Origin: Myxococcales bacterium
GTDB taxonomy: Bacteria; Myxococcota; Polyangia; Nannocystales; Nannocystaceae
Direction: 5' to 3'
Assembly: GCA_016793465.1 (NCBI GenBank)
Contig: JAEUJW010000009.1
Coordinates: 31,859-95,858 of the forward strand
Length of the DNA stretch: 64,000 nucleotides
Shown here: in pieces, positions 1 to 64,000 of the stretch
Numbering within the stretch: position 1 is the first letter of the stretch
Layout of the letters: each line of letters opens with the position of its first letter
Notes under the pieces: generated by a model
Told to the model about the DNA's origin: nothing
What the model saw: only the letters and a program-made list of their open reading frames with translations
Databases searched by the model: none
Program-made: the position numbers and the translations under genes

Positions 1-703
1 GGTCGAGGCCGTCGGGGCCGCCGTCGAGGGCGAGGCGGGGTTCGAAGTCGCGGACCTCGGGCTGGAGCTCGCGGATGTCGGCGCTGGGGATGTAGGGGAG
101 GTTGGCGGCGAGGGCGTCGAGGGGGTGCTCGAGGGCGAGGCCGTCGAGCAGGTCGGCGCGGGAGAAGGAGATGTCGAGGGCGAGGCGGGCGGCGTTGTCG
201 CGGGCGACGGCGAGGGCGTCGTCGGAGCGGTCGCTGGCGGACACGTGGGCGTCGCGGCGGGCGTGCTTGACGGCGAGGGCGATCGCGCCGGAGCCGGTGC
301 CGATGTCGTGCACGCGGACGGGGGCGGGTGCGAAGGGGAGGTCCTCGAGCAGCCAGTCGACGAGGTGCTCGGTCTCGGGGCGGGGGATGAGCACGCGGCG
401 ATCGACGGCGAGGTCGAGGCCGAGGGCGTGGAAGCCGCGGCGGCCGGCGATGTAGGCGACGGGCTCGCGGGCGAGGCGGCGGCGGATCAGGTCGCGCAGC
501 ACGGCGCGCGCGGGCTCGGGCACGACCTGGTCGAAGCGCAGGTAGATCTGCATGCGGGCCACGCCGAGGGCCTGCGCGAGCAGGTGCTCGGCGTCGACGC
601 GGGGCTCGTCGAGGCCGGCGCGGGTGAACCGCTCGTGCGTCCACTGCAGCAGCTCGGACACGGTCCACGGCTGCTCGCGGGTCGGACGGGGGTCGGCGGG
701 CAT
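1..703 (-). CDS. prmC: PrmC/HemK, release factor glutamine N5-methyltransferase (3' end outside window)
   Basis: Methylates the GGQ glutamine of peptide chain release factors RF1/RF2 using SAM. I translated it by hand from the ATG at 703; it stays open to the window edge, giving 234 residues of an expected 280-300. The N-terminal helical domain (about 1-95) contains YIAGRRGF, followed by the RVLIPRPETE segment, the SAM loop DIGTGSGAIALA, and the NLPY catalytic motif (family consensus NPPY; NLPY is a known variant). A TACACT hexamer lies 9 nt before the ATG. The C terminus is missing only because of the window boundary. Confidence 0.93.
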   Translation of the reverse strand, partial: MPADPRPTREQPWTVSELLQWTHERFTRAGLDEPRVDAEHLLAQALGVARMQIYLRFDQVVPEPARAVLRDLIRRRLAREPVAYIAGRRGFHALGLDLAVDRRVLIPRPETEHLVDWLLEDLPFAPAPVRVHDIGTGSGAIALAVKHARRDAHVSASDRSDDALAVARDNAARLALDISFSRADLLDGLALEHPLDALAANLPYIPSADIRELQPEVRDFEPRLALDGGPDGLD

Positions 704-758
704 GGCCGGCGGAGTGTAGCGGGCGGGGGATCCGCGAGGGGGCGCGGGGGCGTGAGAT

Positions 759-774
759 CTGTCCGTGGGGACAG
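759..774. repeat. TGTCC-N4-GGACA mini-hairpin
   Basis: CTGTCC-GTGG-GGACAG is a perfect 6-bp stem with a 4-nt loop, in the gap upstream of prmC. Related hairpins occur at 27109, 35425 and 40345, so it looks like a dispersed element rather than a terminator; no T-tract follows. Confidence 0.5.
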
Positions 775-899
775 GCGGCGCCGCTGCCCGCGCGGGCTAT
801 CGGCCGGCGCGCGTTAGGCGTGGATGATGGTGACGACGCGCCCGCTCGTCGATGAACAGCGCCAGCGGGCGAGGTCGGGGCCCGGGTCTCGAGCGGCGC

Positions 900-1331
900 T
901 CAGGCGGCGGGGCGGGCGAACGCGAGGCGGGCGAACAGCAGGGCGGTGAGCAGGCAGATGAGCACGGGGATCAGCGAGCCGGGGCCGTGATAGAGGGCCG
1001 TGCCGAGCGGCGAGTCGGAGGCGCGGAGGTCGAGGAGGGTGTAGACGAGCGAGGCGGCGAGCATGAGGCGCGAGAAGTCGCGCTGCAGGCGCGGGTCCTC
1101 GCAGCGCAGGCCCATGAGGGCGACGATCGCGGCGATGACGAGCATGTGCAGGTAGACCCAGCGGATGGCGTCGTCGTAGTGCGGGGACGTCAGGACGGCG
1201 TGGGGGACCTCGAACTCGGCGAGGCTGGCCTCGGCGCCGCGCGCGAGGATGCCGGCGGCGGGCACGGCGTGGAGGCCGGCGATGCCGAGGCAGGTCTTGC
1301 GGAAGCCGGGGAGCGGGGCGGCGGGCGACAT
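900..1331 (-). CDS. Small polytopic membrane protein, unknown function
   Basis: A 143-residue hydrophobic protein. Start chosen at the ATG at 1331 (MSPAAPLPGF) because hydrophobic segments begin soon after. Four likely membrane segments: around residues 14-30, a central pair near 58-105 (including VYLHMLVIAAIVALMGL and LMLAASLVYTLL), and a C-terminal one (SLIPVLICLLTALLFARLAF). No family recognised. It is downstream of, and co-directional with, the SulP/SPFH cluster but separated by 134 bp, so operon membership is uncertain. Confidence 0.65.
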   Translation of the reverse strand: MSPAAPLPGFRKTCLGIAGLHAVPAAGILARGAEASLAEFEVPHAVLTSPHYDDAIRWVYLHMLVIAAIVALMGLRCEDPRLQRDFSRLMLAASLVYTLLDLRASDSPLGTALYHGPGSLIPVLICLLTALLFARLAFARPAA

Positions 1332-1465
1332 GCGGCGATGCTGGCACATCGCGGACCGGCGCGCAGGTCGGGCCGCGCGTGCCGGAGGTGAGCGACGAGC
1401 TTTCTTCGCCGAACCACCCGCCTGTCCTCGCTGCCGCGGGCTGCTTGTTTCGGCCGCGGACCGGG

Positions 1466-2353
1466 TCAGGCGGGTTGTTCGGCGTGGTTTTGCGGGGGGA
1501 CCATCATGGCGGCGTCGGCGGCCCGGACCTCGCCGGGTTGCCAGCCGCGGAAGGCGACGGTGCGGTGGGGTCGGAGCAGGGACAGGGCGTAGAGCTGCTG
1601 GTAGGCGGCGTGCACGGGCGGGTCGCGGCGCAGCTCGGCGAGGGCGCGGCCGACGGCGAGGGGGTACTGGGCGCGGGCCTCGGCGACGAGGGGTGCGACG
1701 GCGGCGGCGGTGTCGGCGTCGAGGGAGGCGACGGCGAGGCGGCCGCGCTCCTGGATCTCGGCGCGGGCGCGCTCGAGGCGGGCGTTGATGGTGGTGAGCA
1801 GGTCGCGGGCCACGGCGGGCAGCACGTGCACGTCGCGGATGCGGACGCTGTTGATCTGCAGGCCCCAGGCTTTGGTCTGGGCGTCGATGTCGGCGCGCAG
1901 GAGGTCGGCGAGCTCGTCGTGGGAGGCGAGGATCTCGTGGAACGTGCGCTCGCCGAGCACGGCGGTGGCGGCCCGCGCGACCAGGTTGGGCAGGGCGGCC
2001 TGCCAGTCGGCGACGGCGAAGGTGGCGCGCGCGGGGTCGAGGACGCGGAGCTCGAGCCAGAGGTCGACGGTGACGCTGGTGCCGCGGGCGTCGTTGACGG
2101 CGACGCCGGGGAAGCGGCGGCCGTCGCGGCGCAGCGAGACGTCGTGCACGCGGACCCACGGGAGCGCGCGCGCGGGCAGGAAGTGCAGGCCGGGGCGCTC
2201 CAGGGTGCGGACGTGCTTGCCGAAGCGGGTGACCAGCGCGGCCTCGTTGTCGTCGACCTGGACGGTGAGGGCGCGCAGCGCGAGGGCGATCAGCGGGAGC
2301 ACGAGGAGGCCGAGGCCGAGGCCGATGAGGAGCTGGGTGAGGCTGGGGGTCAT
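1466..2353 (-). CDS. SPFH/band 7 family protein (second of a pair)
   Basis: 295 residues: one N-terminal membrane helix (about 6-30), then an SPFH domain recognisable from VDDNEAALVTRFGKHVRTLE and GLHFLPA, and a helical region rich in Ala/Arg/Glu (about 190-245) as in prohibitin, stomatin and HflC proteins. SPFH proteins form membrane-bound cages or microdomains. It starts 16 bp after the preceding SPFH gene, so the two are probably co-transcribed and may hetero-oligomerise like HflK/HflC. The C-terminal 40 residues resemble nothing I recognise. Function in this operon is inferred: scaffolding the upstream transporter. Confidence 0.85.
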   Translation of the reverse strand: MTPSLTQLLIGLGLGLLVLPLIALALRALTVQVDDNEAALVTRFGKHVRTLERPGLHFLPARALPWVRVHDVSLRRDGRRFPGVAVNDARGTSVTVDLWLELRVLDPARATFAVADWQAALPNLVARAATAVLGERTFHEILASHDELADLLRADIDAQTKAWGLQINSVRIRDVHVLPAVARDLLTTINARLERARAEIQERGRLAVASLDADTAAAVAPLVAEARAQYPLAVGRALAELRRDPPVHAAYQQLYALSLLRPHRTVAFRGWQPGEVRAADAAMMVPPQNHAEQPA

Positions 2354-2369
2354 GGTGGACTCGCGGGGG

Positions 2370-3236
2370 TCAGGCGGGGTCGTTGAGGAAGAGGGTGCGG
2401 CTCTCGGCGTGGGTCTCGTCGCGGCGGCGGGCGACGTAGTCGGCGAGCGTGCCGGCGCGGGCGAGGTCGGCGAGGTGGCGGCCGAGCGTGAGGATCTCGG
2501 CCTCGGCGGCGGCGGCGTGGGCGCGGGCGATGGCGACGCCGTCGTGGGCGGACAGCGTGCGCTGCTGGCACTCGCCCTGGGCGCGGAAGAACGCGGCGTC
2601 GGCCTCGGCCTCGGCCTGGATGACGGCGTTGAGGCCGTCGGCGAGGTCGTCGGGCGGGGTGATGTCGACGAGGTCGACGGCGATGAAGGCGACGCCGTAG
2701 CGGGCGCCGATGCGCTCGTTGCAGGCGGCCTCGATGCGGCGGCGCAGGCGGGCGAGCTCGCGGCGGATGGTCGCGTAGGAGCCGGCGTGGCGGATCCAGT
2801 CGGCGTCGTTGGGGTCGGGGGTGGCCTCGAAGGCGGCGACCTCGGCGCGGAGGATGCAGGCGAACAGGTCCTTGACGTGGTCGACCGGGGTGGTGAGGTC
2901 GAACAGCAGGCGCTCGAGCTCGGGGACCACGGGGACCCAGCGGACGGCGCAGTCGAAGCGGAGGATCGTGCCGTCGGCGGCCATGACGCGCAGGCCGTGC
3001 TGCTCGCCGATGAACTCGATGGTCTGCTCGTGGGTGGAGACCACGAGGGCGCGGTCCCACGGGGCCTTGAAGTGGAGGCCGGGGCCGTGGGTCAGCAGCG
3101 CGGCGTCGGGGCCGTGGCGGGCGGCGCCGAAGCGGGTGAGCACGGCGACGTGGCCCTCGTCGACGCGGAACACGCTGAGGGAGGTCACCGCGAGGGCGAG
3201 GAGGGCGAGGCCGAGGAGGACGCCGAGTGGGAGCAT
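2370..3236 (-). CDS. SPFH/band 7 family protein (first of a pair)
   Basis: 288 residues: N-terminal helix (LGVLLGLALLALAVTSLSVF) followed directly by an SPFH domain (FRVDEGHVAVLTRFGAARHG, GPGLHFKAPWD). The segment VVSTHEQTIEFIGEQHG matches the strand region in which HflC/prohibitin domains define their fold. An Ala/Glu-rich helix (about 195-260) follows. It begins 25 bp after the stop of the SulP-carbonic anhydrase gene and ends 16 bp before the second SPFH gene. I see no protease or NfeD partner nearby, which is unlike the usual slipin/NfeD or HflK/HflC-FtsH contexts. Confidence 0.85.
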   Translation of the reverse strand: MLPLGVLLGLALLALAVTSLSVFRVDEGHVAVLTRFGAARHGPDAALLTHGPGLHFKAPWDRALVVSTHEQTIEFIGEQHGLRVMAADGTILRFDCAVRWVPVVPELERLLFDLTTPVDHVKDLFACILRAEVAAFEATPDPNDADWIRHAGSYATIRRELARLRRRIEAACNERIGARYGVAFIAVDLVDITPPDDLADGLNAVIQAEAEADAAFFRAQGECQQRTLSAHDGVAIARAHAAAAEAEILTLGRHLADLARAGTLADYVARRRDETHAESRTLFLNDPA

Positions 3237-3261
3237 CGTGGGAGGTCCGTGAGGTGAGGGG

Positions 3262-5328
3262 TCAGAAGCGGGGGAACAGGGGGCGGGCGCCGGTGAGCGC
3301 GGGCGCGGTCGCGGGGTGGCGGTGGGCCTGGTCCTCGGCGCGGTGGTAGGCGGAGGCGAGGCCGCGGTTGACCTCGACGACGTCGTGGTTGAACGCGTGG
3401 TGGGCGGCGGACGCCGGGGGCAGGCGCTCGACGGCGTCGGCGGAGTCGACGATGGTGCCGTGGGGCACGTAGCGGCCGTCGGGGATCTCGACGCCGACGA
3501 CGACCGAGCCGATGCCGATGTAGCAGTCGGCGCCGACGATGCTGTCGTGGACCACGGCCTTGAAGCCGATGAAGGTGTTGTCGCCGACGTAGCAGGGGCC
3601 GTGGACCAGGGCGTCGTGGGCGATCGACACGTTGCGGCCGACGTACACCGCCCACGGCTGGCCGCCGACGCGCACGGTGCGGTCCTTCAGGGCGTGGAGG
3701 ATGACGCCGTCCTGCACGTTGCTGCCGGCGCCGATGAAGAACGGCGAGCCCTCGTCGGCGCGCACCGAGGTGTCGGCGGCGACGTGCACGTCGTCGCCGA
3801 GCACCACGCGGCCGATCACCGACGCCTTGGGGTGCACGTAGGCGGTGCGGGGGATGTGCGGGCGGGCGCGGATGTGGTCGAGCCAGGGGTGCGCGGCGGG
3901 GGTCGGCTCGTGGGGCGGGCGCTCGCGGTGGTCGTGGCGCTCGCCGCGGTCGTGGCGGGCGTGGGCGGCGGCGGCGGCGGTGCGGGGCGCGGGGAGGATG
4001 GCGCGGACCATGGGGTCGTCGGGGCGGGCGCGTGCGCCGCGGACGGGCCTGTGCAGCAGGAGGTGGACGCCGTGGATGAGGATGCCGCCGACGAGGCCGA
4101 GGAACAGGTGGTCGGTGACGGTGCCGATGGCGGTGACGGCGAAGGCGACGGCTTCGAGCCAGGCGGTCTGGGTGAGGTTGAAGAAGGTGCGCAGCTCGAT
4201 GAGGCGGAAGGCGATGACGCAGAGGAAGCCGGCGAGGGCGGTGAGGGGGACCTGGGCGATGGCGTCGGACAGGTAGACGACGGCGAACACCAGCAGGGCG
4301 GCGTGGCACAGCGAGGACAGGCGGGTGCGGGCGCCGGACTGGACGTTGACGCCGGAGCGGACGATGACGCCGGTGACCGGCATGCCGGACATCAGGCCGG
4401 AGCCGAGGTTGGCGAGGCCCTGGCCGAACAGCTCGAGGTTGGAGTCGTGCGACCTGCCGGTCATGCGGTCGACGGCGCGGGCGGACAGCAGCGACTCGGC
4501 GGCGGCGAGGATCGCCAGGGGGGTGACGCGGGTGATGAGGTCGAGCCAGCGCTGGTCCGGGACGACGGGGAGGCTGGGGCTCGGGAGGCGCGAGGGGACG
4601 GCGCCGACGCGCTCGATGTCCCAGTCGAGGTAGACGGCGACGAACGTGATCAGGCCGATGCCGAAGATGGCGGCCGGGAAGCGCTTGTGCTGGGCGGTGG
4701 TGACGACCAGGAAGGCGACGAACAGGCCGGCGGCGACGGCCAGCCAGGACACGTCGTGCAGCCAGGCGGGGCGGTGCATCATCTGGGCGAGGTCGATGAC
4801 GCGGTAGTTGAAGCCGAGGACCTCGGGGATCTGGTTGCTGAGGAGGGTGAGGCCGACGCCGGTGAGGAAGCCGGCGAGGACGGACTCGGGGACGCGGTGG
4901 ACGAGGCGGCCGGCGAGGGTGACGGCGAACAGGATCTCGAAGATGCCGACCAGGAGCGCGGCTGCGGCGACGCCCTGGGCCCCGAAGTCGCGGAAGATCC
5001 CGAGGACGATCAAGTTGAGGGCCGCGGCCGGGCCGGACACGGCGAGCGGGGCCCCGCCGAAGATCGCCGCGAGGCCGCCGCCGATCGCGCCGGCGACCAG
5101 GCCGGCGGTCGGCGGCAGGCCGGCGGCCACCGCGAGGGCGACGTTGAGGGGCAGCGCGACCGCGGCGACGGTGATGCTGGCGAGGATGTCCCGGACCGGG
5201 GAGCCGCGGAACACGTCGCGCCAGTCGGCGGTCCACTGCTGCCAGGCGAGCTGGAGGGCGAGGCGCTGGCGGGCGCGGAAGCTGGTCGACGGGTCCGGGG
5301 GGGCGCCGAGTGGGTTGTACGAGAGCAT
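3262..5328 (-). CDS. SulP-family anion (probable bicarbonate) transporter fused to a gamma-carbonic anhydrase
   Basis: 688 residues in two parts. Residues about 40-430 are a SulP transporter core (hydrophobic segments beginning RDILASITVAAVALPLNVAL; signature region GLANLGSGLMSGMPVTG). No STAS domain follows. Instead a His/Arg-rich linker (about 450-480) leads to a left-handed beta-helix gamma-carbonic anhydrase (about 500-660) with the Cam-type motifs SVRADEG, SNVQDGVILHAL and NVSIAHDALVHGP; these supply the three zinc-ligand His residues. The Cam proton-shuttle Glu after LHAL is Lys and the acidic loop is absent, as in CamH/CcmM-like enzymes. Predicted role: HCO3- uptake coupled to CO2 interconversion. 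Start ATG is preceded by AAGGAG. Confidence 0.9.
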   Translation of the reverse strand: MLSYNPLGAPPDPSTSFRARQRLALQLAWQQWTADWRDVFRGSPVRDILASITVAAVALPLNVALAVAAGLPPTAGLVAGAIGGGLAAIFGGAPLAVSGPAAALNLIVLGIFRDFGAQGVAAAALLVGIFEILFAVTLAGRLVHRVPESVLAGFLTGVGLTLLSNQIPEVLGFNYRVIDLAQMMHRPAWLHDVSWLAVAAGLFVAFLVVTTAQHKRFPAAIFGIGLITFVAVYLDWDIERVGAVPSRLPSPSLPVVPDQRWLDLITRVTPLAILAAAESLLSARAVDRMTGRSHDSNLELFGQGLANLGSGLMSGMPVTGVIVRSGVNVQSGARTRLSSLCHAALLVFAVVYLSDAIAQVPLTALAGFLCVIAFRLIELRTFFNLTQTAWLEAVAFAVTAIGTVTDHLFLGLVGGILIHGVHLLLHRPVRGARARPDDPMVRAILPAPRTAAAAAHARHDRGERHDHRERPPHEPTPAAHPWLDHIRARPHIPRTAYVHPKASVIGRVVLGDDVHVAADTSVRADEGSPFFIGAGSNVQDGVILHALKDRTVRVGGQPWAVYVGRNVSIAHDALVHGPCYVGDNTFIGFKAVVHDSIVGADCYIGIGSVVVGVEIPDGRYVPHGTIVDSADAVERLPPASAAHHAFNHDVVEVNRGLASAYHRAEDQAHRHPATAPALTGARPLFPRF

Positions 5329-5692
5329 GGGTCGCGGAGGCTCCTTGGCGAGGGCGTGCGGGGACCGGGCGGTCGCAGGCGGGCTGCGAGGTTCGCTGCG
5401 CGGACGTCCGGCGCGGCGGGCGGCGCGGGTCAGGCGATATCGTCAGGCCGGGGAATGTGCGGACTGCGGGCGCACGATATCGGTGCACGATCGTGCGAGG
5501 CGCGGGCGCGAGATTTCGGCGCCCGTGGATATGTGCGTAGCGCCGGGTGTGACGATATTCGGGCCGGGCCAGCCACGGCGCGGGCGAGCGTCGCGTCGGC
5601 GGCAGGCGCCGTCGATCCGGCCTGCGGGGCCCGACGCGGTCAGGCGCTGCAGATCGCGTCGGCTCGGCCCGCCGGGCCGTGGGACCTGCGGG
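5329..5692. promoter_or_regulatory. Gene-free leader with repeated GATAT boxes and a 12-bp palindrome
   Basis: 364 bp upstream of the SulP-CA operon. GATATC occurs at 5436-5441 and 5476-5481, GATATG at 5528-5533 and GATATT at 5554-5559; the second and fourth sit in related contexts (CACGATATCGG, GACGATATTCGGG). A perfect palindrome GCACGATCGTGC lies at 5485-5496. Such clustered AT-containing boxes stand out in this GC-rich background and could be operators for the transporter operon. No gene was found here. Confidence 0.35.
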
Positions 5693-6061
5693 CTACTGTC
5701 TGGGGGGCGGCGTCTCGACGTCGAGGGCGCGGGTGGGCGGTCCGACGGCGTCGTGGTCGCGGGCCGCGTCGCGCGTCCGCGGCGGGTGCGGCGGGTGCGT
5801 CAGCAGGTGCGCGACGATGGTCTCCTCGTCGTCCTCGGTCTCCTCGGACGGCGGCGAGGGGCAGTTCTCGTGGCGCTCCTCGATGCAGGGCACGTCGCGG
5901 GCGGGCACGGGCACGACCTGCTGCTCCGCGGTGGGCAGCGGCTGCGAGGCCGTCCACGGGCCGGCGAACACGCCGGCGACCACACACGCGAAGGCGAGGC
6001 CCAGCACGCGAGCGAGCTGGACCAGCGCATTGCGCAGGGTCTGTCCTGATGAGGGTGACAT
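5693..6061 (-). CDS. Single-pass membrane-anchored Pro/Glu-rich hypothetical protein
   Basis: 122 residues from the ATG at 6061. An N-terminal hydrophobic helix (about 14-36, VLGLAFACVVAGVFAGPW) is followed by an acidic stretch (SEETEDDEETIV) and a Pro/Arg/Asp-rich tail. Two Cys residues flank an Glu/Arg/His segment (CIEERHENC). No family recognised. The inverted repeat at 6114-6137 lies 53 bp upstream of the start and could control it. Confidence 0.55.
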   Translation of the reverse strand: MSPSSGQTLRNALVQLARVLGLAFACVVAGVFAGPWTASQPLPTAEQQVVPVPARDVPCIEERHENCPSPPSEETEDDEETIVAHLLTHPPHPPRTRDAARDHDAVGPPTRALDVETPPPRQ

Positions 6062-6113
6062 CAACCGCGCCGAAGGTAACGTCGGTGGCGCGAACGATGC
6101 AAGGACCGAATGC

Positions 6114-6137
6114 GACGATGATCGAAATTTCATCGTC
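6114..6137. promoter_or_regulatory. Inverted repeat, candidate operator
   Basis: GACGATGA (6114-6121) and TCATCGTC (6130-6137) are perfect inverted repeats separated by 8 nt; the centre contains the palindrome GAAATTTC. It lies in the gap between the genes at 5693 and 6229, upstream of the former. Function inferred only from symmetry and position. Confidence 0.35.
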
Positions 6138-6228
6138 GCGACGATCAATGGAGAAGCGAGGGTCGCGTATGACGAATCGCAGGTGGGCGATTGTCGTGTG
6201 ACGGGCGAGTGGAACGCGTTCGCGGCGA

Positions 6229-6804
6229 TCACGGGGCCGCGAGGGCGCGACGGATGCCGTCCTCGATCGCCACGGTCGAGCCGGCCCCGGCGCCGCCCTG
6301 CACGAAGGCCACGCGGCCCTGACGATCGAGGACCACCACGGTCGGCAGCGCGGCGACCTGCAGGCGCGCCGCGAGGGCGCCCTGCGGGTCCCAGCCGAGG
6401 TCGAAGCCGCGGCCGCGCAGGCCGGGCTCGGGGCTGAGGGCGGCGCGCTCGTTGTCCATGGCGACGACGACGACGGCGAGCCGGTCGGGGCCGTGCTGCT
6501 GCAGCAGGCGCGTGTAGAAGGCGAAGGTCTCGGGCCAGCGCTCGGTCCAGGTGGCGGTCAGCTCGAGCACGACGACGCGGCCGCGCAGGCCGGCGAGCGG
6601 GAGGCCGTCGCCGTCGACGAGCGGGACGGTGGCGTCGAGCAGCTCGCCGGGCTCGCGGTTCACCGGGGTCGTGATCGGGTCGGGCAGGCTCTCGGGCGGG
6701 CTCGGAGCGACGGTCGGGTGCGGCGGCGCGGGGGCGGTGCGGCAGGCGCACGCGAGCGCGAGGGCGACGAGGGCTCGCGGGGCGGAGGGGACGCGCGGGG
6801 ACAT
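6229..6804 (-). CDS. Thioredoxin-fold (TlpA/AhpC-like) lipoprotein lacking the CXXC motif
   Basis: 191 residues. N-terminal signal with candidate lipobox LACAC near residue 20, a Pro-rich linker, then a thioredoxin fold (about 50-190): VVVLELTATWTERWPETFAF occupies the place where TlpA-like proteins have WCXXC, and the cis-Pro loop survives as VAALPTVVVLDRQGRVAF. With both active-site Cys absent it cannot act as a thiol reductase; a binding or structural role is more likely. It lies 42 bp downstream of hemE on the same strand. Confidence 0.75.
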   Translation of the reverse strand: MSPRVPSAPRALVALALACACRTAPAPPHPTVAPSPPESLPDPITTPVNREPGELLDATVPLVDGDGLPLAGLRGRVVVLELTATWTERWPETFAFYTRLLQQHGPDRLAVVVVAMDNERAALSPEPGLRGRGFDLGWDPQGALAARLQVAALPTVVVLDRQGRVAFVQGGAGAGSTVAIEDGIRRALAAP

Positions 6805-6846
6805 GCGGGCGAGGTGCGGGGCGTGCGGGGACGACGAGCGGGGCGG

Positions 6847-7869
6847 TCAGCTCGAGTGGACCACGTCCACCAGGAGCTTGGCGATCGCCGGGTCGGTGTG
6901 GCGCGAGATGCCGTGGCCCAAATTGAAAATGTGGGCCCGGGCGGCGCGGCCGGCGGCGACGGTCTCGCGGGCGCGGCGCTCGACCAGCTCGGCCGGGCCG
7001 AGCAGGACCATGGGGTCGAGGTTGCCCTGGACCACGCGGTCGGGGCCGGTGACGGCGATGGCCTGGTCGAGGTCGATGGTCCAGTCGACGCCGATCACGT
7101 CGGCCGGCAGCTCGGCGGCCTGCGCGAGCAGGTTGGCGTTGCCGCGGACGAACAGGATCAGCGGGACGCCGAGGCCGCGGGTGAAGTCGACGAGGCGGGC
7201 GAGGTGGGGCAGCACGTGGCGGCGGTAGTCGGCCGGCGAGAGCGCGCCGGCCCAGCTGTCGAACACCTGCAGGGCGTCGACGCCGGCGAGCACCTGGCCG
7301 CGCAGGTACTCGCACAGCAGGCCGGTCATGGACTCCATCAGGCCGGCGAACACGGCCGGCTCGGAGAACATCATGGCCTTGATCTTTTCGAACTCGCGGG
7401 AGGTCTGGCCCTCGACGAGGTAGCTGAGCGTGGTGAACGGGGCGCCGCAGAAGCCGATCAGCGGCACGCGGTCGGCGAGGGCGCGCTTGCAGGCGCGCAC
7501 GGCGTCGAACACGTAGCGCAGCTCGCTGTGCGGGTCGCCGAAGCGCAGGGCGCGGGCGTCGGCCGCGGTGCGCACGGGCGTGGCGATCACCGGCGAGGGC
7601 TCGAAGCGGACGTCGATGCCGAGCGCGTCGAACACCACGAGGATGTCGGAGAACAGGATCGCCGCGTCGACCCCGAGGGCGTCGACCGGCTGCAGCGTGA
7701 CCTCGGCGCAGAGGTCGGGCGAGCGGCACAGCTCGGTGAAGGACACGCGGCTGCGCACCGCGCGGTACTCGGCCATGTAGCGCCCGGCCTGGCGCATGAG
7801 CCAGATCGGCGTGCGGGCGGGGCGCACGCCGCGGCAGGCCTGCAGGAAGGAGTCGTTGTGCAGCGGCAC
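6847..7869 (-). CDS. hemE: Uroporphyrinogen decarboxylase
   Basis: 340 residues, the usual HemE length. Converts uroporphyrinogen III to coproporphyrinogen III in cytoplasmic haem synthesis. The N-terminal signature RTPIWLMRQAGRYMAEYR and the loop LIGFCGAPFTTLSYLVEG are both present, as is the C-terminal FNLGHGISRHTDP. GTG start chosen because a TATAGT box ends 6 nt upstream, matching the leaderless pattern seen at other genes in the window. No other haem gene is adjacent. Confidence 0.96.
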   Translation of the reverse strand: MPLHNDSFLQACRGVRPARTPIWLMRQAGRYMAEYRAVRSRVSFTELCRSPDLCAEVTLQPVDALGVDAAILFSDILVVFDALGIDVRFEPSPVIATPVRTAADARALRFGDPHSELRYVFDAVRACKRALADRVPLIGFCGAPFTTLSYLVEGQTSREFEKIKAMMFSEPAVFAGLMESMTGLLCEYLRGQVLAGVDALQVFDSWAGALSPADYRRHVLPHLARLVDFTRGLGVPLILFVRGNANLLAQAAELPADVIGVDWTIDLDQAIAVTGPDRVVQGNLDPMVLLGPAELVERRARETVAAGRAARAHIFNLGHGISRHTDPAIAKLLVDVVHSS

Positions 7870-7875
7870 GGGCGG

Positions 7876-7881
7876 ACTATA
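7876..7881 (-). promoter_or_regulatory. -10 box TATAGT of hemE (leaderless start)
   Basis: On the minus strand TATAGT is followed by exactly 6 nt and then the hemE GTG, so transcription would begin at or next to the start codon. No good -35 box is visible. Confidence 0.5.
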
Positions 7882-7908
7882 CCCGGTTCGCGGGCGCCGG
7901 GGGGCCGG

Positions 7909-8343
7909 TCAGGCGCGGGCGACCGTCAGCAGGATCATGACGACCATGCCGACCAGGGCCAGCAGGCTGACGCCGAACAGGATCGTGCGCCAGGGCTGCA
8001 GGCCCTTCAAATAGACGATCGAGTGGAGGACGCGGGCGCCGGTGAAGGCGAGCGAGCAGACGATGAGGCCGAGCTTGGGGGCGCCGGCGACGAGGTAGAC
8101 GAGGCCCAGCGCGTAGAACAGCGGCAGGGTCTCGAGCATGTTGCGGTGGGCGCGGATCACCCGGGCGGTGTCGGGGTGCTCGCTGGCGAGGAGCTGCGCG
8201 CCGCCGAAGGAGACCCGGGCGTCCTCGGGGTTCATGTAGCCCTTGTGCCTGGCCCGGGTGGCGGCCGTCATGGCGCCGAGGAGCAGCATCTGCAGCGCGA
8301 GCACGGAGCTGCAGACCGCGTAGACCTTAAAATCCGTGGACAT
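7909..8343 (-). CDS. MAPEG-family membrane protein (microsomal prostaglandin E synthase-like)
   Basis: 144 residues from MSTDFKV (in-frame ATGs also at 8349, 8355 and 8367). Four hydrophobic helices typical of MAPEG proteins, with the mPGES-type motif RVIRAHRNMLETLPLFYALG and the later ARVLHSIVYL; the Arg, His, Asn and Glu of this motif sit at the glutathione site in family members. Likely a glutathione- or other thiol-dependent membrane enzyme; substrate unknown. It starts with its own region upstream and ends 39 bp before hemE begins. Confidence 0.85.
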   Translation of the reverse strand: MSTDFKVYAVCSSVLALQMLLLGAMTAATRARHKGYMNPEDARVSFGGAQLLASEHPDTARVIRAHRNMLETLPLFYALGLVYLVAGAPKLGLIVCSLAFTGARVLHSIVYLKGLQPWRTILFGVSLLALVGMVVMILLTVARA

Positions 8344-8430
8344 GGGCATCGGCATGGCCCCCGGCATACCCGGGGGCCGCGGCGGGCGACAAGCGGTTTG
8401 TTGCGAGCCGCGCGGACGGCGTTCACGCGG

Positions 8431-9453
8431 TCACAGGCACACGGAGCCGGTGAGGGTCGCGGAGTTGAGGTCGACCTGAGGGGCGGTGCAGGACTGCCCC
8501 TGGGGGCAGTCGCTGTCGAGGTTGCACTCGCCGCAGATGCCCATCTTCAGCAGACCCATGATGTCGGCCTCGCCGCAGAAGCCGGACTGGCAGGCGGCGT
8601 TGCCCTCGGGCTGGCCCATGGGGTCCTCGGTGAGGCTGCAGCCCTCGTCGTTGGGCACGCTGTTGTCGGGGCGGCACTCCTTGACGCCGCTGAAGTCGCC
8701 GATGTCGTAGACGGGCGTGCAGTTGGGGGCGTCGGGCGGGCAGTCGGCGTTGGCGTCGCACTGGCTGCAGGTCGACACGGTGATGATGCCGGGGATGTCG
8801 AGGATGGTCGCGCAGGCGGGGAAGGCCGCGTCGGTGCAGGCGTCGGCGGACATGCAGCCGGCGCCGGCCTCGCCCATGTTGCACACGGCGCCGACGCTGG
8901 CGATGGGGTTGGGGACGGTGCAGCCGCCGCCGGGGCAGTCCTCGTCGACGAGGCACTCGCCGCACCAGCCGCCGAGGATCGGCACGAGGAAGCACCTGCC
9001 GGAGGCGCAGCCGCAGCCGGACGGGTCGGTGCAGGTGGCGTCCTGGGGCTGGAATTCGGGGTCGCCGCACAGCGACTCGGTGGTGAAGCCGCCGTCGCTG
9101 TTGGTGCAGCCGGCGGTCTCGACCGCGCAGGGGAACGAGTCGGTGAACGAGCCGAAGGTGTCGTCCGAGGTGAAGCTGGTCGGCACCGTCGGCACGGTGG
9201 GGTCGGAAGAGACCTCGGAGATCGAGACCGAGGAGGCGGTGCCGGGCGGCTCGGTCGACGGCGCGGTGGTGGTCGGCGGGAGCGTCGGCGTCGACGGGTC
9301 GGAGGCCGTGGCCGAGGTGACGCCCATGCCGAGCGACTCGTCGGCGCCGCTCTCGGAGCTACCGGTGGTGCCGGTGTCGCCGTCGCCGCCGGACGGCTTG
9401 CAGGCGAGGAGCGAGAGGGCGGTGAAGATGTTTAAGGTCGAAGTCAGGCGCAT
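8431..9453 (-). CDS. Cys-rich surface lipoprotein
   Basis: 340 residues from the ATG at 9453 (a GTG at 9462 is an alternative). Lipobox LSLLAC near residue 20, then a Ser/Thr/Gly/Asp low-complexity linker (to about 85), then a Cys-rich domain with repeated CxECxxDxDCP-type knots (GWCGECLVDEDCPGG, SQCDANADCPP, GICGECNLDSDCPQG). Such repeats occur in myxobacterial outer-surface lipoproteins; ligand unknown. Codes alone on the minus strand between the MAPEG gene and the KGG-like gene. Confidence 0.8.
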   Translation of the reverse strand: MRLTSTLNIFTALSLLACKPSGGDGDTGTTGSSESGADESLGMGVTSATASDPSTPTLPPTTTAPSTEPPGTASSVSISEVSSDPTVPTVPTSFTSDDTFGSFTDSFPCAVETAGCTNSDGGFTTESLCGDPEFQPQDATCTDPSGCGCASGRCFLVPILGGWCGECLVDEDCPGGGCTVPNPIASVGAVCNMGEAGAGCMSADACTDAAFPACATILDIPGIITVSTCSQCDANADCPPDAPNCTPVYDIGDFSGVKECRPDNSVPNDEGCSLTEDPMGQPEGNAACQSGFCGEADIMGLLKMGICGECNLDSDCPQGQSCTAPQVDLNSATLTGSVCL

Positions 9454-9564
9454 GGGGGCCACGGTCTCACGGGCGCCGGGTCGGCCGCAACTCGCGCGCG
9501 GACCCGCGTGCGAGCGCCGTTCCTGACGCGGGCACGCGGCGCGTCGCCCGGGCTCGCCGCTGCG

Positions 9565-9885
9565 TCAGCTCGACTTCTTGCTGCGCTTCCTGGCCGCGGC
9601 CTTGCGCCGACGGGTGGCCCAGCCCTTCTTGGCGGCGGCGCTGCGCTCGGCCGTCGACCGGCTGCTGCCGCCGATGCGCCCGCCCTTGCGCGCGGAGACC
9701 TGGGTGTCGGGCTTGCCGCGGCCGCCGCCGGACTTGTTGCCGCCGCCGGTCTGCTTGTTGACGGTGGCCCAGGCGCGGGCCTTGGCGGTCTTCTTGGCGG
9801 TGCCCTGCTTCTCGTAGCCCTCGGCGATGTGCTCGGCCTGGCGTTTCTGTTTATCGGTGTAGGTGTCCTTGCTTCCGCGAGCCAT
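9565..9885 (-). CDS. Small basic KGG-like protein (plasmid-stabilisation-type annotation)
   Basis: 106 residues from the ATG at 9885 (MARGSKDTYTDKQKRQAEHI). The N-terminal half matches a widespread small family: KDxYTDKQKRxAEHI, then GxxxxxAxxRAWATVNKxxGGG. The C-terminal half is a Lys/Arg/Ala-rich tail (RRRKAAARKRSKKSS) suited to nucleic-acid binding. Family members are often annotated as plasmid stabilisation proteins, a label with little experimental support. Monocistronic. Confidence 0.75.
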   Translation of the reverse strand: MARGSKDTYTDKQKRQAEHIAEGYEKQGTAKKTAKARAWATVNKQTGGGNKSGGGRGKPDTQVSARKGGRIGGSSRSTAERSAAAKKGWATRRRKAAARKRSKKSS

Positions 9886-10066
9886 TTCGGGTGCCTTTCG
9901 CTGGGTCCGGCGAACCATGGCCAGCGGGGGCGATGGTGGCAAAAGCGAGCCTTGCGGCGATCGTGGTCGGACAGCGAAGGATTTTCAGGACGGACCGCGG
10001 AGCTCTTCGAAGCCCCGGCTGTGGGGTGTGGCCGGCGAGGGGGATCATGTATAGTGGCTGAAAGCG

Positions 10067-10639
10067 GTGTCCTGGATCGTCTTCATGCTCCTGTTCGCCT
10101 ACTGGGCCACGCGAAGCGTGTTGTGGGTGCGGGGGCAGGTGCGGCTCGTGCAGCTGCGCGGGACCTTGCCGGTGCGGCCGGCGCGGCGTCCGGCGCCGGC
10201 GCACCTGAGCGCGGGGCTCGGGGGCCTCCTGGTGCGGGGCTACGACGAGCGCGTCGCGCTCGTCGAGAGCACGCGGACGATCGCCGAGGTGCTCATCACC
10301 GACCCCGACGTGCCGCTCGGCTGCGTCCGCGACTTCCGCTACCGCATGGCCCTGGCCCGGGCGTGGTCGGCGGCGTGCGGGTGGATGCGGGCGGTCGAGT
10401 CGCTGGCCGAGGAGGACCGCGGGCAGCTCGAGCGCCTCGGTTACACCCCGGCAACATTTCGCGAACAGCACGCCTGGCTCGACCAGCGGGTGCGCTCGAC
10501 CGTGCGGGCCCCCGCCCTCGAGCCGTTCGAGGTCGCGGCCGTGCAGACGGTCCGGCAGATGGTCGACGCGATGATCCACGAGCTCGAGCGCCTCGAGCAC
10601 ACGCTGATCGACACCGCCGCCAGCCCGTACCGCTCGTGA
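10067..10639 (+). CDS. Membrane-anchored hypothetical protein
   Basis: 190 residues. N-terminal helix (SWIVFMLLFAYWATRSVLWV) then an Arg-rich segment and a mostly helical soluble domain ending with ELERLEHTLIDTAASPYRS. No family recognised. The GTG start is supported by a TATAGT hexamer at 10050-10055, which would put the transcript start only about 5 nt upstream. An in-frame ATG 18 nt later is an alternative start. Confidence 0.7.
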   Translation: MSWIVFMLLFAYWATRSVLWVRGQVRLVQLRGTLPVRPARRPAPAHLSAGLGGLLVRGYDERVALVESTRTIAEVLITDPDVPLGCVRDFRYRMALARAWSAACGWMRAVESLAEEDRGQLERLGYTPATFREQHAWLDQRVRSTVRAPALEPFEVAAVQTVRQMVDAMIHELERLEHTLIDTAASPYRS

Positions 10640-10697
10640 GCGGCGCGGGTGTCGACGAACTGGACCCCGGGCGGGTCGGCGGTGTTATACGTCGCCC

Positions 10698-12101
10698 ATG
10701 ATCTCGACCCGCGAGCTCCTGTTGGCGTCTGCCGTGGCCCTGCCGGCGACGGCCTGTTATCCGACCATCGGCGTGACGGACACCGGCTCGAGCGAGGGCT
10801 CGGACGCGGGCGAGACGACGGCGCCGACGAGCACCGGCGTGACGCCGACCAGCACCGGCGAGACCTCGGCGGGGCCGTCGACCTCGAGCGAGACGGCGGA
10901 GCCGACCACGGCGGTCACGAGCGGCGAGACCGGGCCGCAGCCGACCTGCGGCGACGGGGTGATCGACGGCGACGAGGCGTGCGACGGGGCCGAGCTCGGC
11001 GGGAAGACCTGCGTCGACGTCGACGAGTCGTTCGTCGGCGGCGACCTGGCGTGCGCGCAGGACTGCACGTTCGACACCTCGGGCTGCGAGGTCGACCCGG
11101 ACGCGCCGCTGGTGGCGCTCAACGAGGTGCTGTCGAAGTCGGCGACCGCGGGGCCGTTCGCCGACAAGGGCGACGCGATCGAGCTGTACAACGCGGGCGG
11201 GGTGGAGGCCGACCTGTCGGGCTGGAAGCTGTCGGACGACCCGACGCTGCCGCTCGACAAGACCTACGTGTTCCCGGTCGGCACGGTGCTGCTGCCGGGC
11301 GAGTGGCTGGTGCTGGTCGAGCTCGACGCCATGCAGGGCACCGGCGAGCTGCCGTTCGGGATCTCGAGCGACACCGAGGAGACGCTGACGCTGGTCGACG
11401 GGCTCGACGTGACGGTCGACCAGCTGATCGTCCAGGGGGCCGACGCGGCGCTGTCGTACTGCCGCCTGCCCGACGGGACCGGGGCGTGGTCGAAGTGCGA
11501 CCAGACGCTCGGGGCGGCCAACGCGGAGGCGAGCTCGGACTGCGGCAACGCGGCGCAGGAGCCGGGCGAGGACTGCGACGGCGCCGACCTCGACGACCAG
11601 ACCTGCGAGGGCCTCGGGCTCGGGTTCTCGGGCGGGACGCTGGCCTGCACGCCGACCTGCATGTTCGACGCGTCGATGTGCACGACCGACACGCTGGTGG
11701 TCGTCAACGAGCTCGAGTCGACCAACGACGCCATCGAGATCCACAACGCCGGCAACACGGCCGTCGACATCTCGGGCTGGATCTTGACCGACGACGTCGT
11801 CGACGTGAACTACGACCCGATGGCCGACCCCGAGAAGCTGGTGTTCCCGCCGCAGACCAGCGTCGCCGCCAAGCAGTTCCTGGTGGTCGCCAAGGGCATG
11901 GGCCCCGGCCAGCACCCGTTCGGGCTCAGCGCCAACGGCGACACCGTGACCCTGCTCGAGCCGAACCTCGCGGTCGTCGACCAGGTCTCGTACGGGCTCA
12001 ACGAGGCGGTCGTGTCGTACTGCCGCCTGCCGGACGGCCCGGGCGGCGTGTGGACGACCGGGTGCATGCCCACGTTCGGGATGGCCAACAAGGGGCCGTG
12101 A
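10698..12101 (+). CDS. Lipoprotein with Cys-rich DUF4215-like repeats and two lamin-tail domains
   Basis: 467 residues. Lipobox LPATAC at about 15-20, Thr/Ser/Glu/Gly linker to about 80, then CGDGVIDGDEACDGAELGG, a myxobacterial Cys-rich repeat that recurs in degenerate form near residue 275 (EPGEDCDGADLDDQTC). Each Cys repeat is followed by a lamin-tail-like (LTD) beta-sandwich marked by ALNEVLSK, DAIELYNAGGVEADLSGWKL and later VVNELESTNDAIEIHNAG, DISGWIL; both end in SYCRLPDG. So the protein is a two-fold internal duplication. TATACG ends 7 nt before the ATG. Surface or extracellular matrix role inferred. Confidence 0.85.
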   Translation: MISTRELLLASAVALPATACYPTIGVTDTGSSEGSDAGETTAPTSTGVTPTSTGETSAGPSTSSETAEPTTAVTSGETGPQPTCGDGVIDGDEACDGAELGGKTCVDVDESFVGGDLACAQDCTFDTSGCEVDPDAPLVALNEVLSKSATAGPFADKGDAIELYNAGGVEADLSGWKLSDDPTLPLDKTYVFPVGTVLLPGEWLVLVELDAMQGTGELPFGISSDTEETLTLVDGLDVTVDQLIVQGADAALSYCRLPDGTGAWSKCDQTLGAANAEASSDCGNAAQEPGEDCDGADLDDQTCEGLGLGFSGGTLACTPTCMFDASMCTTDTLVVVNELESTNDAIEIHNAGNTAVDISGWILTDDVVDVNYDPMADPEKLVFPPQTSVAAKQFLVVAKGMGPGQHPFGLSANGDTVTLLEPNLAVVDQVSYGLNEAVVSYCRLPDGPGGVWTTGCMPTFGMANKGP

Positions 12102-12123
12102 ACCGCGGGTGATTCGAAGCGGC

Positions 12124-12149
12124 GAGACCCTCCGCGGGCGGAGGGTCTC
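12124..12149. terminator. Bidirectional hairpin between convergent genes
   Basis: GAGACCCTCCG and CGGAGGGTCTC form a perfect 11-bp stem with a 4-nt loop between the stops of two convergent lipoprotein genes. No T-run follows, so this is a hairpin-type or Rho-assisted terminator candidate. Confidence 0.6.
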
Positions 12150-12184
12150 ACCAATTCACGAGGCGGGCCCGGAGGGCCGCGGGG

Positions 12185-13378
12185 TCACAGGCAGCCGGTG
12201 CAGAGCTTGAGGTAGCCGCGCAGCTCCTCGTTGGGCTCGCCGTCGGCGGTCCAGTCCTCGGGCTTGTCGATGTACTTGACGTCGGTGCAGCCGGCCGAGA
12301 TGACCTGGAGGCCGAAGCCCGCGCCGGAGACGGCGGCCTCGCCGGGGTAGTTGAACTCGGCGGCCTTGGTGTACTCGCTGTCGTCTTTGATCTGGCAGTT
12401 GCCGCTGCAGCCCTCGATGACGGGCTTGCAGTCGTGCGGCTTGGCCTCGGACTGGTTGGACACGTTGGCGTTTAGCCAGGTGCCGTCGGGGATGTCGACG
12501 GTGATGTTGGCGGCCCAGGGCTTCAGGGACTCGATGCGGATGGCGCCGAAGCTCATGGCGGGGCACGGGCAGTCGGGCGACCAGGCGGCGTCGTTGCCCA
12601 TCATGTCCTTGAACTCCTCGCAGCCCTTGATCTGGTCGGCGGAGCAGGCGGGGGCGGGGCTCAGGTTGCGGCACAGTTTAATTTTGCCGACGCCGGCCGA
12701 CATCTTGACCGAGCCGTTGCCGCACCAGCCGGCGTCGCCCTCGCCGCTGATCGTGACGTTGCCGCGGACCGGGTAGGAGTTCTCGTTCTCGTTGTCCTCG
12801 GTCTGGACGTTGAGCTCGCCCTTGAAGCCCTTCGGCAGGTGGACGCGGAGGTGGGCGCCCGAGCGCACGGGCTGCGACTGGCCGTCGTAGTAGATGAAGA
12901 CGCTGCAGGCGTCCTTCCAGGTGCCGATGGTGCAGTTCTTCTCCGCGTCCATCATGTCGGCCTCGGTCGGCTTGGTCGGGCTGCCGCCGCCCTCGTTGTA
13001 GGCCCACAGGCTCATGCGCTCGAAGGTGCCCTTCAGGCCGGTGGCCTCGTCGCCGTTGGCGGTGGCGTCGTCCGAGAAGTCGTACTTCTGCATCTCGATC
13101 GAGATGGTGTTCTCGGTGTCGAACATGACCTCGACGTTGCCGCGGTTGGCGAAGTTGTTGGTGTACTCCTTGCGGCCGATGGTGATGCGGTTGATCTTGC
13201 CGTCGCCGTCGAGCGGGAACGGCAGGTCCTTGACCACGCTCTCCCACTCGGTGACCTGCGGCTCGCCGCCGCCGGGGCCGTCATCACCAGTATCATTGCC
13301 GGGATCCTTGGTGCAGGCGGACGTGCCGAGGAGGGCGAGGCCGAGGCCGAGGATCGTTGCCGGGGTGAGCTTTTTCAT
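12185..13378 (-). CDS. Secreted lipoprotein, unknown
   Basis: 397 residues. Signal peptide MKKLTPATILGLGLALLGTS with lipobox GTSAC, short Asp/Gly linker, then a long beta-rich region with many Asn/Asp/Gly turns: auto-transporter-like repeats such as RGNVEVMFDTENTISIEM and RGNVTISGEGDAGWCGNGS suggest a beta-solenoid-like or DUF4097-like surface. C-terminal Cys cluster (CKPVIEGCSGNC, CTGC). No enzyme motif seen. The coding strand is less GC-rich than its neighbours (many AAC/AAG/GAG codons). Confidence 0.75.
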   Translation of the reverse strand: MKKLTPATILGLGLALLGTSACTKDPGNDTGDDGPGGGEPQVTEWESVVKDLPFPLDGDGKINRITIGRKEYTNNFANRGNVEVMFDTENTISIEMQKYDFSDDATANGDEATGLKGTFERMSLWAYNEGGGSPTKPTEADMMDAEKNCTIGTWKDACSVFIYYDGQSQPVRSGAHLRVHLPKGFKGELNVQTEDNENENSYPVRGNVTISGEGDAGWCGNGSVKMSAGVGKIKLCRNLSPAPACSADQIKGCEEFKDMMGNDAAWSPDCPCPAMSFGAIRIESLKPWAANITVDIPDGTWLNANVSNQSEAKPHDCKPVIEGCSGNCQIKDDSEYTKAAEFNYPGEAAVSGAGFGLQVISAGCTDVKYIDKPEDWTADGEPNEELRGYLKLCTGCL

Positions 13379-13602
13379 CGCGAGGTTCCGTGGAAGGCTG
13401 GAGGGCTGAAGGCGGGGGTCGGATGGGTCTCCGGCCTGTCGCAGGGGGCAGGATATCCGGGCCAGGTCGCGGCGACAACCGTGAGACCGGCCGTGGTCAG
13501 ACTGTTCCGATCGGGGTCGGGTTTCGCGGGGGCCGCGGCTCCGGGACGATGGGGGGGTCGGGGCAAGCGCCGGGGGCTTGACCGCGGGGCGGGAGGCGGG
13601 TC

Positions 13603-16600
13603 ATGCACGCTCTCCGGAGCCCGATGTCGGAACGATCCCAGCCAGCTTCAGAAGTCAATCGGACCTTCCAGGCGCCGCCGGCCCAGCTCGACCTGCCGGC
13701 GCTGGAGCACGAGATCCTCTCGCTCTGGCAGGCGCGTGACATCGAGGGCCGCAGCCTGCGGACGACCACCCGCGCGGACGGCACGCCGCGGCCCGCGTTC
13801 GTGTTCTACGACGGCCCGCCGTTCGCCACCGGCCTGCCGCACTACGGCCACCTGCTGGCCGGGACGATCAAGGACATCGTGCCGCGGTTTTGGTTCATGC
13901 GGGGCTACGCGGTCGAGCGGCGCTTCGGCTGGGACTGCCACGGCCTGCCGATCGAGAGCCTGGTCGAGAACGAACTCGGGCTGCACGGCAAGGCCGACAT
14001 CGAGGCCTACGGCGTGCCCAGGTTCAACGCCGCCTGCCGCGCCGGGGTCCTGCGCTTCACCGCCGAGTGGGAGCGCGTGGTCAAGCGCATGGCCCGCTGG
14101 GTCGACTTCCGCAACGACTACAAGACCATGGACTTCGCGTTCATGGAGAGCGTGTGGTCGATGTTCAAGTGGCTGTGGGACGGCGACCACATCTACGAGG
14201 GCTATCGCGTGCAGCCGGTGTCGCCGGCGCTCGGGACGCCGCTGTCGAACTTCGAGGTGGCCCAGGGCCCCCAGGAGAAGGACCCGGTGACCCGCAAGGA
14301 GGGTCACAAGCGCCGGCAGGACCCGAGCCTGACCGTGCGCTTCAAGCTCGAGGACGAGGACGCGTCGCTGTGGGCGTGGACGACGACGCCGTGGACGCTG
14401 CCGAGCAACCTGGCGCTGGCGGTGCATCCGGACGTCGACTACGTGAAGGTCCGCGTGGTCGACACGGGCGAGATCGCGTACCTCGAGCCGGGGCGGCTGG
14501 CGGACTATCAGGCGCGCGGCCGGGTCGGCGCGACCGAGGAGCTGGCACGGCTGAAGGGGCGCGCGCTGGTGGGTCGGCCGTACGCGCCGCTGCTGCCGTA
14601 CTTCGCGGGCTATCGGACGCACGCGGACGGGCGGCGCTGGGCGTTCCGGGTGGTCGGCGCGACGTACGTGACGACCGACAGCGGCACGGGGATCGTGCAC
14701 CAGGCGCCGGGCTTCGGCGAGGACGACTACCAGGTCGGCCAGGCCGAGGGCCTGCCGATGGTCGTGCCGGTCAACCTCAGCGGGATCTTCGACGAGCGGG
14801 TCGCGGACTTCGCGGGGCAATTCGTGAAGGACGCCGACAAGGGGATCATCGAGCGGCTGAAGCGCGAGGACAAGGTGGTCGACCAGGACACCATCGTGCA
14901 CGCGTACCCGCACTGCTACCGCACCGAGCAGCCGCTGCTGTACATGGCGCTGTCGACGTGGTTCATGCGCGTGGAGGCGATGCGCGAGCGCATGGTCGCG
15001 ACCAACAAGCAGATCCACTGGGTGCCGGAGCACGTGGGCAGCGGGCGCTTCGGCAACTGGCTGGAGAACGCGCGCGACTGGAACCTCAGCCGCAACCGCT
15101 ACTGGGGCACGCCGCTGCCGGTGTGGCGCTGCGACAAGAACCCGGCGCACATGGTCTGCATCGGCTCGGCCGCGCAGCTCGAGCAGCTCGCCGGGCTGCA
15201 GAGCGGCGCGATCTCCGACCTCCACCGCGAGAGCGTCGACGACATCACCTGGCCCTCGCCGTTCGGCGGGACCATGCGGCGCATCACCGAGGTGTTCGAC
15301 TGCTGGTTCGAGTCGGGCAGCATGCCCTACTCGCAGAACCACTACCCGTTTGAGCGCGTGCAGTACGTCGAGGACAACCTGCCGGCGGACTTCATCGCCG
15401 AGGGGCTCGACCAGACGCGCGGGTGGTTCTACACGCTGCACGTGCTGTCGACGGCGCGCTTCAATAAACCCGCTTTCAAAAATGTGATCGTCAACGGGCT
15501 GATCCTCGCGGCCGACGGCAAGAAGATGTCGAAGCGGCTGAAGAATTACCCCGACCCGGCGATGGTGCTCGAGAGCTACGGCGCCGACGCGCTGCGCGCC
15601 TATTTAATTAATAGCGCGGTGGTGCGGGCGGAGCCGATGAAGTTCGGCAAGACGGCGCTCGACGTGACCGGCGAGTGCGTCAAGGACACCGTGCGGGTGG
15701 CGATCCTGCCGCTGTGGAACGCCTTCAACTTTTTGGTGACGTACGCGCGGGCCGACGGGTGGGCGCCGACGGCGAAGGACCTCGAGGCGCAGGCGCTCGA
15801 GCACCCGCTCGACCGCTGGATCACCTCGCGCGTCGGCGGATTTTTGCAGGAGCTGACGGCGGAGTACGAGGGCTACGAGCTCAGCAACCTGGTGCCGGCG
15901 TTCCTGCGCATCTGCGACGATTTTAATAATTGGTACATCCGCCGCGGGCGGCGCAGGTACTGGCGGGCCAAGGACCCCAGCGATCGCGACAAGTCGCTGG
16001 CGTACGCGACGCTGTATCGCTGCATCGTGGCGATCTCGCGGGCGATGGCGCCGGTGCTGCCGTTCCTCACCGAGGCGCTGCACCAGCGGCTGGTGGTCGA
16101 CACCGGGCTGGCGCGCGAGGGCGAGGAGAGCGTGCACTTTTGTAGCTTCCCGGACGCGGCGGCGTTCGCGAGGGATCCGGAGCTCGAGGCGGAGGTCCAG
16201 CTGGCCCGCGAGGTGGTGGCGCTGGGGCTGATGCTGCGCGAACGCGAGAAGATCGGCGTGCGCCGGCCGCTGGCCTCGATCACCGTGGTGAGCGACGACC
16301 CGGCGACGGTGGCGCGGCTGCAGCGGCGCGACAACTCCGACATCCTCGGCGAGCTCAATATTAAAACGATCGAGGTGTCGAGCGACGACTCGGCCCTGGT
16401 CGACCTCAGCGCGAAGCCCAACTTGAAGGTGCTGGGGAAGCGGCTGGGGGCGCGGCTGAAGGGGGTCTCGGCGGGGCTCGCGGGGCTGTCGCAGGAGGAG
16501 TTACGGAGGTTCGTGGCGAGCGGGACGCTCACCGTCGAGGGCGAGGCGCTGGCCGCGGACGACGTGATGCTGGTGCGCGCGCCCAAGCCGGGGCGGGTGG

Positions 16601-16929
16601 TCGCCAGCGAGGGCGGGCTGACGGTGGTGCTCGACACCTCGCCGAACGAGGCGCTGAGGCTCGAGGGGCTGGCGCGTGAGATCGTCAACCGCGTGCAGAA
16701 CCTGCGGAAGACGGCGGACCTCGACGTGAGCCAGCGGATCCACCTGACGCTGCGCTGCGGCGGGCCGCTGGCAGCGGCGGCGAGCACGGCGGAGCTGGCC
16801 GACATGATCCGCGGCGAGACGCTGGCGGTCAGCCTCGAGGTGGTCGCCGCCGGCGAGGCGAGCGGACATGTCGCGGAAGATTCGATCGACGGCGAGGGCC
16901 TGACGGTGTCGCTGCGGGAGGCCAAGTGA
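13603..16929 (+). CDS. ileS: Isoleucyl-tRNA synthetase, type 2 (eukaryote-like)
   Basis: 1108 residues. Charges tRNA-Ile in the cytoplasm. Class Ia signatures: GPPFATGLPHYGHLLAGTIK (HIGH as HYGH) and the KMSKR loop GKKMSKRLKNYPDP; the editing (CP1) insert lies between. The HYGH context and long C-terminal region are those of the IleS2/eukaryotic branch, which is generally mupirocin-insensitive, rather than E. coli-type IleS1. Start at 13603 is supported by GGGAGG 6 nt upstream; MSERSQ at 13624 is an alternative. The gene carries several A/T-only codon runs (for example 15602-15613 and 15922-15931). It overlaps hisS by a GTGA junction. Confidence 0.96.
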   Translation: MHALRSPMSERSQPASEVNRTFQAPPAQLDLPALEHEILSLWQARDIEGRSLRTTTRADGTPRPAFVFYDGPPFATGLPHYGHLLAGTIKDIVPRFWFMRGYAVERRFGWDCHGLPIESLVENELGLHGKADIEAYGVPRFNAACRAGVLRFTAEWERVVKRMARWVDFRNDYKTMDFAFMESVWSMFKWLWDGDHIYEGYRVQPVSPALGTPLSNFEVAQGPQEKDPVTRKEGHKRRQDPSLTVRFKLEDEDASLWAWTTTPWTLPSNLALAVHPDVDYVKVRVVDTGEIAYLEPGRLADYQARGRVGATEELARLKGRALVGRPYAPLLPYFAGYRTHADGRRWAFRVVGATYVTTDSGTGIVHQAPGFGEDDYQVGQAEGLPMVVPVNLSGIFDERVADFAGQFVKDADKGIIERLKREDKVVDQDTIVHAYPHCYRTEQPLLYMALSTWFMRVEAMRERMVATNKQIHWVPEHVGSGRFGNWLENARDWNLSRNRYWGTPLPVWRCDKNPAHMVCIGSAAQLEQLAGLQSGAISDLHRESVDDITWPSPFGGTMRRITEVFDCWFESGSMPYSQNHYPFERVQYVEDNLPADFIAEGLDQTRGWFYTLHVLSTARFNKPAFKNVIVNGLILAADGKKMSKRLKNYPDPAMVLESYGADALRAYLINSAVVRAEPMKFGKTALDVTGECVKDTVRVAILPLWNAFNFLVTYARADGWAPTAKDLEAQALEHPLDRWITSRVGGFLQELTAEYEGYELSNLVPAFLRICDDFNNWYIRRGRRRYWRAKDPSDRDKSLAYATLYRCIVAISRAMAPVLPFLTEALHQRLVVDTGLAREGEESVHFCSFPDAAAFARDPELEAEVQLAREVVALGLMLREREKIGVRRPLASITVVSDDPATVARLQRRDNSDILGELNIKTIEVSSDDSALVDLSAKPNLKVLGKRLGARLKGVSAGLAGLSQEELRRFVASGTLTVEGEALAADDVMLVRAPKPGRVVASEGGLTVVLDTSPNEALRLEGLAREIVNRVQNLRKTADLDVSQRIHLTLRCGGPLAAAASTAELADMIRGETLAVSLEVVAAGEASGHVAEDSIDGEGLTVSLREAK

Positions 16930-18440
16930 GCAACCCTGGAAAAATCTCCACCAAGCCGCCGAGCGGCATGCGCGACTTCCTGCCCGAGGACGTGGGCCGG
17001 CGCGAGCATGTCATCGGCGTAATTAAAAGTGTGTACGGGCGCTACGGGTTCGTGCCGCTCGAGACGCCGACGATTGAAAATCTGTCGACGCTGCTCGGCA
17101 AGTACGGGGAGGAGGGCGATCAATTGCTGTATCGCCTGCTGCACCGGCGCGACGGGCTCGGGCGGGCGATCGAGGGGGTGCGCAGCAAGTACAGGGAGGA
17201 GGAGGCTCGACTTCAGGAGCGGGTCGGGCGCGGTGAGGTGGAGGCGCTGGCCGAGGACGCGCGACGCAAGGCCGGGGGTCCGAGCCCGATCGACCTGGCG
17301 GGCGATCAGATGCTGCTCGCCGACGAGGGGCTGCGCTACGACCTGACGGTGCCGCTGGCGCGGGTGGTGGCGCAGTACGACCTGCCCAAATTTTTTAAGC
17401 GCTATCAGATCCAGCCGGTGTGGCGGGCGGATCGGCCGGGCAAGGGGCGCTTCCGGGAGTTCTATCAGTGCGACGTCGACATCACGGGCACGACGTCGAT
17501 GGTGGCGGAGGCGGAGGTGTGCGCGGCCGTCGCCGAGGTGCTGCAGGGGCTCGGGTTCAAGGACTTTAAGATTCGCGTGAATCATCGCCAGCTGCTGCGG
17601 GCGATGATGGCGACGGCGGGGATCGATCCGTCGCTCGAGGCGGCGGCGCTGATCGCCATCGACAAGCTCGACAAGATCGGGTCGGGCGGGGTCAAGGACG
17701 AGCTCGCGGCGCGGGGGATCTCGAGCGAGGCCGCGAACACGCTGCTCATGCTCACGATCACCGGGGACGCCGACGTCGAGGCGATGTTCGGCGGGCCCAG
17801 GGGGCCGAAGGCGGGCGTGCAGCGGGTGCGCAAGCAGATCTCCGACGAGCGCGGGCAGAAGGCGCTGGGCGAGCTCGAGCTGCTGTTCACGCTGCTCGAG
17901 GCGACGCCGGCCGGACCGCACGTGACGCTGAGCCTCGATCTGGCCCGCGGGCTCGGGTACTACACCGGGGCAATTTTTGAGATCGCGGTCGCGGACCTGG
18001 CGGGGAGTCTGGGCGGCGGGGGGCGCTACGACGAGCTCGTGGGGATGTTCGGCAAGAAGCAACTGCCGGCGGTCGGGTTCTCGCTGGGGCTCGAGCGGAT
18101 CCTCGTGGTGATGGAGGAGCGCGGGATGTTCCCCGCGCTGTCGGCCGGGCCGGACCTGCTGCTGTGCTGGATGGGCGTGCCGCTGCCGGACGTGCTGGCG
18201 GCGGCCCACAAGCTGCGCGCCCAGGGTTTAAAAGTCGAGGTCTATCCGGAGGACGCGAAGCTCGGGAAGCAGCTGCAGTACGCGGACTCCCCGGGGGTGC
18301 GGGCGCCGGGGGTGGCGATCGTCGGGGCCGACGAGCTGAAGGCGGGGGAGGTGACTATCAAACACCTGAAGAGCGGGGAGCAGAGGCGGGTGGCGCTCGC
18401 GGAGGCGGGGGCGGTCGTCCGTGGGTGGCCGCGCGGGTGA
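16926..18440 (+). CDS. hisS: Histidyl-tRNA synthetase (long, eukaryote-like)
   Basis: 504 residues; class II motif 2 is FREFYQCDVDI, the His-specific motif is LARGLGYYTGAIFE, and the anticodon-binding domain is at the C terminus. IDKLDKIGSGGVKDEL and the following segment resemble eukaryotic/archaeal HisRS rather than the 420-residue E. coli form. A roughly 55-residue charged insert (about 75-130, with many Glu/Arg) separates motif 1 from RYDLTVPLARV. The GTG start overlaps the ileS TGA. Its last 73 bp are duplicated immediately downstream. Confidence 0.95.
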   Translation: MSNPGKISTKPPSGMRDFLPEDVGRREHVIGVIKSVYGRYGFVPLETPTIENLSTLLGKYGEEGDQLLYRLLHRRDGLGRAIEGVRSKYREEEARLQERVGRGEVEALAEDARRKAGGPSPIDLAGDQMLLADEGLRYDLTVPLARVVAQYDLPKFFKRYQIQPVWRADRPGKGRFREFYQCDVDITGTTSMVAEAEVCAAVAEVLQGLGFKDFKIRVNHRQLLRAMMATAGIDPSLEAAALIAIDKLDKIGSGGVKDELAARGISSEAANTLLMLTITGDADVEAMFGGPRGPKAGVQRVRKQISDERGQKALGELELLFTLLEATPAGPHVTLSLDLARGLGYYTGAIFEIAVADLAGSLGGGGRYDELVGMFGKKQLPAVGFSLGLERILVVMEERGMFPALSAGPDLLLCWMGVPLPDVLAAAHKLRAQGLKVEVYPEDAKLGKQLQYADSPGVRAPGVAIVGADELKAGEVTIKHLKSGEQRRVALAEAGAVVRGWPRG

Positions 18441-18531
18441 GCGGCGGGCGAAGAGCGGGGAGCAGCGGCGGGTGGCGCTCGCGGAGGCGGGGGCGGTCGT
18501 CCGCGGGTGGCCGCGCGGGTGAGCGGCGGGC
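18368..18531 (+). repeat. 82-bp tandem duplication of the hisS 3' end
   Basis: Unit 1 (18368-18449) contains the last 24 codons and stop of hisS plus 9 bp; unit 2 (18450-18531) repeats it with 2 mismatches (A/C and T/C). A degenerate third remnant (GTGGGTGAGCGGCGAG-like) follows near 18560. 82 is not a multiple of 3, so the copy is silent behind the stop codon. Confidence 0.9.
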
Positions 18532-18653
18532 GAGGGCTCGCGCATCGTGGCGAGTGGCCGTGTGGGTGAGCGGCGAGGGCTGCTGCGTGGCGCGCTGCGA
18601 GGCTGGTCGTGCCGGGAAGACGTGCGAGAGCTGTGCGTTCGGCGATTCGCCGC

Positions 18654-19340
18654 TCAGTCGTCGGCGAGCTTGACCAGCAGGTCGTCGAGCGTCGGGGTCT
18701 GCGTCCAGGCGGTGACGCGCCGGGGCTCGCGCGACCAGCCGATGCCGAGGCCCTGGTAGTAGCGGTTGGTCGCGAACAGCTTGAGGGTCAGGTCGAGGTA
18801 GGTGCCGAAGTCGGTGTAGTCCGACGAGTCCATGTCGGCGCCGTAGTCGGTGGACACGACCATCACGTGCTGGGCGGGGTCGGGGCCGAGGACCAGGTCG
18901 GCGTGGTTGTAGCGGGCGAAGTTGTCGATGACGATGGCGCCGCACTCGAGGTCGAGCTCGCGGCCGAACAGGAGGCGCTGGTGGTCGGGCTGGATGGTGT
19001 TGACGTGGGAGTCCGCCTCCCAGGACGTCGACCAGGCGTCGGCGACGGGCAGGAGGTTGATGCAGCCGGGCGGGTGGTTGTCGTCGGGGAAGCCGAAGGC
19101 GTCGGTGTGCACGTACTCCTGGTCGCGCAGGCCCCACTCGAGGAACACGCCGTCGTGGGTGCGATAGAAGGCGAGCATGTCCTCGGGGATGTTCACGCCG
19201 AGGGCGGCCTCGGCGTCGCGGATGGCGGCCTCGCTGGCGGGGGGGCGAAGGACGACGTCGTAGACCGCGATCTGCGGGTGGGCGCGCAGGGCGGCGACCA
19301 TGGCGTCGAAGCGGGCGCGGAAGCTGGAGAGCGCGCTCAT
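18654..19340 (-). CDS. SMI1/KNR4 (SUKH) family protein
   Basis: 228 residues. The SUKH signature is clear: PPASEAAIRDAEAALGVNIP, then EDMLAFYRTHDGVFLEWG, and a central beta-rich half ending in ATNRYYQGLGIGWS. SUKH proteins are often immunity proteins against polymorphic toxins, but solitary ones in myxobacteria have unknown roles; I see no toxin gene next to it. An A9 tract (T9 on plus, 19348-19356) lies just before the start codon. Confidence 0.8.
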   Translation of the reverse strand: MSALSSFRARFDAMVAALRAHPQIAVYDVVLRPPASEAAIRDAEAALGVNIPEDMLAFYRTHDGVFLEWGLRDQEYVHTDAFGFPDDNHPPGCINLLPVADAWSTSWEADSHVNTIQPDHQRLLFGRELDLECGAIVIDNFARYNHADLVLGPDPAQHVMVVSTDYGADMDSSDYTDFGTYLDLTLKLFATNRYYQGLGIGWSREPRRVTAWTQTPTLDDLLVKLADD

Positions 19341-19347
19341 CGGTGGC

Positions 19348-19356
19348 TTTTTTTTT
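19348..19356. promoter_or_regulatory. T9/A9 homopolymer between divergent genes
   Basis: Nine consecutive T on the plus strand, followed by CCGCGG, in the 74-bp gap between the SUKH gene and the divergent Kazal-like lipoprotein gene. T6-CCGCGG recurs at 29033-29044. Could be an UP-like element or a slippage site. Confidence 0.25.
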
Positions 19357-19414
19357 CCGCGGGGCCGCAGGTGGTGTCAAGCGGCGGGCCGCGAAATTCC
19401 GGTAGGATGGACCG

Positions 19415-20023
19415 ATGGGGTTCGTGCGAGGGATCGTCGCGGCGGTCTGTCTGGTGGTCGCGAACGGCTGCGGCGAGCCGGCCGCGGACGCGACGGGGGA
19501 GGTGCACGAGGGCTGGAGCGGGACGCCGCCGGCCGAGCCGGCCGCGGTCGGGGAGCGGTGCGACGAGCAGTGGGTGTGGTGCGAGGAGGGGTCGTACTGC
19601 GACTTCGGAGGGTCGTCGGACTGGCCGGGCTGCACGTCGCTCGGGGTGTGCGCGGCGCCGCCGGAGGCCTGCGAGGCGGAGGCGGAGCCGGTGTGCGGGT
19701 GCGACGGAGCGCTGTACGCAGGCGCGTGCGCGGCGGCGATGGCGGGGGTCGGGACCCGCGGGGCGGAGGGCTGTACGCCGCCGGTGGGGTTCTTCGCGTG
19801 CGGCTTCGAGTTCTGCGCGATCGCCACGGAGTACTGCGAGCACGTGATCGGTCACGGGCAGCCGGAGTCGTGGACGTGCCGCGCGCTGGGCTGCGCGGTG
19901 GGGATGTCGGGGTGCGCCTGCATCACCGAGCCGTCGCCGTGCGGCGAGCCGGAGTGGTATCCGGTGCAGTCGTGCGAGGTGAGCGAGGACGGCGGGACCG
20001 TGCTGGTGTGCCTGCCGGCGTGA
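19415..20023 (+). CDS. Cys-rich lipoprotein with Kazal-like module
   Basis: 202 residues. Signal peptide with lipobox VANGC at about 15-19. The segment EAEPVCGCDGALYAGACAAA, followed by AEGC, has the spacing of a Kazal/follistatin domain (VCGCDG.TY...C.A). A C-terminal disulphide-rich part contains CGFEFC, CACITEPSPC and a final CLPA. Secreted surface protein; protease inhibition is possible but unproven. TAGGAT ends 6 nt before the ATG, indicating a leaderless mRNA. Converges with the propeller lipoprotein gene (6-bp gap). Confidence 0.75.
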   Translation: MGFVRGIVAAVCLVVANGCGEPAADATGEVHEGWSGTPPAEPAAVGERCDEQWVWCEEGSYCDFGGSSDWPGCTSLGVCAAPPEACEAEAEPVCGCDGALYAGACAAAMAGVGTRGAEGCTPPVGFFACGFEFCAIATEYCEHVIGHGQPESWTCRALGCAVGMSGCACITEPSPCGEPEWYPVQSCEVSEDGGTVLVCLPA

Positions 20024-20029
20024 CGGGCG

Positions 20030-21208
20030 TCAGCGGGCGATGCGGGCGATCCACACGTCGTAGTTGTTGAAGTCGGTGGCGCCGGCGGGGGGCGGGGCCA
20101 CGAGCGAACCGGCGAGGAACACGTCGCCGGTGGGGCCGAGGGCGAGGCCCTCGATGCTGCCTCGACGGTCCTCGAGGTACGCCCACACGCGCGTGAAGTC
20201 GCGGTCGAGGCGGCGGACCCACGGGGTGTACTTGCTGAGGCCGAGGATGTCGCCGCCGGCGATGTACACGGCGTCGTCGGCGACGGCGATGGCGCGCAGG
20301 CTCTCGTCGTCGGAGAGGGTGAGCTCGCGGAGCAGGTCGCCGGTGAGCGAGACCTCGCCGAGCCACTCGCCGGCGCCGAGCAGGAGCGAGGTGTGGTCGG
20401 GGGCGATGGCGGCGGCCGACCACGGCGCGGGCACGTCGGGGTGGTCGGTGGCGCTCTCGAGCTCGCCGTCGCGGGTGTAACGCTGGAGCAGCAGCAGGTC
20501 GCCGGCGGTGTCGTAGACGATCCTGCCGCCGACGTAGAGGACGGCGTCGTCCGCGAGCACGAAGGCGGCGAGCAGGCGACCCTCGCCGCCGTCGCGCTGG
20601 CCCTCGTGGAAGAACACGCGGGCGCCGTCAGGGTCGTAGGCGGCGGCGACGGTGTAGTCGACGTAGTAGGAGTACTTGCGGCCGGCGAGGAAGATGCGGC
20701 CGTCGGACGCGACGGTCACGGCGTCGAAGCTGTAGGCGGACATGTCGTCGTCGGCCTCGTGGAGGCTGGCGCGCCAGAGTTCTTCGCCGTCGGGGGTGAA
20801 GCGGGCGAGCCAGGCGGCGAACGAGTTGGAGCCGGGGCCGACGCCGATCGAGGAGGTGCCGGCGACGACGAGGGAGCCGTCGGCGGTGAAGGCGACGGCG
20901 CGGGCGTAGTCGTCGAACTTCTCGTGGATCCTCGTGTCCCAGCGGGGCTCGCCGTCGTGCGAGGTGACGCCGATCCAGATGTCCGAGGTCGAGTTGGAGG
21001 TGTGCGGCTCGAGGCTGCCGCCGACGGCGACGCGGCCGCTGCACGGGTCGACGGCGACGGCGGCGCCGTGGTCGTACATGGTGGCGGTGAACGCCTGCTG
21101 CCACACGCGGGCGCCGGACGGCGCGTCGGAGGCGGCGGGGCCGAGGCACTGCCCGTCGTCGCCGCAGGCGAGCAGGACGCATGCGACGAGGAGGCGCGCG
21201 CGGGGCAT
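20030..21208 (-). CDS. Beta-propeller-like lipoprotein
   Basis: 392 residues from the ATG at 21208. Lipobox VLLAC near residue 14. The rest is a series of roughly 50-residue repeats with VAVGGSLE, LVVAGTSS, IFLAGRKY, LYVGGRIV, VYIAGGDI and VFLAGSLV, each followed by a W or Y-containing strand, as in SBBP-type beta-propeller repeats of delocalised extracellular proteins. Start supported by a TACCCT hexamer 7 nt upstream on the minus strand. Ligand unknown. Confidence 0.75.
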   Translation of the reverse strand: MPRARLLVACVLLACGDDGQCLGPAASDAPSGARVWQQAFTATMYDHGAAVAVDPCSGRVAVGGSLEPHTSNSTSDIWIGVTSHDGEPRWDTRIHEKFDDYARAVAFTADGSLVVAGTSSIGVGPGSNSFAAWLARFTPDGEELWRASLHEADDDMSAYSFDAVTVASDGRIFLAGRKYSYYVDYTVAAAYDPDGARVFFHEGQRDGGEGRLLAAFVLADDAVLYVGGRIVYDTAGDLLLLQRYTRDGELESATDHPDVPAPWSAAAIAPDHTSLLLGAGEWLGEVSLTGDLLRELTLSDDESLRAIAVADDAVYIAGGDILGLSKYTPWVRRLDRDFTRVWAYLEDRRGSIEGLALGPTGDVFLAGSLVAPPPAGATDFNNYDVWIARIAR

Positions 21209-21514
21209 CGTCGCCAGGGTAACGTGAAACCGCGGCGGCGCGGGCAACCTGGCCGGACGGACAGGCGGCGGATGCGTTCGCCGGTGACGGTGTGGGGTGG
21301 TGAGGTCGCTCGCGGGCGCGGCGGTTGGAATGGCGCCCGGGCGGGGGACGCGTGGCGAACGCTGTCCATCCGGCCGGCGGCGGTAGGCCGGGCCGGGGGC
21401 GGAAAATGTGGGCGAAACGATGCGACGCGCGGAGCATGAGTGACGCGGCGCAACGCTGTCGCGCCTCTCGAGTGATCTGGGACACCTGCGGCGGGGGCGG
21501 ATAGGATGTAGCCG
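21209..21514. promoter_or_regulatory. Gene-free divergent region
   Basis: 306 bp between the propeller lipoprotein (minus) and the NtrC-type regulator (plus). Contains -10-like TACCCT for the minus gene at about 21216-21221 and TAGGAT at 21502-21507 for the plus gene, 7 nt before its ATG. I found no sigma-54 -24/-12 pair and no gene. Confidence 0.4.
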
Positions 21515-22957
21515 ATGCCGAACGACGCGACGGCGGGTCTCGCGGGGACCATCCTCGTCATCGACGACGAGCGCAACATCCGCCGGACCCTGAGGATGGT
21601 GCTGGAGGGGGAAGGGGCGACGGTGCTCGACGCCGAGACGGCGGAGCAGGGGCTGGCGCTGATCGAGGCGTCGCTGGCGAGCCGCGGGACCGGCGAGCCG
21701 GAGATCCAGGTGGTGATGGTCGACGTCATGCTGCCGGGCATGTCGGGGCTGCAGCTGCTCGAGAAGCTGAGCGCGGCCCACGAGGGCGCGCCGCCGCTGC
21801 CGGTGATTTTAATAAGCGGGCACGCGACGGTGTCGGACGCGGTGCGGGCGACGCGGCTGGGGGCGTTCGACTTTTTTGAAAAGCCGCTGGTGCGCGATCG
21901 GGTGGTCGTCGGGGTGCGCAACGCGCTGCGGCACTACGCGGTCGAGGAGGAGCTGCGCGGGCTGCGGGCGAAGGTGCGGAGCGAGCTGATCGGCGATTCG
22001 AAGCCGATGCAGGAGCTGCTGCGGCAGGTGGCGAAGGTGGGGGCGACGCGGGCGCGGGTGCTGATCGAGGGAGAGAGCGGGACCGGCAAGGAGCTGGTGG
22101 CGCGGGCGATCCACGAGGCGAGCGAGCGGCGCGACAAGCCCTTTATCAAGGTGAACTGCGCGGCGATCCCGAAGGAGCTGATCGAGAGCGAGTTGTTCGG
22201 CCACGAGCGCGGGGCGTTCACCGGGGCGACCGGGCAGAAGAAGGGGCTGTTCGAGCTGGCCCACGGGGGCACGCTGTTCCTCGACGAGATCGGGGACATG
22301 GACCTCAACGCGCAGGCCAAGGTGCTGCGGGTGCTGCAGAGCGGAGAGCTGATGCGGGTCGGCGGGGAGAAGCCGATCAAGGTCGAGGTCCGCGTGCTGG
22401 CGGCGACGCACCGCAACTTGAAGGAGCAGGTGCAGACGGGCGAGTTCCGCGAGGACCTGTACTTTCGCCTGGCGGTGGTGCCGATCACGGTGCCGCCGCT
22501 GCGCGATCGGCCGGGCGACGTGGCGCTGCTGTGCCGGCATTATCTGGATGTCGGGTGCCGCGAGAACGGGATCTCGCCGAAGCGCATCTCGCCGGCGGCC
22601 CAGGCGGCGCTCGACGCCTACGCGTGGCCGGGCAACGTCCGCGAGCTGCGCAACGTGATGGAGCGGATGGCGATCCTCTCGGAGGGGGACATCGAGCTCG
22701 AGGACACGCCGGTCGACATCCGCGGGGAGAACGACGAGGTCGGCGGCTCGGGCGACGCGCTGGTGCAGCTCGGCGAGGGGGCGGTGCCGCCGGGCATGTC
22801 GTTGAAGGCGTTCCGCGACTCGGTCGAGCGGGCGTTCATCCTCCAGCGGCTGGGCGAGCACTCGTGGAACGTGTCGAAGACGGCGGAGGCGCTGGACGTC
22901 GAGCGCACGCACCTGCACAAGAAGATGAAGCTGCTGGGCATCGCCCGCGGCGGCTGA
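21515..22957 (+). CDS. Sigma-54-dependent response regulator, NtrC family
   Basis: 480 residues. Receiver domain (about 9-135): acidic pair in LVIDDERNIRR, phospho-acceptor Asp in MVDVMLPGMSG, conserved Lys in FFEKPL. AAA+ sigma-54 activator domain (about 155-395): Walker A GESGTGKE, the sigma-54 contact loop GAFTGA, Walker B LFLDEIGDM. C-terminal Fis-type HTH (WNVSKTAEALDVERTHLHKK). Activates RNAP-sigma54 promoters after phosphorylation; no histidine kinase gene is adjacent, so its partner is elsewhere. TTTTAATAAGC in the receiver is one of the window's A/T codon runs. Confidence 0.95.
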   Translation: MPNDATAGLAGTILVIDDERNIRRTLRMVLEGEGATVLDAETAEQGLALIEASLASRGTGEPEIQVVMVDVMLPGMSGLQLLEKLSAAHEGAPPLPVILISGHATVSDAVRATRLGAFDFFEKPLVRDRVVVGVRNALRHYAVEEELRGLRAKVRSELIGDSKPMQELLRQVAKVGATRARVLIEGESGTGKELVARAIHEASERRDKPFIKVNCAAIPKELIESELFGHERGAFTGATGQKKGLFELAHGGTLFLDEIGDMDLNAQAKVLRVLQSGELMRVGGEKPIKVEVRVLAATHRNLKEQVQTGEFREDLYFRLAVVPITVPPLRDRPGDVALLCRHYLDVGCRENGISPKRISPAAQAALDAYAWPGNVRELRNVMERMAILSEGDIELEDTPVDIRGENDEVGGSGDALVQLGEGAVPPGMSLKAFRDSVERAFILQRLGEHSWNVSKTAEALDVERTHLHKKMKLLGIARGG

Positions 22958-22960
22958 CGT

Positions 22961-23230
22961 CTAGAGGGCGAGCTCGACGCGCAGCAGGCGGCCGGCGAGC
23001 GGGGTGCCGTCGAGCTCGTTGCGGGCGGTGAGGGCGGCCTGTTCGCTGACGAAGGTGATGTAGGCGAAGCTGGCGTCGCCGCGGTCGACGAGGCGGATCT
23101 CGGCGATCTCGCCGTGGCGGGAGAACAGGGCGCGGAGGTCGTCGGGGGAGGTGTGAGCGGCGAAGCCGCCGACGTAGAGCGTGCGGGTGTGGGGTCTCGA
23201 GGGCCTTGGGGTGTCGGAACGGGTTGCCAC
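22961..23230 (-). CDS. RRM-domain RNA-binding protein
   Basis: 89 residues from a GTG at 23230. A single RRM: RNP2 TLYVGGF and RNP1 DASFAYITFV with the four-strand/two-helix order, comparable to small bacterial and cyanobacterial Rbp proteins. It starts 11 bp after the plsY stop, so it is probably co-transcribed with plsY, and converges with the NtrC gene (3-bp gap). Likely an RNA chaperone or post-transcriptional regulator; target unknown. Confidence 0.85.
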   Translation of the reverse strand: MATRSDTPRPSRPHTRTLYVGGFAAHTSPDDLRALFSRHGEIAEIRLVDRGDASFAYITFVSEQAALTARNELDGTPLAGRLLRVELAL

Positions 23231-23241
23231 GCGCGCCGCTC

Positions 23242-23868
23242 TCAAGAGGAGGAAGTGCTGCTGCGCTTGCGCTCCGCGGCCGTGCGCGCGATCTCTCGCA
23301 GGTTGCCCCGGTGACGGACCCAGATCAGAGCTGCCATGGCCAGCGCCAGCTTTTTGTACGCCGCGGGTGTGTCGGTGATCAAGAGGTGCAAGGTGAGGGC
23401 GTTGACGGCCGTCAGCGAGGCGATCGCGGACACGCGGGTGAGGGCGAGCGTCTGCAGGTAGAGCACGCCGCCGAACAGGCCGACGCCGGGGGTCAGCGCG
23501 GCGAACACCCCGAGGGCGCAGGCGACCCCCTTGCCGCCGCGGAACCCCAGGTAGACGGGGAAGATGTGCCCGAGCGCCGCGGCGAGGCCGACCCACGCGA
23601 GGCCGCGTGACGGGTCCGGGAGGCCGCCGAGCGCGTCGCTCGAGCTGGCCAGCCACACCGGCAGGAAGGCCTTGATGACGTCGAGGACGAACACGACGAG
23701 GCCCCACTTCGCGCCGAGCACACGCACGGCGTTGGTCGCACCGATGTTGCCCGAGCCCGACTTGCGGATGTCGACGCCGCGGAGGCGACCGACGAGCACG
23801 CCCATCGGCGTCGCGGCGGCGAAGTAGGCGAAGAGACTCCAGGCGAGGACGCTTTGGCCCAAGAGCAC
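23242..23868 (-). CDS. plsY: Glycerol-3-phosphate acyltransferase PlsY
   Basis: 208 residues, family size. Integral membrane enzyme transferring acyl from acyl-phosphate to glycerol-3-phosphate, first step of phospholipid synthesis. Motif 1 SGNIGATNAVR and motif 2 LGHIFPVYLGFRGGKGVA are intact. GTG start with TATGCT ending 6 nt upstream, i.e. probably leaderless. A Lys/Arg/Ser tail (AERKRSSTSSS) follows the last helix. Confidence 0.95.
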   Translation of the reverse strand: MLLGQSVLAWSLFAYFAAATPMGVLVGRLRGVDIRKSGSGNIGATNAVRVLGAKWGLVVFVLDVIKAFLPVWLASSSDALGGLPDPSRGLAWVGLAAALGHIFPVYLGFRGGKGVACALGVFAALTPGVGLFGGVLYLQTLALTRVSAIASLTAVNALTLHLLITDTPAAYKKLALAMAALIWVRHRGNLREIARTAAERKRSSTSSS

Positions 23869-23974
23869 GCGAGGAGCATAACCGCCCGGAGCGGGTCGCG
23901 CCTAGTACCTCGACGCGGGGTCGAGAGCGTGGCGGAGCCCGGTGTTACTCCCTGGGGACGTCGCGGTCGGCGAG

Positions 23975-24805
<831 letters not shown>

Positions 24806-24817
24806 AGAAACCCTCGC

Positions 24818-25438
24818 TTATGCGCGGCCGCCGAGGATGAAGCTGCGGAGGAAGCGGAGGCCGGACCACTGCGACTTCTCGGGGTGGAACTGGCAGCCGT
24901 AGACGTTGCCGCGGCAGATCGCGGCGGGGAACTCGATGCGGCCGTAGCGGCAGGTCCACATCACGTCCTCGGGGGAGTTGGCCTCGATGTAGTAGCTGTG
25001 CGTGAAGTAGAAGTGGTCGCCGGACGGCTGGACGTCGTTCCAGCCGACGTGGGGGACCTTCAGCATGCGCGCGCCGGGGGCGTCGCCGGCGGGCATGTCG
25101 GCGGGGAAGCGGCGGACCTGGCCGGACAGGACGCCGAGGCCGGGGTTGCCGCCGAGCTCCTCGGAGCGGTCGAACAGCATCTGCATGCCGAGGCAGATGC
25201 CGAGGAAGGGGTCGCCGCGCTCGACGACCATGCGCAGGGCGTCGCCCATGGCGCCGTCGACGATCGCGTTGGTGGCGGGGCCGAACGAGCCCTGGCCGGG
25301 GAACACGACGGTGCGGGCGGTGGCGACGCGGTCGGGGTCGCTGGTGATGTGGACAGAAGCCCCCACCTGGATGAGGGCATGCTCGACGCTGTCGATGTTG
25401 CCGAGGTTGGCGTCGACGAGGATGACTTCGCGCGGCAT
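24818..25438 (-). CDS. hisH: Imidazole glycerol phosphate synthase glutaminase subunit
   Basis: 206 residues from MPREVILVDAN at 25438; an in-frame upstream extension to 25495 lacks family similarity. Class I glutamine amidotransferase: nucleophile Cys in FLGICLGMQMLF, catalytic His/Glu in CQFHPEKSQWSG. Supplies ammonia to HisF. A TAAAAC hexamer lies 13 nt before the start, in the gap shared with the divergent FecR-type gene. Confidence 0.95.
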   Translation of the reverse strand: MPREVILVDANLGNIDSVEHALIQVGASVHITSDPDRVATARTVVFPGQGSFGPATNAIVDGAMGDALRMVVERGDPFLGICLGMQMLFDRSEELGGNPGLGVLSGQVRRFPADMPAGDAPGARMLKVPHVGWNDVQPSGDHFYFTHSYYIEANSPEDVMWTCRYGRIEFPAAICRGNVYGCQFHPEKSQWSGLRFLRSFILGGRA

Positions 25439-25587
25439 CGGAGCGGGGCCCGTTTTACCACAGGTTCCTGGCCGGGAGGCCAGGTTTTGTTGCACCTGCG
25501 AAGACCGCTTTAAAGGGCCGTGGTGGCCGCGTCAGGGGCGGCTACGCGCGCGGGGGAGGGGGGAGGGGTGTGGTAAGAAGGGCAATC

Positions 25588-26739
25588 ATGGGCGAGAAGC
25601 GGGCGATGACGGTGCTGGGCGGGCTCTTGCTGGGCGGGTGGCTGCTGACGGGCTGCGACCGCGGCGGGGGCGGGGGTTCGGCGGCGGAGTCGGAGGTGGT
25701 GGACGCGGGGGCGCAGCCGCTGGCGATCGGTCGGCCTGCGGACGCGTCGACGGGGCCGCGGGTCGGGGTGGTGGTGGCCGCGACGGCGGACGTGCGGGTG
25801 TTGCCGAGCCAGGGGGCGCCGTTTCAGGCCAGCGAGGGGACGATGCTGGTGAAGGACGACCGCCTGACGACCGGGCCGGGGGCGGACAGCTTCGTGGTGG
25901 TCGAGCTTTATAACGGGCACGTCGTGCGCTTCAACCAGAGCGCGAGCATCGTCGTCGCGGGGATCTCGGTGTTCGACGCGCCGCGGGCGGGGGACGACCT
26001 CGAGGCGCGGTTCGAGAAGGTGCTGCGACCGGAGGAGCAGGGCGACACGCACCTGCGCGGGGCGATCTCCCGGGTCGCCGGGTGGAGCTCGCGGATGACC
26101 GCCACCGAGACGATCGCCGCCCTGCCGAGCCCGCCGGCGGCGCCGCCTCCGATCGAGGCACTCGAAGACATCAAGTCCGGCGGGACCGAGATGAAGGGCC
26201 CTGGCGACCCCGGGCCGCTAGCGGACAGCAAGAAGGCCAGCGACCCGAAGGACGACCCGAGGCGCCCCACGTCGCCGACGAACCCCCTGGGCGGGGACGA
26301 GCCGCCGCAGCCGAACGCGCGCGACCACTCGCCGGACGACGGGTCGACGACGCCGCCGGAGCCGACGAAGCCGGAGCCGGATCCGAAGGCGCCGGAGATG
26401 ACGCCGGAGCCGAAGACGCCGGAGCCGAAGAAAATGGACCCGAAGCCGGAGCCGGACGCGGACACGGACTCGTCGAAGCCGGAGCTCGACCTGACGAGCA
26501 CGGTGACGTTCACGCCGGACAAGGGGGTGGAGTCGAAGGAGAAGCTGCCGGCGGGGCTGTCGGTCGGGCGCAGGAAGCTGGCCGAGTGCGCGGGCGCGGG
26601 GGCGAAGATCCGGGCGCGGGTCGAGAAGAAAGTGATCGTGAAGATCGAGGTCGTGGGGTCGGGCAAGAAGTGCACGGAGGGGGTCGGCCGCGGGGTCGAC
26701 CTGGCCGACGGCTGGTTGGAGCTGCGCGTCGAGCCGTGA
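25588..26739 (+). CDS. FecR-domain lipoprotein paired with a CHASE2 cyclase
   Basis: 383 residues from the ATG at 25588. Lipobox LLTGC, short linker, then a FecR-like domain (about 60-160: ATADVRVLPSQGAPFQASEG, GADSFVVVELYNGHVVRFNQ). Residues about 190-290 are a Pro/Lys/Glu/Asp-rich linker (EPTKPEPDPKAPEMTPEPK), probably spanning the cell wall, and a small C-terminal domain holds two Cys. Its stop overlaps the cyclase start by GTGA, a common pairing in which the FecR protein is thought to feed an extracytoplasmic signal to the CHASE2 domain. Confidence 0.85.
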   Translation: MGEKRAMTVLGGLLLGGWLLTGCDRGGGGGSAAESEVVDAGAQPLAIGRPADASTGPRVGVVVAATADVRVLPSQGAPFQASEGTMLVKDDRLTTGPGADSFVVVELYNGHVVRFNQSASIVVAGISVFDAPRAGDDLEARFEKVLRPEEQGDTHLRGAISRVAGWSSRMTATETIAALPSPPAAPPPIEALEDIKSGGTEMKGPGDPGPLADSKKASDPKDDPRRPTSPTNPLGGDEPPQPNARDHSPDDGSTTPPEPTKPEPDPKAPEMTPEPKTPEPKKMDPKPEPDADTDSSKPELDLTSTVTFTPDKGVESKEKLPAGLSVGRRKLAECAGAGAKIRARVEKKVIVKIEVVGSGKKCTEGVGRGVDLADGWLELRVEP

Positions 26740-28943
26740 AGCGGGCGCGTCGCTGGATCCGCTCGCCGGCGGCCGTGGGCGCGCTGCTGACGTGCGTGTG
26801 CGTGCTGCTGTGCGCGCTGCACCGGACCGGGCGGGAGGTCCGCTTCCTCGAGACGCTCGAGCGGGCGACGCTCGACCAGCGCTTCCAGTGGCGCGGAGTC
26901 CGGCCGCCGGGCGACGAGGTGGTGATCGTCGCGCTCGACGACGCGACGGTGCAGCGCGACCCGGAGCTGATCGAGAAGCGCAGGGGCGCGGCGCGGGTGA
27001 TCGCGGCGGTCGCCGCGCTGGGCCCGGCGGCGATCGGGGTCGACGGGTTTTACAGCGACGCGGAGGAGGTGCTGTCGCCGCAGCTGGTCGCCGACATCGA
27101 CGCGTACATGTCCGCGAGGACAGGTCAGGACGGGCCGGCGGAGGCGCTGCTGCGGCGCACCGGGGCCGAGACGCACGGCGACGACGTGCTGGCGCGGGCG
27201 ATCGCGGCGGCCGGCAACGTGGTGCTGGCGATGCACCTCGAGCGCGGGCGAAGCAAGCTCCCGCCCGACCCGGCGCTGGCCGAGGGGACCTACGGGCAGG
27301 TGGTCGTCGGCGGGCGGGCGCCGCCGGCGGTCGACGGCGGGGTGGTGTCGCTGCCGATGTTCAATAGAGCGGCGCGGGCGCTGGGGGTGGTGACGGTCTA
27401 CGAGGACGAGGACCACACCGTGCGCGAGATGCTGTTCGCGCGGCGGGTCGGGGACTCGGTGTTCATGCCGCTGGTGGTGCCGCTGCTGGCGCTGCATCAG
27501 GGGGTCGGGCGCGGCGAGCTGGCGTACGTGGCGGACGGGCCGCGGGTGCAGGTGGGGCCGCTGCGGGTGCCGCTGACGGGGCAGGACAGCCTCTTATTAA
27601 ACTTTCGCGGGCCGGCGGGCACGTTCGCGACGGTGTCGGCGATCGACGTGGTCGAGGGCAAGGTCGCGGCGGAGCGGCTGCGCGGGAAGATCGCGCTCGT
27701 CGGGGTGACGTACTTCGGGCACGACACCACGCGCACGCCGTTCGGCGGGGGGGTGCCGGGGGTCGAGCTGCACGCGACGGCGATCGACACGATCCTCGCG
27801 GGCGACGCGATCACGCGGGTGTCGGCGCTGCACGAGGCGCTGGCGTGCCTGCTGTCGGGGCTCCTGGTGGTGCTGCTGTTCGCGGGGCGGCTGGGGCCGA
27901 TCGCGCGGGTCGGGGGGATCTTGCTGGTGGTGGCGGCGGATCTGGGAGCGGCGTGGCTGATGTTCACGCGCTGGCACCTGTGGCACGGCATGGTGTGGCC
28001 GGCGCTGACGACGCTGGTGGTGGCGGCGACCCTGCTGGCGATGGCCTACGTCGGCGAGGCGGTGCAGCGGGTGCGGCTGCGGCGGTCGTTCGCGCACTAC
28101 GTGGGGGCGGACGTGCTGGAGGAGATGCTGGCGGACCCGCACCTGCTCAACCTCGGCGGGGCGCGGCGCGAGCTGACGGTGCTGTTCTCGGACATCCGCG
28201 ACTTCACGGCGCTGTCGGAGCGGCTCACGCCCGAGGAGCTGGTCCAATTATTGAACGTGTACCTGACGCCGATGACGCAGGCGGTGCTGCTGCGCGGCGG
28301 GTACCTCGACAAGTACATCGGCGACGCGGTGATGGCGGTCTACGGGGCGCCGGTGCCGAAGCAGAACCACGCGGGGCTGGCTCTGGCGACGGCGGTGGGC
28401 ATGTGCTCGGCGCTGGCGAAGCTGCAGCCGCAGCTGGAGCCGCGGGGCATCACGCTGCGCATCGGCGTGGGGGTCAACACCGGCGACATGGTGGTCGGCA
28501 ACATGGGGTCGAGCGAGCGCTTCGACTACACGGTGGTCGGCGACGCGGTGAACCTGGCCTCGCGGCTCGAGGGGCTGACCAAGGTGTACGGGGTGTTCTG
28601 CCTGGTCGGGCCGCTGACGCGGGCGCAGGCGCCGGCGGGCTATCGCTTCCGCGAGCTCGACCTCGTGCGGGTCAAGGGCAAGGGCCAGCCGGTGGCGATC
28701 TTCGAGTTGTTGTGCGGGCCGGACGAGGCGGTCGTGACACGGGCGGCGCTGGACCGCTGGGAGGCCGGCGTGGCGGCCTATCGCCGCGGGGCGTTCGCGG
28801 CGGCGCGCGAGGAGCTGGCGGCGTTCGCCGCCGAGAACCCGGACGACCCGGTGGTGCGGCTGTACCAGGAGCGGCTCGCGGGGCTCGGCGAGGCGGCGCC
28901 GCCCGGCTGGGAGCCGGTGGTTAATTTTCACAACAAGGGGTGA
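26736..28943 (+). CDS. CHASE2-domain class III adenylate cyclase
   Basis: 735 residues from a GTG overlapping the previous stop. Order: TM helix, extracytoplasmic CHASE2 domain (about 40-365), three membrane helices (about 372-440), cytoplasmic class III cyclase (about 470-640). The catalytic set is complete: metal Asp pair in LFSDIRDFTALSE, substrate Lys in DKYIGDAVMAVYGAP, transition-state Asn/Arg in VVGDAVNLASRLEG. Lys and the second-position Asp predict ATP as substrate. A short C-terminal TPR-like tail follows. Carries the A/T run TTATTAAA at 27594. Confidence 0.93.
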   Translation: MKRARRWIRSPAAVGALLTCVCVLLCALHRTGREVRFLETLERATLDQRFQWRGVRPPGDEVVIVALDDATVQRDPELIEKRRGAARVIAAVAALGPAAIGVDGFYSDAEEVLSPQLVADIDAYMSARTGQDGPAEALLRRTGAETHGDDVLARAIAAAGNVVLAMHLERGRSKLPPDPALAEGTYGQVVVGGRAPPAVDGGVVSLPMFNRAARALGVVTVYEDEDHTVREMLFARRVGDSVFMPLVVPLLALHQGVGRGELAYVADGPRVQVGPLRVPLTGQDSLLLNFRGPAGTFATVSAIDVVEGKVAAERLRGKIALVGVTYFGHDTTRTPFGGGVPGVELHATAIDTILAGDAITRVSALHEALACLLSGLLVVLLFAGRLGPIARVGGILLVVAADLGAAWLMFTRWHLWHGMVWPALTTLVVAATLLAMAYVGEAVQRVRLRRSFAHYVGADVLEEMLADPHLLNLGGARRELTVLFSDIRDFTALSERLTPEELVQLLNVYLTPMTQAVLLRGGYLDKYIGDAVMAVYGAPVPKQNHAGLALATAVGMCSALAKLQPQLEPRGITLRIGVGVNTGDMVVGNMGSSERFDYTVVGDAVNLASRLEGLTKVYGVFCLVGPLTRAQAPAGYRFRELDLVRVKGKGQPVAIFELLCGPDEAVVTRAALDRWEAGVAAYRRGAFAAAREELAAFAAENPDDPVVRLYQERLAGLGEAAPPGWEPVVNFHNKG
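27109..27122. repeat. TGTCC-N4-GGACA mini-hairpin inside the cyclase gene
   Basis: TGTCC-GCGA-GGACA is a perfect 5-bp stem inside the CHASE2-coding part (residues MSARTG). Same element as at 759 and 35425. Confidence 0.4.
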
Positions 28944-29098
28944 GCGTCGCGGCGGCGGTGGGGTCCGAAGGCCGCGGTGGCTGGGGGCGGCCTCGGCGGG
29001 CTCGGCGAGGCGGGGGCGTGTGTTTTTTCCGCGGCGGGGGGCTCGCGCAACGGGGGAAGGCAGGGCTCAATGCATGCTGGAAGAGCGGAGGAGGGCCC

Positions 29099-30721
29099 AT
29101 GCAGCAGCGGCGGACACGAGGCGTACGAGTCGTGGGGTGGGCGCTCGGCCTGCTGGTCGCGGCTCCGGACGTGGCGTCGGCGCAGGGACCGAGCGCGGCG
29201 CAGGACGACAGGGCGGGGCTGCTGGCGGCCGCGTTGAAGGCGGACAAGGCGGAGAAGGCGACGGCGAAGGCGCGGGACCCGTTCGGCTCGGCGAAGGCGC
29301 TGGCGGCGTTGACGCGGTTCGTCGGCGGTCAGCTCGGGTCGACGGCGTACGACCGGCGGGTCGCGGCGACCCTCGGCAAGGTCGCGAACGCCAAGGAGAT
29401 CGCCCGGCGGATCGTGCAGCCGTTCGAGGCGATGGGCGCGAGCGAGCGGGCGGCGATGTTCGGCACGTCGGGGCTGTTCGACCGCACGGCGCTCGAGGAG
29501 TGGCACGCGCAGTCGGAGGGCTCGAAGGCGAGGCCGGAGGTGACCCTGCTGGCGCCCGACCCGGTCGACGGCAAGGGCCGGGCGGTCTACGAGCTCGGGT
29601 ATCGCGGGCTGCACGTGGTGCGGGCGGGCGACGCCGACGGCACCGACGAGGCGGCGGTGGTCGCCGGGCTGCTGGTGCCGGGCGAGGAGCGGGTGGCGCT
29701 GCGGGCGTTCCCGGACTCGGGCACGGTCGCGCTGCCGACCGGGGCGACCACGGCGGCGGGCGCCGGCGCGGTGTGGACCGGGTCGCGCTGGCCGGGCGGG
29801 TGGAACAGCGGGGCGGTGCTGCTGGCGGCGGTGATCGAGGACGGCGGCGCGGAGCTGGCGCTGCGCAAGGAGGAGCTGCGGCTGCTGGTCGAGCTGGCCC
29901 GCTCGGAGGCGCTCGAGGACGACAACGCCGACCGCATGCGGGTGCTGAAGCGCGAGCTCGAGGCGGCGCTCGACCTGCTGGCGCTCGGCGGGGTGGCGTC
30001 GACGGCGACGCAGGTGCGGGTGCTGAGCGGGGCGGACCTCGACGCGCTGACGCTGCAGGCGGCGCAGGCGGCCCCGGTCGCGCACCGTCTGGCGGTCACG
30101 CTGAGCCCGCGGGGCGGCGAGCACACGGTGTACTTCGACACGCCGCCGCCGCAGGGCAAGCTGAAGACGGTGGTCGTGACGGTGAAGTCGATCGAGGCGC
30201 TCGGCGGCGGGCGCGACCAGCAGGAGAACAAGCTGGCCGACTTCGCCATGCAGGTGGCGATCGACGCGCACACGCCGGCGAGCGCGACGCGGGCCTTCGC
30301 GCCCGACAAGAACCTGCTGCGGCCGGGCTGGTCGGTCGAGCGGCGGGTGCAGGCGGGCAGCAACGTGCGCGTCATGCTCGACCTGTGGGACATCGACCCG
30401 CCGCCGGCGACGGGCTGCCTGCACGGCTCGGGCTGGCCGCAGGTGCTGTGCCAGGTGGCGTGCGGGGACGTCGAGCCGAGCTGCACGCCGGGGCGCGCGG
30501 GCCAGTGCCCGTCGTACGCGGGGGTGTGCCCGGCGCTGCAGGTCGAGTACGACATCCACCCGCAGGCCTCGGCCAACCGGCGGCCGCTGCAGGCGGTGTT
30601 CGACCTCGGGAGCAACACGCTGTCGGGCGACATCGACGGGCCCGCGGGCGCGTACACGCTGACCGGCACGCCCGGCGCCGACGACCGCGCGCGCGTGGTC
30701 GTGGAGATCAAGCAGAGGTAA
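29099..30721 (+). CDS. Exported hypothetical protein
   Basis: 540 residues. Signal peptide ending VASAQG (cleavage after ASA), an Ala/Lys-rich helical region (about 28-130), then beta-rich regions and a Cys-bearing segment near 440-480 (CLHGSGWPQVLCQVACGDVE). The C-terminal part LQAVFDLGSNTLSGDIDGPAG, ending DDRARVVVEIKQR, looks like a beta-sandwich. No family recognised. GGAGGAG precedes the ATG, so this gene has a normal Shine-Dalgarno site. Confidence 0.7.
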   Translation: MQQRRTRGVRVVGWALGLLVAAPDVASAQGPSAAQDDRAGLLAAALKADKAEKATAKARDPFGSAKALAALTRFVGGQLGSTAYDRRVAATLGKVANAKEIARRIVQPFEAMGASERAAMFGTSGLFDRTALEEWHAQSEGSKARPEVTLLAPDPVDGKGRAVYELGYRGLHVVRAGDADGTDEAAVVAGLLVPGEERVALRAFPDSGTVALPTGATTAAGAGAVWTGSRWPGGWNSGAVLLAAVIEDGGAELALRKEELRLLVELARSEALEDDNADRMRVLKRELEAALDLLALGGVASTATQVRVLSGADLDALTLQAAQAAPVAHRLAVTLSPRGGEHTVYFDTPPPQGKLKTVVVTVKSIEALGGGRDQQENKLADFAMQVAIDAHTPASATRAFAPDKNLLRPGWSVERRVQAGSNVRVMLDLWDIDPPPATGCLHGSGWPQVLCQVACGDVEPSCTPGRAGQCPSYAGVCPALQVEYDIHPQASANRRPLQAVFDLGSNTLSGDIDGPAGAYTLTGTPGADDRARVVVEIKQR

Positions 30722-30739
30722 TTTCCAGTCGTAATCAGT

Positions 30740-30765
30740 GGCACCTGTCCCGAGGAGCAGGTGCC
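30740..30765. terminator. Hairpin between convergent genes
   Basis: GGCACCTG and CAGGTGCC make an 8-bp perfect stem with a 10-nt loop, 18 bp after the stop of the exported-protein gene and 20 bp before the end of the convergent lipoprotein gene. No T-run. Confidence 0.5.
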
Positions 30766-30784
30766 GGACGGCGGCGCGGGAGGC

Positions 30785-32182
30785 TCACTGGGGCTCGATG
30801 CCGCAGGAGTCGACCTCGCTGGGGATGCAGCCCTCGCAGTCCCAGCGGAACTTGTCGATGAGGCCGATGGTGTCGAGGATGTCGTCGCCCATGTCGAAGA
30901 TGGCGATGGCGACGGTGAAGGTCTCGCCGGGGGTGGCCGAGCCCTTGGCGGTGAACCAGCCGGTGCCGGCGCCGTCGGTGTCGATGAAGGTGTCGGGGAA
31001 GCCGGTGCCGGCGAGCAGCGGGTCGCCGGGCTGGATGGCCATGAACGGGTCGAGGGCGGTGACGGTCAGCGGCTGGTCGTTGATGAAGGTGACGTTGCCG
31101 GTGAAGCTCTCGCTGGTCGACCAGACCACGAACATGTCGTTGAAGTCGGTGTCGACGTAGGTCGGCCACTCCTGCGAGAAGTAGGCGAAGTCGAACAGGT
31201 AGCCGTGGGTGCCGAGCGGGACCTCGAGGTCGAACGACATGTAGAAGATGTCGTTGGCGGTGTTGTCCTGGGCGATGTTCCACTGGGGGTCGAGGGTGTC
31301 GGAGCAGTCCTTGGCGCCGTCGCAGTTCATGAACGGGGTCCCGCCGTTGCCGTTGTTGCTGCCCTTCGCCCAGGTCATGACGCCGGGCAGGTCGTTCTGG
31401 TTGTCGGGGTTGCCGTTGGCGGTGTCGACGTTCTCGCCGAACAGGCTGTCGGGCTCGGTGAGGCCGCCGTCGGGCTGGAGGGCGGGGAACGTGCCGGTGC
31501 CGATGACGAGCAGGCGCTCGCCCTCCTTGGGGCCCCAGGCCCAGAGGTTGGGGTCGCCGGGGTCCTTGGCGGAGCCGTAGTGGGTGGCGACGCGGTAGGC
31601 GTTGGCGGCGGGCGACGAGATCACCGGGTTGCTGATGGGGATCGCCATCGACTTGTCGGCCGAGCAGTTGAGGCCGATCGCCTTAAAAATGTCGCTGGTG
31701 CCCTGGTCGCAGGGGGGTTGGGTGCCGGGGGCCTGACAGTCCGGGTCGGGGCCGGTGTCGGTGGTGTCCTCGTCGGTCGTGTTGGTCGTCTCGCCGTCGG
31801 TCGTGTCGGGGTCGGCCGTGGTCTCGCCGGTGGTGGTGTCCGGGGGCGGGCCGCTCGTCGAGGACTCGGCGTCGCTGGTGTTCGGGCCGGTGGTCTCGGG
31901 GTCTTCGGTGGTGCCCGGCGAGGTGCTGGTGGCGACGTTGGTGGTCTCGCCGGTGTCGGTCTGACCGGCCTCGGCCTCGCCGCCGCCGGTCGGCTCGCTC
32001 GCGGAGGCCGCGTCGGTGCCGTCGTCGTCGTCGTTCGAGGGGTTCGACGAGGCGTTGGTGACGGTGACGGTCTCGGTGGCGGAGTCCGACAGGGTGGCGG
32101 TCTGCCCGGTGTCCTCGTTGCTGCAGGCGAGGCCGAGGAGCGAGGCGAGACCAATGAGGCGTACGGTAGAGGTATGGACCAT
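30785..32182 (-). CDS. Choice-of-anchor L domain lipoprotein
   Basis: 465 residues. Lipobox LGLAC, then about 120 residues of Thr/Ser/Glu/Asp/Pro linker (TTGETTADPDTTDGETTNTT), then a choice-of-anchor L domain (about 160-455): DQGTSDIFKAIGLNCS, VISSPAANAYRV and GYLFDFAYFSQEWPTYVDTDFND are typical. C-terminal Cys pair (DCEGCIPSEVDSC). Such proteins are exported adhesin-like surface proteins in myxobacteria. Sits immediately downstream of a gap before the anti-sigma gene but on the same strand. Confidence 0.85.
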   Translation of the reverse strand: MVHTSTVRLIGLASLLGLACSNEDTGQTATLSDSATETVTVTNASSNPSNDDDDGTDAASASEPTGGGEAEAGQTDTGETTNVATSTSPGTTEDPETTGPNTSDAESSTSGPPPDTTTGETTADPDTTDGETTNTTDEDTTDTGPDPDCQAPGTQPPCDQGTSDIFKAIGLNCSADKSMAIPISNPVISSPAANAYRVATHYGSAKDPGDPNLWAWGPKEGERLLVIGTGTFPALQPDGGLTEPDSLFGENVDTANGNPDNQNDLPGVMTWAKGSNNGNGGTPFMNCDGAKDCSDTLDPQWNIAQDNTANDIFYMSFDLEVPLGTHGYLFDFAYFSQEWPTYVDTDFNDMFVVWSTSESFTGNVTFINDQPLTVTALDPFMAIQPGDPLLAGTGFPDTFIDTDGAGTGWFTAKGSATPGETFTVAIAIFDMGDDILDTIGLIDKFRWDCEGCIPSEVDSCGIEPQ

Positions 32183-32224
32183 GGTACCGCGCAGCTTACC
32201 GACCTTTGGGCCGGCGCACAGCGG

Positions 32225-32638
32225 TCACGGCCCGGCGGGCTCGCTCGGCTTCTTGGTCTGGACGGTGGGGTCTTTCTCCAACTGGCCGCTGGGGTCGGCG
32301 TCGAGGTGCAGGAGCATGTATGTGACGGCGACCACGAGGATGAGCACGACGCTCAGGACCTGGAACGGCAGGGCGAGCATCCACAGGTTCTCGCCGCGGA
32401 GCAGGCGGCGGCGGCGGATCTTCTTGGCGACCTTCTCGTAGAAGTCGGGCGGGGCCTCGACCTCGGGCAGGCCCTTGACCAGCTTGAGCAAATTCTGCAG
32501 GCCGCTCAGCTCCTCGCGGGCCTCGGGGTTGTCGGCCAGCATCTTCTCGACGCGCTCCGCCTCCCCCGGCGCGAGCTGCTGGTCGAGGTAGGCGCTCATC
32601 AGGGCTTCGGCTTCGGCGGGTTTCTGCTCGTCGGCCAT
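32225..32638 (-). CDS. Membrane-bound anti-sigma factor
   Basis: 137 residues: N-terminal anti-sigma-like helical domain (MSAYLDQQLAPGEAERVEKM; no Cys, so not a zinc ZAS type), one membrane helix (about 88-110, FQVLSVVLILVVAVTYMLL), short Lys/Pro/Glu tail outside. Lies 73 bp downstream of the ECF sigma gene on the same strand and is its probable cognate inhibitor. The external tail of about 27 residues is too short to sense much by itself, so regulated proteolysis or a partner protein is likely. Confidence 0.8.
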   Translation of the reverse strand: MADEQKPAEAEALMSAYLDQQLAPGEAERVEKMLADNPEAREELSGLQNLLKLVKGLPEVEAPPDFYEKVAKKIRRRRLLRGENLWMLALPFQVLSVVLILVVAVTYMLLHLDADPSGQLEKDPTVQTKKPSEPAGP

Positions 32639-32711
32639 GGGGCGCTCGGGTGAGGGTACGCGGGGGAGAGGGGGTTCGCACGCCTGGAGGGCGTGAGGGC
32701 GGGTAGATCGG

Positions 32712-33470
32712 CTAACGGATGAAGGGCTGCAGGCGCTCCTTCAGCGCCAGGCGGGCCCGGTGGAGGCGCGACTTCAGGGTGCCCTCCTGCAAACCGGTGA
32801 TGCGGATGATGTCCTGGTAGGTGAGGCCCTGGATGTCGCGGAGGACGATCAATAATCGGTGCTCGGGGTCGAGGGCGGCCAGCTCGCGCTGGATGATCTT
32901 CTCGAGCTGCTGGCCCTGCGTCATCGCCTCGGGGCCGGGCACCTGGCTCTGGAGGGTGGCGATCGAGCCGCCGTCGCTGGCCGGCAGCTGGGCCTGCGGG
33001 GTCTCGTCGATCTCGACGCTGCGGTGGAAGTTGCGGCCCTTTAAGTACTTGATCCGGTTCTTGCAGGTGTTGCTGGCGATGCGGTAGAGCCAGGTGTAGA
33101 AGCGACCCTCGCCGCGGTAGCTGCCGATCGCCCGGTAGACGATGATGAACACCTCCTGGGCGAGGTCCTCGGCCTCCTGGCGGTTGTTGATCATGCGCAG
33201 CATGAGGCCGAAGATGCGGTTCTGGTAGGTCTGGACCAGCTCCTGGAAGGCCCGCTCGTCGCCCTCCTTCAGCTTGCGCACCAGGCGGCGGTCGCGGCGG
33301 TCCTGCTCGGCCCGGCGGGCGGCCTCCTCGCGCTGCTGCGGGGTGAGGTTGGCTTCGTCCGCCGGGGATGGCGGCGGCTCGGGCTCGTCGGGCTCGACGA
33401 CCTCGGCGATGAGCGCCTCGACGGCTGGCGTCGGCGGCGCGCGGAGGTCGGGGTCGGTCACGCGACTCAC
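32712..33470 (-). CDS. ECF (group 4) RNA polymerase sigma factor
   Basis: 252 residues. An N-terminal acidic/Pro-rich extension (about 1-65) precedes sigma region 2 (DERAFQELVQTYQNRIFGLM, EAEDLAQEVFIIVYRAIGSY, YTWLYRIASNTCKNR) and region 4 (DPEHRLLIVLRDIQGLTYQD, LQEGTLKSRLHRARLALK). This linker-and-extension form is typical of RpoE-like myxobacterial ECFs. GTG start. Upstream (33571-33690) are three copies of a palindromic repeat. Confidence 0.93.
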   Translation of the reverse strand: MSRVTDPDLRAPPTPAVEALIAEVVEPDEPEPPPSPADEANLTPQQREEAARRAEQDRRDRRLVRKLKEGDERAFQELVQTYQNRIFGLMLRMINNRQEAEDLAQEVFIIVYRAIGSYRGEGRFYTWLYRIASNTCKNRIKYLKGRNFHRSVEIDETPQAQLPASDGGSIATLQSQVPGPEAMTQGQQLEKIIQRELAALDPEHRLLIVLRDIQGLTYQDIIRITGLQEGTLKSRLHRARLALKERLQPFIR

Positions 33471-33570
33471 TGTCGATCAGACTGCCCGCCCGGCACAAGG
33501 TTCCTGCACGTGCATGCAACGGGCGGCGCGAGCGCGATTGCGGGCATCGCGCAGATCGGCCGGAGCGTGG

Positions 33571-33690
33571 GCGAGACACGTGGGTCCTCAGGCCCGGTAG
33601 GGCGAGACGCGTGGGTCTTCAGGCCCGATCGACGGGAGCGCGGGGCGAGCGACGTGGGCCTTCAGGCCCGATCGGCGGGAGGCCGACCCA
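33571..33690. repeat. Three tandem copies of a GGGCCT-palindrome unit
   Basis: Units begin GCGAGACACGTGGGTCCTCA (33571), GCGAGACGCGTGGGTCTTCA (33602) and GCGAGCGACGTGGGCCTTCA (33645), each followed by GGCCCGATCG-like sequence. The core GGGCCTTCAGGCCC is palindromic. They fill the 268-bp gap between the ECF sigma gene and the barrel protein gene, where I see no ORF. Related to the dispersed CACGGCCC family. Confidence 0.65.
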
Positions 33691-33738
33691 GGTCCCCATA
33701 CAGGCGCGAAGGGCCGTGAAGTCGAGGGGGCCGTGCAG

Positions 33739-34827
33739 TCAGTAATTCGGGTTCAGGAGCACGGCCAGGTTGATGCTGAGGCGGGTGTCCGGGTTCGGGC
33801 CGGTGATCTGCCGCGAGAAGCCGAAGCCGAGGTCGAAGCCGACGCCGCCCTTCGGCGGGGGGCGGAAGTAGCCGAGGCCGAAGGCGATGTAGCCGCGGTC
33901 GTCGGTCTTGCCGCGGCCGCGGCTGTCCCAGTAGCCGCCGGCGCGGATCGGGACCATGTCGCGGATGGTGTACTCGGCGCCGCCGGCGAACACCATGCGG
34001 GTGTACTTGCTGTCGTTCAGGTAGTACGAGGTGAAGTCGTAGGTGCCGTCGAAGTTGAACGAGAAGCCGGGGTTGCCGGTCGGGAACACGGCGAGCGCGT
34101 GGGAGAACGAGCGCGGGTAGTCGGACAGCGGGCTGATGCGCGAGCGGTCGAGCGTGGCCGGGTCGTAGACGATGGGGCTGAGGTTGAGGGTCGTGGTCGG
34201 CGGGGCGGGGCCGGCGAGGTTGTAGCCGATGGCCGAGAGCGAGGCGTAGCGCTTGACGAGGAAGCTGGCGGCGATGTCGAGGCCGAAGGCAGTCTGCTCC
34301 GCGCGGGCGTCCTGGCGGTCGCCCGCGGCGTCGCGGAAGCGCAGCGCGGTGTACTGGAACTTGGGGCGCACGCCGAACGCCAGCCAGCCGAGCACGGCGT
34401 TGATGGTGAGCGGGAGGCTGACCTCGTGGCCGGAGTGGCCGAGCTGCAGGGTGTGCGCCTCGCCCGTCGCGTCGTCGTAGGTGACCTTGGGGCCGCCGGC
34501 GGTGGCGATGTAGCCGAGGCCGAGGGCGAGGCGCTTGTTCTTCAGCGAGTCCATGGCGAGCAGGCCGACGCCGTGGGTGTTGTTCTCGATGCGCACCTGG
34601 TAGAGCGGCGTGATCTCGAAGCGGCGGTCGAAGCCGAGGTTCGCCGGGTTGATGAGCATCGCGCCGGTGCCGCGGCTCGAGGCGCGGCTCGCCTCGCCCA
34701 TGCCGAGGTGGCGCGTGCCAACCAGTCCGGGGTTCGCGCGGGCCGGTGACATCCTGGCAGCGAGGCACACCAGCACGGCCAGCGCGGGCCACGTGCGACG
34801 AAATGAAGAGGGGGTAGCGCGGGGCAT
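33739..34827 (-). CDS. Outer-membrane beta-barrel protein (PorV/FadL-like)
   Basis: 362 residues from the ATG at 34827. Signal peptide ends near MSPARANPG. Mature start GTRHLGMGEASRASSRGTGA, then MLINPANLGF, is the OMPP1/FadL-PorV type N terminus; the rest alternates polar/aromatic strands (FEITPLYQVRIENNTHGVGL, FNFDGTYDFTSYYL, YIAFGLGYFRPPPKGGVGFD) and the chain ends in a Tyr-terminated strand (LAVLLNPNY). Probably a long-chain substrate channel or secretion accessory. No operon partner evident. Confidence 0.8.
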   Translation of the reverse strand: MPRATPSSFRRTWPALAVLVCLAARMSPARANPGLVGTRHLGMGEASRASSRGTGAMLINPANLGFDRRFEITPLYQVRIENNTHGVGLLAMDSLKNKRLALGLGYIATAGGPKVTYDDATGEAHTLQLGHSGHEVSLPLTINAVLGWLAFGVRPKFQYTALRFRDAAGDRQDARAEQTAFGLDIAASFLVKRYASLSAIGYNLAGPAPPTTTLNLSPIVYDPATLDRSRISPLSDYPRSFSHALAVFPTGNPGFSFNFDGTYDFTSYYLNDSKYTRMVFAGGAEYTIRDMVPIRAGGYWDSRGRGKTDDRGYIAFGLGYFRPPPKGGVGFDLGFGFSRQITGPNPDTRLSINLAVLLNPNY

Positions 34828-34897
34828 GGCCGAGGCGGGCCGGACAGCAAGTTCCGGGCCAGGACGTAGCACGGCGGGCGTGCGAGCGATACCCGCG

Positions 34898-35350
34898 TCA
34901 GGTGCGGTGGGTGCGGGCGGCGAGGGCGGCGATGAAGAGGGCCAGCAGGCCCATGCCGAGCAGGAGGACGTTCTGGTGGTGGGTCCAGCGCTCGGCCTCG
35001 GCGAGGGTGTCGACCGGGCGGGCGGCGACGAGGTCGACGCGGGACCACAGGCCGGCGAGGTGCGGCAGCAGCAGCCAGCGGTGGGCCAGGGCGGCGCCGG
35101 CGAGCAGCAGCGCGGCGGTGGTGGCCAGGCGCGAGGCGACCCAGCGCGGGGCGGTGCACACGAGCACGAGGCTGCCGCCGACCAGCACGTCGCCGAGGCG
35201 CAGGCTCAGCGGGACGGTGAGCGCGCGGGCGAGGTTGGGGTCGACGAGCGGGGCCGCGGTGATGCCGGGCAGCAGCAGGCCGTGGCCGATCGCCAGGGCG
35301 CCGAGCACGGCGGCGAGGGCGAGGAGACCCAGGAAGACGGCGGGACGCAC
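34898..35350 (-). CDS. DUF4149-like four-helix membrane protein
   Basis: 150 residues from a GTG at 35350 (a TTG at 35386 is an alternative). Hydrophobic segments at the N terminus (VFLGLLALAAVLGALAIG), centre and C terminus (VLLLGMGLLALFIAALAA), with the motif LLLPGITAAPLVDPNLARAL and SLRLGDVLVGGSLVLV. Function unknown. Divergent from the Tat-exported synthase-like gene. Confidence 0.65.
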   Translation of the reverse strand: MRPAVFLGLLALAAVLGALAIGHGLLLPGITAAPLVDPNLARALTVPLSLRLGDVLVGGSLVLVCTAPRWVASRLATTAALLLAGAALAHRWLLLPHLAGLWSRVDLVAARPVDTLAEAERWTHHQNVLLLGMGLLALFIAALAARTHRT

Positions 35351-35424
35351 GGGAGTTGTCCTGCCAGCTTCTCCGGGGCCCGGCAAAAAACCGGCGCGGG
35401 GCGGGACGCGGGCGGACGCAAGGA

Positions 35425-35438
35425 TGTCCGAAAGGACA
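35425..35438. repeat. TGTCC-N4-GGACA mini-hairpin upstream of the synthase-like gene
   Basis: TGTCC-GAAA-GGACA, perfect 5-bp stem with a GNRA-type loop, 48 bp before the start codon at 35487. Same family as 759 and 27109. Confidence 0.45.
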
Positions 35439-35486
35439 GGTGCGGGCGCGCTGGTGTCGGCGCGGCCGGTCGGTTACGGTGTGCGC

Positions 35487-36467
35487 GTGCGCCGGCGACA
35501 CGAGACCACGAGCACGGGGACGGCCTGGACGCGGCGCGGGCTGCTGCGGACCGCGGCGGGCGGGGCGGCGGTGTTGGCCTGCGGGGTGCGGGCGGCGGAG
35601 CCGGTCGAGAAGGTGCTGGCGGAGGCGCAGTCGCAGTACAACCGCGTGCGGGTGACCGAGCGCGGGACCGTGCGCACGATGTTCTTCGTCGGCGACAACG
35701 GCATGCAGTACATCGAGTCGCGGGTCGACCGGGCCTATCCGGCGAGCCTCGACCTCGACTACACGCGGACCATGATGGCGGGGTTCCTGCTGCAGCCGCG
35801 GCCGAGCAAATTGTTGATGCTGGGGCTCGGCGGCGGGGGCATGAGCAATTATCTGCGGGGGCGGTTCCCGGGGCTGGAGATCGACGCGGTGGACATCGAC
35901 CCCGAGGTCGTGCGCATGGCCCAGACCTACTTCGGGGTGCCGAAGGACGACCCGCGCTACCGCGTGCACGTGGACGACGCGCGGCTGTTCGTCGAGCGGG
36001 CGCGCACGCAGTGGGACATGATTTTAATCGATGCGTTCCGCGGGGTGTTCGTGCCGTTCCATTTGAAGACGGCGGAGTTTTATAAGGCCGTGCTGGCGCG
36101 GCTCGGCCCGCAGGGGGTGGTGGTCGCCAACCTGCACAACATCACGCGCATGTACCCGCACGACCGCGAGACCATGGCGGCGGTGTTCCCGAGCCGCTAC
36201 AGCTTCGTCAGCGAGGGCGGCAACCAGACCACGCTGGTCGCCAGCGCCGACCCGCGGCGGGTCGGGCTCTACGCGGTGCGGGCCAACGCGCGGCTGGCCC
36301 AGCCGCAATTCGACTTCGACCTCCAGGGCCTGGCGGCGCGGCTGTACCTGCGGCGCGACTGGGAGCCGGCCGAGGTGCTGCACGACGATTTTAATAAGGA
36401 CGATTTAAAGTCGGCGGCGGAGCGGCACAACGAGACGTGCGTGAAGGGCTGCCGCTACGGGCTGTAG
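35487..36467 (+). CDS. Tat-exported spermidine-synthase-like protein
   Basis: 326 residues from GTG at 35487, chosen because TACGGT ends 6 nt before it (GTG 35481 is an alternative). The N terminus WTRRGLLRTAAGGAAVLAC carries a twin-arginine motif and a lipobox-like AC. The rest is an aminopropyltransferase/Rossmann fold: LMLGLGGGGMSNYLRGRFPG for the SAM-type loop, AVDIDPEVVRMA, and MILIDAFRG where SpeE has its catalytic Asp. Export of this fold is unusual; a cytoplasmic polyamine role is therefore doubtful. Contains the TTTTAATAAG run at 36389. Confidence 0.8.
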   Translation: MRRRHETTSTGTAWTRRGLLRTAAGGAAVLACGVRAAEPVEKVLAEAQSQYNRVRVTERGTVRTMFFVGDNGMQYIESRVDRAYPASLDLDYTRTMMAGFLLQPRPSKLLMLGLGGGGMSNYLRGRFPGLEIDAVDIDPEVVRMAQTYFGVPKDDPRYRVHVDDARLFVERARTQWDMILIDAFRGVFVPFHLKTAEFYKAVLARLGPQGVVVANLHNITRMYPHDRETMAAVFPSRYSFVSEGGNQTTLVASADPRRVGLYAVRANARLAQPQFDFDLQGLAARLYLRRDWEPAEVLHDDFNKDDLKSAAERHNETCVKGCRYGL

Positions 36468-36485
36468 TTCGGCTATGGTCCGGGC

Positions 36486-36935
36486 ATGAGCCAGGAAGGT
36501 CGGACCAAGTTCACGGGGGGCTGTCAGTGCGGGGCGGTCCGCTACGAGGGCGAGCGCGCCGCCGAGGACGCGTTCGCCAAGGTGCACTGGTGCCACTGCC
36601 GGATGTGTCAGCGGGCGGTGGGCAACGTGGCGGCGACGCTGGTGCCGGTGCGCAAGGCCAACCTGCGGTGGATCGGCGAGCCCTCGCTGTTCCAGTCGTC
36701 GTCGCTGGCGACGCGGGGGTTTTGTAACAAGTGCGGGACGCCGCTCAGCTTCGCCTACGACCGCTCGCCGTGGGCCTGCGTGACGCTCGGGAGCCTGGAC
36801 GAGCCGGCCGCGATGCCGCCGCAGATCCACTTCGGCGTCGAGAGCGCGCTGCCGTGGCTGCATATCGACGACGACCTCCCGCGCGAGCGCACCGACGCGG
36901 CGACGGTCGCGGACATGGTCAACAATCAGAGGTGA
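36486..36935 (+). CDS. GFA/CENP-V family zinc protein
   Basis: 149 residues. The glutathione-dependent formaldehyde-activating (GFA) fold: GGCQCGAVRYEG, then HWCHCRMCQRAVG and FCNKCGTPLSFAY give two zinc sites of Cys. Such proteins are generic zinc-thiol enzymes of mostly unknown substrate. Leaderless start: TATGGT ends 6 nt before the ATG. Confidence 0.9.
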   Translation: MSQEGRTKFTGGCQCGAVRYEGERAAEDAFAKVHWCHCRMCQRAVGNVAATLVPVRKANLRWIGEPSLFQSSSLATRGFCNKCGTPLSFAYDRSPWACVTLGSLDEPAAMPPQIHFGVESALPWLHIDDDLPRERTDAATVADMVNNQR

Positions 36936-36938
36936 AGA

Positions 36939-36959
36939 TCAGGGCCGGAGGGGCCTCAG
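36939..36959. repeat. Dispersed CACGGCCC-type palindrome at a gene end
   Basis: TCAGGGCCGGAGGGGCCTCAG: core GGCCCCTCCGGCCC read on the minus strand. The TGA stop of the J-domain gene (36956-36958) lies inside it. Member of the family described at 54040. Confidence 0.6.
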
Positions 36960-38629
36960 CGTCCGCCGAACAGGCCGCGGCGGGGCGGGTCCTGCGGGGG
37001 CTTGCGGCGCAGCTCGATGGCGTGGACCTGGCGCTTGGCGTCGATCATCTCGGGCTCCTGCTCGAGCGCGGCGGCGAAGGCGGCCAGCGCGGCCTCGTCC
37101 TCGCCGGCGTGCACGTGCAACAGGCCGAGGTAGTAGTGGGCGCGGGCGCAGCGGGGGTGCGTCTTTAATAATTGGAGGAGGGTCGTGCGGGTGGCCTCGC
37201 GGCGGGCCGGCTTGTCGAGGGCGCGCTGGTACTCGCACCAGGCCACCGCGACCTGCGGCTCGACCTCGTCGGGGCTGAGGCTCGCGGCCTTTTGATAGCG
37301 CTCGAGGGCACGGTCGAAGTTGCCGAGGCGCAGGGCGGTGTCCGCCTCGCGCATGGCCACCTCGCTCTCGAGGATCGCGTGCGGGGTCGGGACCGGCGCG
37401 TGAGGGCCCCCGCTGAGGCCCGCAGGGCCGTGGAGTGAGCCGGGGCGCATGCCGGCGCGGAGGAGGGTGACGAGGGCCTCGCGCTGGGCCGGGTCGCTCA
37501 GGATCTGGTAGGCCTCGTTGAGGCTGGCGAACACCGCCTCGGAGCGCTCGCGCAGGTGGCCGAGCTCCTGGTGGTGCAGCGCGTCGGGGTGGAAGCGGCG
37601 GCTGAGGCCGTGCCAGGCGGCGCGGATCTGCGGGCGCTCGGCCGTCCGCGGCAGGCCGAGCAGGTCGAACGCGTGGGCGCCCGAGGCGACCGCGGCCTCG
37701 ATGCGCTCGAGCTCCGCGGTGAACTCGGCCACGCGCTCGGGGCTGATGTCGCCGGCGCCGATGCTGGACTTGTCAGGACCCGCGGGCCGTGAAGACTTGT
37801 CAGGACCGGAGGGCCGTGAAGACTTGCGGACAGGTTCGGTCTCGGGGTGCTCGCCGGTGGCCGGGTCGCGCAGGGCGGCGGCGGGCTTCAGCATCTGGCA
37901 GGCCCACAGGGTGTGGGCGACCTGGGCGGCGCGCTCGCGCGGCTGGCCGGTGCGCTCGGCGGCCTCGGCGATGGTGGCGCTGGGGCTGAACGCGGCGAGC
38001 AGGGCCTCGTCGGCCGGTGAGAAGTGGAAGTGCGGGCGGTAGCGGCCGAGCGACGAGCGCAGGCGCAGCGGGGCGTCGATCGCGGGGCCCATCTCGCCGG
38101 CGATGCGGGCCCAGTCGTAGTGCGTCGACACGCCGGCGAAGATCAGCTCGAGCGCGTTGACCTGGGCGCCGAGCGTGTGCTCGTCGATCGGTCCGGCCTC
38201 GCCGGGCGTGACGAGCACGCCGCCGCTGCGCAGGGCGAAGCAGTGGACCAGCTTGCGGGCGCACTGGACCCGCAGGGCCTTGCGGAGCTGGGCGGTGGTG
38301 AGGAGGCGGCGGCGCACGAGGTAGTGCCCGAAGCGTTCGTGGGTGGCGGCGGCGGCCACTGCGGCGACCGCGCGGTCCCGCTCCTCGGCGGTAATCTGGC
38401 CGGTGTCGACGAGGATCTGCCCGAGCGAGTCGGGCGGGCTGACCCAGTCGGTGAAGATCGGCATGCCGCCCTGAAACCACACCGTGCGCGGGCCGCCGGC
38501 GGGGCCGTCCTGCGCCAGCGTGACGACGCCGGAGAAGCGCTGGCGCAGGAGCGCGAACACGAGCCGGGGCAGGCCGATCGCGGCCAGCTCGACGGTCTCC
38601 GCGACGGCGCCTGGCGTGGCCTCGTCCAT
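36956..38629 (-). CDS. DUF4388-like / J-domain / TPR protein
   Basis: 557 residues from ATG 38629. N-terminal part (about 1-230) has the PATAN/DUF4388-like pattern FSGVVTLAQDGPAGGPRTVW and LRKALRVQCARKLVHCFALR. A linker holds the 27-bp repeat peptide (below). A J domain (about 300-365) has RFHPDALHH (the HPD motif) and FASLNEAYQILSDP. The C-terminal 180 residues are TPRs (MREADTALRLGNFDRALERY; ALAAFAAALEQEPEMIDAK). Probably recruits DnaK to a signalling or motility complex. TAGCAT lies 8 nt before the ATG. Confidence 0.85.
   Translation of the reverse strand: MDEATPGAVAETVELAAIGLPRLVFALLRQRFSGVVTLAQDGPAGGPRTVWFQGGMPIFTDWVSPPDSLGQILVDTGQITAEERDRAVAAVAAAATHERFGHYLVRRRLLTTAQLRKALRVQCARKLVHCFALRSGGVLVTPGEAGPIDEHTLGAQVNALELIFAGVSTHYDWARIAGEMGPAIDAPLRLRSSLGRYRPHFHFSPADEALLAAFSPSATIAEAAERTGQPRERAAQVAHTLWACQMLKPAAALRDPATGEHPETEPVRKSSRPSGPDKSSRPAGPDKSSIGAGDISPERVAEFTAELERIEAAVASGAHAFDLLGLPRTAERPQIRAAWHGLSRRFHPDALHHQELGHLRERSEAVFASLNEAYQILSDPAQREALVTLLRAGMRPGSLHGPAGLSGGPHAPVPTPHAILESEVAMREADTALRLGNFDRALERYQKAASLSPDEVEPQVAVAWCEYQRALDKPARREATRTTLLQLLKTHPRCARAHYYLGLLHVHAGEDEAALAAFAAALEQEPEMIDAKRQVHAIELRRKPPQDPPRRGLFGGR
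37767..37820 (-). repeat. Two in-frame 27-bp tandem repeats coding SSRP(S/A)GPDK
   Basis: Units 37767-37793 and 37794-37820, read on the minus strand as TTCACGGCCC(T/G)(C)CGG-type sequence, differ at two positions and encode SSRPAGPDK and SSRPSGPDK inside the J-domain protein's linker. The unit is the same dispersed repeat that is in yraN at 54040, in the same codon phase. Confidence 0.85.
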
Positions 38630-38680
38630 CCGCCGAGATGCTAGCACTCGGGAGCACGGGCCTGCTACGGTGGGCGGCGC

Positions 38681-39469
38681 ATGAGCATCAGCTTCATGGT
38701 CGGTCCGCATCGCGTCCGGTTCGCCGGCAAGACGGACATCGGACGCGTCCGGGCGCACAACGAGGACAGCCTGCTGGTCCCCAAGGAGATGGCCCTGGCG
38801 GTCGTGTCCGACGGGATGGGGGGGCACGCCAGCGGCGAGGTGGCGAGTCGCATCACGGTCGAGACGATCGACCAGTACTACCGCGACACGGCGCGCTCGG
38901 GGCCCAGCACGTGGCCGCTGAAGCTGCCCAACCTCGAGATGGAGCGCCAGCGCATGGCGGTGGCGGTGCAACTGGCCAACTCGAACATCTTCGAGACGGC
39001 GGCGGCGGACGGCTCGAAGAAGGGCATGGGCTGCACGGTCGACGCGATGGCGTTCAGCCAGGGCCGCTTCTACATCGGCCACGTCGGCGACAGCCGGGTC
39101 TATCGCATCCGCAACAACACCATCCAGATGCTCACGGAGGACCATTCGTTCCACAACGACTACCTGCGCATGAAGGAGATGAGCACGGAAGAAGGGGTCA
39201 ACCTGCCGCACAAGAACGTGGTCGTGCGGGCGCTCGGCCTCAACGAGCACGTGCACGTCGACGTGATCCACGACGAGTTCCGCACCGGCGACCTGTTCCT
39301 CATGTGCTCGGACGGCCTGTGCGGGATGCTCAAGGACGCGCAGATGCTGGAGATCGCCACCGCGACCAACAGCCTCGACACCGGCTGCCACGAGCTGATC
39401 AAGGCGGCCAACGACGAGGGCGGCAACGACAACATCACGGCGATCCTGATCCGCGTCGAGCGGCCGTGA
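38681..39469 (+). CDS. PP2C-family protein phosphatase
   Basis: 262 residues. Stp-like PP2C: FAGKTDIGRVRAHNEDSLL, DGMGGHASGEVASR, MGCTVDAMAF, HVGDSRVYR, LMCSDGLCGML and GGNDNITAILIRV give all metal-binding Asp residues. Reverses Ser/Thr kinase signalling (myxobacteria have many such kinases). It is divergent from the J-domain gene (51-bp gap). Confidence 0.93.
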   Translation: MSISFMVGPHRVRFAGKTDIGRVRAHNEDSLLVPKEMALAVVSDGMGGHASGEVASRITVETIDQYYRDTARSGPSTWPLKLPNLEMERQRMAVAVQLANSNIFETAAADGSKKGMGCTVDAMAFSQGRFYIGHVGDSRVYRIRNNTIQMLTEDHSFHNDYLRMKEMSTEEGVNLPHKNVVVRALGLNEHVHVDVIHDEFRTGDLFLMCSDGLCGMLKDAQMLEIATATNSLDTGCHELIKAANDEGGNDNITAILIRVERP

Positions 39470-39474
39470 GTTGA

Positions 39475-40545
39475 TCAGAGCGATGCGGCGACGCGCTCGG
39501 CGAGCGCGAGCGCGGCGGTCAGGCCCGGCGACTCGATGCCGACCAGGTGCACGCAGCCGGGCGGGTCGGTGAGCACGACGAAGTCCCTCTCCGCGGGCTC
39601 GCCGGGGCCGCGCAGCTTGGGGCGGACGCCGCAGCCGTCGTAGACGATCTGGTCGGGGGCGAGCGGGCCGAGCAGGGCCTCGGCGGCGGCGTGGAAGGCG
39701 GCGTGCTTGTGCTCGGCGGGGCCGAAGTCGTCGCGGCGGGCGACGTACTCGACGTCGGGGCCGAGGCGCACGCCGCCGCCCAGCTCGAGGGTCAGGTGCA
39801 CGCCGAGGCCGGGGCTGCCGGGGGCGCGCACCGGGTAGACCAGCGTGCGCCACGCGGTCTTGCCGCGCAGGCGGAAGTAGTCGCCGCGGCACGGGAAGAT
39901 CTGCGGGGCCGCGGCGCCGGCGAGGGCGGCGACGCGGTCGGCGTCGAGGCCGGCGGCGTTGACGAGGGTGGCGACGGTCAGCTCGCCGCGGGTGGTCTCG
40001 AGGTCGAAGCCGGCGGACGTCGGGCTGACGCCGCGGACCTCGGCGTGGGCGACGAAGGCGGCGCCGTGGCGTTCGGCGTCGACGCGCAGCGAGCGGGTGA
40101 GGGCGTGGGCGTCGACGATGCCGGTGTGCTCGCACCACAGCGCGGCGCGCACCGGCGGCAGCGCGGACTCGCGGCGGGCCGCCTCGGCGGGGCCGATCAT
40201 GGTGACGCCGCGGGCGCCGGCGGCGGCGGCGTTGGCGTGCAGCGCGTGCAGGGCGGCGAGCTCCTGCTCGTCGCGGGCGACCACGAGCTTGCCGGTGCGC
40301 GCGTGCGGGACGGCGTGCGCGGCGGCCCAGGCGTAGAGCAGCGCCTGTCCGCGAAGACAGGTGTCCGCCTTGAGCGATCCGGGCGGGTAATACAGGCCGC
40401 TGTGGATCACGCCGCTGTTGCGGCTGGTGACGCCGGTGCCCTCGCGGGCGGCGCGCTCGAGCACGACGACGCTGCGGCCGCGCCGCGCGAGCGCCGAGGC
40501 GACCGCGCAACCGACCACTCCGGCGCCGACGATCGCGACGTCCAC
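39475..40545 (-). CDS. FAD-dependent oxidoreductase, L-2-hydroxyglutarate oxidase-like
   Basis: 356 residues from GTG at 40545; a TTG at 40599 adds 18 residues without family similarity. FAD Rossmann motif VDVAIVGAGVVGCAVASALA, then TSRNSGVIHSGLYYPPGSLK, the L2HGDH/LhgO signature. The C-terminal FAD loop is CVHLVGIESPGLTAALALA. Oxidises a 2-hydroxy acid; whether substrate is L-2-hydroxyglutarate is inferred. Converges with the PP2C gene (5-bp gap). Confidence 0.85.
   Translation of the reverse strand: MDVAIVGAGVVGCAVASALARRGRSVVVLERAAREGTGVTSRNSGVIHSGLYYPPGSLKADTCLRGQALLYAWAAAHAVPHARTGKLVVARDEQELAALHALHANAAAAGARGVTMIGPAEAARRESALPPVRAALWCEHTGIVDAHALTRSLRVDAERHGAAFVAHAEVRGVSPTSAGFDLETTRGELTVATLVNAAGLDADRVAALAGAAAPQIFPCRGDYFRLRGKTAWRTLVYPVRAPGSPGLGVHLTLELGGGVRLGPDVEYVARRDDFGPAEHKHAAFHAAAEALLGPLAPDQIVYDGCGVRPKLRGPGEPAERDFVVLTDPPGCVHLVGIESPGLTAALALAERVAASL
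40345..40360. repeat. Degenerate CTGTCC-N4-AGACAG hairpin in coding sequence
   Basis: CTGTCC-GCGA-AGACAG, 5 of 6 pairs, immediately followed by GTGTCCGC. Inside the oxidoreductase gene (residues DTCLRGQ). Same family as the hairpins at 759, 27109 and 35425. Confidence 0.4.
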
Positions 40546-40616
40546 GCGGCGATGGTTAGCACGAGACGCCTTGCCGCGGGGCCGGCGGGCGTCGTACAAA
40601 CCGGCAGCTTCCGGCG

Positions 40617-40901
40617 ATGGAACTGCACATCACGACGCACACGTTCAAGACCGACGGCGAGTGGGAGACGATCGACACCTGCTGGAACAGCCCGTTCTTC
40701 TACTGGCAGCGCAACGGGGTGCGCGTGACGCCGCCGGTGCCGCTGCGGATCGTCGTGTGGGGCGCGGTCGTCGAGGAGTCGGACGAGGGGTGGATCAACG
40801 AGGGCGGGGCGAGCGCGATGCTCCTGCAGAGGGTGCAGGCCCGCGGCAGCAAGGGTCAGACGATCCGCGTCGAGATCGGCGAGGAGATCTCAGAGGGCTG
40901 A
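40617..40901 (+). CDS. Small hypothetical protein
   Basis: 94 residues, MELHITTHTFKTDGEWETID at the start, compact alpha/beta composition, no signal or membrane segment. No family recognised. Its amino-acid composition and codon use fit a real gene. It is divergent from the oxidoreductase gene and converges with the gene at 40989. Confidence 0.6.
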   Translation: MELHITTHTFKTDGEWETIDTCWNSPFFYWQRNGVRVTPPVPLRIVVWGAVVEESDEGWINEGGASAMLLQRVQARGSKGQTIRVEIGEEISEG

Positions 40902-40938
40902 CTTCGAGGGCGGGGGCGGTGGAGGAAGAAACGCGTTC

Positions 40939-40963
40939 GGACCCGGAGGGCCGCTCCGGGTCC
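40939..40963. terminator. Hairpin between convergent genes
   Basis: GGACCCGGAG and CTCCGGGTCC form a perfect 10-bp stem with a 5-nt loop, centred between the stops at 40901 (plus) and 40989 (minus). No T-run. Confidence 0.6.
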
Positions 40964-40988
40964 GTGCGTCGCGGTCACCGAGGGGGGC

Positions 40989-41471
40989 TCAGTTGGCCTT
41001 CTTCTCGGGCTCCTGATACCAGGTCAGGGCCTCGGTCATGGCGTTGAGCTGGGCCAGCTCGACCTTGACGCCTTTGTCGCTGAAGAACAGGTCGTTGCTG
41101 ACGAGCGGGCTGCGGCGCTGGGCGATGAAGAGGATCGGCTCGCCGGCGCGGGTGTAGCCGAGCTGGACGATCGCGTTCTTCAGCCACTTGCCGCTGTCGC
41201 CGAAGGTGAACTCCTGCGTGAGGCGGTAAAAGCCCTCGTGCGGCAGCTTGATCAGCGACTCCCCCCAGCCGAACGACGACGACGGCACGCGCACGCCCGG
41301 CATCTGGAAGCGCCACTGGTTGTGCACGTTGTTCACCGGCAGGAGCACCGACGCGGGCGCGAATTCGGCGTCCGTACGGATGAGCACGAGCATGTTGGGC
41401 GCGACCGTCGCCTCGTGCCCCGGCAGGAACTTGGTCGTCTTGTAGATGCCCGGTTGGTACTGGAAGGCCAT
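40989..41471 (-). CDS. Hypothetical protein, beta-rich
   Basis: 160 residues from MAFQYQPGIYKTTKFLPGHE at 41471 (in-frame sequence upstream to 41516 is not family-like). Alternating hydrophobic strands (NMLVLIRTDAEFAPASVLLP, EGFYRLTQEFTFGD) and the final EALTWYQEPEKKAN. No signal peptide, no domain recognised. A soluble, probably cytoplasmic protein. Confidence 0.6.
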   Translation of the reverse strand: MAFQYQPGIYKTTKFLPGHEATVAPNMLVLIRTDAEFAPASVLLPVNNVHNQWRFQMPGVRVPSSSFGWGESLIKLPHEGFYRLTQEFTFGDSGKWLKNAIVQLGYTRAGEPILFIAQRRSPLVSNDLFFSDKGVKVELAQLNAMTEALTWYQEPEKKAN

Positions 41472-41676
41472 TTGGCGGGGCAGAGTACAGAAGACTGCTG
41501 GCCTGGGAAAGGCCAAAAGCCGCGCTGTGGCGCATGCGGAAGGCGGGTGTCCGCAGGCGGGCCGCGGCGGTCAGATTCATCGTTGCGCATGCGACATTAG
41601 TCGGTTTCTCGAACGACGGGTCGATCAGGGCGCCCTCGTCGCGGCGCTCGCTTTCTGCTAGGAAGGCACGGCCGCC

Positions 41677-43203
41677 GTGTCCGATTCTGTCATTGTTGTC
41701 AACGCCGATGGCCCGGAGACCCGGGTCGCCCTGATCGAGAGCGGGATCCTCTCAGAGTTCTACGTCGAGCGCGAGCGCGAGCGCGGGACCGTCGGAAACG
41801 TCTATAAAGGCAAGGTCCTGCGCGTGCTGCCGGGCATGCAGGCCGCCTTCGTCGACATCGGCGAGGAGAAGGCCGCGTTCCTGTACGCCGGTGACATCGC
41901 CGCGCCGGGCGGGCAGGTCGCCGCGCCGGTCGAGGACGACGACGGCGAGTCGGTGCCGCGACGCACCGGCAAGCACGCCGACATCACCGAGCTGGTCCGA
42001 CCGGGCCAGGAGATCCTCGTTCAGGTCGTCAAGGATCCGATCTCCAGCAAGGGCGCGCGGATCACCACGTACATCTCGCTGCCGGGCCGCAACGTGGTGT
42101 TCATGCCGACCGTGAGCCATATCGGCATCTCGCGGCGCATCACCAACGAGCGCGAGCGCCGGCGCCTGCGCCGGCTGGTCGACCAGATGCGGCCGCCGGG
42201 CGCGGGCTTCATCGTGCGCACCGTCGCCGAGACGGCGACCAACGGGCAGGTCCGCGGCGACATGGACTACCTGCTGCGGCTGTGGGCCAACATTAAAGTC
42301 AACGAGCGCCTGCACCGGGCGCCGTGCCTGCTGTACCGCGACCTGAACCTGATGCTGCGGGTGGTCCGCGACAACCTGACGCCCGAGCTCAGCAAGGTGA
42401 TCGTCGACGACCGCGGGGCCCACGAGCGGCTCAGCAAGTTCGTGTCGGCGTTCATGCCGGACTGCGCCCAGAAGATCGAGCAGTACGCCGGACGCGAGCC
42501 GATCTTCGACGGCTACGGCATCGAGCTCGAGCTCAACCGCGCGCTCGAGCGCAAGGTCCCGCTGAAGAGCGGCGGCTCGCTGGTGTTCGACCAGGGCGAG
42601 GCGCTGACGTCGATCGACGTCAACACCGGCAAGTTCGTCGGCGCCAAGGGCAAGACGCTCGAGGAGACGATCACCCAGACCAACATCGAGGCGGCCGAGG
42701 AGATCGCCGAGCAGCTGCGCCTGCGCAACCTGGGCGGGCTGGTGATCATCGACTTCATCGACATGGACAAGGAGTCGAACCGCCGCAAGGTCTACCGCAA
42801 GCTGCAGGACGTGCTGCGCAAGGACCGAGCGAAGGCCCACATCACCAAGATCTCGGAGATGGGCCTCGTCGAGATGAGCCGCAAGCGCACGCGTGAGAGC
42901 CTCGGTCGCCTGCTTACGGCCGGCTGCGAGTCGTGCAACGGCAAGGGCTACACCAAGAGCGCGACGACCATGTGCTACGAGATCCTGCGCGAAATCAGGC
43001 GCGAGGCCCCGCACATGAACGGCGACACGATCATCATCCAGGCCGCCCCGGCGGTGGCCGAGCTGATGAACGGGCCCGAGACGCCGGCGATCGACAACAT
43101 GGTCAAGCGGATCCAGCGCGGCATCGAGGTCCAGCCTCGCAAGGATTTCCACATCGAGCATTTCGAGATAAGGTCGAAGACCAAGAGCCGGAGCAGCGAC
43201 TGA
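41677..43203 (+). CDS. rng: Ribonuclease G/E family protein
   Basis: 508 residues, GTG start. Endoribonuclease for rRNA 5' maturation and mRNA decay. The N-terminal S1 domain (GNVYKGKVLRVLPGMQAAFV) is followed by an RNase-H-like and DNase-I-like core; metal Asp residues are in DQGEALTSIDVNTGKFVGAK and LVIIDFIDMD; the zinc-link Cys pair is CESCNGKGY. There is no long C-terminal degradosome scaffold, which favours RNase G over RNase E. Confidence 0.95.
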   Translation: MSDSVIVVNADGPETRVALIESGILSEFYVERERERGTVGNVYKGKVLRVLPGMQAAFVDIGEEKAAFLYAGDIAAPGGQVAAPVEDDDGESVPRRTGKHADITELVRPGQEILVQVVKDPISSKGARITTYISLPGRNVVFMPTVSHIGISRRITNERERRRLRRLVDQMRPPGAGFIVRTVAETATNGQVRGDMDYLLRLWANIKVNERLHRAPCLLYRDLNLMLRVVRDNLTPELSKVIVDDRGAHERLSKFVSAFMPDCAQKIEQYAGREPIFDGYGIELELNRALERKVPLKSGGSLVFDQGEALTSIDVNTGKFVGAKGKTLEETITQTNIEAAEEIAEQLRLRNLGGLVIIDFIDMDKESNRRKVYRKLQDVLRKDRAKAHITKISEMGLVEMSRKRTRESLGRLLTAGCESCNGKGYTKSATTMCYEILREIRREAPHMNGDTIIIQAAPAVAELMNGPETPAIDNMVKRIQRGIEVQPRKDFHIEHFEIRSKTKSRSSD

Positions 43204-43221
43204 GCTCGCCGGCTCGAGACC

Positions 43222-43242
43222 TCACGGCCCTCCGGGCCTGAA
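43222..43242. repeat. Dispersed CACGGCCC repeat (rng-PilZ gap)
   Basis: TCACGGCCCTCCGGGCCTGAA, the best intergenic copy of the family, 18 bp after the rng stop; stem GGCCC/GGGCC. Confidence 0.75.
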
Positions 43243-43254
43243 GGGGACCCCGCG

Positions 43255-43869
43255 ATGCCAATGCCAGGCAGCCACGACGACCGCCGACGCGGAGACCGCC
43301 TCCCCATCAACCCGGAGTTCGCGGCCCTCGACCCCGGGAGCCTGACCTACGCCAGCAACCTCAGCGAGTACGGGGTCTTTTTAAATACGCGGGTGCGCCT
43401 GCCGGTGGGCACGCCGGTCGAGCTGAAGTTCACGGTGCTGCTCGACGACCCGGTCGTCATCTCGGGCACCGGCCGGGTGGTCCACCACCAGGACGAGCCG
43501 CGCGGGATGGGCGTGGTGTTCGGCAACCTCAGCGCGGAAATGCATCTGCGCGTCATCGACGCCATCAACTGGCACCGGGCGCGCGCGCTGTCCGGGGCCG
43601 ACCGGGTGTTCCGCACCCGCGAGCTCACCCCCGAGGAGCTCGAGCAGATCGAAGAAGAAGCCGACGCGAGCGATTCGATCACCGACCTCAGCGTCCGGGA
43701 CGTGGTGTCCGAGAGCGGGGTCTATGCCGGCGACAGCACCATCGGCGCGGCCGCCAGAGCGCATGACGAAGAGTCCAGGCCGGTCCCCGCCGCCCGCCCG
43801 CCCGCGCCGCAGTCGCGTCAGCCCGCCCCGGCGCCGCCGCCCAAGCAGGACGAGTACGAGGACTTCTGA
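43255..43869 (+). CDS. PilZ-domain (c-di-GMP binding) protein
   Basis: 204 residues. PilZ domain in residues about 8-110: RxxxR as RRRGDR, and the NxSxxG motif as NLSEYGVFLN, both c-di-GMP ligands. The remainder is an acidic helix (EELEQIEEEADASDS) and a Pro/Ala/Gln-rich tail. A likely effector of second-messenger control of motility or sporulation. It lies 51 bp downstream of rng, possibly co-transcribed. Confidence 0.88.
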   Translation: MPMPGSHDDRRRGDRLPINPEFAALDPGSLTYASNLSEYGVFLNTRVRLPVGTPVELKFTVLLDDPVVISGTGRVVHHQDEPRGMGVVFGNLSAEMHLRVIDAINWHRARALSGADRVFRTRELTPEELEQIEEEADASDSITDLSVRDVVSESGVYAGDSTIGAAARAHDEESRPVPAARPPAPQSRQPAPAPPPKQDEYEDF

Positions 43870-43908
43870 CCGCCCCGGCGGCGCGTCGCTCGTGATCTCG
43901 CTGCTCGC

Positions 43909-43930
43909 TTCACGGCCCTGCTCGCCTGAA
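43909..43930. repeat. Dispersed CACGGCCC repeat (degenerate)
   Basis: TTCACGGCCCTGCTCGCCTGAA: conserved 5' half TTCACGGCCC and 3' end GCCTGAA, with a disrupted centre. Upstream of the J-domain gene at 43967. Confidence 0.5.
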
Positions 43931-43966
43931 ATTGCAGGCCGCCGCGCTTCTTGCCATAGTCAGGCG

Positions 43967-44425
43967 GTGAGCCTCGGTAAGCGCATCTGGGACCTCGCCC
44001 GGTCCAACATCACCGACTTCCGCTCCGCCATGAAGCCCGACGCGCTCGACGGCCTCAGCGAAGAGGAGCGGCGGGCCCTCGACGAGGAGATGAAGGACAC
44101 CGTCGGCGCCAAGGCGGGGCGCCAGGCCCGGCGCGTCCGCGACGCCGCCGAGGAGGCCTGGGAGCGGGCCTTCGAGGCCGCCCAGGGCCGGGCCGGCGGT
44201 CCCCGCGGGTCCAACCCCGAGGCCGACCGCGTGCGCTGGTACCGGACCCTCGAGCTCGAGCCGGGTGCCGAATTACCCGAGGTCCGCAAGGCCTACCGCC
44301 GCCTGCTGAAGCAGTACCACCCGGACAAGTTCGCCAAGGACCCCGAGAAGTACAAGGTGGCGACCGAGGTGACCCGCAACATCACCGCGGCCTACGAGGG
44401 CCTGACGACGCTGCTCGGCGGCTAG
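43967..44425 (+). CDS. Small J-domain protein
   Basis: 152 residues, GTG start with CATAGT ending 6 nt upstream. N-terminal 90 residues are charged and helical (SEEERRALDEEMKDTVGAK); a J domain (about 90-150) has RWYRTLELEPGAELPEVRKA and QYHPDKFAKDPEKYKV, the HPD motif being intact. Co-chaperone that stimulates DnaK; different from the larger J-domain protein at 36956. Confidence 0.88.
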   Translation: MSLGKRIWDLARSNITDFRSAMKPDALDGLSEEERRALDEEMKDTVGAKAGRQARRVRDAAEEAWERAFEAAQGRAGGPRGSNPEADRVRWYRTLELEPGAELPEVRKAYRRLLKQYHPDKFAKDPEKYKVATEVTRNITAAYEGLTTLLGG

Positions 44426-44428
44426 ACG

Positions 44429-44446
44429 TCACGGCCTTCGGGCCTG
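44429..44446. repeat. Dispersed CACGGCCC repeat
   Basis: TCACGGCCTTCGGGCCTG, one base shorter in the loop, 3 bp after the J-domain gene stop. Confidence 0.6.
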
Positions 44447-44506
44447 CGGGCATCACAGCCCAGTTCCTCGCCGCGCGGGCTTGGGGTATTTTCCGCGCGA
44501 GGCCCC

Positions 44507-45334
44507 TTGCCGCGCAGCGCCGCCGAGAAACAAAAGCCCGCCCGTACCCTCGCCGCCCAGGCCGACCGCCACGCGCTCTACGAGCGCGCCGTGCAGGACC
44601 CGGACGGCGACGTGAAGTTCTTCGTCCGCACCTACCGCAAGCTGAAGGGCCACGACCCCGTCAGCCTGCGCGAGGACTTCTGCGGGACCGCCGCGCTGTG
44701 CGCCGCGTGGGCCCGCAGCGCGCCGGAGCGCACGGCCATCGGCGTCGACCTCTCGCAGTCGACCATGGACTGGGGCACCAGGCGACACCTCGCGCCGGCC
44801 GGCCGCGAGGTGGCCAGCCGCGTGACGCTGATGAACGCCGACGTGCGCGCGGTGAAGCGGCCCAAGGTCGACCTCGCGTGCGCGCTGAACTTCTCCTACT
44901 ACTGCTTCAAGGAGCGCAGCACGCTGCTCGAGTACTTCCAGACGGTCCACGCCGGGCTCAACCGCGACGGCGTGTTCCTGCTCGACATGCTCGGCGGCAC
45001 CGAGGCGATCCTCGAGGGCAGCACCGACAACGACCACGGCGACTTCATCTACCGCTGGGAGCAGGCCAAGTTCGACGCGCTGTCCCACGACTTCCAGTGC
45101 CACATCCACTTCCTGTTCCCCGACGGCTCGAAGATCCTGCGCGCCTTCTCCTACGACTGGCGCCTGTGGATGGCCCCCGAGCTGCGTGACCTGCTGCTCG
45201 AGGCCGGCTTCTCCAAGGTGCACATGTACTGGGAGAAGACCGACGCCGAGGGCCTCGGCACCGGCGTGTTCTACGAGCCGGACTACGTCGAGAACCAGGA
45301 GATCTGGTGGACCTACATCGCCGCCGAGCGCTGA
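44507..45334 (+). CDS. Class I SAM-dependent methyltransferase (first of two paralogues)
   Basis: 275 residues, TTG start (no ATG or GTG fits). SAM-binding loop region LREDFCGTAALCAAW, then TAIGVDLSQSTMDWG and VDLACALNFSYYCFKERS. The next gene encodes a paralogue with the same LREDFCGT and DWRLW motifs. The substrate is unknown. Confidence 0.85.
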   Translation: MPRSAAEKQKPARTLAAQADRHALYERAVQDPDGDVKFFVRTYRKLKGHDPVSLREDFCGTAALCAAWARSAPERTAIGVDLSQSTMDWGTRRHLAPAGREVASRVTLMNADVRAVKRPKVDLACALNFSYYCFKERSTLLEYFQTVHAGLNRDGVFLLDMLGGTEAILEGSTDNDHGDFIYRWEQAKFDALSHDFQCHIHFLFPDGSKILRAFSYDWRLWMAPELRDLLLEAGFSKVHMYWEKTDAEGLGTGVFYEPDYVENQEIWWTYIAAER

Positions 45335-45355
45335 CCAACCGAAGCTACGAAGACC

Positions 45356-46282
45356 ATGCCCAAGAAGTCACCCAAGCCCGCTCGCAAGACCCCGGCGCGG
45401 ACCGCCGCCGTCACCAAGAAGACCGCGTCCCGCAAGGCCTCGCCCAAGAAGACCGCCAAGAAGGCCGCGCGCGCCACCCTGGCCCAGAAGGCCGACAAGC
45501 ACGCGCTCTACCAGGTCTCGGTGCAGTCGCCCGGCGTCGACATCCAGTTCTTCTCCGAGCAGTTCGAACACCACCGCGGCCGCAAGCCCATGCGCCTGCG
45601 CGAGGACTTCTGCGGCACCGCCCACTTCTCGACCGAGTGGTGCAAGTCCGACCCCGAGCGCACCGCCCTCGGCGTCGACCTCGACGGCCCGACCCTCGCG
45701 TGGGGCCGCCAGCACAACCTGGGGCCCGCGGGCGCGCGGGTGGCCGGGCGCGTCAAGCTGGCCCAGGCCGACGTCCGCGAGACGCGGTTCGCCAAGGTCG
45801 ACCTGACGCTGGCGATGAACTTCTCGTACTGCGTGTTCAAGACGCGCGAGGACCTCGGCTCCTACTTCGCGGCGGCGCACAAGAGCCTCGTCAAGGACGG
45901 CATCCTCGCGCTCGAGGTCTACGGCGGCACCGAGAGCAACAGCACCCTGACCGAGGAGCGCAAGGTCAAGGGCGGGGCGACGTACATCTGGGAGCAGGAG
46001 AAGTTCTGCCCGATCGACCACCACTTCCTGTGCCACATCTCGTGGCGCTTCAAGGACAGGTCGAAGCTGCACCGCGCGTTCACCTATGACTGGCGCCTGT
46101 GGACGCTGCCGGAGCTGCGCGAGCTGATGCTCGCGGCGGGCTTCCGCGACGTGAAGTTCTACTTCGAGAAGGTCGACGGTGACGAGGGCGACGAGTACAT
46201 GACCGGCACCGGCGAGTACGTCGAGCACGCGGAGATCGACAACCAGGAGGCCTGGCTGGCCTACGTGCTCGCGCTCAAGTGA
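45356..46282 (+). CDS. Class I SAM-dependent methyltransferase with histone-H1-like tail (second paralogue)
   Basis: 308 residues. The first about 42 residues are a Lys/Ala/Pro/Thr tail (KKTASRKASPKKTAKKAARA) like histone H1 or bacterial H1-like proteins, absent from the first paralogue. Then LREDFCGTAHFSTEWC, TALGVDLDGPTLAWGRQ, VDLTLAMNFSYCVFKTRE and FTYDWRLWTLPELRELM mirror the first paralogue. It starts 21 bp after it, so they are probably co-transcribed. The tail suggests DNA or RNA binding. Its end overlaps the convergent serine hydrolase by 8 bp. Confidence 0.85.
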   Translation: MPKKSPKPARKTPARTAAVTKKTASRKASPKKTAKKAARATLAQKADKHALYQVSVQSPGVDIQFFSEQFEHHRGRKPMRLREDFCGTAHFSTEWCKSDPERTALGVDLDGPTLAWGRQHNLGPAGARVAGRVKLAQADVRETRFAKVDLTLAMNFSYCVFKTREDLGSYFAAAHKSLVKDGILALEVYGGTESNSTLTEERKVKGGATYIWEQEKFCPIDHHFLCHISWRFKDRSKLHRAFTYDWRLWTLPELRELMLAAGFRDVKFYFEKVDGDEGDEYMTGTGEYVEHAEIDNQEAWLAYVLALK

Positions 46283-47549
46283 GCGCGGCCGAGAACGCGG
46301 CCCACAGCGCCTTCAGCTTGGCGATGCCGGCCGCGTCGGTGAGGTCGAGCGGGCCGAGGCGGACCCACACCGATTCGGTGGTCGGGTCGACGACGACGAG
46401 CTGCCCGCCCGCGCCGATCGCCGCGAACACCTCCGCGGGCGCGTCGGGCACCAGGCGGCCGTCGCCCTCGTCGCGCAGCGGCGTCGACGGCAAGATCCAG
46501 TGGCCGTCGCGGTTGAGCCACCACATGAAGCCGTAGGCCTGGTTGAGCGCGGTCGAGGGCGTCGTGCTGGCGGTCACCCACGCGGCCGGCACCACCTGCT
46601 CGCCGCCCGCCCAAAGGCCGCCGCGCAGGTAGAGGTAGCCGAAGCGGGCCAGGTCGCGGCACGAGGCCGAGACGCCCTGGTACGTCAGGGTGTTGCCGTC
46701 CTGGTCGTGGCCCATGGTCGCGGCCATGTGAATTTTGTTGAAGAGATGGGCCTCGGCGTAGCTGTCGACGGCAGACCCGGTGCCCGCGACGAGGGCCCGC
46801 TCGACCGTCTGGATCGCCGCGTTGTTGTACTCCCACCAGGTGCCGATCGGCTGCTGCTGGGTGAGGTCGACGGCGAACTGGGTCTGGTCCGGGGCCAGCC
46901 CCATGTCGATGTAGTCCTTATTAAACGACCACTCGCGGCCCGAGTCGTTGGAGATCAGGTTGCGCAGCTTGATCGCCTCGGACTGCGTGCCGACCCACTC
47001 GCTGAAGCCCGCGGGGGCCTCGATGTCGAGCTCGCCGCGCTCGACGGCGATGCCGACCAGCGCGCTCGTCACCGACTTCGTGACCGAGTAGACGTTGTCC
47101 TGCCGGGTCTCCGGGCCGAAGTCGTTCCAGTACCACTCGCCGACCAGCTGCCCGCGGCGCGTCACCACCAGGCAGTTGGAGTCGGTCTTGTTCGCCTCGG
47201 CGGCCATGGCCTCGAGGCCCGCGGGGTCGAAGCCGGCGACCATCGGGTCGACCGGCTCCCAGTCGGGCTCGGGGTAGATGAAGTCGTCGCCGGCGTCGCC
47301 GGTGGTCGGGTCGCTGGTGCCGGTCGAGCCGGGCTCGCTCGAGCTGCTGTCGCTCGAGCCGGGATCGCCGGTGGGGGAGGTGCCGGTCGTGGCTTCGCCG
47401 GTCGAGGTCGTGGCGTCGCCGGTCGTCGGCGTCGATGAGGTCTCGCTCGACTCGCCGGAGCTCGCCTCGCCGCTGTCGCCGGCGGGCGAGCCGCCGCAGG
47501 CCAGGCACGAGAGCAGAGGCAGCGCGAGGGACCGGACGTGCATGCGCAT
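46275..47549 (-). CDS. Serine hydrolase (beta-lactamase/class C type) lipoprotein
   Basis: 424 residues from ATG 47549. Lipobox LSCLAC, Ser/Thr/Gly linker (to about 85), then a class C serine-hydrolase fold: nucleophile SxxK as SVTKS, YxN as YNN, and a later GAGGQLVVVDP where KTG/HxG is expected. Members hydrolyse esters, amides or D-amino peptides. Secreted to the periplasm or surface. Confidence 0.85.
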   Translation of the reverse strand: MRMHVRSLALPLLSCLACGGSPAGDSGEASSGESSETSSTPTTGDATTSTGEATTGTSPTGDPGSSDSSSSEPGSTGTSDPTTGDAGDDFIYPEPDWEPVDPMVAGFDPAGLEAMAAEANKTDSNCLVVTRRGQLVGEWYWNDFGPETRQDNVYSVTKSVTSALVGIAVERGELDIEAPAGFSEWVGTQSEAIKLRNLISNDSGREWSFNKDYIDMGLAPDQTQFAVDLTQQQPIGTWWEYNNAAIQTVERALVAGTGSAVDSYAEAHLFNKIHMAATMGHDQDGNTLTYQGVSASCRDLARFGYLYLRGGLWAGGEQVVPAAWVTASTTPSTALNQAYGFMWWLNRDGHWILPSTPLRDEGDGRLVPDAPAEVFAAIGAGGQLVVVDPTTESVWVRLGPLDLTDAAGIAKLKALWAAFSAALT

Positions 47550-47587
47550 GCGCGCATTGTCGTCCCAGGCCCGCGCGCGGGGCAACT

Positions 47588-48949
47588 TCAGACTTCGAGG
47601 GTCGCGACGAGGTCGTGGGCGTCCGCCTGGGTGACGCGGGCGCGGACGAAGCTGCCGGGCTCGGCGGTGCCGTCGGCGAGGATGACCTTGCCGTCGATGC
47701 CGGGGGCCTGGCCCTCGTGGCGGGCGTCGAGCAGGAACTCGCTCTCGTCGCTGACGCCGTCGACCAGGACCTCGATGGTGCGGTCGATCATTGACTCGTG
47801 GCGGGCCAGACGGATCTCCTCCTGCAGCTCCATCAGGGCCAGGCGGCGCTCCTCGGCCACCTCGGGGTCGACGCGGCCGGGCAGCAGCGCCGACGGCGTG
47901 CCGTCCTCGCGCGACCACGGGAACACGCCGAGGTGGTCGATCGCCCCCTCCTCGACGAAGTTGTAGAGGCGCTGGAACGCCTCCTCGGTCTCGCCGGGGT
48001 GGCCGACCAGCATGGTCGTGCGCAGGTGGATGTAGTTGCTCTCGGCGCGCAGCTTCTCGACGAGGGTGCGCACGCTCTTCTCGGTGTAGCCGCGGCGCAT
48101 GCGGCGGAGCACCTCGGTGTCGACGTGCTGCAGCGGCACGTCGATGTAGGTGGCGATCTTCGGCTCGCCCGCGATCATTTTAATAATTGGATCGGTGACG
48201 GTGGTGGGGAACGCGTAGTGCAGGCGGATCCACCGCAGGTCATCGACGTTGCACAGCGCGGCCAGCAGATTTTCGAAGCTGGTGCGGACCTCGAGGTCGG
48301 TGCCGTAGGTCGTGAGGTCCTGGGCGATCAGGCACACCTCGCGCGTGCCCGCGGCGGCCAGCGCCTCGGCCTCGGCGACGATGCTGGCGATCTCGCGGCT
48401 GCGCTGGGGCCCGCGCAGCTTGGGGATGATGCAGAAGGCGCACGGCCGGTCGCAGCCCTCGGCGATCTTAATGTAGGCGCTGTGCCGGCGGCCGCTGACC
48501 TGGCGCGGCGTGTTGTGGTCGTACAGGTACGCGCGCCGGCCGAGCGGCGTCACGCCCATGCGCGGGGCCTGCTCGCGCAGCACGTTGGCCAGCCCGAGCA
48601 TGTCGGCCGAGCCGAGGAAGTTGTCGACCTCGGGCATCTCCTTGGCGAGCTCGTCGGGGTACCGCTGGCTCAGGCAGCCGGCGACCACCAGCCGCTTCTT
48701 GCCCTGCGCCTTGGCCTGCGCGAGCTCGAGGATGGTCTCGATCGACTCCTGCTTGGCCTCCTCGATGAAGCCGCAGGTGTTGACCACGAGGGTGTCGGCC
48801 TCCTCGGCGGTGTCGACCAGCACGTGGCCCTGGTCCTTGACGACGCCGAGCATCACCTCGGTGTCGACCTGGTTCTTCGGACAGCCGAGCGAGACGAAGT
48901 ACACCTTCTTGGGCGCAGGCGCGGCGGCGGGTTCGATACGCTCGGTCAT
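47588..48949 (-). CDS. rimO: Ribosomal protein uS12 methylthiotransferase
   Basis: 453 residues. Adds a methylthio group to Asp of ribosomal protein S12. N-terminal UPF0004 domain with SLGCPKNQVDTEVMLG and NTCGFIEEAKQESI; radical-SAM cluster GCDRPCAFCIIPKLRG; TRAM domain at the C terminus. Start ATG at 48949. The A/T run TTTAATAATTGG (48179-48190) is within it. Confidence 0.95.
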   Translation of the reverse strand: MTERIEPAAAPAPKKVYFVSLGCPKNQVDTEVMLGVVKDQGHVLVDTAEEADTLVVNTCGFIEEAKQESIETILELAQAKAQGKKRLVVAGCLSQRYPDELAKEMPEVDNFLGSADMLGLANVLREQAPRMGVTPLGRRAYLYDHNTPRQVSGRRHSAYIKIAEGCDRPCAFCIIPKLRGPQRSREIASIVAEAEALAAAGTREVCLIAQDLTTYGTDLEVRTSFENLLAALCNVDDLRWIRLHYAFPTTVTDPIIKMIAGEPKIATYIDVPLQHVDTEVLRRMRRGYTEKSVRTLVEKLRAESNYIHLRTTMLVGHPGETEEAFQRLYNFVEEGAIDHLGVFPWSREDGTPSALLPGRVDPEVAEERRLALMELQEEIRLARHESMIDRTIEVLVDGVSDESEFLLDARHEGQAPGIDGKVILADGTAEPGSFVRARVTQADAHDLVATLEV

Positions 48950-49020
48950 GGAAGCCGGGGGAGGGAAGCATGTCCCTCCGGACGGGTCAACGCCGCGGAC
49001 CCCATGACCTTGCGCACGGG

Positions 49021-50802
49021 TCACATCTTCTTGCAGCCGCCGCCGGCCGCCGCGAGGCCCGCCGCGCGCAGCTCACGACCCGTGGGACCCGGGCCGAGCG
49101 ACGACTTGCGATCGGGTCCGTGCACCGGCGCGAGGATGTCGCGCATGTACGCCTCGTAATTGAAAGTGTCGGAGTGCTCCGGCGTGTGGCACTGCAGGCA
49201 CACGTCGACCTCGGCGTGGCGGCGGATCGCGTTGGGCTTGCCCTTGCGCTCGGGCTCGGCGACGTGGAGGCTGCCGGGTCCGTGGCACTGCTCGCACTGG
49301 ATGTCCTGCAGCGCCGCGTTCTCGACCACCTCGGAGCCGCCCGGCTGGCGGAAGCCGGTCACGTGGCAGCCGACGCAGCTGAGGTCGAACTGCTTGTTGA
49401 CGGCGACCAGCGTGTCGTACGCCTGCGCGTGGCGGGTCGTCGCCCAGTGCTCGGCCTCCTCGTCGTGGCACGCGGCGCACTCTTCGCCGCCGACGTAGCC
49501 GGCCTCGCCCTTGGCCGGCGGGGGCGGGCGCACGCCGGCGAAGCGGCGCTGATTCTGGGCCGCGACCCAGTCGTCGTAGGCGCCTAGCGCGGTGTTGCCG
49601 GCGGCGTCGATCGGCAGATGGCAGGTGATCTTCGCCTGCTCGAGCGTGACGACCACCGGGTCCCTGGGCTCGGGCGGCTTGTCGATGGCGGCCGCCAGCT
49701 CCGCCCGCTCCTGCTCGATGCGTTTGAGGAAGTTCGGGTCGGCGGAGGGGTCGGCGCGGAACTTGGTCAGGCGGGCGTCGAGCCGCGCGAGCTCCTTCTT
49801 CTGCGCCGCGAGCGTCGGCACCTGCGCCCACGCGTCGCCGCGGGGCAGCGCCGCGACCGCCGCCGGATTGATCTGCAGGCGCACGTGCGACAGCGTCTGC
49901 GCGCGGTCGCCGGGCTCGACGATCCACGTCGACCCGAGCCGGGCCGGCGGCGCCCCGACCCGCCCGCGCTCGGCGCCCACCGGACGGCCGGCGATTATTA
50001 AATCGATGCCGGGGACGTCGCGCGCGAGCTGCTCCGCGGTCGCCCGCGAGCCCTGCAGCATCACGATCGTCAGATCTGCCCCGGCCTGGCGCATCGCCGC
50101 GATCTCACGCGTGAGCGCCGGAGCCACCGGTTCGGCCGCCAGCGAGGCCGGCGCGAGCTCCGGCTCGATCGCCGCGGTGATGCCGGCCTCGAGCGTCGCC
50201 TCGCCGGCGGTCAGCGTGACGATGCGGTGGGCCTGCACGCCCTTGGCGTCGAGCGCCCGGCTGTTGGCCAGCGTCCGCGGCATCGGCCAGGTCGTCAGCG
50301 CGGCCTCCGCCTTGGGCGAGCTCAGGTCGGTGGGGCCGACCCCGGACACCAGCTGCTCGCCGAGGGCCGAGAAGCGCTGCTGCAGGGCCGACGCGCGCTG
50401 TTCGGCCTGGGCCCAGGCGGCCTCGTCCTTGGCCGCCTCGGGGCCGGCGGGGTCGGGGAACAGGAACGACCCCGGCTCGACGACCAGGCGGGCTTTCGGC
50501 GCCGACTCGGCCTCGATGTAGCCGAAGGCGTACTGCAGCCCGCCGAGCGGCTCGGTGGTGCAGCCGCAGGGGGCGATCGTCCCGAGCACCTGGGCGAACG
50601 CGAAGATGTCGACGACGACCCGTCCCGGCGCGGCGGGCGGCCTGGGGTCCGCGGTCGTGGCGGTCGCGGGCGGGTTCTGCGGGCCGCAAGTGGCGCAGGC
50701 GAGGGTCAGCGAGGTCAGCAGCCCGGCGACGGCCAGCAGGGGCGATCTCCCGGAGAGGCCCGGCGGTTTCGGGTCGTGAAGACTGTACGCGGGGCGTTGC
50801 AT
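49021..50802 (-). CDS. Lipoprotein fusing a metallophosphatase-like domain to a tetraheme cytochrome c554-like domain
   Basis: 593 residues from ATG 50802. Lipobox TLAC near residue 36. Residues about 65-390 resemble the UshA/5'-nucleotidase-type domain (CGCTTEPLGGLQYAFGYIEA, LTIVMLQGSR, IDLIIAGRP) although I could not confirm all metal ligands. The C-terminal part has four CXXCH haem sites, CAACH, CVGCH, CEQCH and CLQCH, with extra His for bis-His ligation. Likely a periplasmic or surface electron-transfer lipoprotein. Upstream is TACCAT, 16 nt before the ATG. Confidence 0.8.
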   Translation of the reverse strand: MQRPAYSLHDPKPPGLSGRSPLLAVAGLLTSLTLACATCGPQNPPATATTADPRPPAAPGRVVVDIFAFAQVLGTIAPCGCTTEPLGGLQYAFGYIEAESAPKARLVVEPGSFLFPDPAGPEAAKDEAAWAQAEQRASALQQRFSALGEQLVSGVGPTDLSSPKAEAALTTWPMPRTLANSRALDAKGVQAHRIVTLTAGEATLEAGITAAIEPELAPASLAAEPVAPALTREIAAMRQAGADLTIVMLQGSRATAEQLARDVPGIDLIIAGRPVGAERGRVGAPPARLGSTWIVEPGDRAQTLSHVRLQINPAAVAALPRGDAWAQVPTLAAQKKELARLDARLTKFRADPSADPNFLKRIEQERAELAAAIDKPPEPRDPVVVTLEQAKITCHLPIDAAGNTALGAYDDWVAAQNQRRFAGVRPPPPAKGEAGYVGGEECAACHDEEAEHWATTRHAQAYDTLVAVNKQFDLSCVGCHVTGFRQPGGSEVVENAALQDIQCEQCHGPGSLHVAEPERKGKPNAIRRHAEVDVCLQCHTPEHSDTFNYEAYMRDILAPVHGPDRKSSLGPGPTGRELRAAGLAAAGGGCKKM

Positions 50803-50943
50803 GATCGACGGGAGCGATGGTAGTCGCGGGGCGGAGGTTGGCGAGGCGGCGGGTCCCGCGGCCATGCGACCAAGCGCACGGCCGCGCCGGCTCCTCCTCT
50901 ACAACTTTCCTGCCGCGCTTGTTCCTCGTGCATCCCCGGCGAC

Positions 50944-50972
50944 TTGACCGTCGCCACCCCGGCAGTTAGCCT
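50944..50972 (+). promoter_or_regulatory. Candidate sigma-70-like promoter of the rpsP operon
   Basis: TTGACC at 50944-50949, 17-bp spacer, TAGCCT at 50967-50972; a transcript start near 50979 would give about a 50-nt leader before rpsP. The -35 matches 5 of 6 consensus positions, the -10 only 3. Confidence 0.3.
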
Positions 50973-51027
50973 TCGCACCCTTTCGCCGTCGCCGCAGTTT
51001 CGCGCAAAGCAAGGCAAGACAAAGACC

Positions 51028-51273
51028 ATGGCCGTCAAGATCAGGCTCGCCCGCATGGGCTCCAAGAAGCGCCCTTACTATCGCATCGTCGCCTCCGACG
51101 CCCGCAGCCCGCGTGACGGTCGGTTCCTCGAGCGCATCGGTACCTACGACCCCCACGCCGAGAAGGTGATCCTCGACGAGGCCCGCGTGAAGTACTGGCA
51201 AGGCGTCGGCGCCCACCCGACGACCACGGTCGCTCGCCTGCTCCGCCGCGCCAACAAGCCCGCGGCCAAGTAG
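51028..51273 (+). CDS. rpsP: Small ribosomal subunit protein bS16
   Basis: 81 residues, [20 protein letters not shown] onward, the classic S16 N terminus, then [14 protein letters not shown] and [12 protein letters not shown]. First gene of the conserved rpsP-khpA-rimM-trmD-rplS block. A longer upstream in-frame sequence (to 50944) has no family similarity. Confidence 0.97.
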
Positions 51274-51410
51274 CGCGTGACTTCGGGCGGGGGGCCTGCG
51301 ATCGCCTCGCGCGGTCGCCATCAAGCCCCTCGCTCGCCCGCAGCCCGCAGTTTTGCCGCGGCCCGGTCGTTGTGAAATGATTCCCCGACCATCCGGGCCG
51401 TGGTCAGCGC

Positions 51411-51430
51411 CACGGCCCTTCGGGTCTGCC
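51411..51430. repeat. Dispersed CACGGCCC repeat
   Basis: CACGGCCCTTCGGGTCTGCC, in the 234-bp rpsP-khpA gap; 3' half diverged (GGGTCTG). Confidence 0.55.
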
Positions 51431-51507
51431 TCGACTCCACCGACCGCGCCCCGGAACGTGATGCCCACCTCCTCCTCCCGCGCTCTCGATCTCCTCCGGA
51501 GGCATCC

Positions 51508-51762
51508 ATGACATCGTCCGCCAACATCTCCCTCAAGGACCTCATCGAGTACCTCGCGCGTGCGCTCGTCGACCACCCCGACGAGGTGAGCGTCGCGGAG
51601 ATCTCCGGCGAGCAGACCGTCGTCCTCGAGCTGAAGGTCGCCAAGGACGACCTCGGCAAGGTCATCGGCAAGCAGGGACGGACCGTCAAGGCTATGCGCG
51701 CCCTCCTCAGCGCCGCCTCCGCCAAGCTGCGCAAGCGGGCCGACCTCGAGATCCTCGAGTAA
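51508..51762 (+). CDS. khpA: KH-domain RNA-binding protein KhpA
   Basis: 84 residues. Single KH domain with [18 protein letters not shown] (GxxG is GKQG); KhpA/KhpB pairs regulate RNA and cell division in other bacteria. Strong Shine-Dalgarno GGAGG at 51498-51502, 5 nt from ATG. Typical neighbour of rpsP and rimM. Confidence 0.95.
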
Positions 51763-51767
51763 CTCCG

Positions 51768-51810
51768 CACGGCCCACCCCGGCCTGAGCACTTCACGGCC
51801 CGTGTCTGCC
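51768..51810. repeat. Two degenerate CACGGCCC repeats flanking the rimM start
   Basis: GCACGGCCCACCCCGGCCTG begins at 51768 and TTCACGGCCCGTGTCTGCC at 51792-51810; the GTG start of rimM (51802) lies inside the second. Confidence 0.5.
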
Positions 51811-52380
51811 TCCCCCCAGCCGTCCCGTGAGCAAGGCGCCCTCGCTGTCGCCGAGGTCGTCGCTCCGCACGGCATCCACGGCTGGGTCCGCGTGCGCCTC
51901 CACGACCCCGCGTCGAAGGCGCTGCGCAAGGGCCTGGTCGTCACGCTGCGCCGCGCCGGCGCGGAGGACCTCGAGCGCAAGCTGCTCTCCGTCGAACCCG
52001 TGCCCGGCAAGCCCGCGCTGCGCGTGCAGATCGCCGGCGTCGACGACCGCGACGCCGCCGAGGCGCTCCGCGGCTACGAGCTGTGGCTGGCCCGCGCCGA
52101 CCTCCCGCCGCTCGCCGAGGGCGAGTTCTACCTCGCCGACGCGATCGGCCTGCCCGTCGAACGCGTGCGCGCGGACGGCAGCATCCAGCCGCTCGGCACC
52201 GTCGTCGGCCTGACCAGCAACGGCGCGCAGGACCTCCTCGAGGTCGAGTGGCACCCACCCGGTCGTCGCGCCGACACCTGGCTCATGCCGGTGGTCCCGC
52301 ACTTCATCGTCGAGCTCGGCGAGCACCTGCGCGTCGACCTCCCGTACGGCATGCTGCCCGACGAGCTCGAGGCGCCGTGA
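51802..52380 (+). CDS. rimM: 16S rRNA processing protein RimM
   Basis: 192 residues, GTG start. Binds S19 during 30S assembly. N-terminal RimM domain begins VAEVVAPHGIHGWVRVRL; PRC-barrel part has GEFYLADAIGLPV and DTWLMPVVPHFIVEL. It overlaps the trmD start by GTGA. Confidence 0.95.
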   Translation: MSASPQPSREQGALAVAEVVAPHGIHGWVRVRLHDPASKALRKGLVVTLRRAGAEDLERKLLSVEPVPGKPALRVQIAGVDDRDAAEALRGYELWLARADLPPLAEGEFYLADAIGLPVERVRADGSIQPLGTVVGLTSNGAQDLLEVEWHPPGRRADTWLMPVVPHFIVELGEHLRVDLPYGMLPDELEAP

Positions 52381-53609
52381 GCGGCCCGACCTTCGAGATC
52401 TTCACGCTGTTCCCCGACGCGATCGCCGGCTTCCTCCGCGGCGGCCTCGTCGGCAAGGCGGTCGAGCAGGGCCGCGTCGCCGTGCACTGCACCGACTTCC
52501 GCGCCTACGCGACCGACCGCTACGGCACCGTCGACGACGCGCCGTACGGCGGTGGCCCCGGCGTGGTCATCAAGCCGGAGCCAGTGGTCGCCGCCCTCGA
52601 GGCCGTGACCGCCGCCCGCGGGCCGATGCACCGCGTCCTGCTCACGCCCACCGCGCCGCGCTTCGATCAGCGCGTCGCCCGTCGCCTCGCCACGTACCCC
52701 CGCATCGCCCTGCTGTGCGGCCGCTACGAGGGCATCGACGACCGCGTGCGCGAGGGCCACGTCGACGAGTGCCTCTCGCTCGGCGACTTCGTGCTCAACG
52801 GCGGGGAGATCGCCGCGCTGGCGATCCTCGAGTCGGTCGCCCGCCTGTGCGAGGGCGTGCTCGGCAACCCTGAGTCCGCCGCCCAGGACAGCTTCTCCGG
52901 CGACGCGCACGCCTGGCTCGAGTGCCCGCAGTACACCCGCCCGCCCGACTTTCGCGGCCGCGTGGTCCCCTCGGTGCTGCTCGCCGGCAACCACGCCGAC
53001 GTCGCCCGCTGGCGCGCCGAACAGGCCTGGGCGCGCACCTGGGCCCTGCGCCCCGACCTGCGCCCGAGCCACCGCCTGCCCGCCGACGCCGCGATCTACG
53101 CCCTCGTCGAACCTGTTCCTGCGGACAGCTCCGCTCGTGCCGCGAACATCAAGCTCGTCGCGCTCGCGGGCCCGCCGGTCCACGAGCACGCCCACCGCGA
53201 CCTGAAGGCGGTGCGCCGCCTGCTCCGCCGCCGCCACGGCAAGGACCCGCACTTCGTCGGCGTCGTCGCCGACGCGGCGAGCGAGGCGCTGCCGGTGGCG
53301 ACCTCGGCGCCGGCGTTGCTCGACCTCCTCACGCTCGGGGGAGATCTCTCAGCCCCGCTCGTGCTCCTGACGAAGACCACCGCGGCCCGCCTGACCTCCG
53401 GGGGAGATCTCACAAACGCCCCGCAAGCCCCCGTGAACTGGCCTGCAGGTGTCGCCGCGGTCCTCGCCGTCGCACCGGCGACGGCGCCGGCGCCCGCCTT
53501 TCAACTTGCGGAGTCGGCCACGATGAGTGACTCTCCGACCCCCAATCCGGCTCCCGACCTTGTCGAGGCGGCGCTCTCGCAGCTCCGCCCCGCTCCGGAG
53601 CGCCCGTAA
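52377..53609 (+). CDS. trmD: tRNA (guanine-37-N1) methyltransferase with C-terminal extension
   Basis: 410 residues from GTG 52377. The first about 245 are normal TrmD: FEIFTLFPDAIAGFL, DDAPYGGGPGVVIKPEPV, LLCGRYEGIDDRVREG, LGDFVLNGGEIAAL. TrmD usually ends near 240-255; here about 165 more residues follow, starting IYALVEPVPADSSARAANIK. Part (LVALAGPPVHEHAHRDLKAV) faintly recalls the SPOUT-type RNA methyltransferase that sits beside trmD in other deltaproteobacteria, but this is weak. A GGGGGAGATCTC motif is repeated twice in the extension. Confidence 0.92.
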   Translation: MSGPTFEIFTLFPDAIAGFLRGGLVGKAVEQGRVAVHCTDFRAYATDRYGTVDDAPYGGGPGVVIKPEPVVAALEAVTAARGPMHRVLLTPTAPRFDQRVARRLATYPRIALLCGRYEGIDDRVREGHVDECLSLGDFVLNGGEIAALAILESVARLCEGVLGNPESAAQDSFSGDAHAWLECPQYTRPPDFRGRVVPSVLLAGNHADVARWRAEQAWARTWALRPDLRPSHRLPADAAIYALVEPVPADSSARAANIKLVALAGPPVHEHAHRDLKAVRRLLRRRHGKDPHFVGVVADAASEALPVATSAPALLDLLTLGGDLSAPLVLLTKTTAARLTSGGDLTNAPQAPVNWPAGVAAVLAVAPATAPAPAFQLAESATMSDSPTPNPAPDLVEAALSQLRPAPERP

Positions 53610-53617
53610 GGCCCGTC

Positions 53618-54037
53618 ATGAGCAACCGCAGCCCGTTCATCGAGAAGATTGAGAACACCTACAAGCGCAGCGACCTGCCGGAGTTTCGCCCCGGCGACAC
53701 CATCCGGGTCCACGCGAAGATCTCCGAAGGCGGCAAGGACCGCATTCAGGTGTTCCAGGGCGTCTGCATCCACCGCAAGCGCAACGGGGCCCGCGGCGCC
53801 TTCACGGTCCGCAAGATCTCCCACGGCGTCGGCGTCGAGCGCGTGTGGAACGACAGCTCCCCCCGCGTCGTGAAGATCGAGCTCGTCAGCCGCGGCAAGG
53901 TCCGCAAGGCCAAGCTCTACTACCTGCGCAACCTCAGCGGCAACGCGGCCCGCATCCGCGCTCGCCTCGGCGGCTACGCCAGCGACGCCCTCGCCGGCAC
54001 CGGCGAGGAGCCGAACAACAACAACGACGCCTCGTGA
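53618..54037 (+). CDS. rplS: Large ribosomal subunit protein bL19
   Basis: 139 residues; RPGDTIRVHAKISEGGKDRI, QVFQGVCIHRKRNG and VRKAKLYYLRNLSGNAARI are family-diagnostic. A short Asn-rich tail (EEPNNNNDAS) is added at the C terminus. Last codons overlap the yraN start by GTGA. Confidence 0.97.
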   Translation: MSNRSPFIEKIENTYKRSDLPEFRPGDTIRVHAKISEGGKDRIQVFQGVCIHRKRNGARGAFTVRKISHGVGVERVWNDSSPRVVKIELVSRGKVRKAKLYYLRNLSGNAARIRARLGGYASDALAGTGEEPNNNNDAS

Positions 54038-54504
54038 GTCGGTCGCCACGGCCCTCCGGGCCTGACCGGTCGCCACGGCCCTCGGGGCCTGCTGGGCGCA
54101 CCGGGCCAGATCGGCCGTCCACGCGAACCCGCGGACGCGCGAGCGAAGACCTGGCCGCGAGCTACCTCGAGTCTCGCGGCCTCGTCGTGTGCGCCCGCAA
54201 CGTCACCCTCTCGGGCGCCGAGCTCGACCTGGTGGCCCGCATCGACCCCACCGGCGAACGCGAGCCCGTGACGATCGTGTTCGTCGAGGTGCGCAGCCGG
54301 GCCGACACGCGCGCAGGTCACCCGCTCGAGACGATCGGCCCTGACAAGCAGCGCCGCCTCCGCCGCGCCGCGACCGCCTGGCTGGTCCAGCAGGAGCTGT
54401 GGGAGCGCGTGGCGGTCCGCTTCGACGTGGTGGCGATCGTCGTCGGCACCGACGAGCAAGCCCCGGAGATCACCTGGATCGCCGGGGCCTTCGACGCCGC
54501 TTAG
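54034..54504 (+). CDS. yraN: UPF0102 (YraN) nuclease-like protein
   Basis: 156 residues from GTG 54034. The UPF0102 core (about 38-156) has GRASEDLAASYLESRGLVVC, NVTLSGAELDLVAR and FVEVRSRADTRAGHPLETIG, giving the Asp and Glu of a restriction-endonuclease-like fold. The N-terminal 35 residues are extra and are encoded by two copies of the dispersed 27-bp repeat (RPSGPD), not seen in family members. Confidence 0.9.
   Translation: MSRSPRPSGPDRSPRPSGPAGRTGPDRPSTRTRGRASEDLAASYLESRGLVVCARNVTLSGAELDLVARIDPTGEREPVTIVFVEVRSRADTRAGHPLETIGPDKQRRLRRAATAWLVQQELWERVAVRFDVVAIVVGTDEQAPEITWIAGAFDAA
54040..54093 (+). repeat. Two in-frame 27-bp tandem repeats at the yraN 5' end
   Basis: Units 54040-54066 and 54067-54093 (CGGTCGCCACGGCCCTCCGG begins each, with C/G change) read as R-S-P-R-P-S-G-P-D then R-S-P-R-P-S-G-P-A. 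Core CACGGCCCTCCGGGCCTGAC equals the repeat at 37767 and at several gene gaps. Confidence 0.85.
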
Positions 54505-54512
54505 GCGACGGG

Positions 54513-55154
54513 CTACATGGTCGCGGTGGCGGTCGCCATGGTGGCGGTCGCGTCGGTCATCGACGTGCCGACATCCATGGTCTCGCACATCGGCGAGCCC
54601 TCGTTGTAGCCGGGGACCGTCGCGCACTCCATCTTCAGCGTGTCGAGCGAGCCGGCCGAGAGGTCGTCGTTGCACACGCACAGCTTCCGGCAGCAGAACT
54701 CGCCGAGCTTCTGGATCTCGGTGCAGACGAAGCCGGTGTCGCAGTTGGTCTCTTTGGCGAGGACCTTCTTGCCGATGCCGCCGTCCTTGCAGTCGTCATC
54801 GTTGGAGCAGGTGCGCGAGCACATCGAACGCTCGAGCACGTAGGTCGACGACAGCTTGCAGGAGTTCTCGACGCACTGGAAGCGTGCCTTGGTCGGGTCC
54901 TCCGCGTTGCACTGCATGTCGGAGCTGCAGTCCTCCGGCGGCGGCTTGGCGTCGTCGGCGTAGATACACAGCAGGTCGTTGCAGCTCAGCGCCGGGAAGG
55001 TCACGATCTTGGCGTCCGGCGGCTGCACGTCGCCGTGGTTGCACGACGCCCCGACGTCGCCCTTCGGGCAGGCGGTCAGCAGCGGGACGATCAGAAGGGT
55101 GCCCAGCAACGTGGCGGCGGTACGGAGGAGAGCGGACGTGCGGGTAGCTGGCAT
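54513..55154 (-). CDS. Cys-rich surface lipoprotein
   Basis: 213 residues. Signal and lipobox PLLTAC, then a Cys-rich domain of many knots (CNHGDVQPP, CSSDMQCNAEDP, CSRTCSNDDDCKDGG, CCRKLCVCNDD). The C terminus ends in a short Thr/Ala/Met repeat (TDATATMATATATM). Similar overall to the lipoprotein at 8431. Ligand unknown. Convergent with yraN (9-bp gap). Confidence 0.75.
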   Translation of the reverse strand: MPATRTSALLRTAATLLGTLLIVPLLTACPKGDVGASCNHGDVQPPDAKIVTFPALSCNDLLCIYADDAKPPPEDCSSDMQCNAEDPTKARFQCVENSCKLSSTYVLERSMCSRTCSNDDDCKDGGIGKKVLAKETNCDTGFVCTEIQKLGEFCCRKLCVCNDDLSAGSLDTLKMECATVPGYNEGSPMCETMDVGTSMTDATATMATATATM

Positions 55155-55802
55155 GTTGAATTCTCGGGCTCGACGGCCAGAACGAGGCTTTCATCGTACA
55201 CGGACGGCCCATAGGGTCAAGCGGAGACCAGGCGACAGGAGGCGCGGAGTGGGGCCACGAGGGTCTGCCCTGTCGCCACCCAGCCCCACGATGAAGGCGA
55301 TCGGGATCACCACAGCCCTGCCGGTCGAAGCAGGCCGGAGTGCCCGCGCAGCCTCAAAGCCCGCGAAAAGTCCGTAATATAAATCACGACCTCGTCGCTG
55401 CGCTTGCTCAGAAATTTTCTGGCGCGGCCGAGATCTCCACAGATCTTCCGGGCCTCCCGAGCCGTTCCACGTCGTCTCGTCGGCACGACCGTGGTGCCTT
55501 CGACCATTGGCCTGCACGGCGTGGTGATCGCTCGCCCACCATTGCCCGTAACCGTCGAGAGCGCCCCCTTAGCCCGGCGCACCAACGCCCGGAGGCCACC
55601 CATGACCATCGGCTGCGCGAAAATCTTGGCCCCGAACGGCGGCGCTTGGCCCCGCCCCGAGGCCCTTGCGGCTGCAAGCGGGCGGCTGGTAATGTGCGAA
55701 GCCTCTATGACCACGAGCAGCCCCGGCGCCCGCGTCGGCGACGACTCGCGGATGGAGATCTCGAGGCCCAAAACCTCCGCTCGCTGAGGACGCAACGACC
55801 GC
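55155..55802. other. 648-bp gene-poor region upstream of the Glt/Nfs-like operon
   Basis: Open frames here (plus 55404-55787; minus 55307-55855) have no recognisable family, unusual composition and conflict with each other, so I call no gene. A local AT island TAATATAAAT (about 55375-55384) is a candidate -10 for the downstream operon. The sequence is less GC-rich than its surroundings. Confidence 0.5.
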
Positions 55803-57590
55803 ATGAAATCGCTCCGACACCTCACGTCCCTCACCCTTCTCAGTCTTTGCGCCACGTGGGCCCTCTACACGGCTCCGGCAGAAGCCGGCCCGCCGCCTCC
55901 GCCCGCAGGGAAAGTTCCGCCGCCCTCGGGTGGTCCCGCGGGCGCCGTGCCGCCTCCGTCGGGCCCCGCCGTGCCGCCTCCGTCGGGACCGATCGCCCCG
56001 ACCACGGGTCCGGCCACCGGCGTGCTCGCCGACGCCGAGGAGAAATACAAGGCCGAGGACTACCAGGGCGCCGCCGTCATCTTCAACGCGGTGGCCACCG
56101 GCAAGACCCCGGGCGACACCTACCGCGCCCAGTTCTGGCTCGGCAAGGCGCTGTACAAGCTGCAGTTTTACGCCGTGTCGCTGGCGACGTTCAACGCCAT
56201 CGTCTCCGCCGGCCCGAGCCACCCGTACCACAAGCTCACGCTGCCGTGGCTCGCGTCGCTGAGCCGCGAGCTGCCCGAAGGCGCCGGCGTGCTCGAGAAG
56301 GTCGGTACGTACAAGCCCGCCGACCTCGAGGACTCGGCCTTCGACGAAGTCCGCGACGAGCTCTACTACCTGCTCGGCCGCTTCTACTACCAGAAGGGTG
56401 ACCTCGGTCAGTCGATCGCCCTGCTCGGCCAGGTCCCCGACAACAGCGACTACTACATCCCGGCGCAGTTCTTCCTCGGCGTCGCCGAGACCCGCGAGTT
56501 CCACGGCCCGCAGGCGGTCGAGGCCTTCAAGAACGTGCTCCGCAAGAACATCTCGCTGCGCGAGGCCGCCGCGAAGAACAAGAAGAAGACCAAGAAGGAG
56601 CAGAAGAAAAAGAAGAAGGCCCTCAAGGTCGCCGCCAAGAAGGGCGTCAAGTTCGCCGGCGGCGAGACCGAGGAGCTCAGCTTCGACGAGGAGATGCAGC
56701 GCTACGAGGAGCGCGCCAACCTCGCGCTCGGCTACATCTTCTACCAGGTCGGCAAGTTCGAGACGGCCAACAAGTACTTCGACAAGATCCCGCTCGAGTC
56801 GCCCTACTGGTTGGACTCCATCTTGGCGGCGTCGTGGTCCGAGTTCCGCCTCGTCGAGCTCGAGCCCGAGCAGGCCAACCTCCACTACCAGCGCACGCTC
56901 GGGTACATCCACACCCTCAACGCGCCGTTCTTCTACGACTACCTCTACCCGGAGTCGGTCATCCTCAAGGCGGTCACGTACTACTTCAACTGCCGCTACC
57001 AGCCCGCGAAGCTGGCGATCGAAGAGTTCAACCGCCGCTACCCGAAGACCCGCGACGACCTGAAGGACCTGCTGGCCAAGGCGCCCGAGGACTTCGCGCT
57101 GTTCGACCTCAGCGTCAAGATCCGCAACAGCGAGTCGAAGCTCGACCCCTTCGTCGAAGAGGTCGCCCAGAAGTCGCTGCAGGACAAGACCCTCGAGAAG
57201 AACTACGCGTATGTCAACGAGCTGCAGCGCGAGTCGTCCCAGCTCGACGACATGAAGCCCGACTTCAAGAGCAGCCCGCTCGCCGACGTGATCACCGAGA
57301 ACCTCGACGGCCTCCTCGGCATCGCCAAGGAGTCGACCGGCGCCCTCGCTCGCCAGCGCTTGATGACGCAGATCCAGGAGATCAACGACCTCGAGCGCGA
57401 GGCGATCAAGATCGAGTACGAGATCTTGAACCGCATCAAGGCCGGCGGCACCGGCACTCCGCAGGAGCGCCGCCCGCAGAAGCCGAAGATCGACAAGGAA
57501 CACGAGATCTACAACTACAACGGCGAGTACTGGAAAGACGAGCTCGGCTACTACAACTACAAGGTCACGAGCCTCTGCAAAGAGGAGTAG
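55803..57590 (+). CDS. Periplasmic TPR protein, GltC/NfsC-like
   Basis: 595 residues. Signal peptide ends TAPAEAGPP; then a Pro/Gly repeat linker (PPPSGGPAGAVPPPSGP); then TPR units (about 75-430: YKAEDYQGAAVIFNAVATGK, RDELYYLLGRFYYQKGDLGQ, NLALGYIFYQVGKFETANKY) with a Lys-rich insert (NKKKTKKEQKKKKKALK, about 260-280). By size, position and following genes it matches GltC/NfsC, which link inner and outer membrane parts of gliding or spore-coat machinery; the assignment is by context, not by direct comparison. Confidence 0.7.
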   Translation: MKSLRHLTSLTLLSLCATWALYTAPAEAGPPPPPAGKVPPPSGGPAGAVPPPSGPAVPPPSGPIAPTTGPATGVLADAEEKYKAEDYQGAAVIFNAVATGKTPGDTYRAQFWLGKALYKLQFYAVSLATFNAIVSAGPSHPYHKLTLPWLASLSRELPEGAGVLEKVGTYKPADLEDSAFDEVRDELYYLLGRFYYQKGDLGQSIALLGQVPDNSDYYIPAQFFLGVAETREFHGPQAVEAFKNVLRKNISLREAAAKNKKKTKKEQKKKKKALKVAAKKGVKFAGGETEELSFDEEMQRYEERANLALGYIFYQVGKFETANKYFDKIPLESPYWLDSILAASWSEFRLVELEPEQANLHYQRTLGYIHTLNAPFFYDYLYPESVILKAVTYYFNCRYQPAKLAIEEFNRRYPKTRDDLKDLLAKAPEDFALFDLSVKIRNSESKLDPFVEEVAQKSLQDKTLEKNYAYVNELQRESSQLDDMKPDFKSSPLADVITENLDGLLGIAKESTGALARQRLMTQIQEINDLEREAIKIEYEILNRIKAGGTGTPQERRPQKPKIDKEHEIYNYNGEYWKDELGYYNYKVTSLCKEE

Positions 57591-57600
57591 CGACCTGCCG

Positions 57601-57664
57601 CGGAGGGCGAGCGCGCCGCCCTCCGAACCAAGAGCGTCCAAGCGGCCGGGCCCTGCGCCCGGCC
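57601..57664. terminator. Two hairpins in the 55803-57684 gap
   Basis: CGGAGGGCG/CGCCCTCCG (57601-57625, 9-bp stem, 7-nt loop) and GGCCGGGC/GCCCGGCC (57644-57664, 8-bp stem, 5-nt loop), with no T-run. Could attenuate between two genes that otherwise look co-directional and co-regulated, or protect mRNA ends. Confidence 0.4.
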
Positions 57665-57683
57665 AAACCGAGGTGAGAAGTCC

Positions 57684-60600
57684 ATGATGTCGAACACGCC
57701 ATCCCGCAAGTTCCGCAAGCTGAGCACTCTGAGCGCCCTCTGTCTCGCAGCGTTGGTCGTCACCACCGCCGGCGAGACCCGGGCCCAAGAGGCCGCCACT
57801 CCTGCAGCGGGTGGCGGCGACGCCAATGCGGTTCGCTACAACCGCAAGTCCGGCAAGGTGAAGAGCAAGGAGACGCTCGACACCAAGTTCAAGCAGGAGA
57901 AGGAGGCGCAGGAGAAGGAGTCGAAGCGCAAGGTCGAGATGATGCAGGGCGCCGAGTTCGCCAAGAAGCGCGCCGCCGTCGCCCAGGAGATCGCCGACAC
58001 GCAGATCGAGCAGCTGAAGCGCTTGCTCAAGGCGACCGACCAGTCTCACCCGGACTACCCCGACCTGTTGTTCCGCCTGTCCGACCACTTCCTCGAGAAG
58101 AAGGCGTACTTCGAGAACCAGGTCGGCGCGCTGTACGAGGAGATCTATCAGGCCGAGGAGAAGAAGCAGGGCCAGAAGGCCTCGCAGCTGAAGGCCAAGC
58201 AGGCCAAGTTCGAGGCCCAGGCCAAGGAGGCCTCGGAGCAGGCGGTCAAGCTGTACAAGGCGCTTGTCAGCACCCCGGCGCTCGGCAAGTTCAAGCGCCT
58301 CGACGAGGCCCTGTACTTCTATGCGTTCGAGCTCGGCCAGCTCAAGCGCGAGACCGAGATGAAGGACGCGTACATCCGCCTCATCCAGGACTACCCGAAC
58401 AGCCAGTACATCCCCAACGCGTACCTCAGCTTCGCCGACTACTACTTCGGCCAGAACAAGATCGGCGACGCCCTGCAGCTCTACGAGAAGGTCATCACCT
58501 TCAAGGACAGCCCGGTCTACGCCTACGCGCTGTACAAGATGGCGTGGTGCCACCTCAACCCCGTCGGCACCGCCGAGCCGCGCTACGACCTCAGCCTCGA
58601 CTTCTTCGTCAAGACGGTCCAGGCGACCCTCGAGGGCCGCGCCGGCTCCGAGGCCAACGCCAAGCAGCTGCGCCGCGACGCTCGCCGCGACCTCGTGCAG
58701 GCCTTCTCGCAGGCCGGCAGGCCGACCAAGGCGTGGGAGTTCTTCCAGAAGATCGGCGACGGTCCGAAGCCCGACGAGGACATGTCGCGCAAGATGATGG
58801 AGCTGCTCGCGGTCCGTTACTTCGGACAGGGCATGTACACCGAGTCTACGTTCGTCTACGAGAAGCTGCAGGAGCTGTTCCCCGAGGACCCGCAGACCTG
58901 CGAGTGGCAGGGCCGCATCGTCATCAACGCGCTCGCCACCGATAACAAGAGCGTGCAGTGGACGGAGACCGCCCAGCTCGGCGAGTACTGGACCAAGTTC
59001 AAGGACGGCAACTTCAAGCAGGCCATCAAGCGCAAGTGCCGCGACGAGACGCTCGACACCATGAAGCAGATGGCCACCGTCTGGCACGACGAGGCCGAGA
59101 AGACCAAGAACGAGGCCACCTACACGCTCGCCGAGCAGGCCTACGAGGGCTTCCTGAAGACCTTCCCGAAGGACAAGGACGCCTACGAGATCCAGATGTA
59201 CTACGCCGAGCTGCTGTGGGCCCGCGCCAGCGCCCTCGTCAGCGACAAGGACAAGAAGAAGAAGTCCGACGGCCTCGAGAAGTTCCGCAAGGCCCACGAC
59301 GAGTTCATCAAGGTCCTCGAGATCAACCCCGAGGGTAAGTTCACCCAGGACGCCGCCTACGCCCAGATGCTGGCGATGAAGAACGCCCTCGAGTACGACG
59401 AGACCGGCGGCCAGGGCAAAGCCTGCAAGACCAACTCCGAGGGCATCTGCGTCTTCCAGGACAAAGAGAAGAAGAAGAAGACCAAGAAGGACGAGAAGAC
59501 GGTCACCGACACCAACGTCGACTTCCCGGAGAGCGAGTACACCGACAACGAGAAGAAGATGCTCGAGGCGTACGACACGTACCAGAAGTACGTGAAGGAC
59601 GCGAAGGACCCGGAGCTGCCCAAGATCGTCTACCACCGGGCGAAGCTCATGATGACCCACAACAAGTTCAAGGAGGCCCGCCCGCTCCTTGAAGAGATGG
59701 TCGTCAAGTTCGACGGCAGCATCTACGCAGCCTGGTGCTCCGAGATGCTCCTCGACGTCCTGACGATCAACTGGACCAACAAGACCAACACCCCGGACGA
59801 GACCGTCAAGGCGTCGGAGGACCTCGAGAAGTGGGCCCTCAAGATGCAGAAGATGAAGGTCTACACCCACCCCGAGGCCGACGAGCTGAAGGCCGCCATC
59901 CCGCGGCTGCTCGCCGGCATCGGCTGGAAGAAGGGCATGGCCTACCGCGACGCCGGCGCCGCCGGCGACCCGAACGGCTTCCGCCTGTGCGCCGAGCAGT
60001 TCCTCACCGTCTACAACGAGTACGGCGACGAGCACGAGAAGGCCTCGACGCTGGTCTACAACGCCGGCGAGTGCTACGAGGCCGCGTTCCTCCTCGGCCA
60101 GTCGGTCCGTTGGCGCAAGTTCCTGCTCGAGAAGTTCCCGAACAGCGAGCACTTCCAGAAGACGCTGTCGAACCTCGCCGGCAACTACCAGGCCATCGCG
60201 ATGTACGACAAGGCCGCCGAGCGCATGGAGACCTACGCGGAGAAGTACGCGAAGGACAAGGAGTCGCCCGACTTCCTGCGCAACGCCTACCTGTTCCGCC
60301 TCGGCCTCGGTCAGAACGACCAGGCGACCGCCAACCTGGCCAAGTACGAGGGTCTGTACAAGAAGGACAACCCCGAACTCGCGGCCAAGATCTTCTGGTC
60401 GAAGCACAGCATCCTCAAGACCGAAGAGGAGAAGCTGGCCCACGCCCAGGAGTACCTGAAGATCTACGGCAAGACCGGCGGCGGCGATCGTCGCATCGTC
60501 GCCGAGGCGACCATCGGCCAGATCTTGTGGCGGCAGTCGTGCGACAAGGGCCTGCTCCACGACTCGTGCATGTCCATCCAGCGCAAGGTGGCGCAGGCCG

Positions 60601-61571
60601 GTGAGAAGGCCCGCCAGCGCGCCCAGGAGCTGAAGCGCAAGGACAAGAAGCTGAAGGACAAGAAGGGCGGCAGCAAGAAGCAGGAGATTCCGACCAACTG
60701 CGGTCAGGCCACCGCCGGCATCATCACTGTCTACCCGCGCAACAAGAAGAAGGCCGACGAGGCCCAGCGCTACTTCGACAGCGTGATCAAGGCGTCCCGC
60801 GGCAACTTCAAGATCCCCGAGGATGACCGCGACCGCATCGAGGACTTCCGCAACGCCGTCGCCATGGCCCAGGTCTACAAGGCCGACCAGCAGTACGAGG
60901 AGTACGTCGTCATCGCCATGCCTGGCGGCCTCAACTTCAACGTCGAGGAGTACAAGAAGGAGTCCGGCATCCCCAAGTGGGAGAAGGAGTACAAGGAGCA
61001 GGTCAAGAAGCGCGACGACTCCGTCAAGCGGTTCACCGAGTTCTACAACAAGAAGAACAAGCTCGCCGGCGACCTGCAGAAGAGCTACGACGCGATCGTC
61101 GAGGCCAAGCAGAGCCCGTACTGGATGCTGGCCGCGGCGGCCCGCTCGGCGATGGTCTCGCAGAACTACGCCGACCAGCTCTATCGCGCCGAGGTCCCGA
61201 AGGAGTTCAAGACCGAGGAGGAGGCCTACGCCTTCTGTGACGAGCTCAGCGACAAGGCTCAGCCGCACCAGGACGCTGCGGTCGCCAAGTTCTCGTACTG
61301 CCTCGAGAAGTCGACGACCTTCCAGTTCTTCAACGACTTCTCCCGCCTGTGCGAGGAGGAGCTGCAGCAGCGCGACGCCGACAAGTACCCGTCGACCTCC
61401 GAGATCTTCGGTGTCTCGCAGTACACCGCCAGCCGGCCCGACCGCGTCGATGTCCAGACGGACCTCGAGGGCGACCGTCGCAAGACGGACAAGAAGCCGG
61501 AGGAGAAGAAGCCCGAGGAGGCCAAGCCGGCGGAAGAGGCGAAGCCGGAAGAGGGCGAAGCGGCCGAGTGA
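57684..61571 (+). CDS. Large exported TPR protein, GltD/NfsD (AgmU)-like
   Basis: 1295 residues. Signal peptide ends GETRAQ; then a very Lys/Glu-rich coiled segment (about 50-180) and repeated TPR-type motifs, e.g. YLSFADYYFGQNKIGDALQL, YALYKMAWCHLNPVGTAEPR, ALVSDKDKKKKSDGLEKFRK. Size and gene order parallel AgmU/GltD and NfsD. Codon use is C-ending and Lys-AAG-rich, without the A/T runs seen further left. GAGGTGAG Shine-Dalgarno upstream. Acidic/Lys C-terminal tail (EEKKPEEAKPAEEAKPEEGE). Confidence 0.75.
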   Translation: MMSNTPSRKFRKLSTLSALCLAALVVTTAGETRAQEAATPAAGGGDANAVRYNRKSGKVKSKETLDTKFKQEKEAQEKESKRKVEMMQGAEFAKKRAAVAQEIADTQIEQLKRLLKATDQSHPDYPDLLFRLSDHFLEKKAYFENQVGALYEEIYQAEEKKQGQKASQLKAKQAKFEAQAKEASEQAVKLYKALVSTPALGKFKRLDEALYFYAFELGQLKRETEMKDAYIRLIQDYPNSQYIPNAYLSFADYYFGQNKIGDALQLYEKVITFKDSPVYAYALYKMAWCHLNPVGTAEPRYDLSLDFFVKTVQATLEGRAGSEANAKQLRRDARRDLVQAFSQAGRPTKAWEFFQKIGDGPKPDEDMSRKMMELLAVRYFGQGMYTESTFVYEKLQELFPEDPQTCEWQGRIVINALATDNKSVQWTETAQLGEYWTKFKDGNFKQAIKRKCRDETLDTMKQMATVWHDEAEKTKNEATYTLAEQAYEGFLKTFPKDKDAYEIQMYYAELLWARASALVSDKDKKKKSDGLEKFRKAHDEFIKVLEINPEGKFTQDAAYAQMLAMKNALEYDETGGQGKACKTNSEGICVFQDKEKKKKTKKDEKTVTDTNVDFPESEYTDNEKKMLEAYDTYQKYVKDAKDPELPKIVYHRAKLMMTHNKFKEARPLLEEMVVKFDGSIYAAWCSEMLLDVLTINWTNKTNTPDETVKASEDLEKWALKMQKMKVYTHPEADELKAAIPRLLAGIGWKKGMAYRDAGAAGDPNGFRLCAEQFLTVYNEYGDEHEKASTLVYNAGECYEAAFLLGQSVRWRKFLLEKFPNSEHFQKTLSNLAGNYQAIAMYDKAAERMETYAEKYAKDKESPDFLRNAYLFRLGLGQNDQATANLAKYEGLYKKDNPELAAKIFWSKHSILKTEEEKLAHAQEYLKIYGKTGGGDRRIVAEATIGQILWRQSCDKGLLHDSCMSIQRKVAQAGEKARQRAQELKRKDKKLKDKKGGSKKQEIPTNCGQATAGIITVYPRNKKKADEAQRYFDSVIKASRGNFKIPEDDRDRIEDFRNAVAMAQVYKADQQYEEYVVIAMPGGLNFNVEEYKKESGIPKWEKEYKEQVKKRDDSVKRFTEFYNKKNKLAGDLQKSYDAIVEAKQSPYWMLAAAARSAMVSQNYADQLYRAEVPKEFKTEEEAYAFCDELSDKAQPHQDAAVAKFSYCLEKSTTFQFFNDFSRLCEEELQQRDADKYPSTSEIFGVSQYTASRPDRVDVQTDLEGDRRKTDKKPEEKKPEEAKPAEEAKPEEGEAAE

Positions 61572-61593
61572 GGCCCGGAACGGAGACACCACC

Positions 61594-63084
61594 ATGCGTA
61601 ACCTGATCAAGATCGCAAGCATTGGTGCCCTGGCTGTCACTCTGGCGGCCTGCGGCAAGAAGACCGACACCAACAACCCCGACGGCGGAGGGGGCGGAGG
61701 GGGCGGAGGCGGCGGCGGCGGCGGCGGTCCGGCCGTCGGCGACGGCAAGGCCGCCTCCGTCGAGGCGAAGGCCGACTTCGAAAAGGCCGTGAAGAGCTAC
61801 CTCTCGGCCAAGAGCGACGGGAAGATCAGCGGCGACGAGTGCGAGAGCGTCGCCGGTGAATTCTCGAAGGTCTACAAGGCCCACGGCGTGCAGATGGCCA
61901 TCGCCCAGTTCAACGCCGGCGTCGTGTACGAGGAGTGCGGTCAGCCCGACAAGGCCGAGCCGATCTACTCCGGGTTGGTCAGCGCCGCCCCGAAGTTCGA
62001 CCTCCCTTACAACAACCTCGGCGTCATCTACTGGAAGAAGGGCCAGGACAGCAAGGCCCTCGACATGTTCAAGCGCGGCGTCGAAGCCAACAAGCTGACC
62101 GCCCGCGCCGCCCGCAACAACGTCGCCGGCCTGCTGCGCAATCAGTACATCGGCAACACCGATGTCAACGTGTTCAACGAGGCCCAGACGTCCATCCAAG
62201 GCGTGCTCGCCCTCGACTCGAACAACCGCGCGGCCTACGAGAACCTCGCCCGCCTCTACTACGACCGCGGTCACCGCAAGGACAAGTCGTACCTCGTGCT
62301 CGCGAACCTGGTCGTCACCCAGGGCATGCGCGTGCTCAAGAAGGACAACAAGGAGAGCGCCGACCTGTTCAACATCCAGGGGCTCCTCCTGCTCGAGCGC
62401 GACGACCAGGTCAACGCGCTGAAGACCTTCAAGGAGGCGGTGCGCATCGAGCCGAACCACATCGAGGCCAACCTCAACATCGGCTTCATCTCGATCCGCT
62501 TCCGCGACTACGCGACCGGCGAGAAGGCGTTCGAGACCGCCCTCAAGTCGCCCTCGCAGGCCAAGAACATCGAGGTCTGGCTGGCCCTCGGCGTGGCCCA
62601 GCGCGGCCTGAAGAAGTTCAAGGAGGCCGAGGAGTCGTACAACAAGGCCGTCAAGCTCAACGCCAGCGACCCCCGCCCGTGGTTCAACCTCGGCGTCCTC
62701 TACCAGGATCACCTCTCGGTGCAGGACGGCGTCGACATGAAGAAGGGCGAGTCGCTCATCACGGTCGCCAAGAAGCACTACACGAAGTTCAACGAGACGG
62801 CCGCGGCGAACAAGGCGTTCGCCACCCGCGTGCTCGAGGCGAAGGACCGCATCGCCACCATCGACCAGACCTTCGAGTTCAACAAGATCACCGTCGAGCT
62901 CGAGAAGAAGGCCGCTGAGATGGCCGCCCTGCAGAAGAAGCAGGAGGACGAGGAGCGCAAGCGCCTGCTCGATCTCGAGAAGCAGGCGATGGAGGCCGAG
63001 TCGGGCGGCGGTGCAGCGCCGGCGCCAGCGCCGGCTGGCGGTACCCCGCCGGCGGCTCCGCCGGCAGACGCGGCCAAGAAGTAA
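61594..63084 (+). CDS. TPR lipoprotein, GltE/NfsE (AglT)-like
   Basis: 496 residues. Lipobox VTLAAC (about 16-21), then a run of 15 Gly (linker), then at least seven TPRs (LPYNNLGVIYWKKGQDSKAL, RAAYENLARLYYDRGHRKDK, PWFNLGVLYQDHLSV). C-terminal coiled coil (EEDEERKRLLDLEKQAMEAE) and Pro/Ala tail. 22 bp after the previous gene, so one transcript. By context equivalent to AglT/NfsE, an outer-membrane TPR lipoprotein of the gliding/spore-coat apparatus. Confidence 0.75.
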   Translation: MRNLIKIASIGALAVTLAACGKKTDTNNPDGGGGGGGGGGGGGGGPAVGDGKAASVEAKADFEKAVKSYLSAKSDGKISGDECESVAGEFSKVYKAHGVQMAIAQFNAGVVYEECGQPDKAEPIYSGLVSAAPKFDLPYNNLGVIYWKKGQDSKALDMFKRGVEANKLTARAARNNVAGLLRNQYIGNTDVNVFNEAQTSIQGVLALDSNNRAAYENLARLYYDRGHRKDKSYLVLANLVVTQGMRVLKKDNKESADLFNIQGLLLLERDDQVNALKTFKEAVRIEPNHIEANLNIGFISIRFRDYATGEKAFETALKSPSQAKNIEVWLALGVAQRGLKKFKEAEESYNKAVKLNASDPRPWFNLGVLYQDHLSVQDGVDMKKGESLITVAKKHYTKFNETAAANKAFATRVLEAKDRIATIDQTFEFNKITVELEKKAAEMAALQKKQEDEERKRLLDLEKQAMEAESGGGAAPAPAPAGGTPPAAPPADAAKK

Positions 63085-63267
63085 CCGGCGAACTCGGTGG
63101 CGATCTCCAGGGGGTTCCAGCGCATGCTGGCGCCCCCTTCGCCGTTCCGGGTCGGGCACCGACGAGAGATCGGTCGCGGCGGAGCAGCGTGGCCGCCAAT
63201 CGTGTGCAGGCGGACGGTCCCGGCGGCCCTATGGCCGCTCAGGGCGCAAACTCGCGTCCCGGATAGG

Positions 63268-63297
63268 TTTACAAGCCCTGTCTCCGCGCGGTATGGT
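63268..63297 (+). promoter_or_regulatory. Candidate promoter before the small exported gene
   Basis: TTTACA (63268-63273), 18-bp spacer, TATGGT (63292-63297). It lies in a 269-bp gap, 56 bp before the gene at 63354, so that gene may be transcribed separately from the upstream TPR genes. Confidence 0.4.
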
Positions 63298-63317
63298 CGA
63301 ACAAAGTCCCGCTCTCT

Positions 63318-63340
63318 TCACGGCCCACCACGGGCCCGGA
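63318..63340. repeat. Dispersed CACGGCCC repeat (degenerate)
   Basis: TTCACGGCCCACCACGGGCC at 63318, continuing CGG; stem GGCCC/GGGCC with a larger loop. In the gap before the gene at 63354, between its promoter and start. Confidence 0.5.
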
Positions 63341-63353
63341 TCGAGGTTTCCCG

Positions 63354-63629
63354 ATGCGTCTCGCACTGGCCACCCTGTTGACGACTCTGCTTGCTTCCAC
63401 GAACGCCTGGGCCGCCCCTAGCGACACCGATGCCGACTCCGCGGCCGCGAAGGGCAAGGGCGCCGGCGGCACGACGGTGTACGACTTCGACGATGACAAC
63501 GTCGACGGCGAGCTGCTCTCGCCCGAAGGTGCCAACATCGCCTCGCGCGGCCGCACCAAGCACGCCAGCTTGATCACCATCCGTCCCCACTTCATCCCCG
63601 AACTCATCAAGATGGCGCAGGACGTCTGA
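63354..63629 (+). CDS. Small exported protein, GltF/CglF-like
   Basis: 91 residues. Signal peptide to NAWAAPSD; then TTVYDFDDDNVDGELLSPEG and HASLITIRPHFIPELIKMAQ. The pattern YDFEDDxVxGxLxxPxGxxI and RxHFIPELI at the C terminus is what I recall of small gliding-machinery proteins in Myxococcus (GltF or CglF type), which would fit between E and G genes. No direct comparison was possible. Confidence 0.65.
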   Translation: MRLALATLLTTLLASTNAWAAPSDTDADSAAAKGKGAGGTTVYDFDDDNVDGELLSPEGANIASRGRTKHASLITIRPHFIPELIKMAQDV

Positions 63630-63867
63630 CGTTCCGCCTCGCTTGGTCTGAACCTCCTTCGTGAAGTCCATCGTCGCAGCACGCAGCTCAGGGCGGGTCG
63701 CCGTCGCGAGTTGCGTGCCCTCTCACGCGTGTTGGCAGGCGCGCCCGCGCGTGTGCGAGCCCTGAACAAATTATTCCATCCGCGGAACATCTGCCGAAGC
63801 CCGCTGTCCCTGCCCGCACCAAACCGTTGACCTCCGGCCCGCCGGGCCAGGCCCAAGGACCCGACCC

Positions 63868-64000
63868 ATGTCCACCAAGACGCTCGCAATCAAGGTTTTC
63901 TACAACGACCAGCTGGTCGACACGCAGACGCTGTCGCAGGACGTCATCAAGATCGGCAAGCTGAAGTCGAGCCACGTGTGCCTCGACGACGAGTCGGTGG
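63868..64000 (+). CDS. FHA-domain protein, GltG/NfsG-like (5' part only)
   Basis: Only 44 codons are in the window: MSTKTLAIKVFYNDQLVDTQ and then VIKIGKLKSSHVCLDDESV, i.e. the start of an FHA domain (IxIGKLxSSHxxLDD). A cytoplasmic FHA N terminus is the form of GltG/NfsG-type TonB-like proteins. The rest lies beyond the window. A GGCCCGCCGGGCC palindrome sits at about 63837-63849, just upstream. Confidence 0.7.
   Translation, partial: MSTKTLAIKVFYNDQLVDTQTLSQDVIKIGKLKSSHVCLDDESV

Follow-up and report, generated by a model that had tools for sequence, protein, structure and literature searches.

We analysed a window of 64,000 nucleotides from a Myxococcales bacterium (assembly GCA_016793465.1, contig JAEUJW010000009.1, positions 31,859 to 95,858), the window being the whole stretch of DNA. 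Three genes on its minus strand, all with open reading frames, encode a fusion of a SulP transporter to a gamma-carbonic anhydrase (CA) and two SPFH proteins, here called SPFH1 and SPFH2 (Table 1). The gap between the fusion gene and SPFH1 is 25 bp and that between SPFH1 and SPFH2 is 16 bp, which confirmed the layout given in an earlier note made from the sequence alone. Elsewhere the two SPFH genes are closer still, with an overlap of 4 bp in 28 of the 34 loci measured. Positions 1300-6300 were scanned for regulatory sites: no promoter-like site was found, and one terminator-like site was seen, on the plus strand.

Table 1. Features of the three-gene locus (positions in the window).
Feature	Position	Strand	Length	Basis or remark
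SulP–gamma-carbonic anhydrase fusion	3262..5328	-	688 aa	Open ORF; Pfam, family models, AlphaFold2, Foldseek
SulP/SLC26 transport core	4132..5193	-		Pfam, fusion residues 46-399; E278 and R324 aligned
Linker	3874..4053	-		Fusion residues 426-485; mostly low-confidence, variable; occupies the place of STAS
CcmM/Cam-type gamma-carbonic anhydrase domain	3340..3873	-		Fusion residues 486-663; models, alignment
C-terminal PRF of fusion	3265..3273	-		Conserved [R/K]F-COOH end as it reads in the window
SPFH1	2370..3236	-	288 aa	Band_7 preceded by a hydrophobic helix at the N-terminus; system-specific subfamily
SPFH2	1466..2353	-	295 aa	Band_7 preceded by a hydrophobic segment at the N-terminus

The order fusion, SPFH1, SPFH2 recurs at all 35 informative loci of relatives (33 genomes, two phyla), SPFH2 being cut by the contig end in two of them. 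Cultured carriers include Corallococcus, Archangium and Fluviispira. Two further loci were left out of this count: in L002 the contig stops after the fusion, and L009 is a 131-aa fragment. Among 377 genomes of the first phylum, the fusion and SPFH1 (E<1e-30) were found in the same 15 genomes, at 17 places, and nowhere else (Fisher 3.9e-27). In the second phylum, which includes Fluviispira, 12 of 58 genomes contain the fusion and all 12 contain SPFH1, so that the range of the trio extends beyond myxobacteria; the phylum of genome G384 gave none in 148 genomes. These co-occurrence searches scored up to 3 or up to 6 candidates per genome, a depth at which misses are possible. For comparison, neither SPFH gene lay within about 1.5 kb at the SulP loci without the fusion (0 of 17). 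Since the relatives keep the same gene set and order, and given the 0 of 17 and the exact co-occurrence, chance adjacency was rejected. That the genes are functionally unlinked neighbours, or one strain's oddity, has a negligible probability: the only point in its favour is the L009 fragment, whose 5.9 kb contig has part of a main-type SulP but neither CA nor SPFH, against 35 of 35 loci in two phyla. No SPFH1 match was found in the 1.6 Mb genome of that fragment. The fusion, SPFH1 and SPFH2 are thus a real dedicated three-gene unit, as the earlier note had proposed; a lack of co-occurrence outside the window's strain, which the note had named as a refutation, was contradicted at every informative locus. 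Taken as a whole, the earlier interpretation held for the fusion and for the dedicated unit, but an anaplerotic purpose and uptake as the direction, which it had also proposed, found no support in this analysis. The strict pairing suggests that the fusion is a dedicated client of the SPFH pair. Flanking genes differ between lineages, and a fourth gene conserved across them was rejected on this ground, several loci having short flanks.

The transporter half was assigned to Sulfate_transp (PF00916, E 1.3e-60) by Pfam. An AlphaFold2 model of the fusion as a monomer (mean pLDDT 85) matched SLC26/SulP structures in Foldseek with an E of about 1e-19. A C-terminal STAS domain is usual, though not universal, in SulP/SLC26 transporters. 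The Pfam scan detected no STAS domain in the fusion, and the gamma-CA stands there instead; the replacement proposed earlier is therefore borne out by the Pfam and family-model matches. E278 and R324 align with Glu347 and Arg393 of AtSULTR4;1 and are present in 35/35 and 34/35 aligned fusions, respectively (the window's fusion plus those of 34 relatives; L089/L090, a single gene that contig ends divide in two and that was left unjoined, was excluded from the fusion alignment, the fusion trees and the gap statistics). Equivalents are common in other SulPs (14/17 for E278 and 16/17 for R324), so these residues discriminate neither the substrate nor Na+ from H+ coupling. The fusion scored 142.4 bits with the BicA model NF050096, whose cut-off is 880. 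In seven of seven fusions scanned, the best SulP-type NCBIfam model was that of the dicarboxylate carrier DauA, far below its cut-off, and both the DauA and the sulP models outscored BicA. Together with the fact that SulP substrates are unreadable from sequence, this ranking would suit a transporter of another anion, such as sulfate or a dicarboxylate, in which the gamma-CA is a structural or regulatory substitute for STAS and perhaps non-catalytic.

Six loci contain a divergent SulP, with 24-29% identity to that of the window, against 67-73% for the CA and 37-53% for the SPFH proteins. A tree that unites the 35 SulP cores in a single clade, the group being defined by architecture, was rejected (p-AU 0.00044, tested after inspection of the tree and with long branches present), and with it a single origin of the fused core. 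Distances of the CA correlated with those of the SPFH proteins at 0.79 and 0.83, those of SPFH1 and SPFH2 with each other at 0.92, and those of SulP with SPFH at 0.42 and 0.47; the SPFH2 tree was made without L004, L093 and L089. Judging from these comparisons, the transporter half exists as two separate SulP types while the CA and the SPFH pair stay, and either an exchange of the core or two independent fusions may have led to this.

In the CA half, Pfam detected hexapeptide repeats, the CcmM model matched residues 481-673 (E 7.6e-59) and the Cam-type model gave an E of 3.9e-54. The crystal sequences of CcmM and Cam in the PDB matched this part as well, and Foldseek matched its fold, the left-handed beta-helix of gamma-CAs, to both, while the CcmM model NF053794 gave 199.5 bits against a cut-off of 550. 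The zinc histidines, said to be intact in the earlier note, were located by alignment as H545, H571 and H576. Like R523, D525, E526, N537 and Q539, they are unchanged throughout the 35 aligned fusions. The CA is thus of the CcmM/Cam type, shows no variation at the active-site residues tested, and is a predicted enzyme. At nearly all loci no other part is as well conserved as the CA (61-75% identical to that of the window), and two SulP types carry it. This conservation argues against a non-catalytic STAS substitute, and we consider transport of another anion improbable; bicarbonate is the probable substrate.

The linker between the two halves is predicted with a pLDDT below 50 at residues 429-436 and 450-479, and its sequence varies among the 35 fusions. 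It had been described as rich in His and Arg, which is true of the window (12 H and 14 R in 82 residues) but was ruled out as a general feature by the poorer composition in 34 relatives (2-10 H and 3-12 R in 66-78 residues). After the CA domain, the fusions end with a tail of 25-61 residues, disordered in the predicted model. The last residue is F in 34 of 35 aligned fusions; among the database fusions listed, 172 of 183 end in Phe, 165 of them in RF or KF. A longer motif, [D/E][R/K]F, fitted fully in only 105 of these 183 and was replaced by [R/K]F. As controls, four stand-alone gamma-CAs of the same family were inspected: none ends in F, and no SPFH match was found in the stretches around them. 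The Phe-ending tail is likely a docking tail, its partner being a guess.

Both small proteins contain a Band_7 domain (PF01145, E 1e-18 and 7.7e-24), and the predicted model of SPFH1 has a helix at residues 2-20. Among about 8000 candidates scored in the protein searches, a number at which misses are possible, SPFH1 had 73 matches down to 7e-53 and then two at 1e-4. Its best fold match is HflC, and the nearest solved sequence to SPFH2 is QmcA, followed by stomatin. The pair could act like HflK/HflC, as a factor of quality control or of lipid domains, stabilising the fusion without enclosing it; the fusion alone would then be the working bicarbonate transporter. The HflC fold match, the weak HflC/HflK matches (E about 2e-9) and the stomatin authors, who leave open in the part of their text available whether encapsulation is its only mode (PMC12407830), are consistent with this. 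The scores are far under the cut-offs, however (36.5 vs 134.4 and 37 vs 159.4 bits), the gap to other SPFH families is wide among the candidates scored, and HflC exceeded its cut-off in only 1 of 12 cassette genomes examined, on another contig. An HflK/HflC identity was therefore rejected, and with strict pairing suggesting a dedicated client, a stabilising role without enclosure appears unlikely.

The charges around the N-terminal segment lean towards SPFH domains on the cytosolic side, which is somewhat more likely than not. None of 36 SPFH1 sequences has a K or R ahead of the hydrophobic segment, but in 24 of them nothing precedes the segment; the residues after it include 59 basic and 55 acidic ones. 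In SPFH2, 17 basic residues were counted before the segment, some of them from doubtful starts, and 40 after it. Segment charges were consequently dropped as good evidence for a cytosolic SPFH1 domain, and these 24 sequences make enclosure, the best explanation given below and its chamber form less probable.

We also looked at the carbon metabolism of the hosts. Of 33 cassette genomes, 26 had no RubisCO match and seven had a family-level match that passed the cut-off (E 5e-13 to 4e-28). Across the two sampled phyla, 25 of 27 cassette genomes had a beta-CA gene (PF00484): 14/15 against 240/362 other genomes in the first phylum, and 11/12 against 28/46 in the second. Since RubisCO is absent or weakly matched and beta-CA is usual, carbon concentration or sole CA supply is an unlikely role for the trio as read from these gene contents, and for the same beta-CA count the supply of bicarbonate to carboxylases is not obviously its job.

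In red cells, CAII is the carbonic anhydrase partner alongside AE1 and stomatin. Stomatin modulates AE1 in these cells (PMC5383999), and structures described in a preprint show its dome enclosing aquaporin-1 (AQP1) and UT-B, AE1 appearing only in the reference list in the part available (PMC12407830). These two clients give the idea of an SPFH microdomain a structural precedent. The same three kinds of parts could also work in the opposite direction in bacteria: metabolic CO2 would be hydrated at the membrane and the HCO3- would leave by anion exchange, which is how AE1, CAII and stomatin act in red cells. This would suit hosts that mostly have no RubisCO match and usually have a beta-CA. However, the acidic TM8 residue E278, though common in SulPs, suits cation-coupled symport better than exchange (PMC8298490), and the can2-sulP operon of Acidithiobacillus ferrooxidans, a SulP with a beta-CA, was proposed to couple HCO3- transport to CO2 interconversion for uptake, efflux being left open by its authors in the part available (PMC6458275). 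We therefore hold export to be rather unlikely; inward transport coupled to H+ or Na+ is a tentative assignment.

Our best explanation, slightly favoured overall, is that the trio forms one membrane machine, a bicarbonate transport metabolon organised, and possibly enclosed, by an SPFH assembly. SulP–gammaCA subunits would assemble via the CA domain, and bicarbonate passing the SulP core would be interconverted with CO2 at its cytosolic mouth. On the cytosolic side, SPFH1 and SPFH2 would build a hetero-oligomeric ring or dome. This would enclose or corral the transporter, and the latter would dock by its flexible tail ending in [R/K]F. The most likely output would be coupled handling of HCO3-, CO2 and H+ (internal pH, CO2 homeostasis) in heterotrophs, not carbon fixation. 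Enclosure of the fusion by the SPFH pair is a near-even proposition, falling a little short. More speculative is a dome that acts as a membrane-docked chamber, accepting at least two kinds of SulP core held by the [R/K]F tail, in which HCO3-, CO2 and H+ are interconverted in a confined cytosolic space by a CcmM-type enzyme outside the carboxysome. Gamma-CAs are trimers and SLC26 proteins dimers, a clash of stoichiometry that weighs against the metabolon.

The literature search, which reached few subscription papers, found no description of the trio, and among the matches listed no paper had all three of the whole words SulP, carbonic anhydrase and SPFH. SulP–carbonic anhydrase fusions were reportedly treated by Felce and Saier in 2004, and in known fusions and operons a SulP is likewise joined to or beside a CA. 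In contrast to the Acidithiobacillus ferrooxidans pair with its beta-CA, the trio has a CcmM/Cam-type gamma-CA replacing STAS and two dedicated SPFH genes (compared with the part of PMC6458275 available). Cyanobacterial BicA shares the SLC26/SulP fold (6ki1), but the fusion lies below the BicA cut-off, has Glu where BicA has Asp, and has the CA fused. The CA half finds its best family and PDB matches in the N-terminal gamma-CA of CcmM from beta-carboxysomes and in Methanosarcina Cam. CcmM shares with it the short loop after the first Zn His, but the fusion lacks C-terminal repeats, which in CcmM are RubisCO small-subunit-like, and is tethered to the membrane. HflK/HflC, the partners of FtsH, are also a tandem SPFH pair with an N-terminal membrane helix, differing by the cut-offs given above.

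What is new is a CcmM/Cam-type CA with an invariant site, two SulP types and Phe-ending fusions, and a CcmM-type gamma-CA is thereby placed in hosts mostly without a RubisCO match. The trio looks like a bacterial counterpart of the red-cell partnership of transporter, carbonic anhydrase and stomatin, in which an SPFH protein likewise accompanies a membrane transporter. In red cells the parts are separate eukaryotic genes and stomatin is a homo-oligomer; the trio is a bacterial cluster with two SPFH proteins and a fused CA. A bacterial SPFH pair tied to one constant transporter partner would be a genetically fixed, minimal version of that partnership. With neighbouring genes for the presumed client and the presumed cage, and a conserved last residue on the former, client selection and regulation by an SPFH dome become directly testable.

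The three genes agree, in ORFs and domains, with an earlier note that had described a SulP transporter core fused to a gamma-carbonic anhydrase (CA) and followed, at 25 and 16 bp, by two SPFH genes. In the fusion, Sulfate_transp covers residues 46-399, the C-terminal part matches the CcmM (7.6e-59) and Cam-type gamma-CA (3.9e-54) models, and the domain scan gave no match to a STAS domain. The nearest PDB sequences were SLC26Dg, then BicA, for the SulP core, and CcmM 3kwc, then dGCA1 and Cam, for the CA half. An AlphaFold2 model of the fusion reached a mean pLDDT of 85, falling to low confidence at linker residues 429-436 and 450-479 and over most of the tail (670-688). With Foldseek, its core resembled SLC26 structures and its C-terminal end gamma-CA.

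Positions of the cassette genes and of named neighbouring genes (window unless a relative's locus is given)
Feature	Position	Strand	Remark
SulP–gamma-CA fusion gene	5328..3262	minus	688-aa ORF
SPFH1	3236..2370	minus	288-aa ORF, Band_7 protein
SPFH2	2353..1466	minus	295-aa ORF, Band_7 protein
AhpC/TSA-type (TlpA-like) gene	6229-6804	minus	
beta-CA gene beside cassette, locus L083	about 12146-12793	+	
beta-CA gene beside cassette, locus L085	about 8149-8613	-	

The fusion, SPFH1 and SPFH2 form one unit. The co-occurrence proposed for this strain was found outside it, both SPFH genes lying 3' of the fusion in 35/35 loci of 33 genomes (SPFH2 is cut by a contig end in two). Nine relative loci came from the genome collection, two of them uninformative (L002 stops with the fusion, L009 is a 131-aa fragment); in the other seven, SPFH1 and SPFH2 are directly downstream of the fusion. 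Among 377 genomes of the phylum of genome G001, the fusion was present in 15, at 17 places, one split across two contig ends. SPFH1 at E<1e-30 occupied exactly the same 15 genomes and 17 places, the next match being 8.5e-15. In a second phylum, 12/58 genomes carried the fusion, including Fluviispira multicolorata and F. vulneris, while a class-level search found it in 8/96, five already in the first set. Protein matches to the fusion alone also named Silvanigrella, Oligoflexus and Bacteriovorax MAGs, and the myxobacteria Archangium, Cystobacter and Corallococcus. These genome and protein searches scored a limited number of candidates. In 28 of the 34 loci measured, the SPFH1 and SPFH2 genes share a 4-bp overlap, neither gene was found at non-fused SulP loci (0/17), and the genes outside the trio vary from lineage to lineage. 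One possible exception to the pairing is L009, a piece of main-type SulP (55% identical) close to the contig start, with neither CA nor SPFH downstream.

Six loci (L073, L074, L076, L077, L078 and L091) have a divergent SulP core, only 24-29% identical to that of the window, with CA at 67-73% and the SPFH proteins at 37-53%. In a tree with 17 other SulPs of these genomes, the fused cores formed two separate clades, each 100/100, and forcing all 35 (window and 34 relatives) into one clade cost 53 log units (p-AU 0.00044). The six loci are not one clade in the CA, SPFH1 or SPFH2 trees, whose starred branches force at least two changes of core. Distances correlated at 0.92 between SPFH1 and SPFH2, and more highly between CA and SPFH (0.79, 0.83) than between SulP and SPFH (0.42, 0.47). 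The separate SulP clades and these correlations point to CA and SPFH as the constant module and to the SulP core as its replaceable part. The second core would have arrived either by domain exchange or through two independent fusions.

The CA active site looks intact, since H545, H571, H576, R523, D525, E526, N537 and Q539 are invariant in 35/35 aligned fusions; the three His are the zinc ligands that the earlier note had called intact. In alignments, the loop after the first Zn-His is shortened compared with Cam, and this short loop is common to CcmM and the fusion. The last CA helix is followed by a tail of 25-61 residues, variable in sequence, which ends in F in 34/35 aligned fusions (24 RF, 7 KF, 2 SF and 1 WF; PRF in the window). 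Among the matches listed, 172 of 183 database fusions end in F, 165 of them in RF or KF, and 105/183 have the full [D/E][R/K]F; of the 11 that lack the F, eight have I or L as their last residue and one is far shorter than all the others. Stand-alone gamma-CAs of the same phylum lacked terminal F (0/4 with it). Within the locus set, only L075 lacks the terminal F, and the SPFH branches of this locus are the longest in the trees. We read the conserved terminal F tail as a putative docking peptide, whose partner would most simply be the SPFH pair, because this is the only other constant component. One of two cassette copies in a single genome, locus L075 (G374:C384) also shows the greatest divergence in its SPFH pair.

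The SPFH pair is a kind of its own. Both window proteins score far under the HflK and HflC cut-offs, and HflC was over its cut-off in 1/12 cassette genomes tested. Among the candidates scored, SPFH1 homologues form a closed set, with 73 matches down to 7e-53 and then two at 1e-4. For 12 of the 73, the length of the longest contig coincides with one recorded among the 120 fusion matches listed. SPFH1 and SPFH2 are related to one another (probability 98 in profile comparison), and the predicted SPFH1 fold resembles HflC, prohibitin and stomatin. None of 36 sequences has K or R ahead of the hydrophobic segment of SPFH1, but 24/36 have zero residues there; the 15 positions after it hold 59 basic against 55 acidic residues. 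A cytosolic side is weakly suggested for the SPFH domains from sequence. Taken so, the pair would share the side predicted for QmcA, unlike HflK/C (PMC10434171). The fused CA would also be cytosolic, because the SLC26 C-terminus lies on that side (PMC8298490).

The joining of CA to SulP cores of two distinct types favours HCO3- as the transported ion. E278 aligns with a residue on which AtSULTR4;1 depends for transport driven by H+, and with the Asp coordinating Na+ in BicA (PMC8298490); it is common among SulPs generally and therefore fixes neither substrate nor coupling. Feeding of RubisCO fits poorly, since 26/33 cassette genomes gave no RubisCO match; in the other seven there was a match at family level, over the cut-off (E 5e-13 to 4e-28). 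The trio as sole CA supply fits poorly too, beta-CA being present in 14/15 (first phylum) and 11/12 (second phylum) cassette genomes. In erythrocytes, stomatin encloses AQP1 and UT-B (PMC12407830, where AE1 appears in the reference list only) and increases AE1-mediated HCO3-/Cl- exchange (PMC5383999). The bacterial trio matches this red-cell partnership in its three kinds of parts, gathered here into one cluster.

Two low-GC genomes (G440, G438) carry a beta-CA gene upstream of the cassette in divergent orientation, which places a second CA class next to the unit. Flanking genes for small proteins that appear to be secreted were confined to the second phylum. They form two families, one of 128-159 aa, its motif close to DWGDNYYNDGLWLN, the other of 107-146 aa. 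Loci L080, L082, L083, L085, L087 and L088 have such genes downstream of SPFH2 (L082 upstream as well), and L082, L083, L085, L086 and L087 have them upstream of the fusion. Upstream of the fusion in L001, L003, L007 and L008, two genes run divergently on the opposite strand; judged by eye, one (598-599 aa) is flotillin-type and the other (1765-1942 aa) ATPase-like, and they may be a second SPFH locus adjoining the cassette. In the window, some 900 bp (5329-6228) with no convincing gene separate the cassette from the AhpC/TSA-type gene, and no sigma-70-like promoter was found there; the 64 kb held no tRNA genes. Thr/Ser-rich, Cys-containing proteins, predicted to be exported, are encoded at 8431-9462 and 10698-12101, a kind known from Nannocystis relatives.
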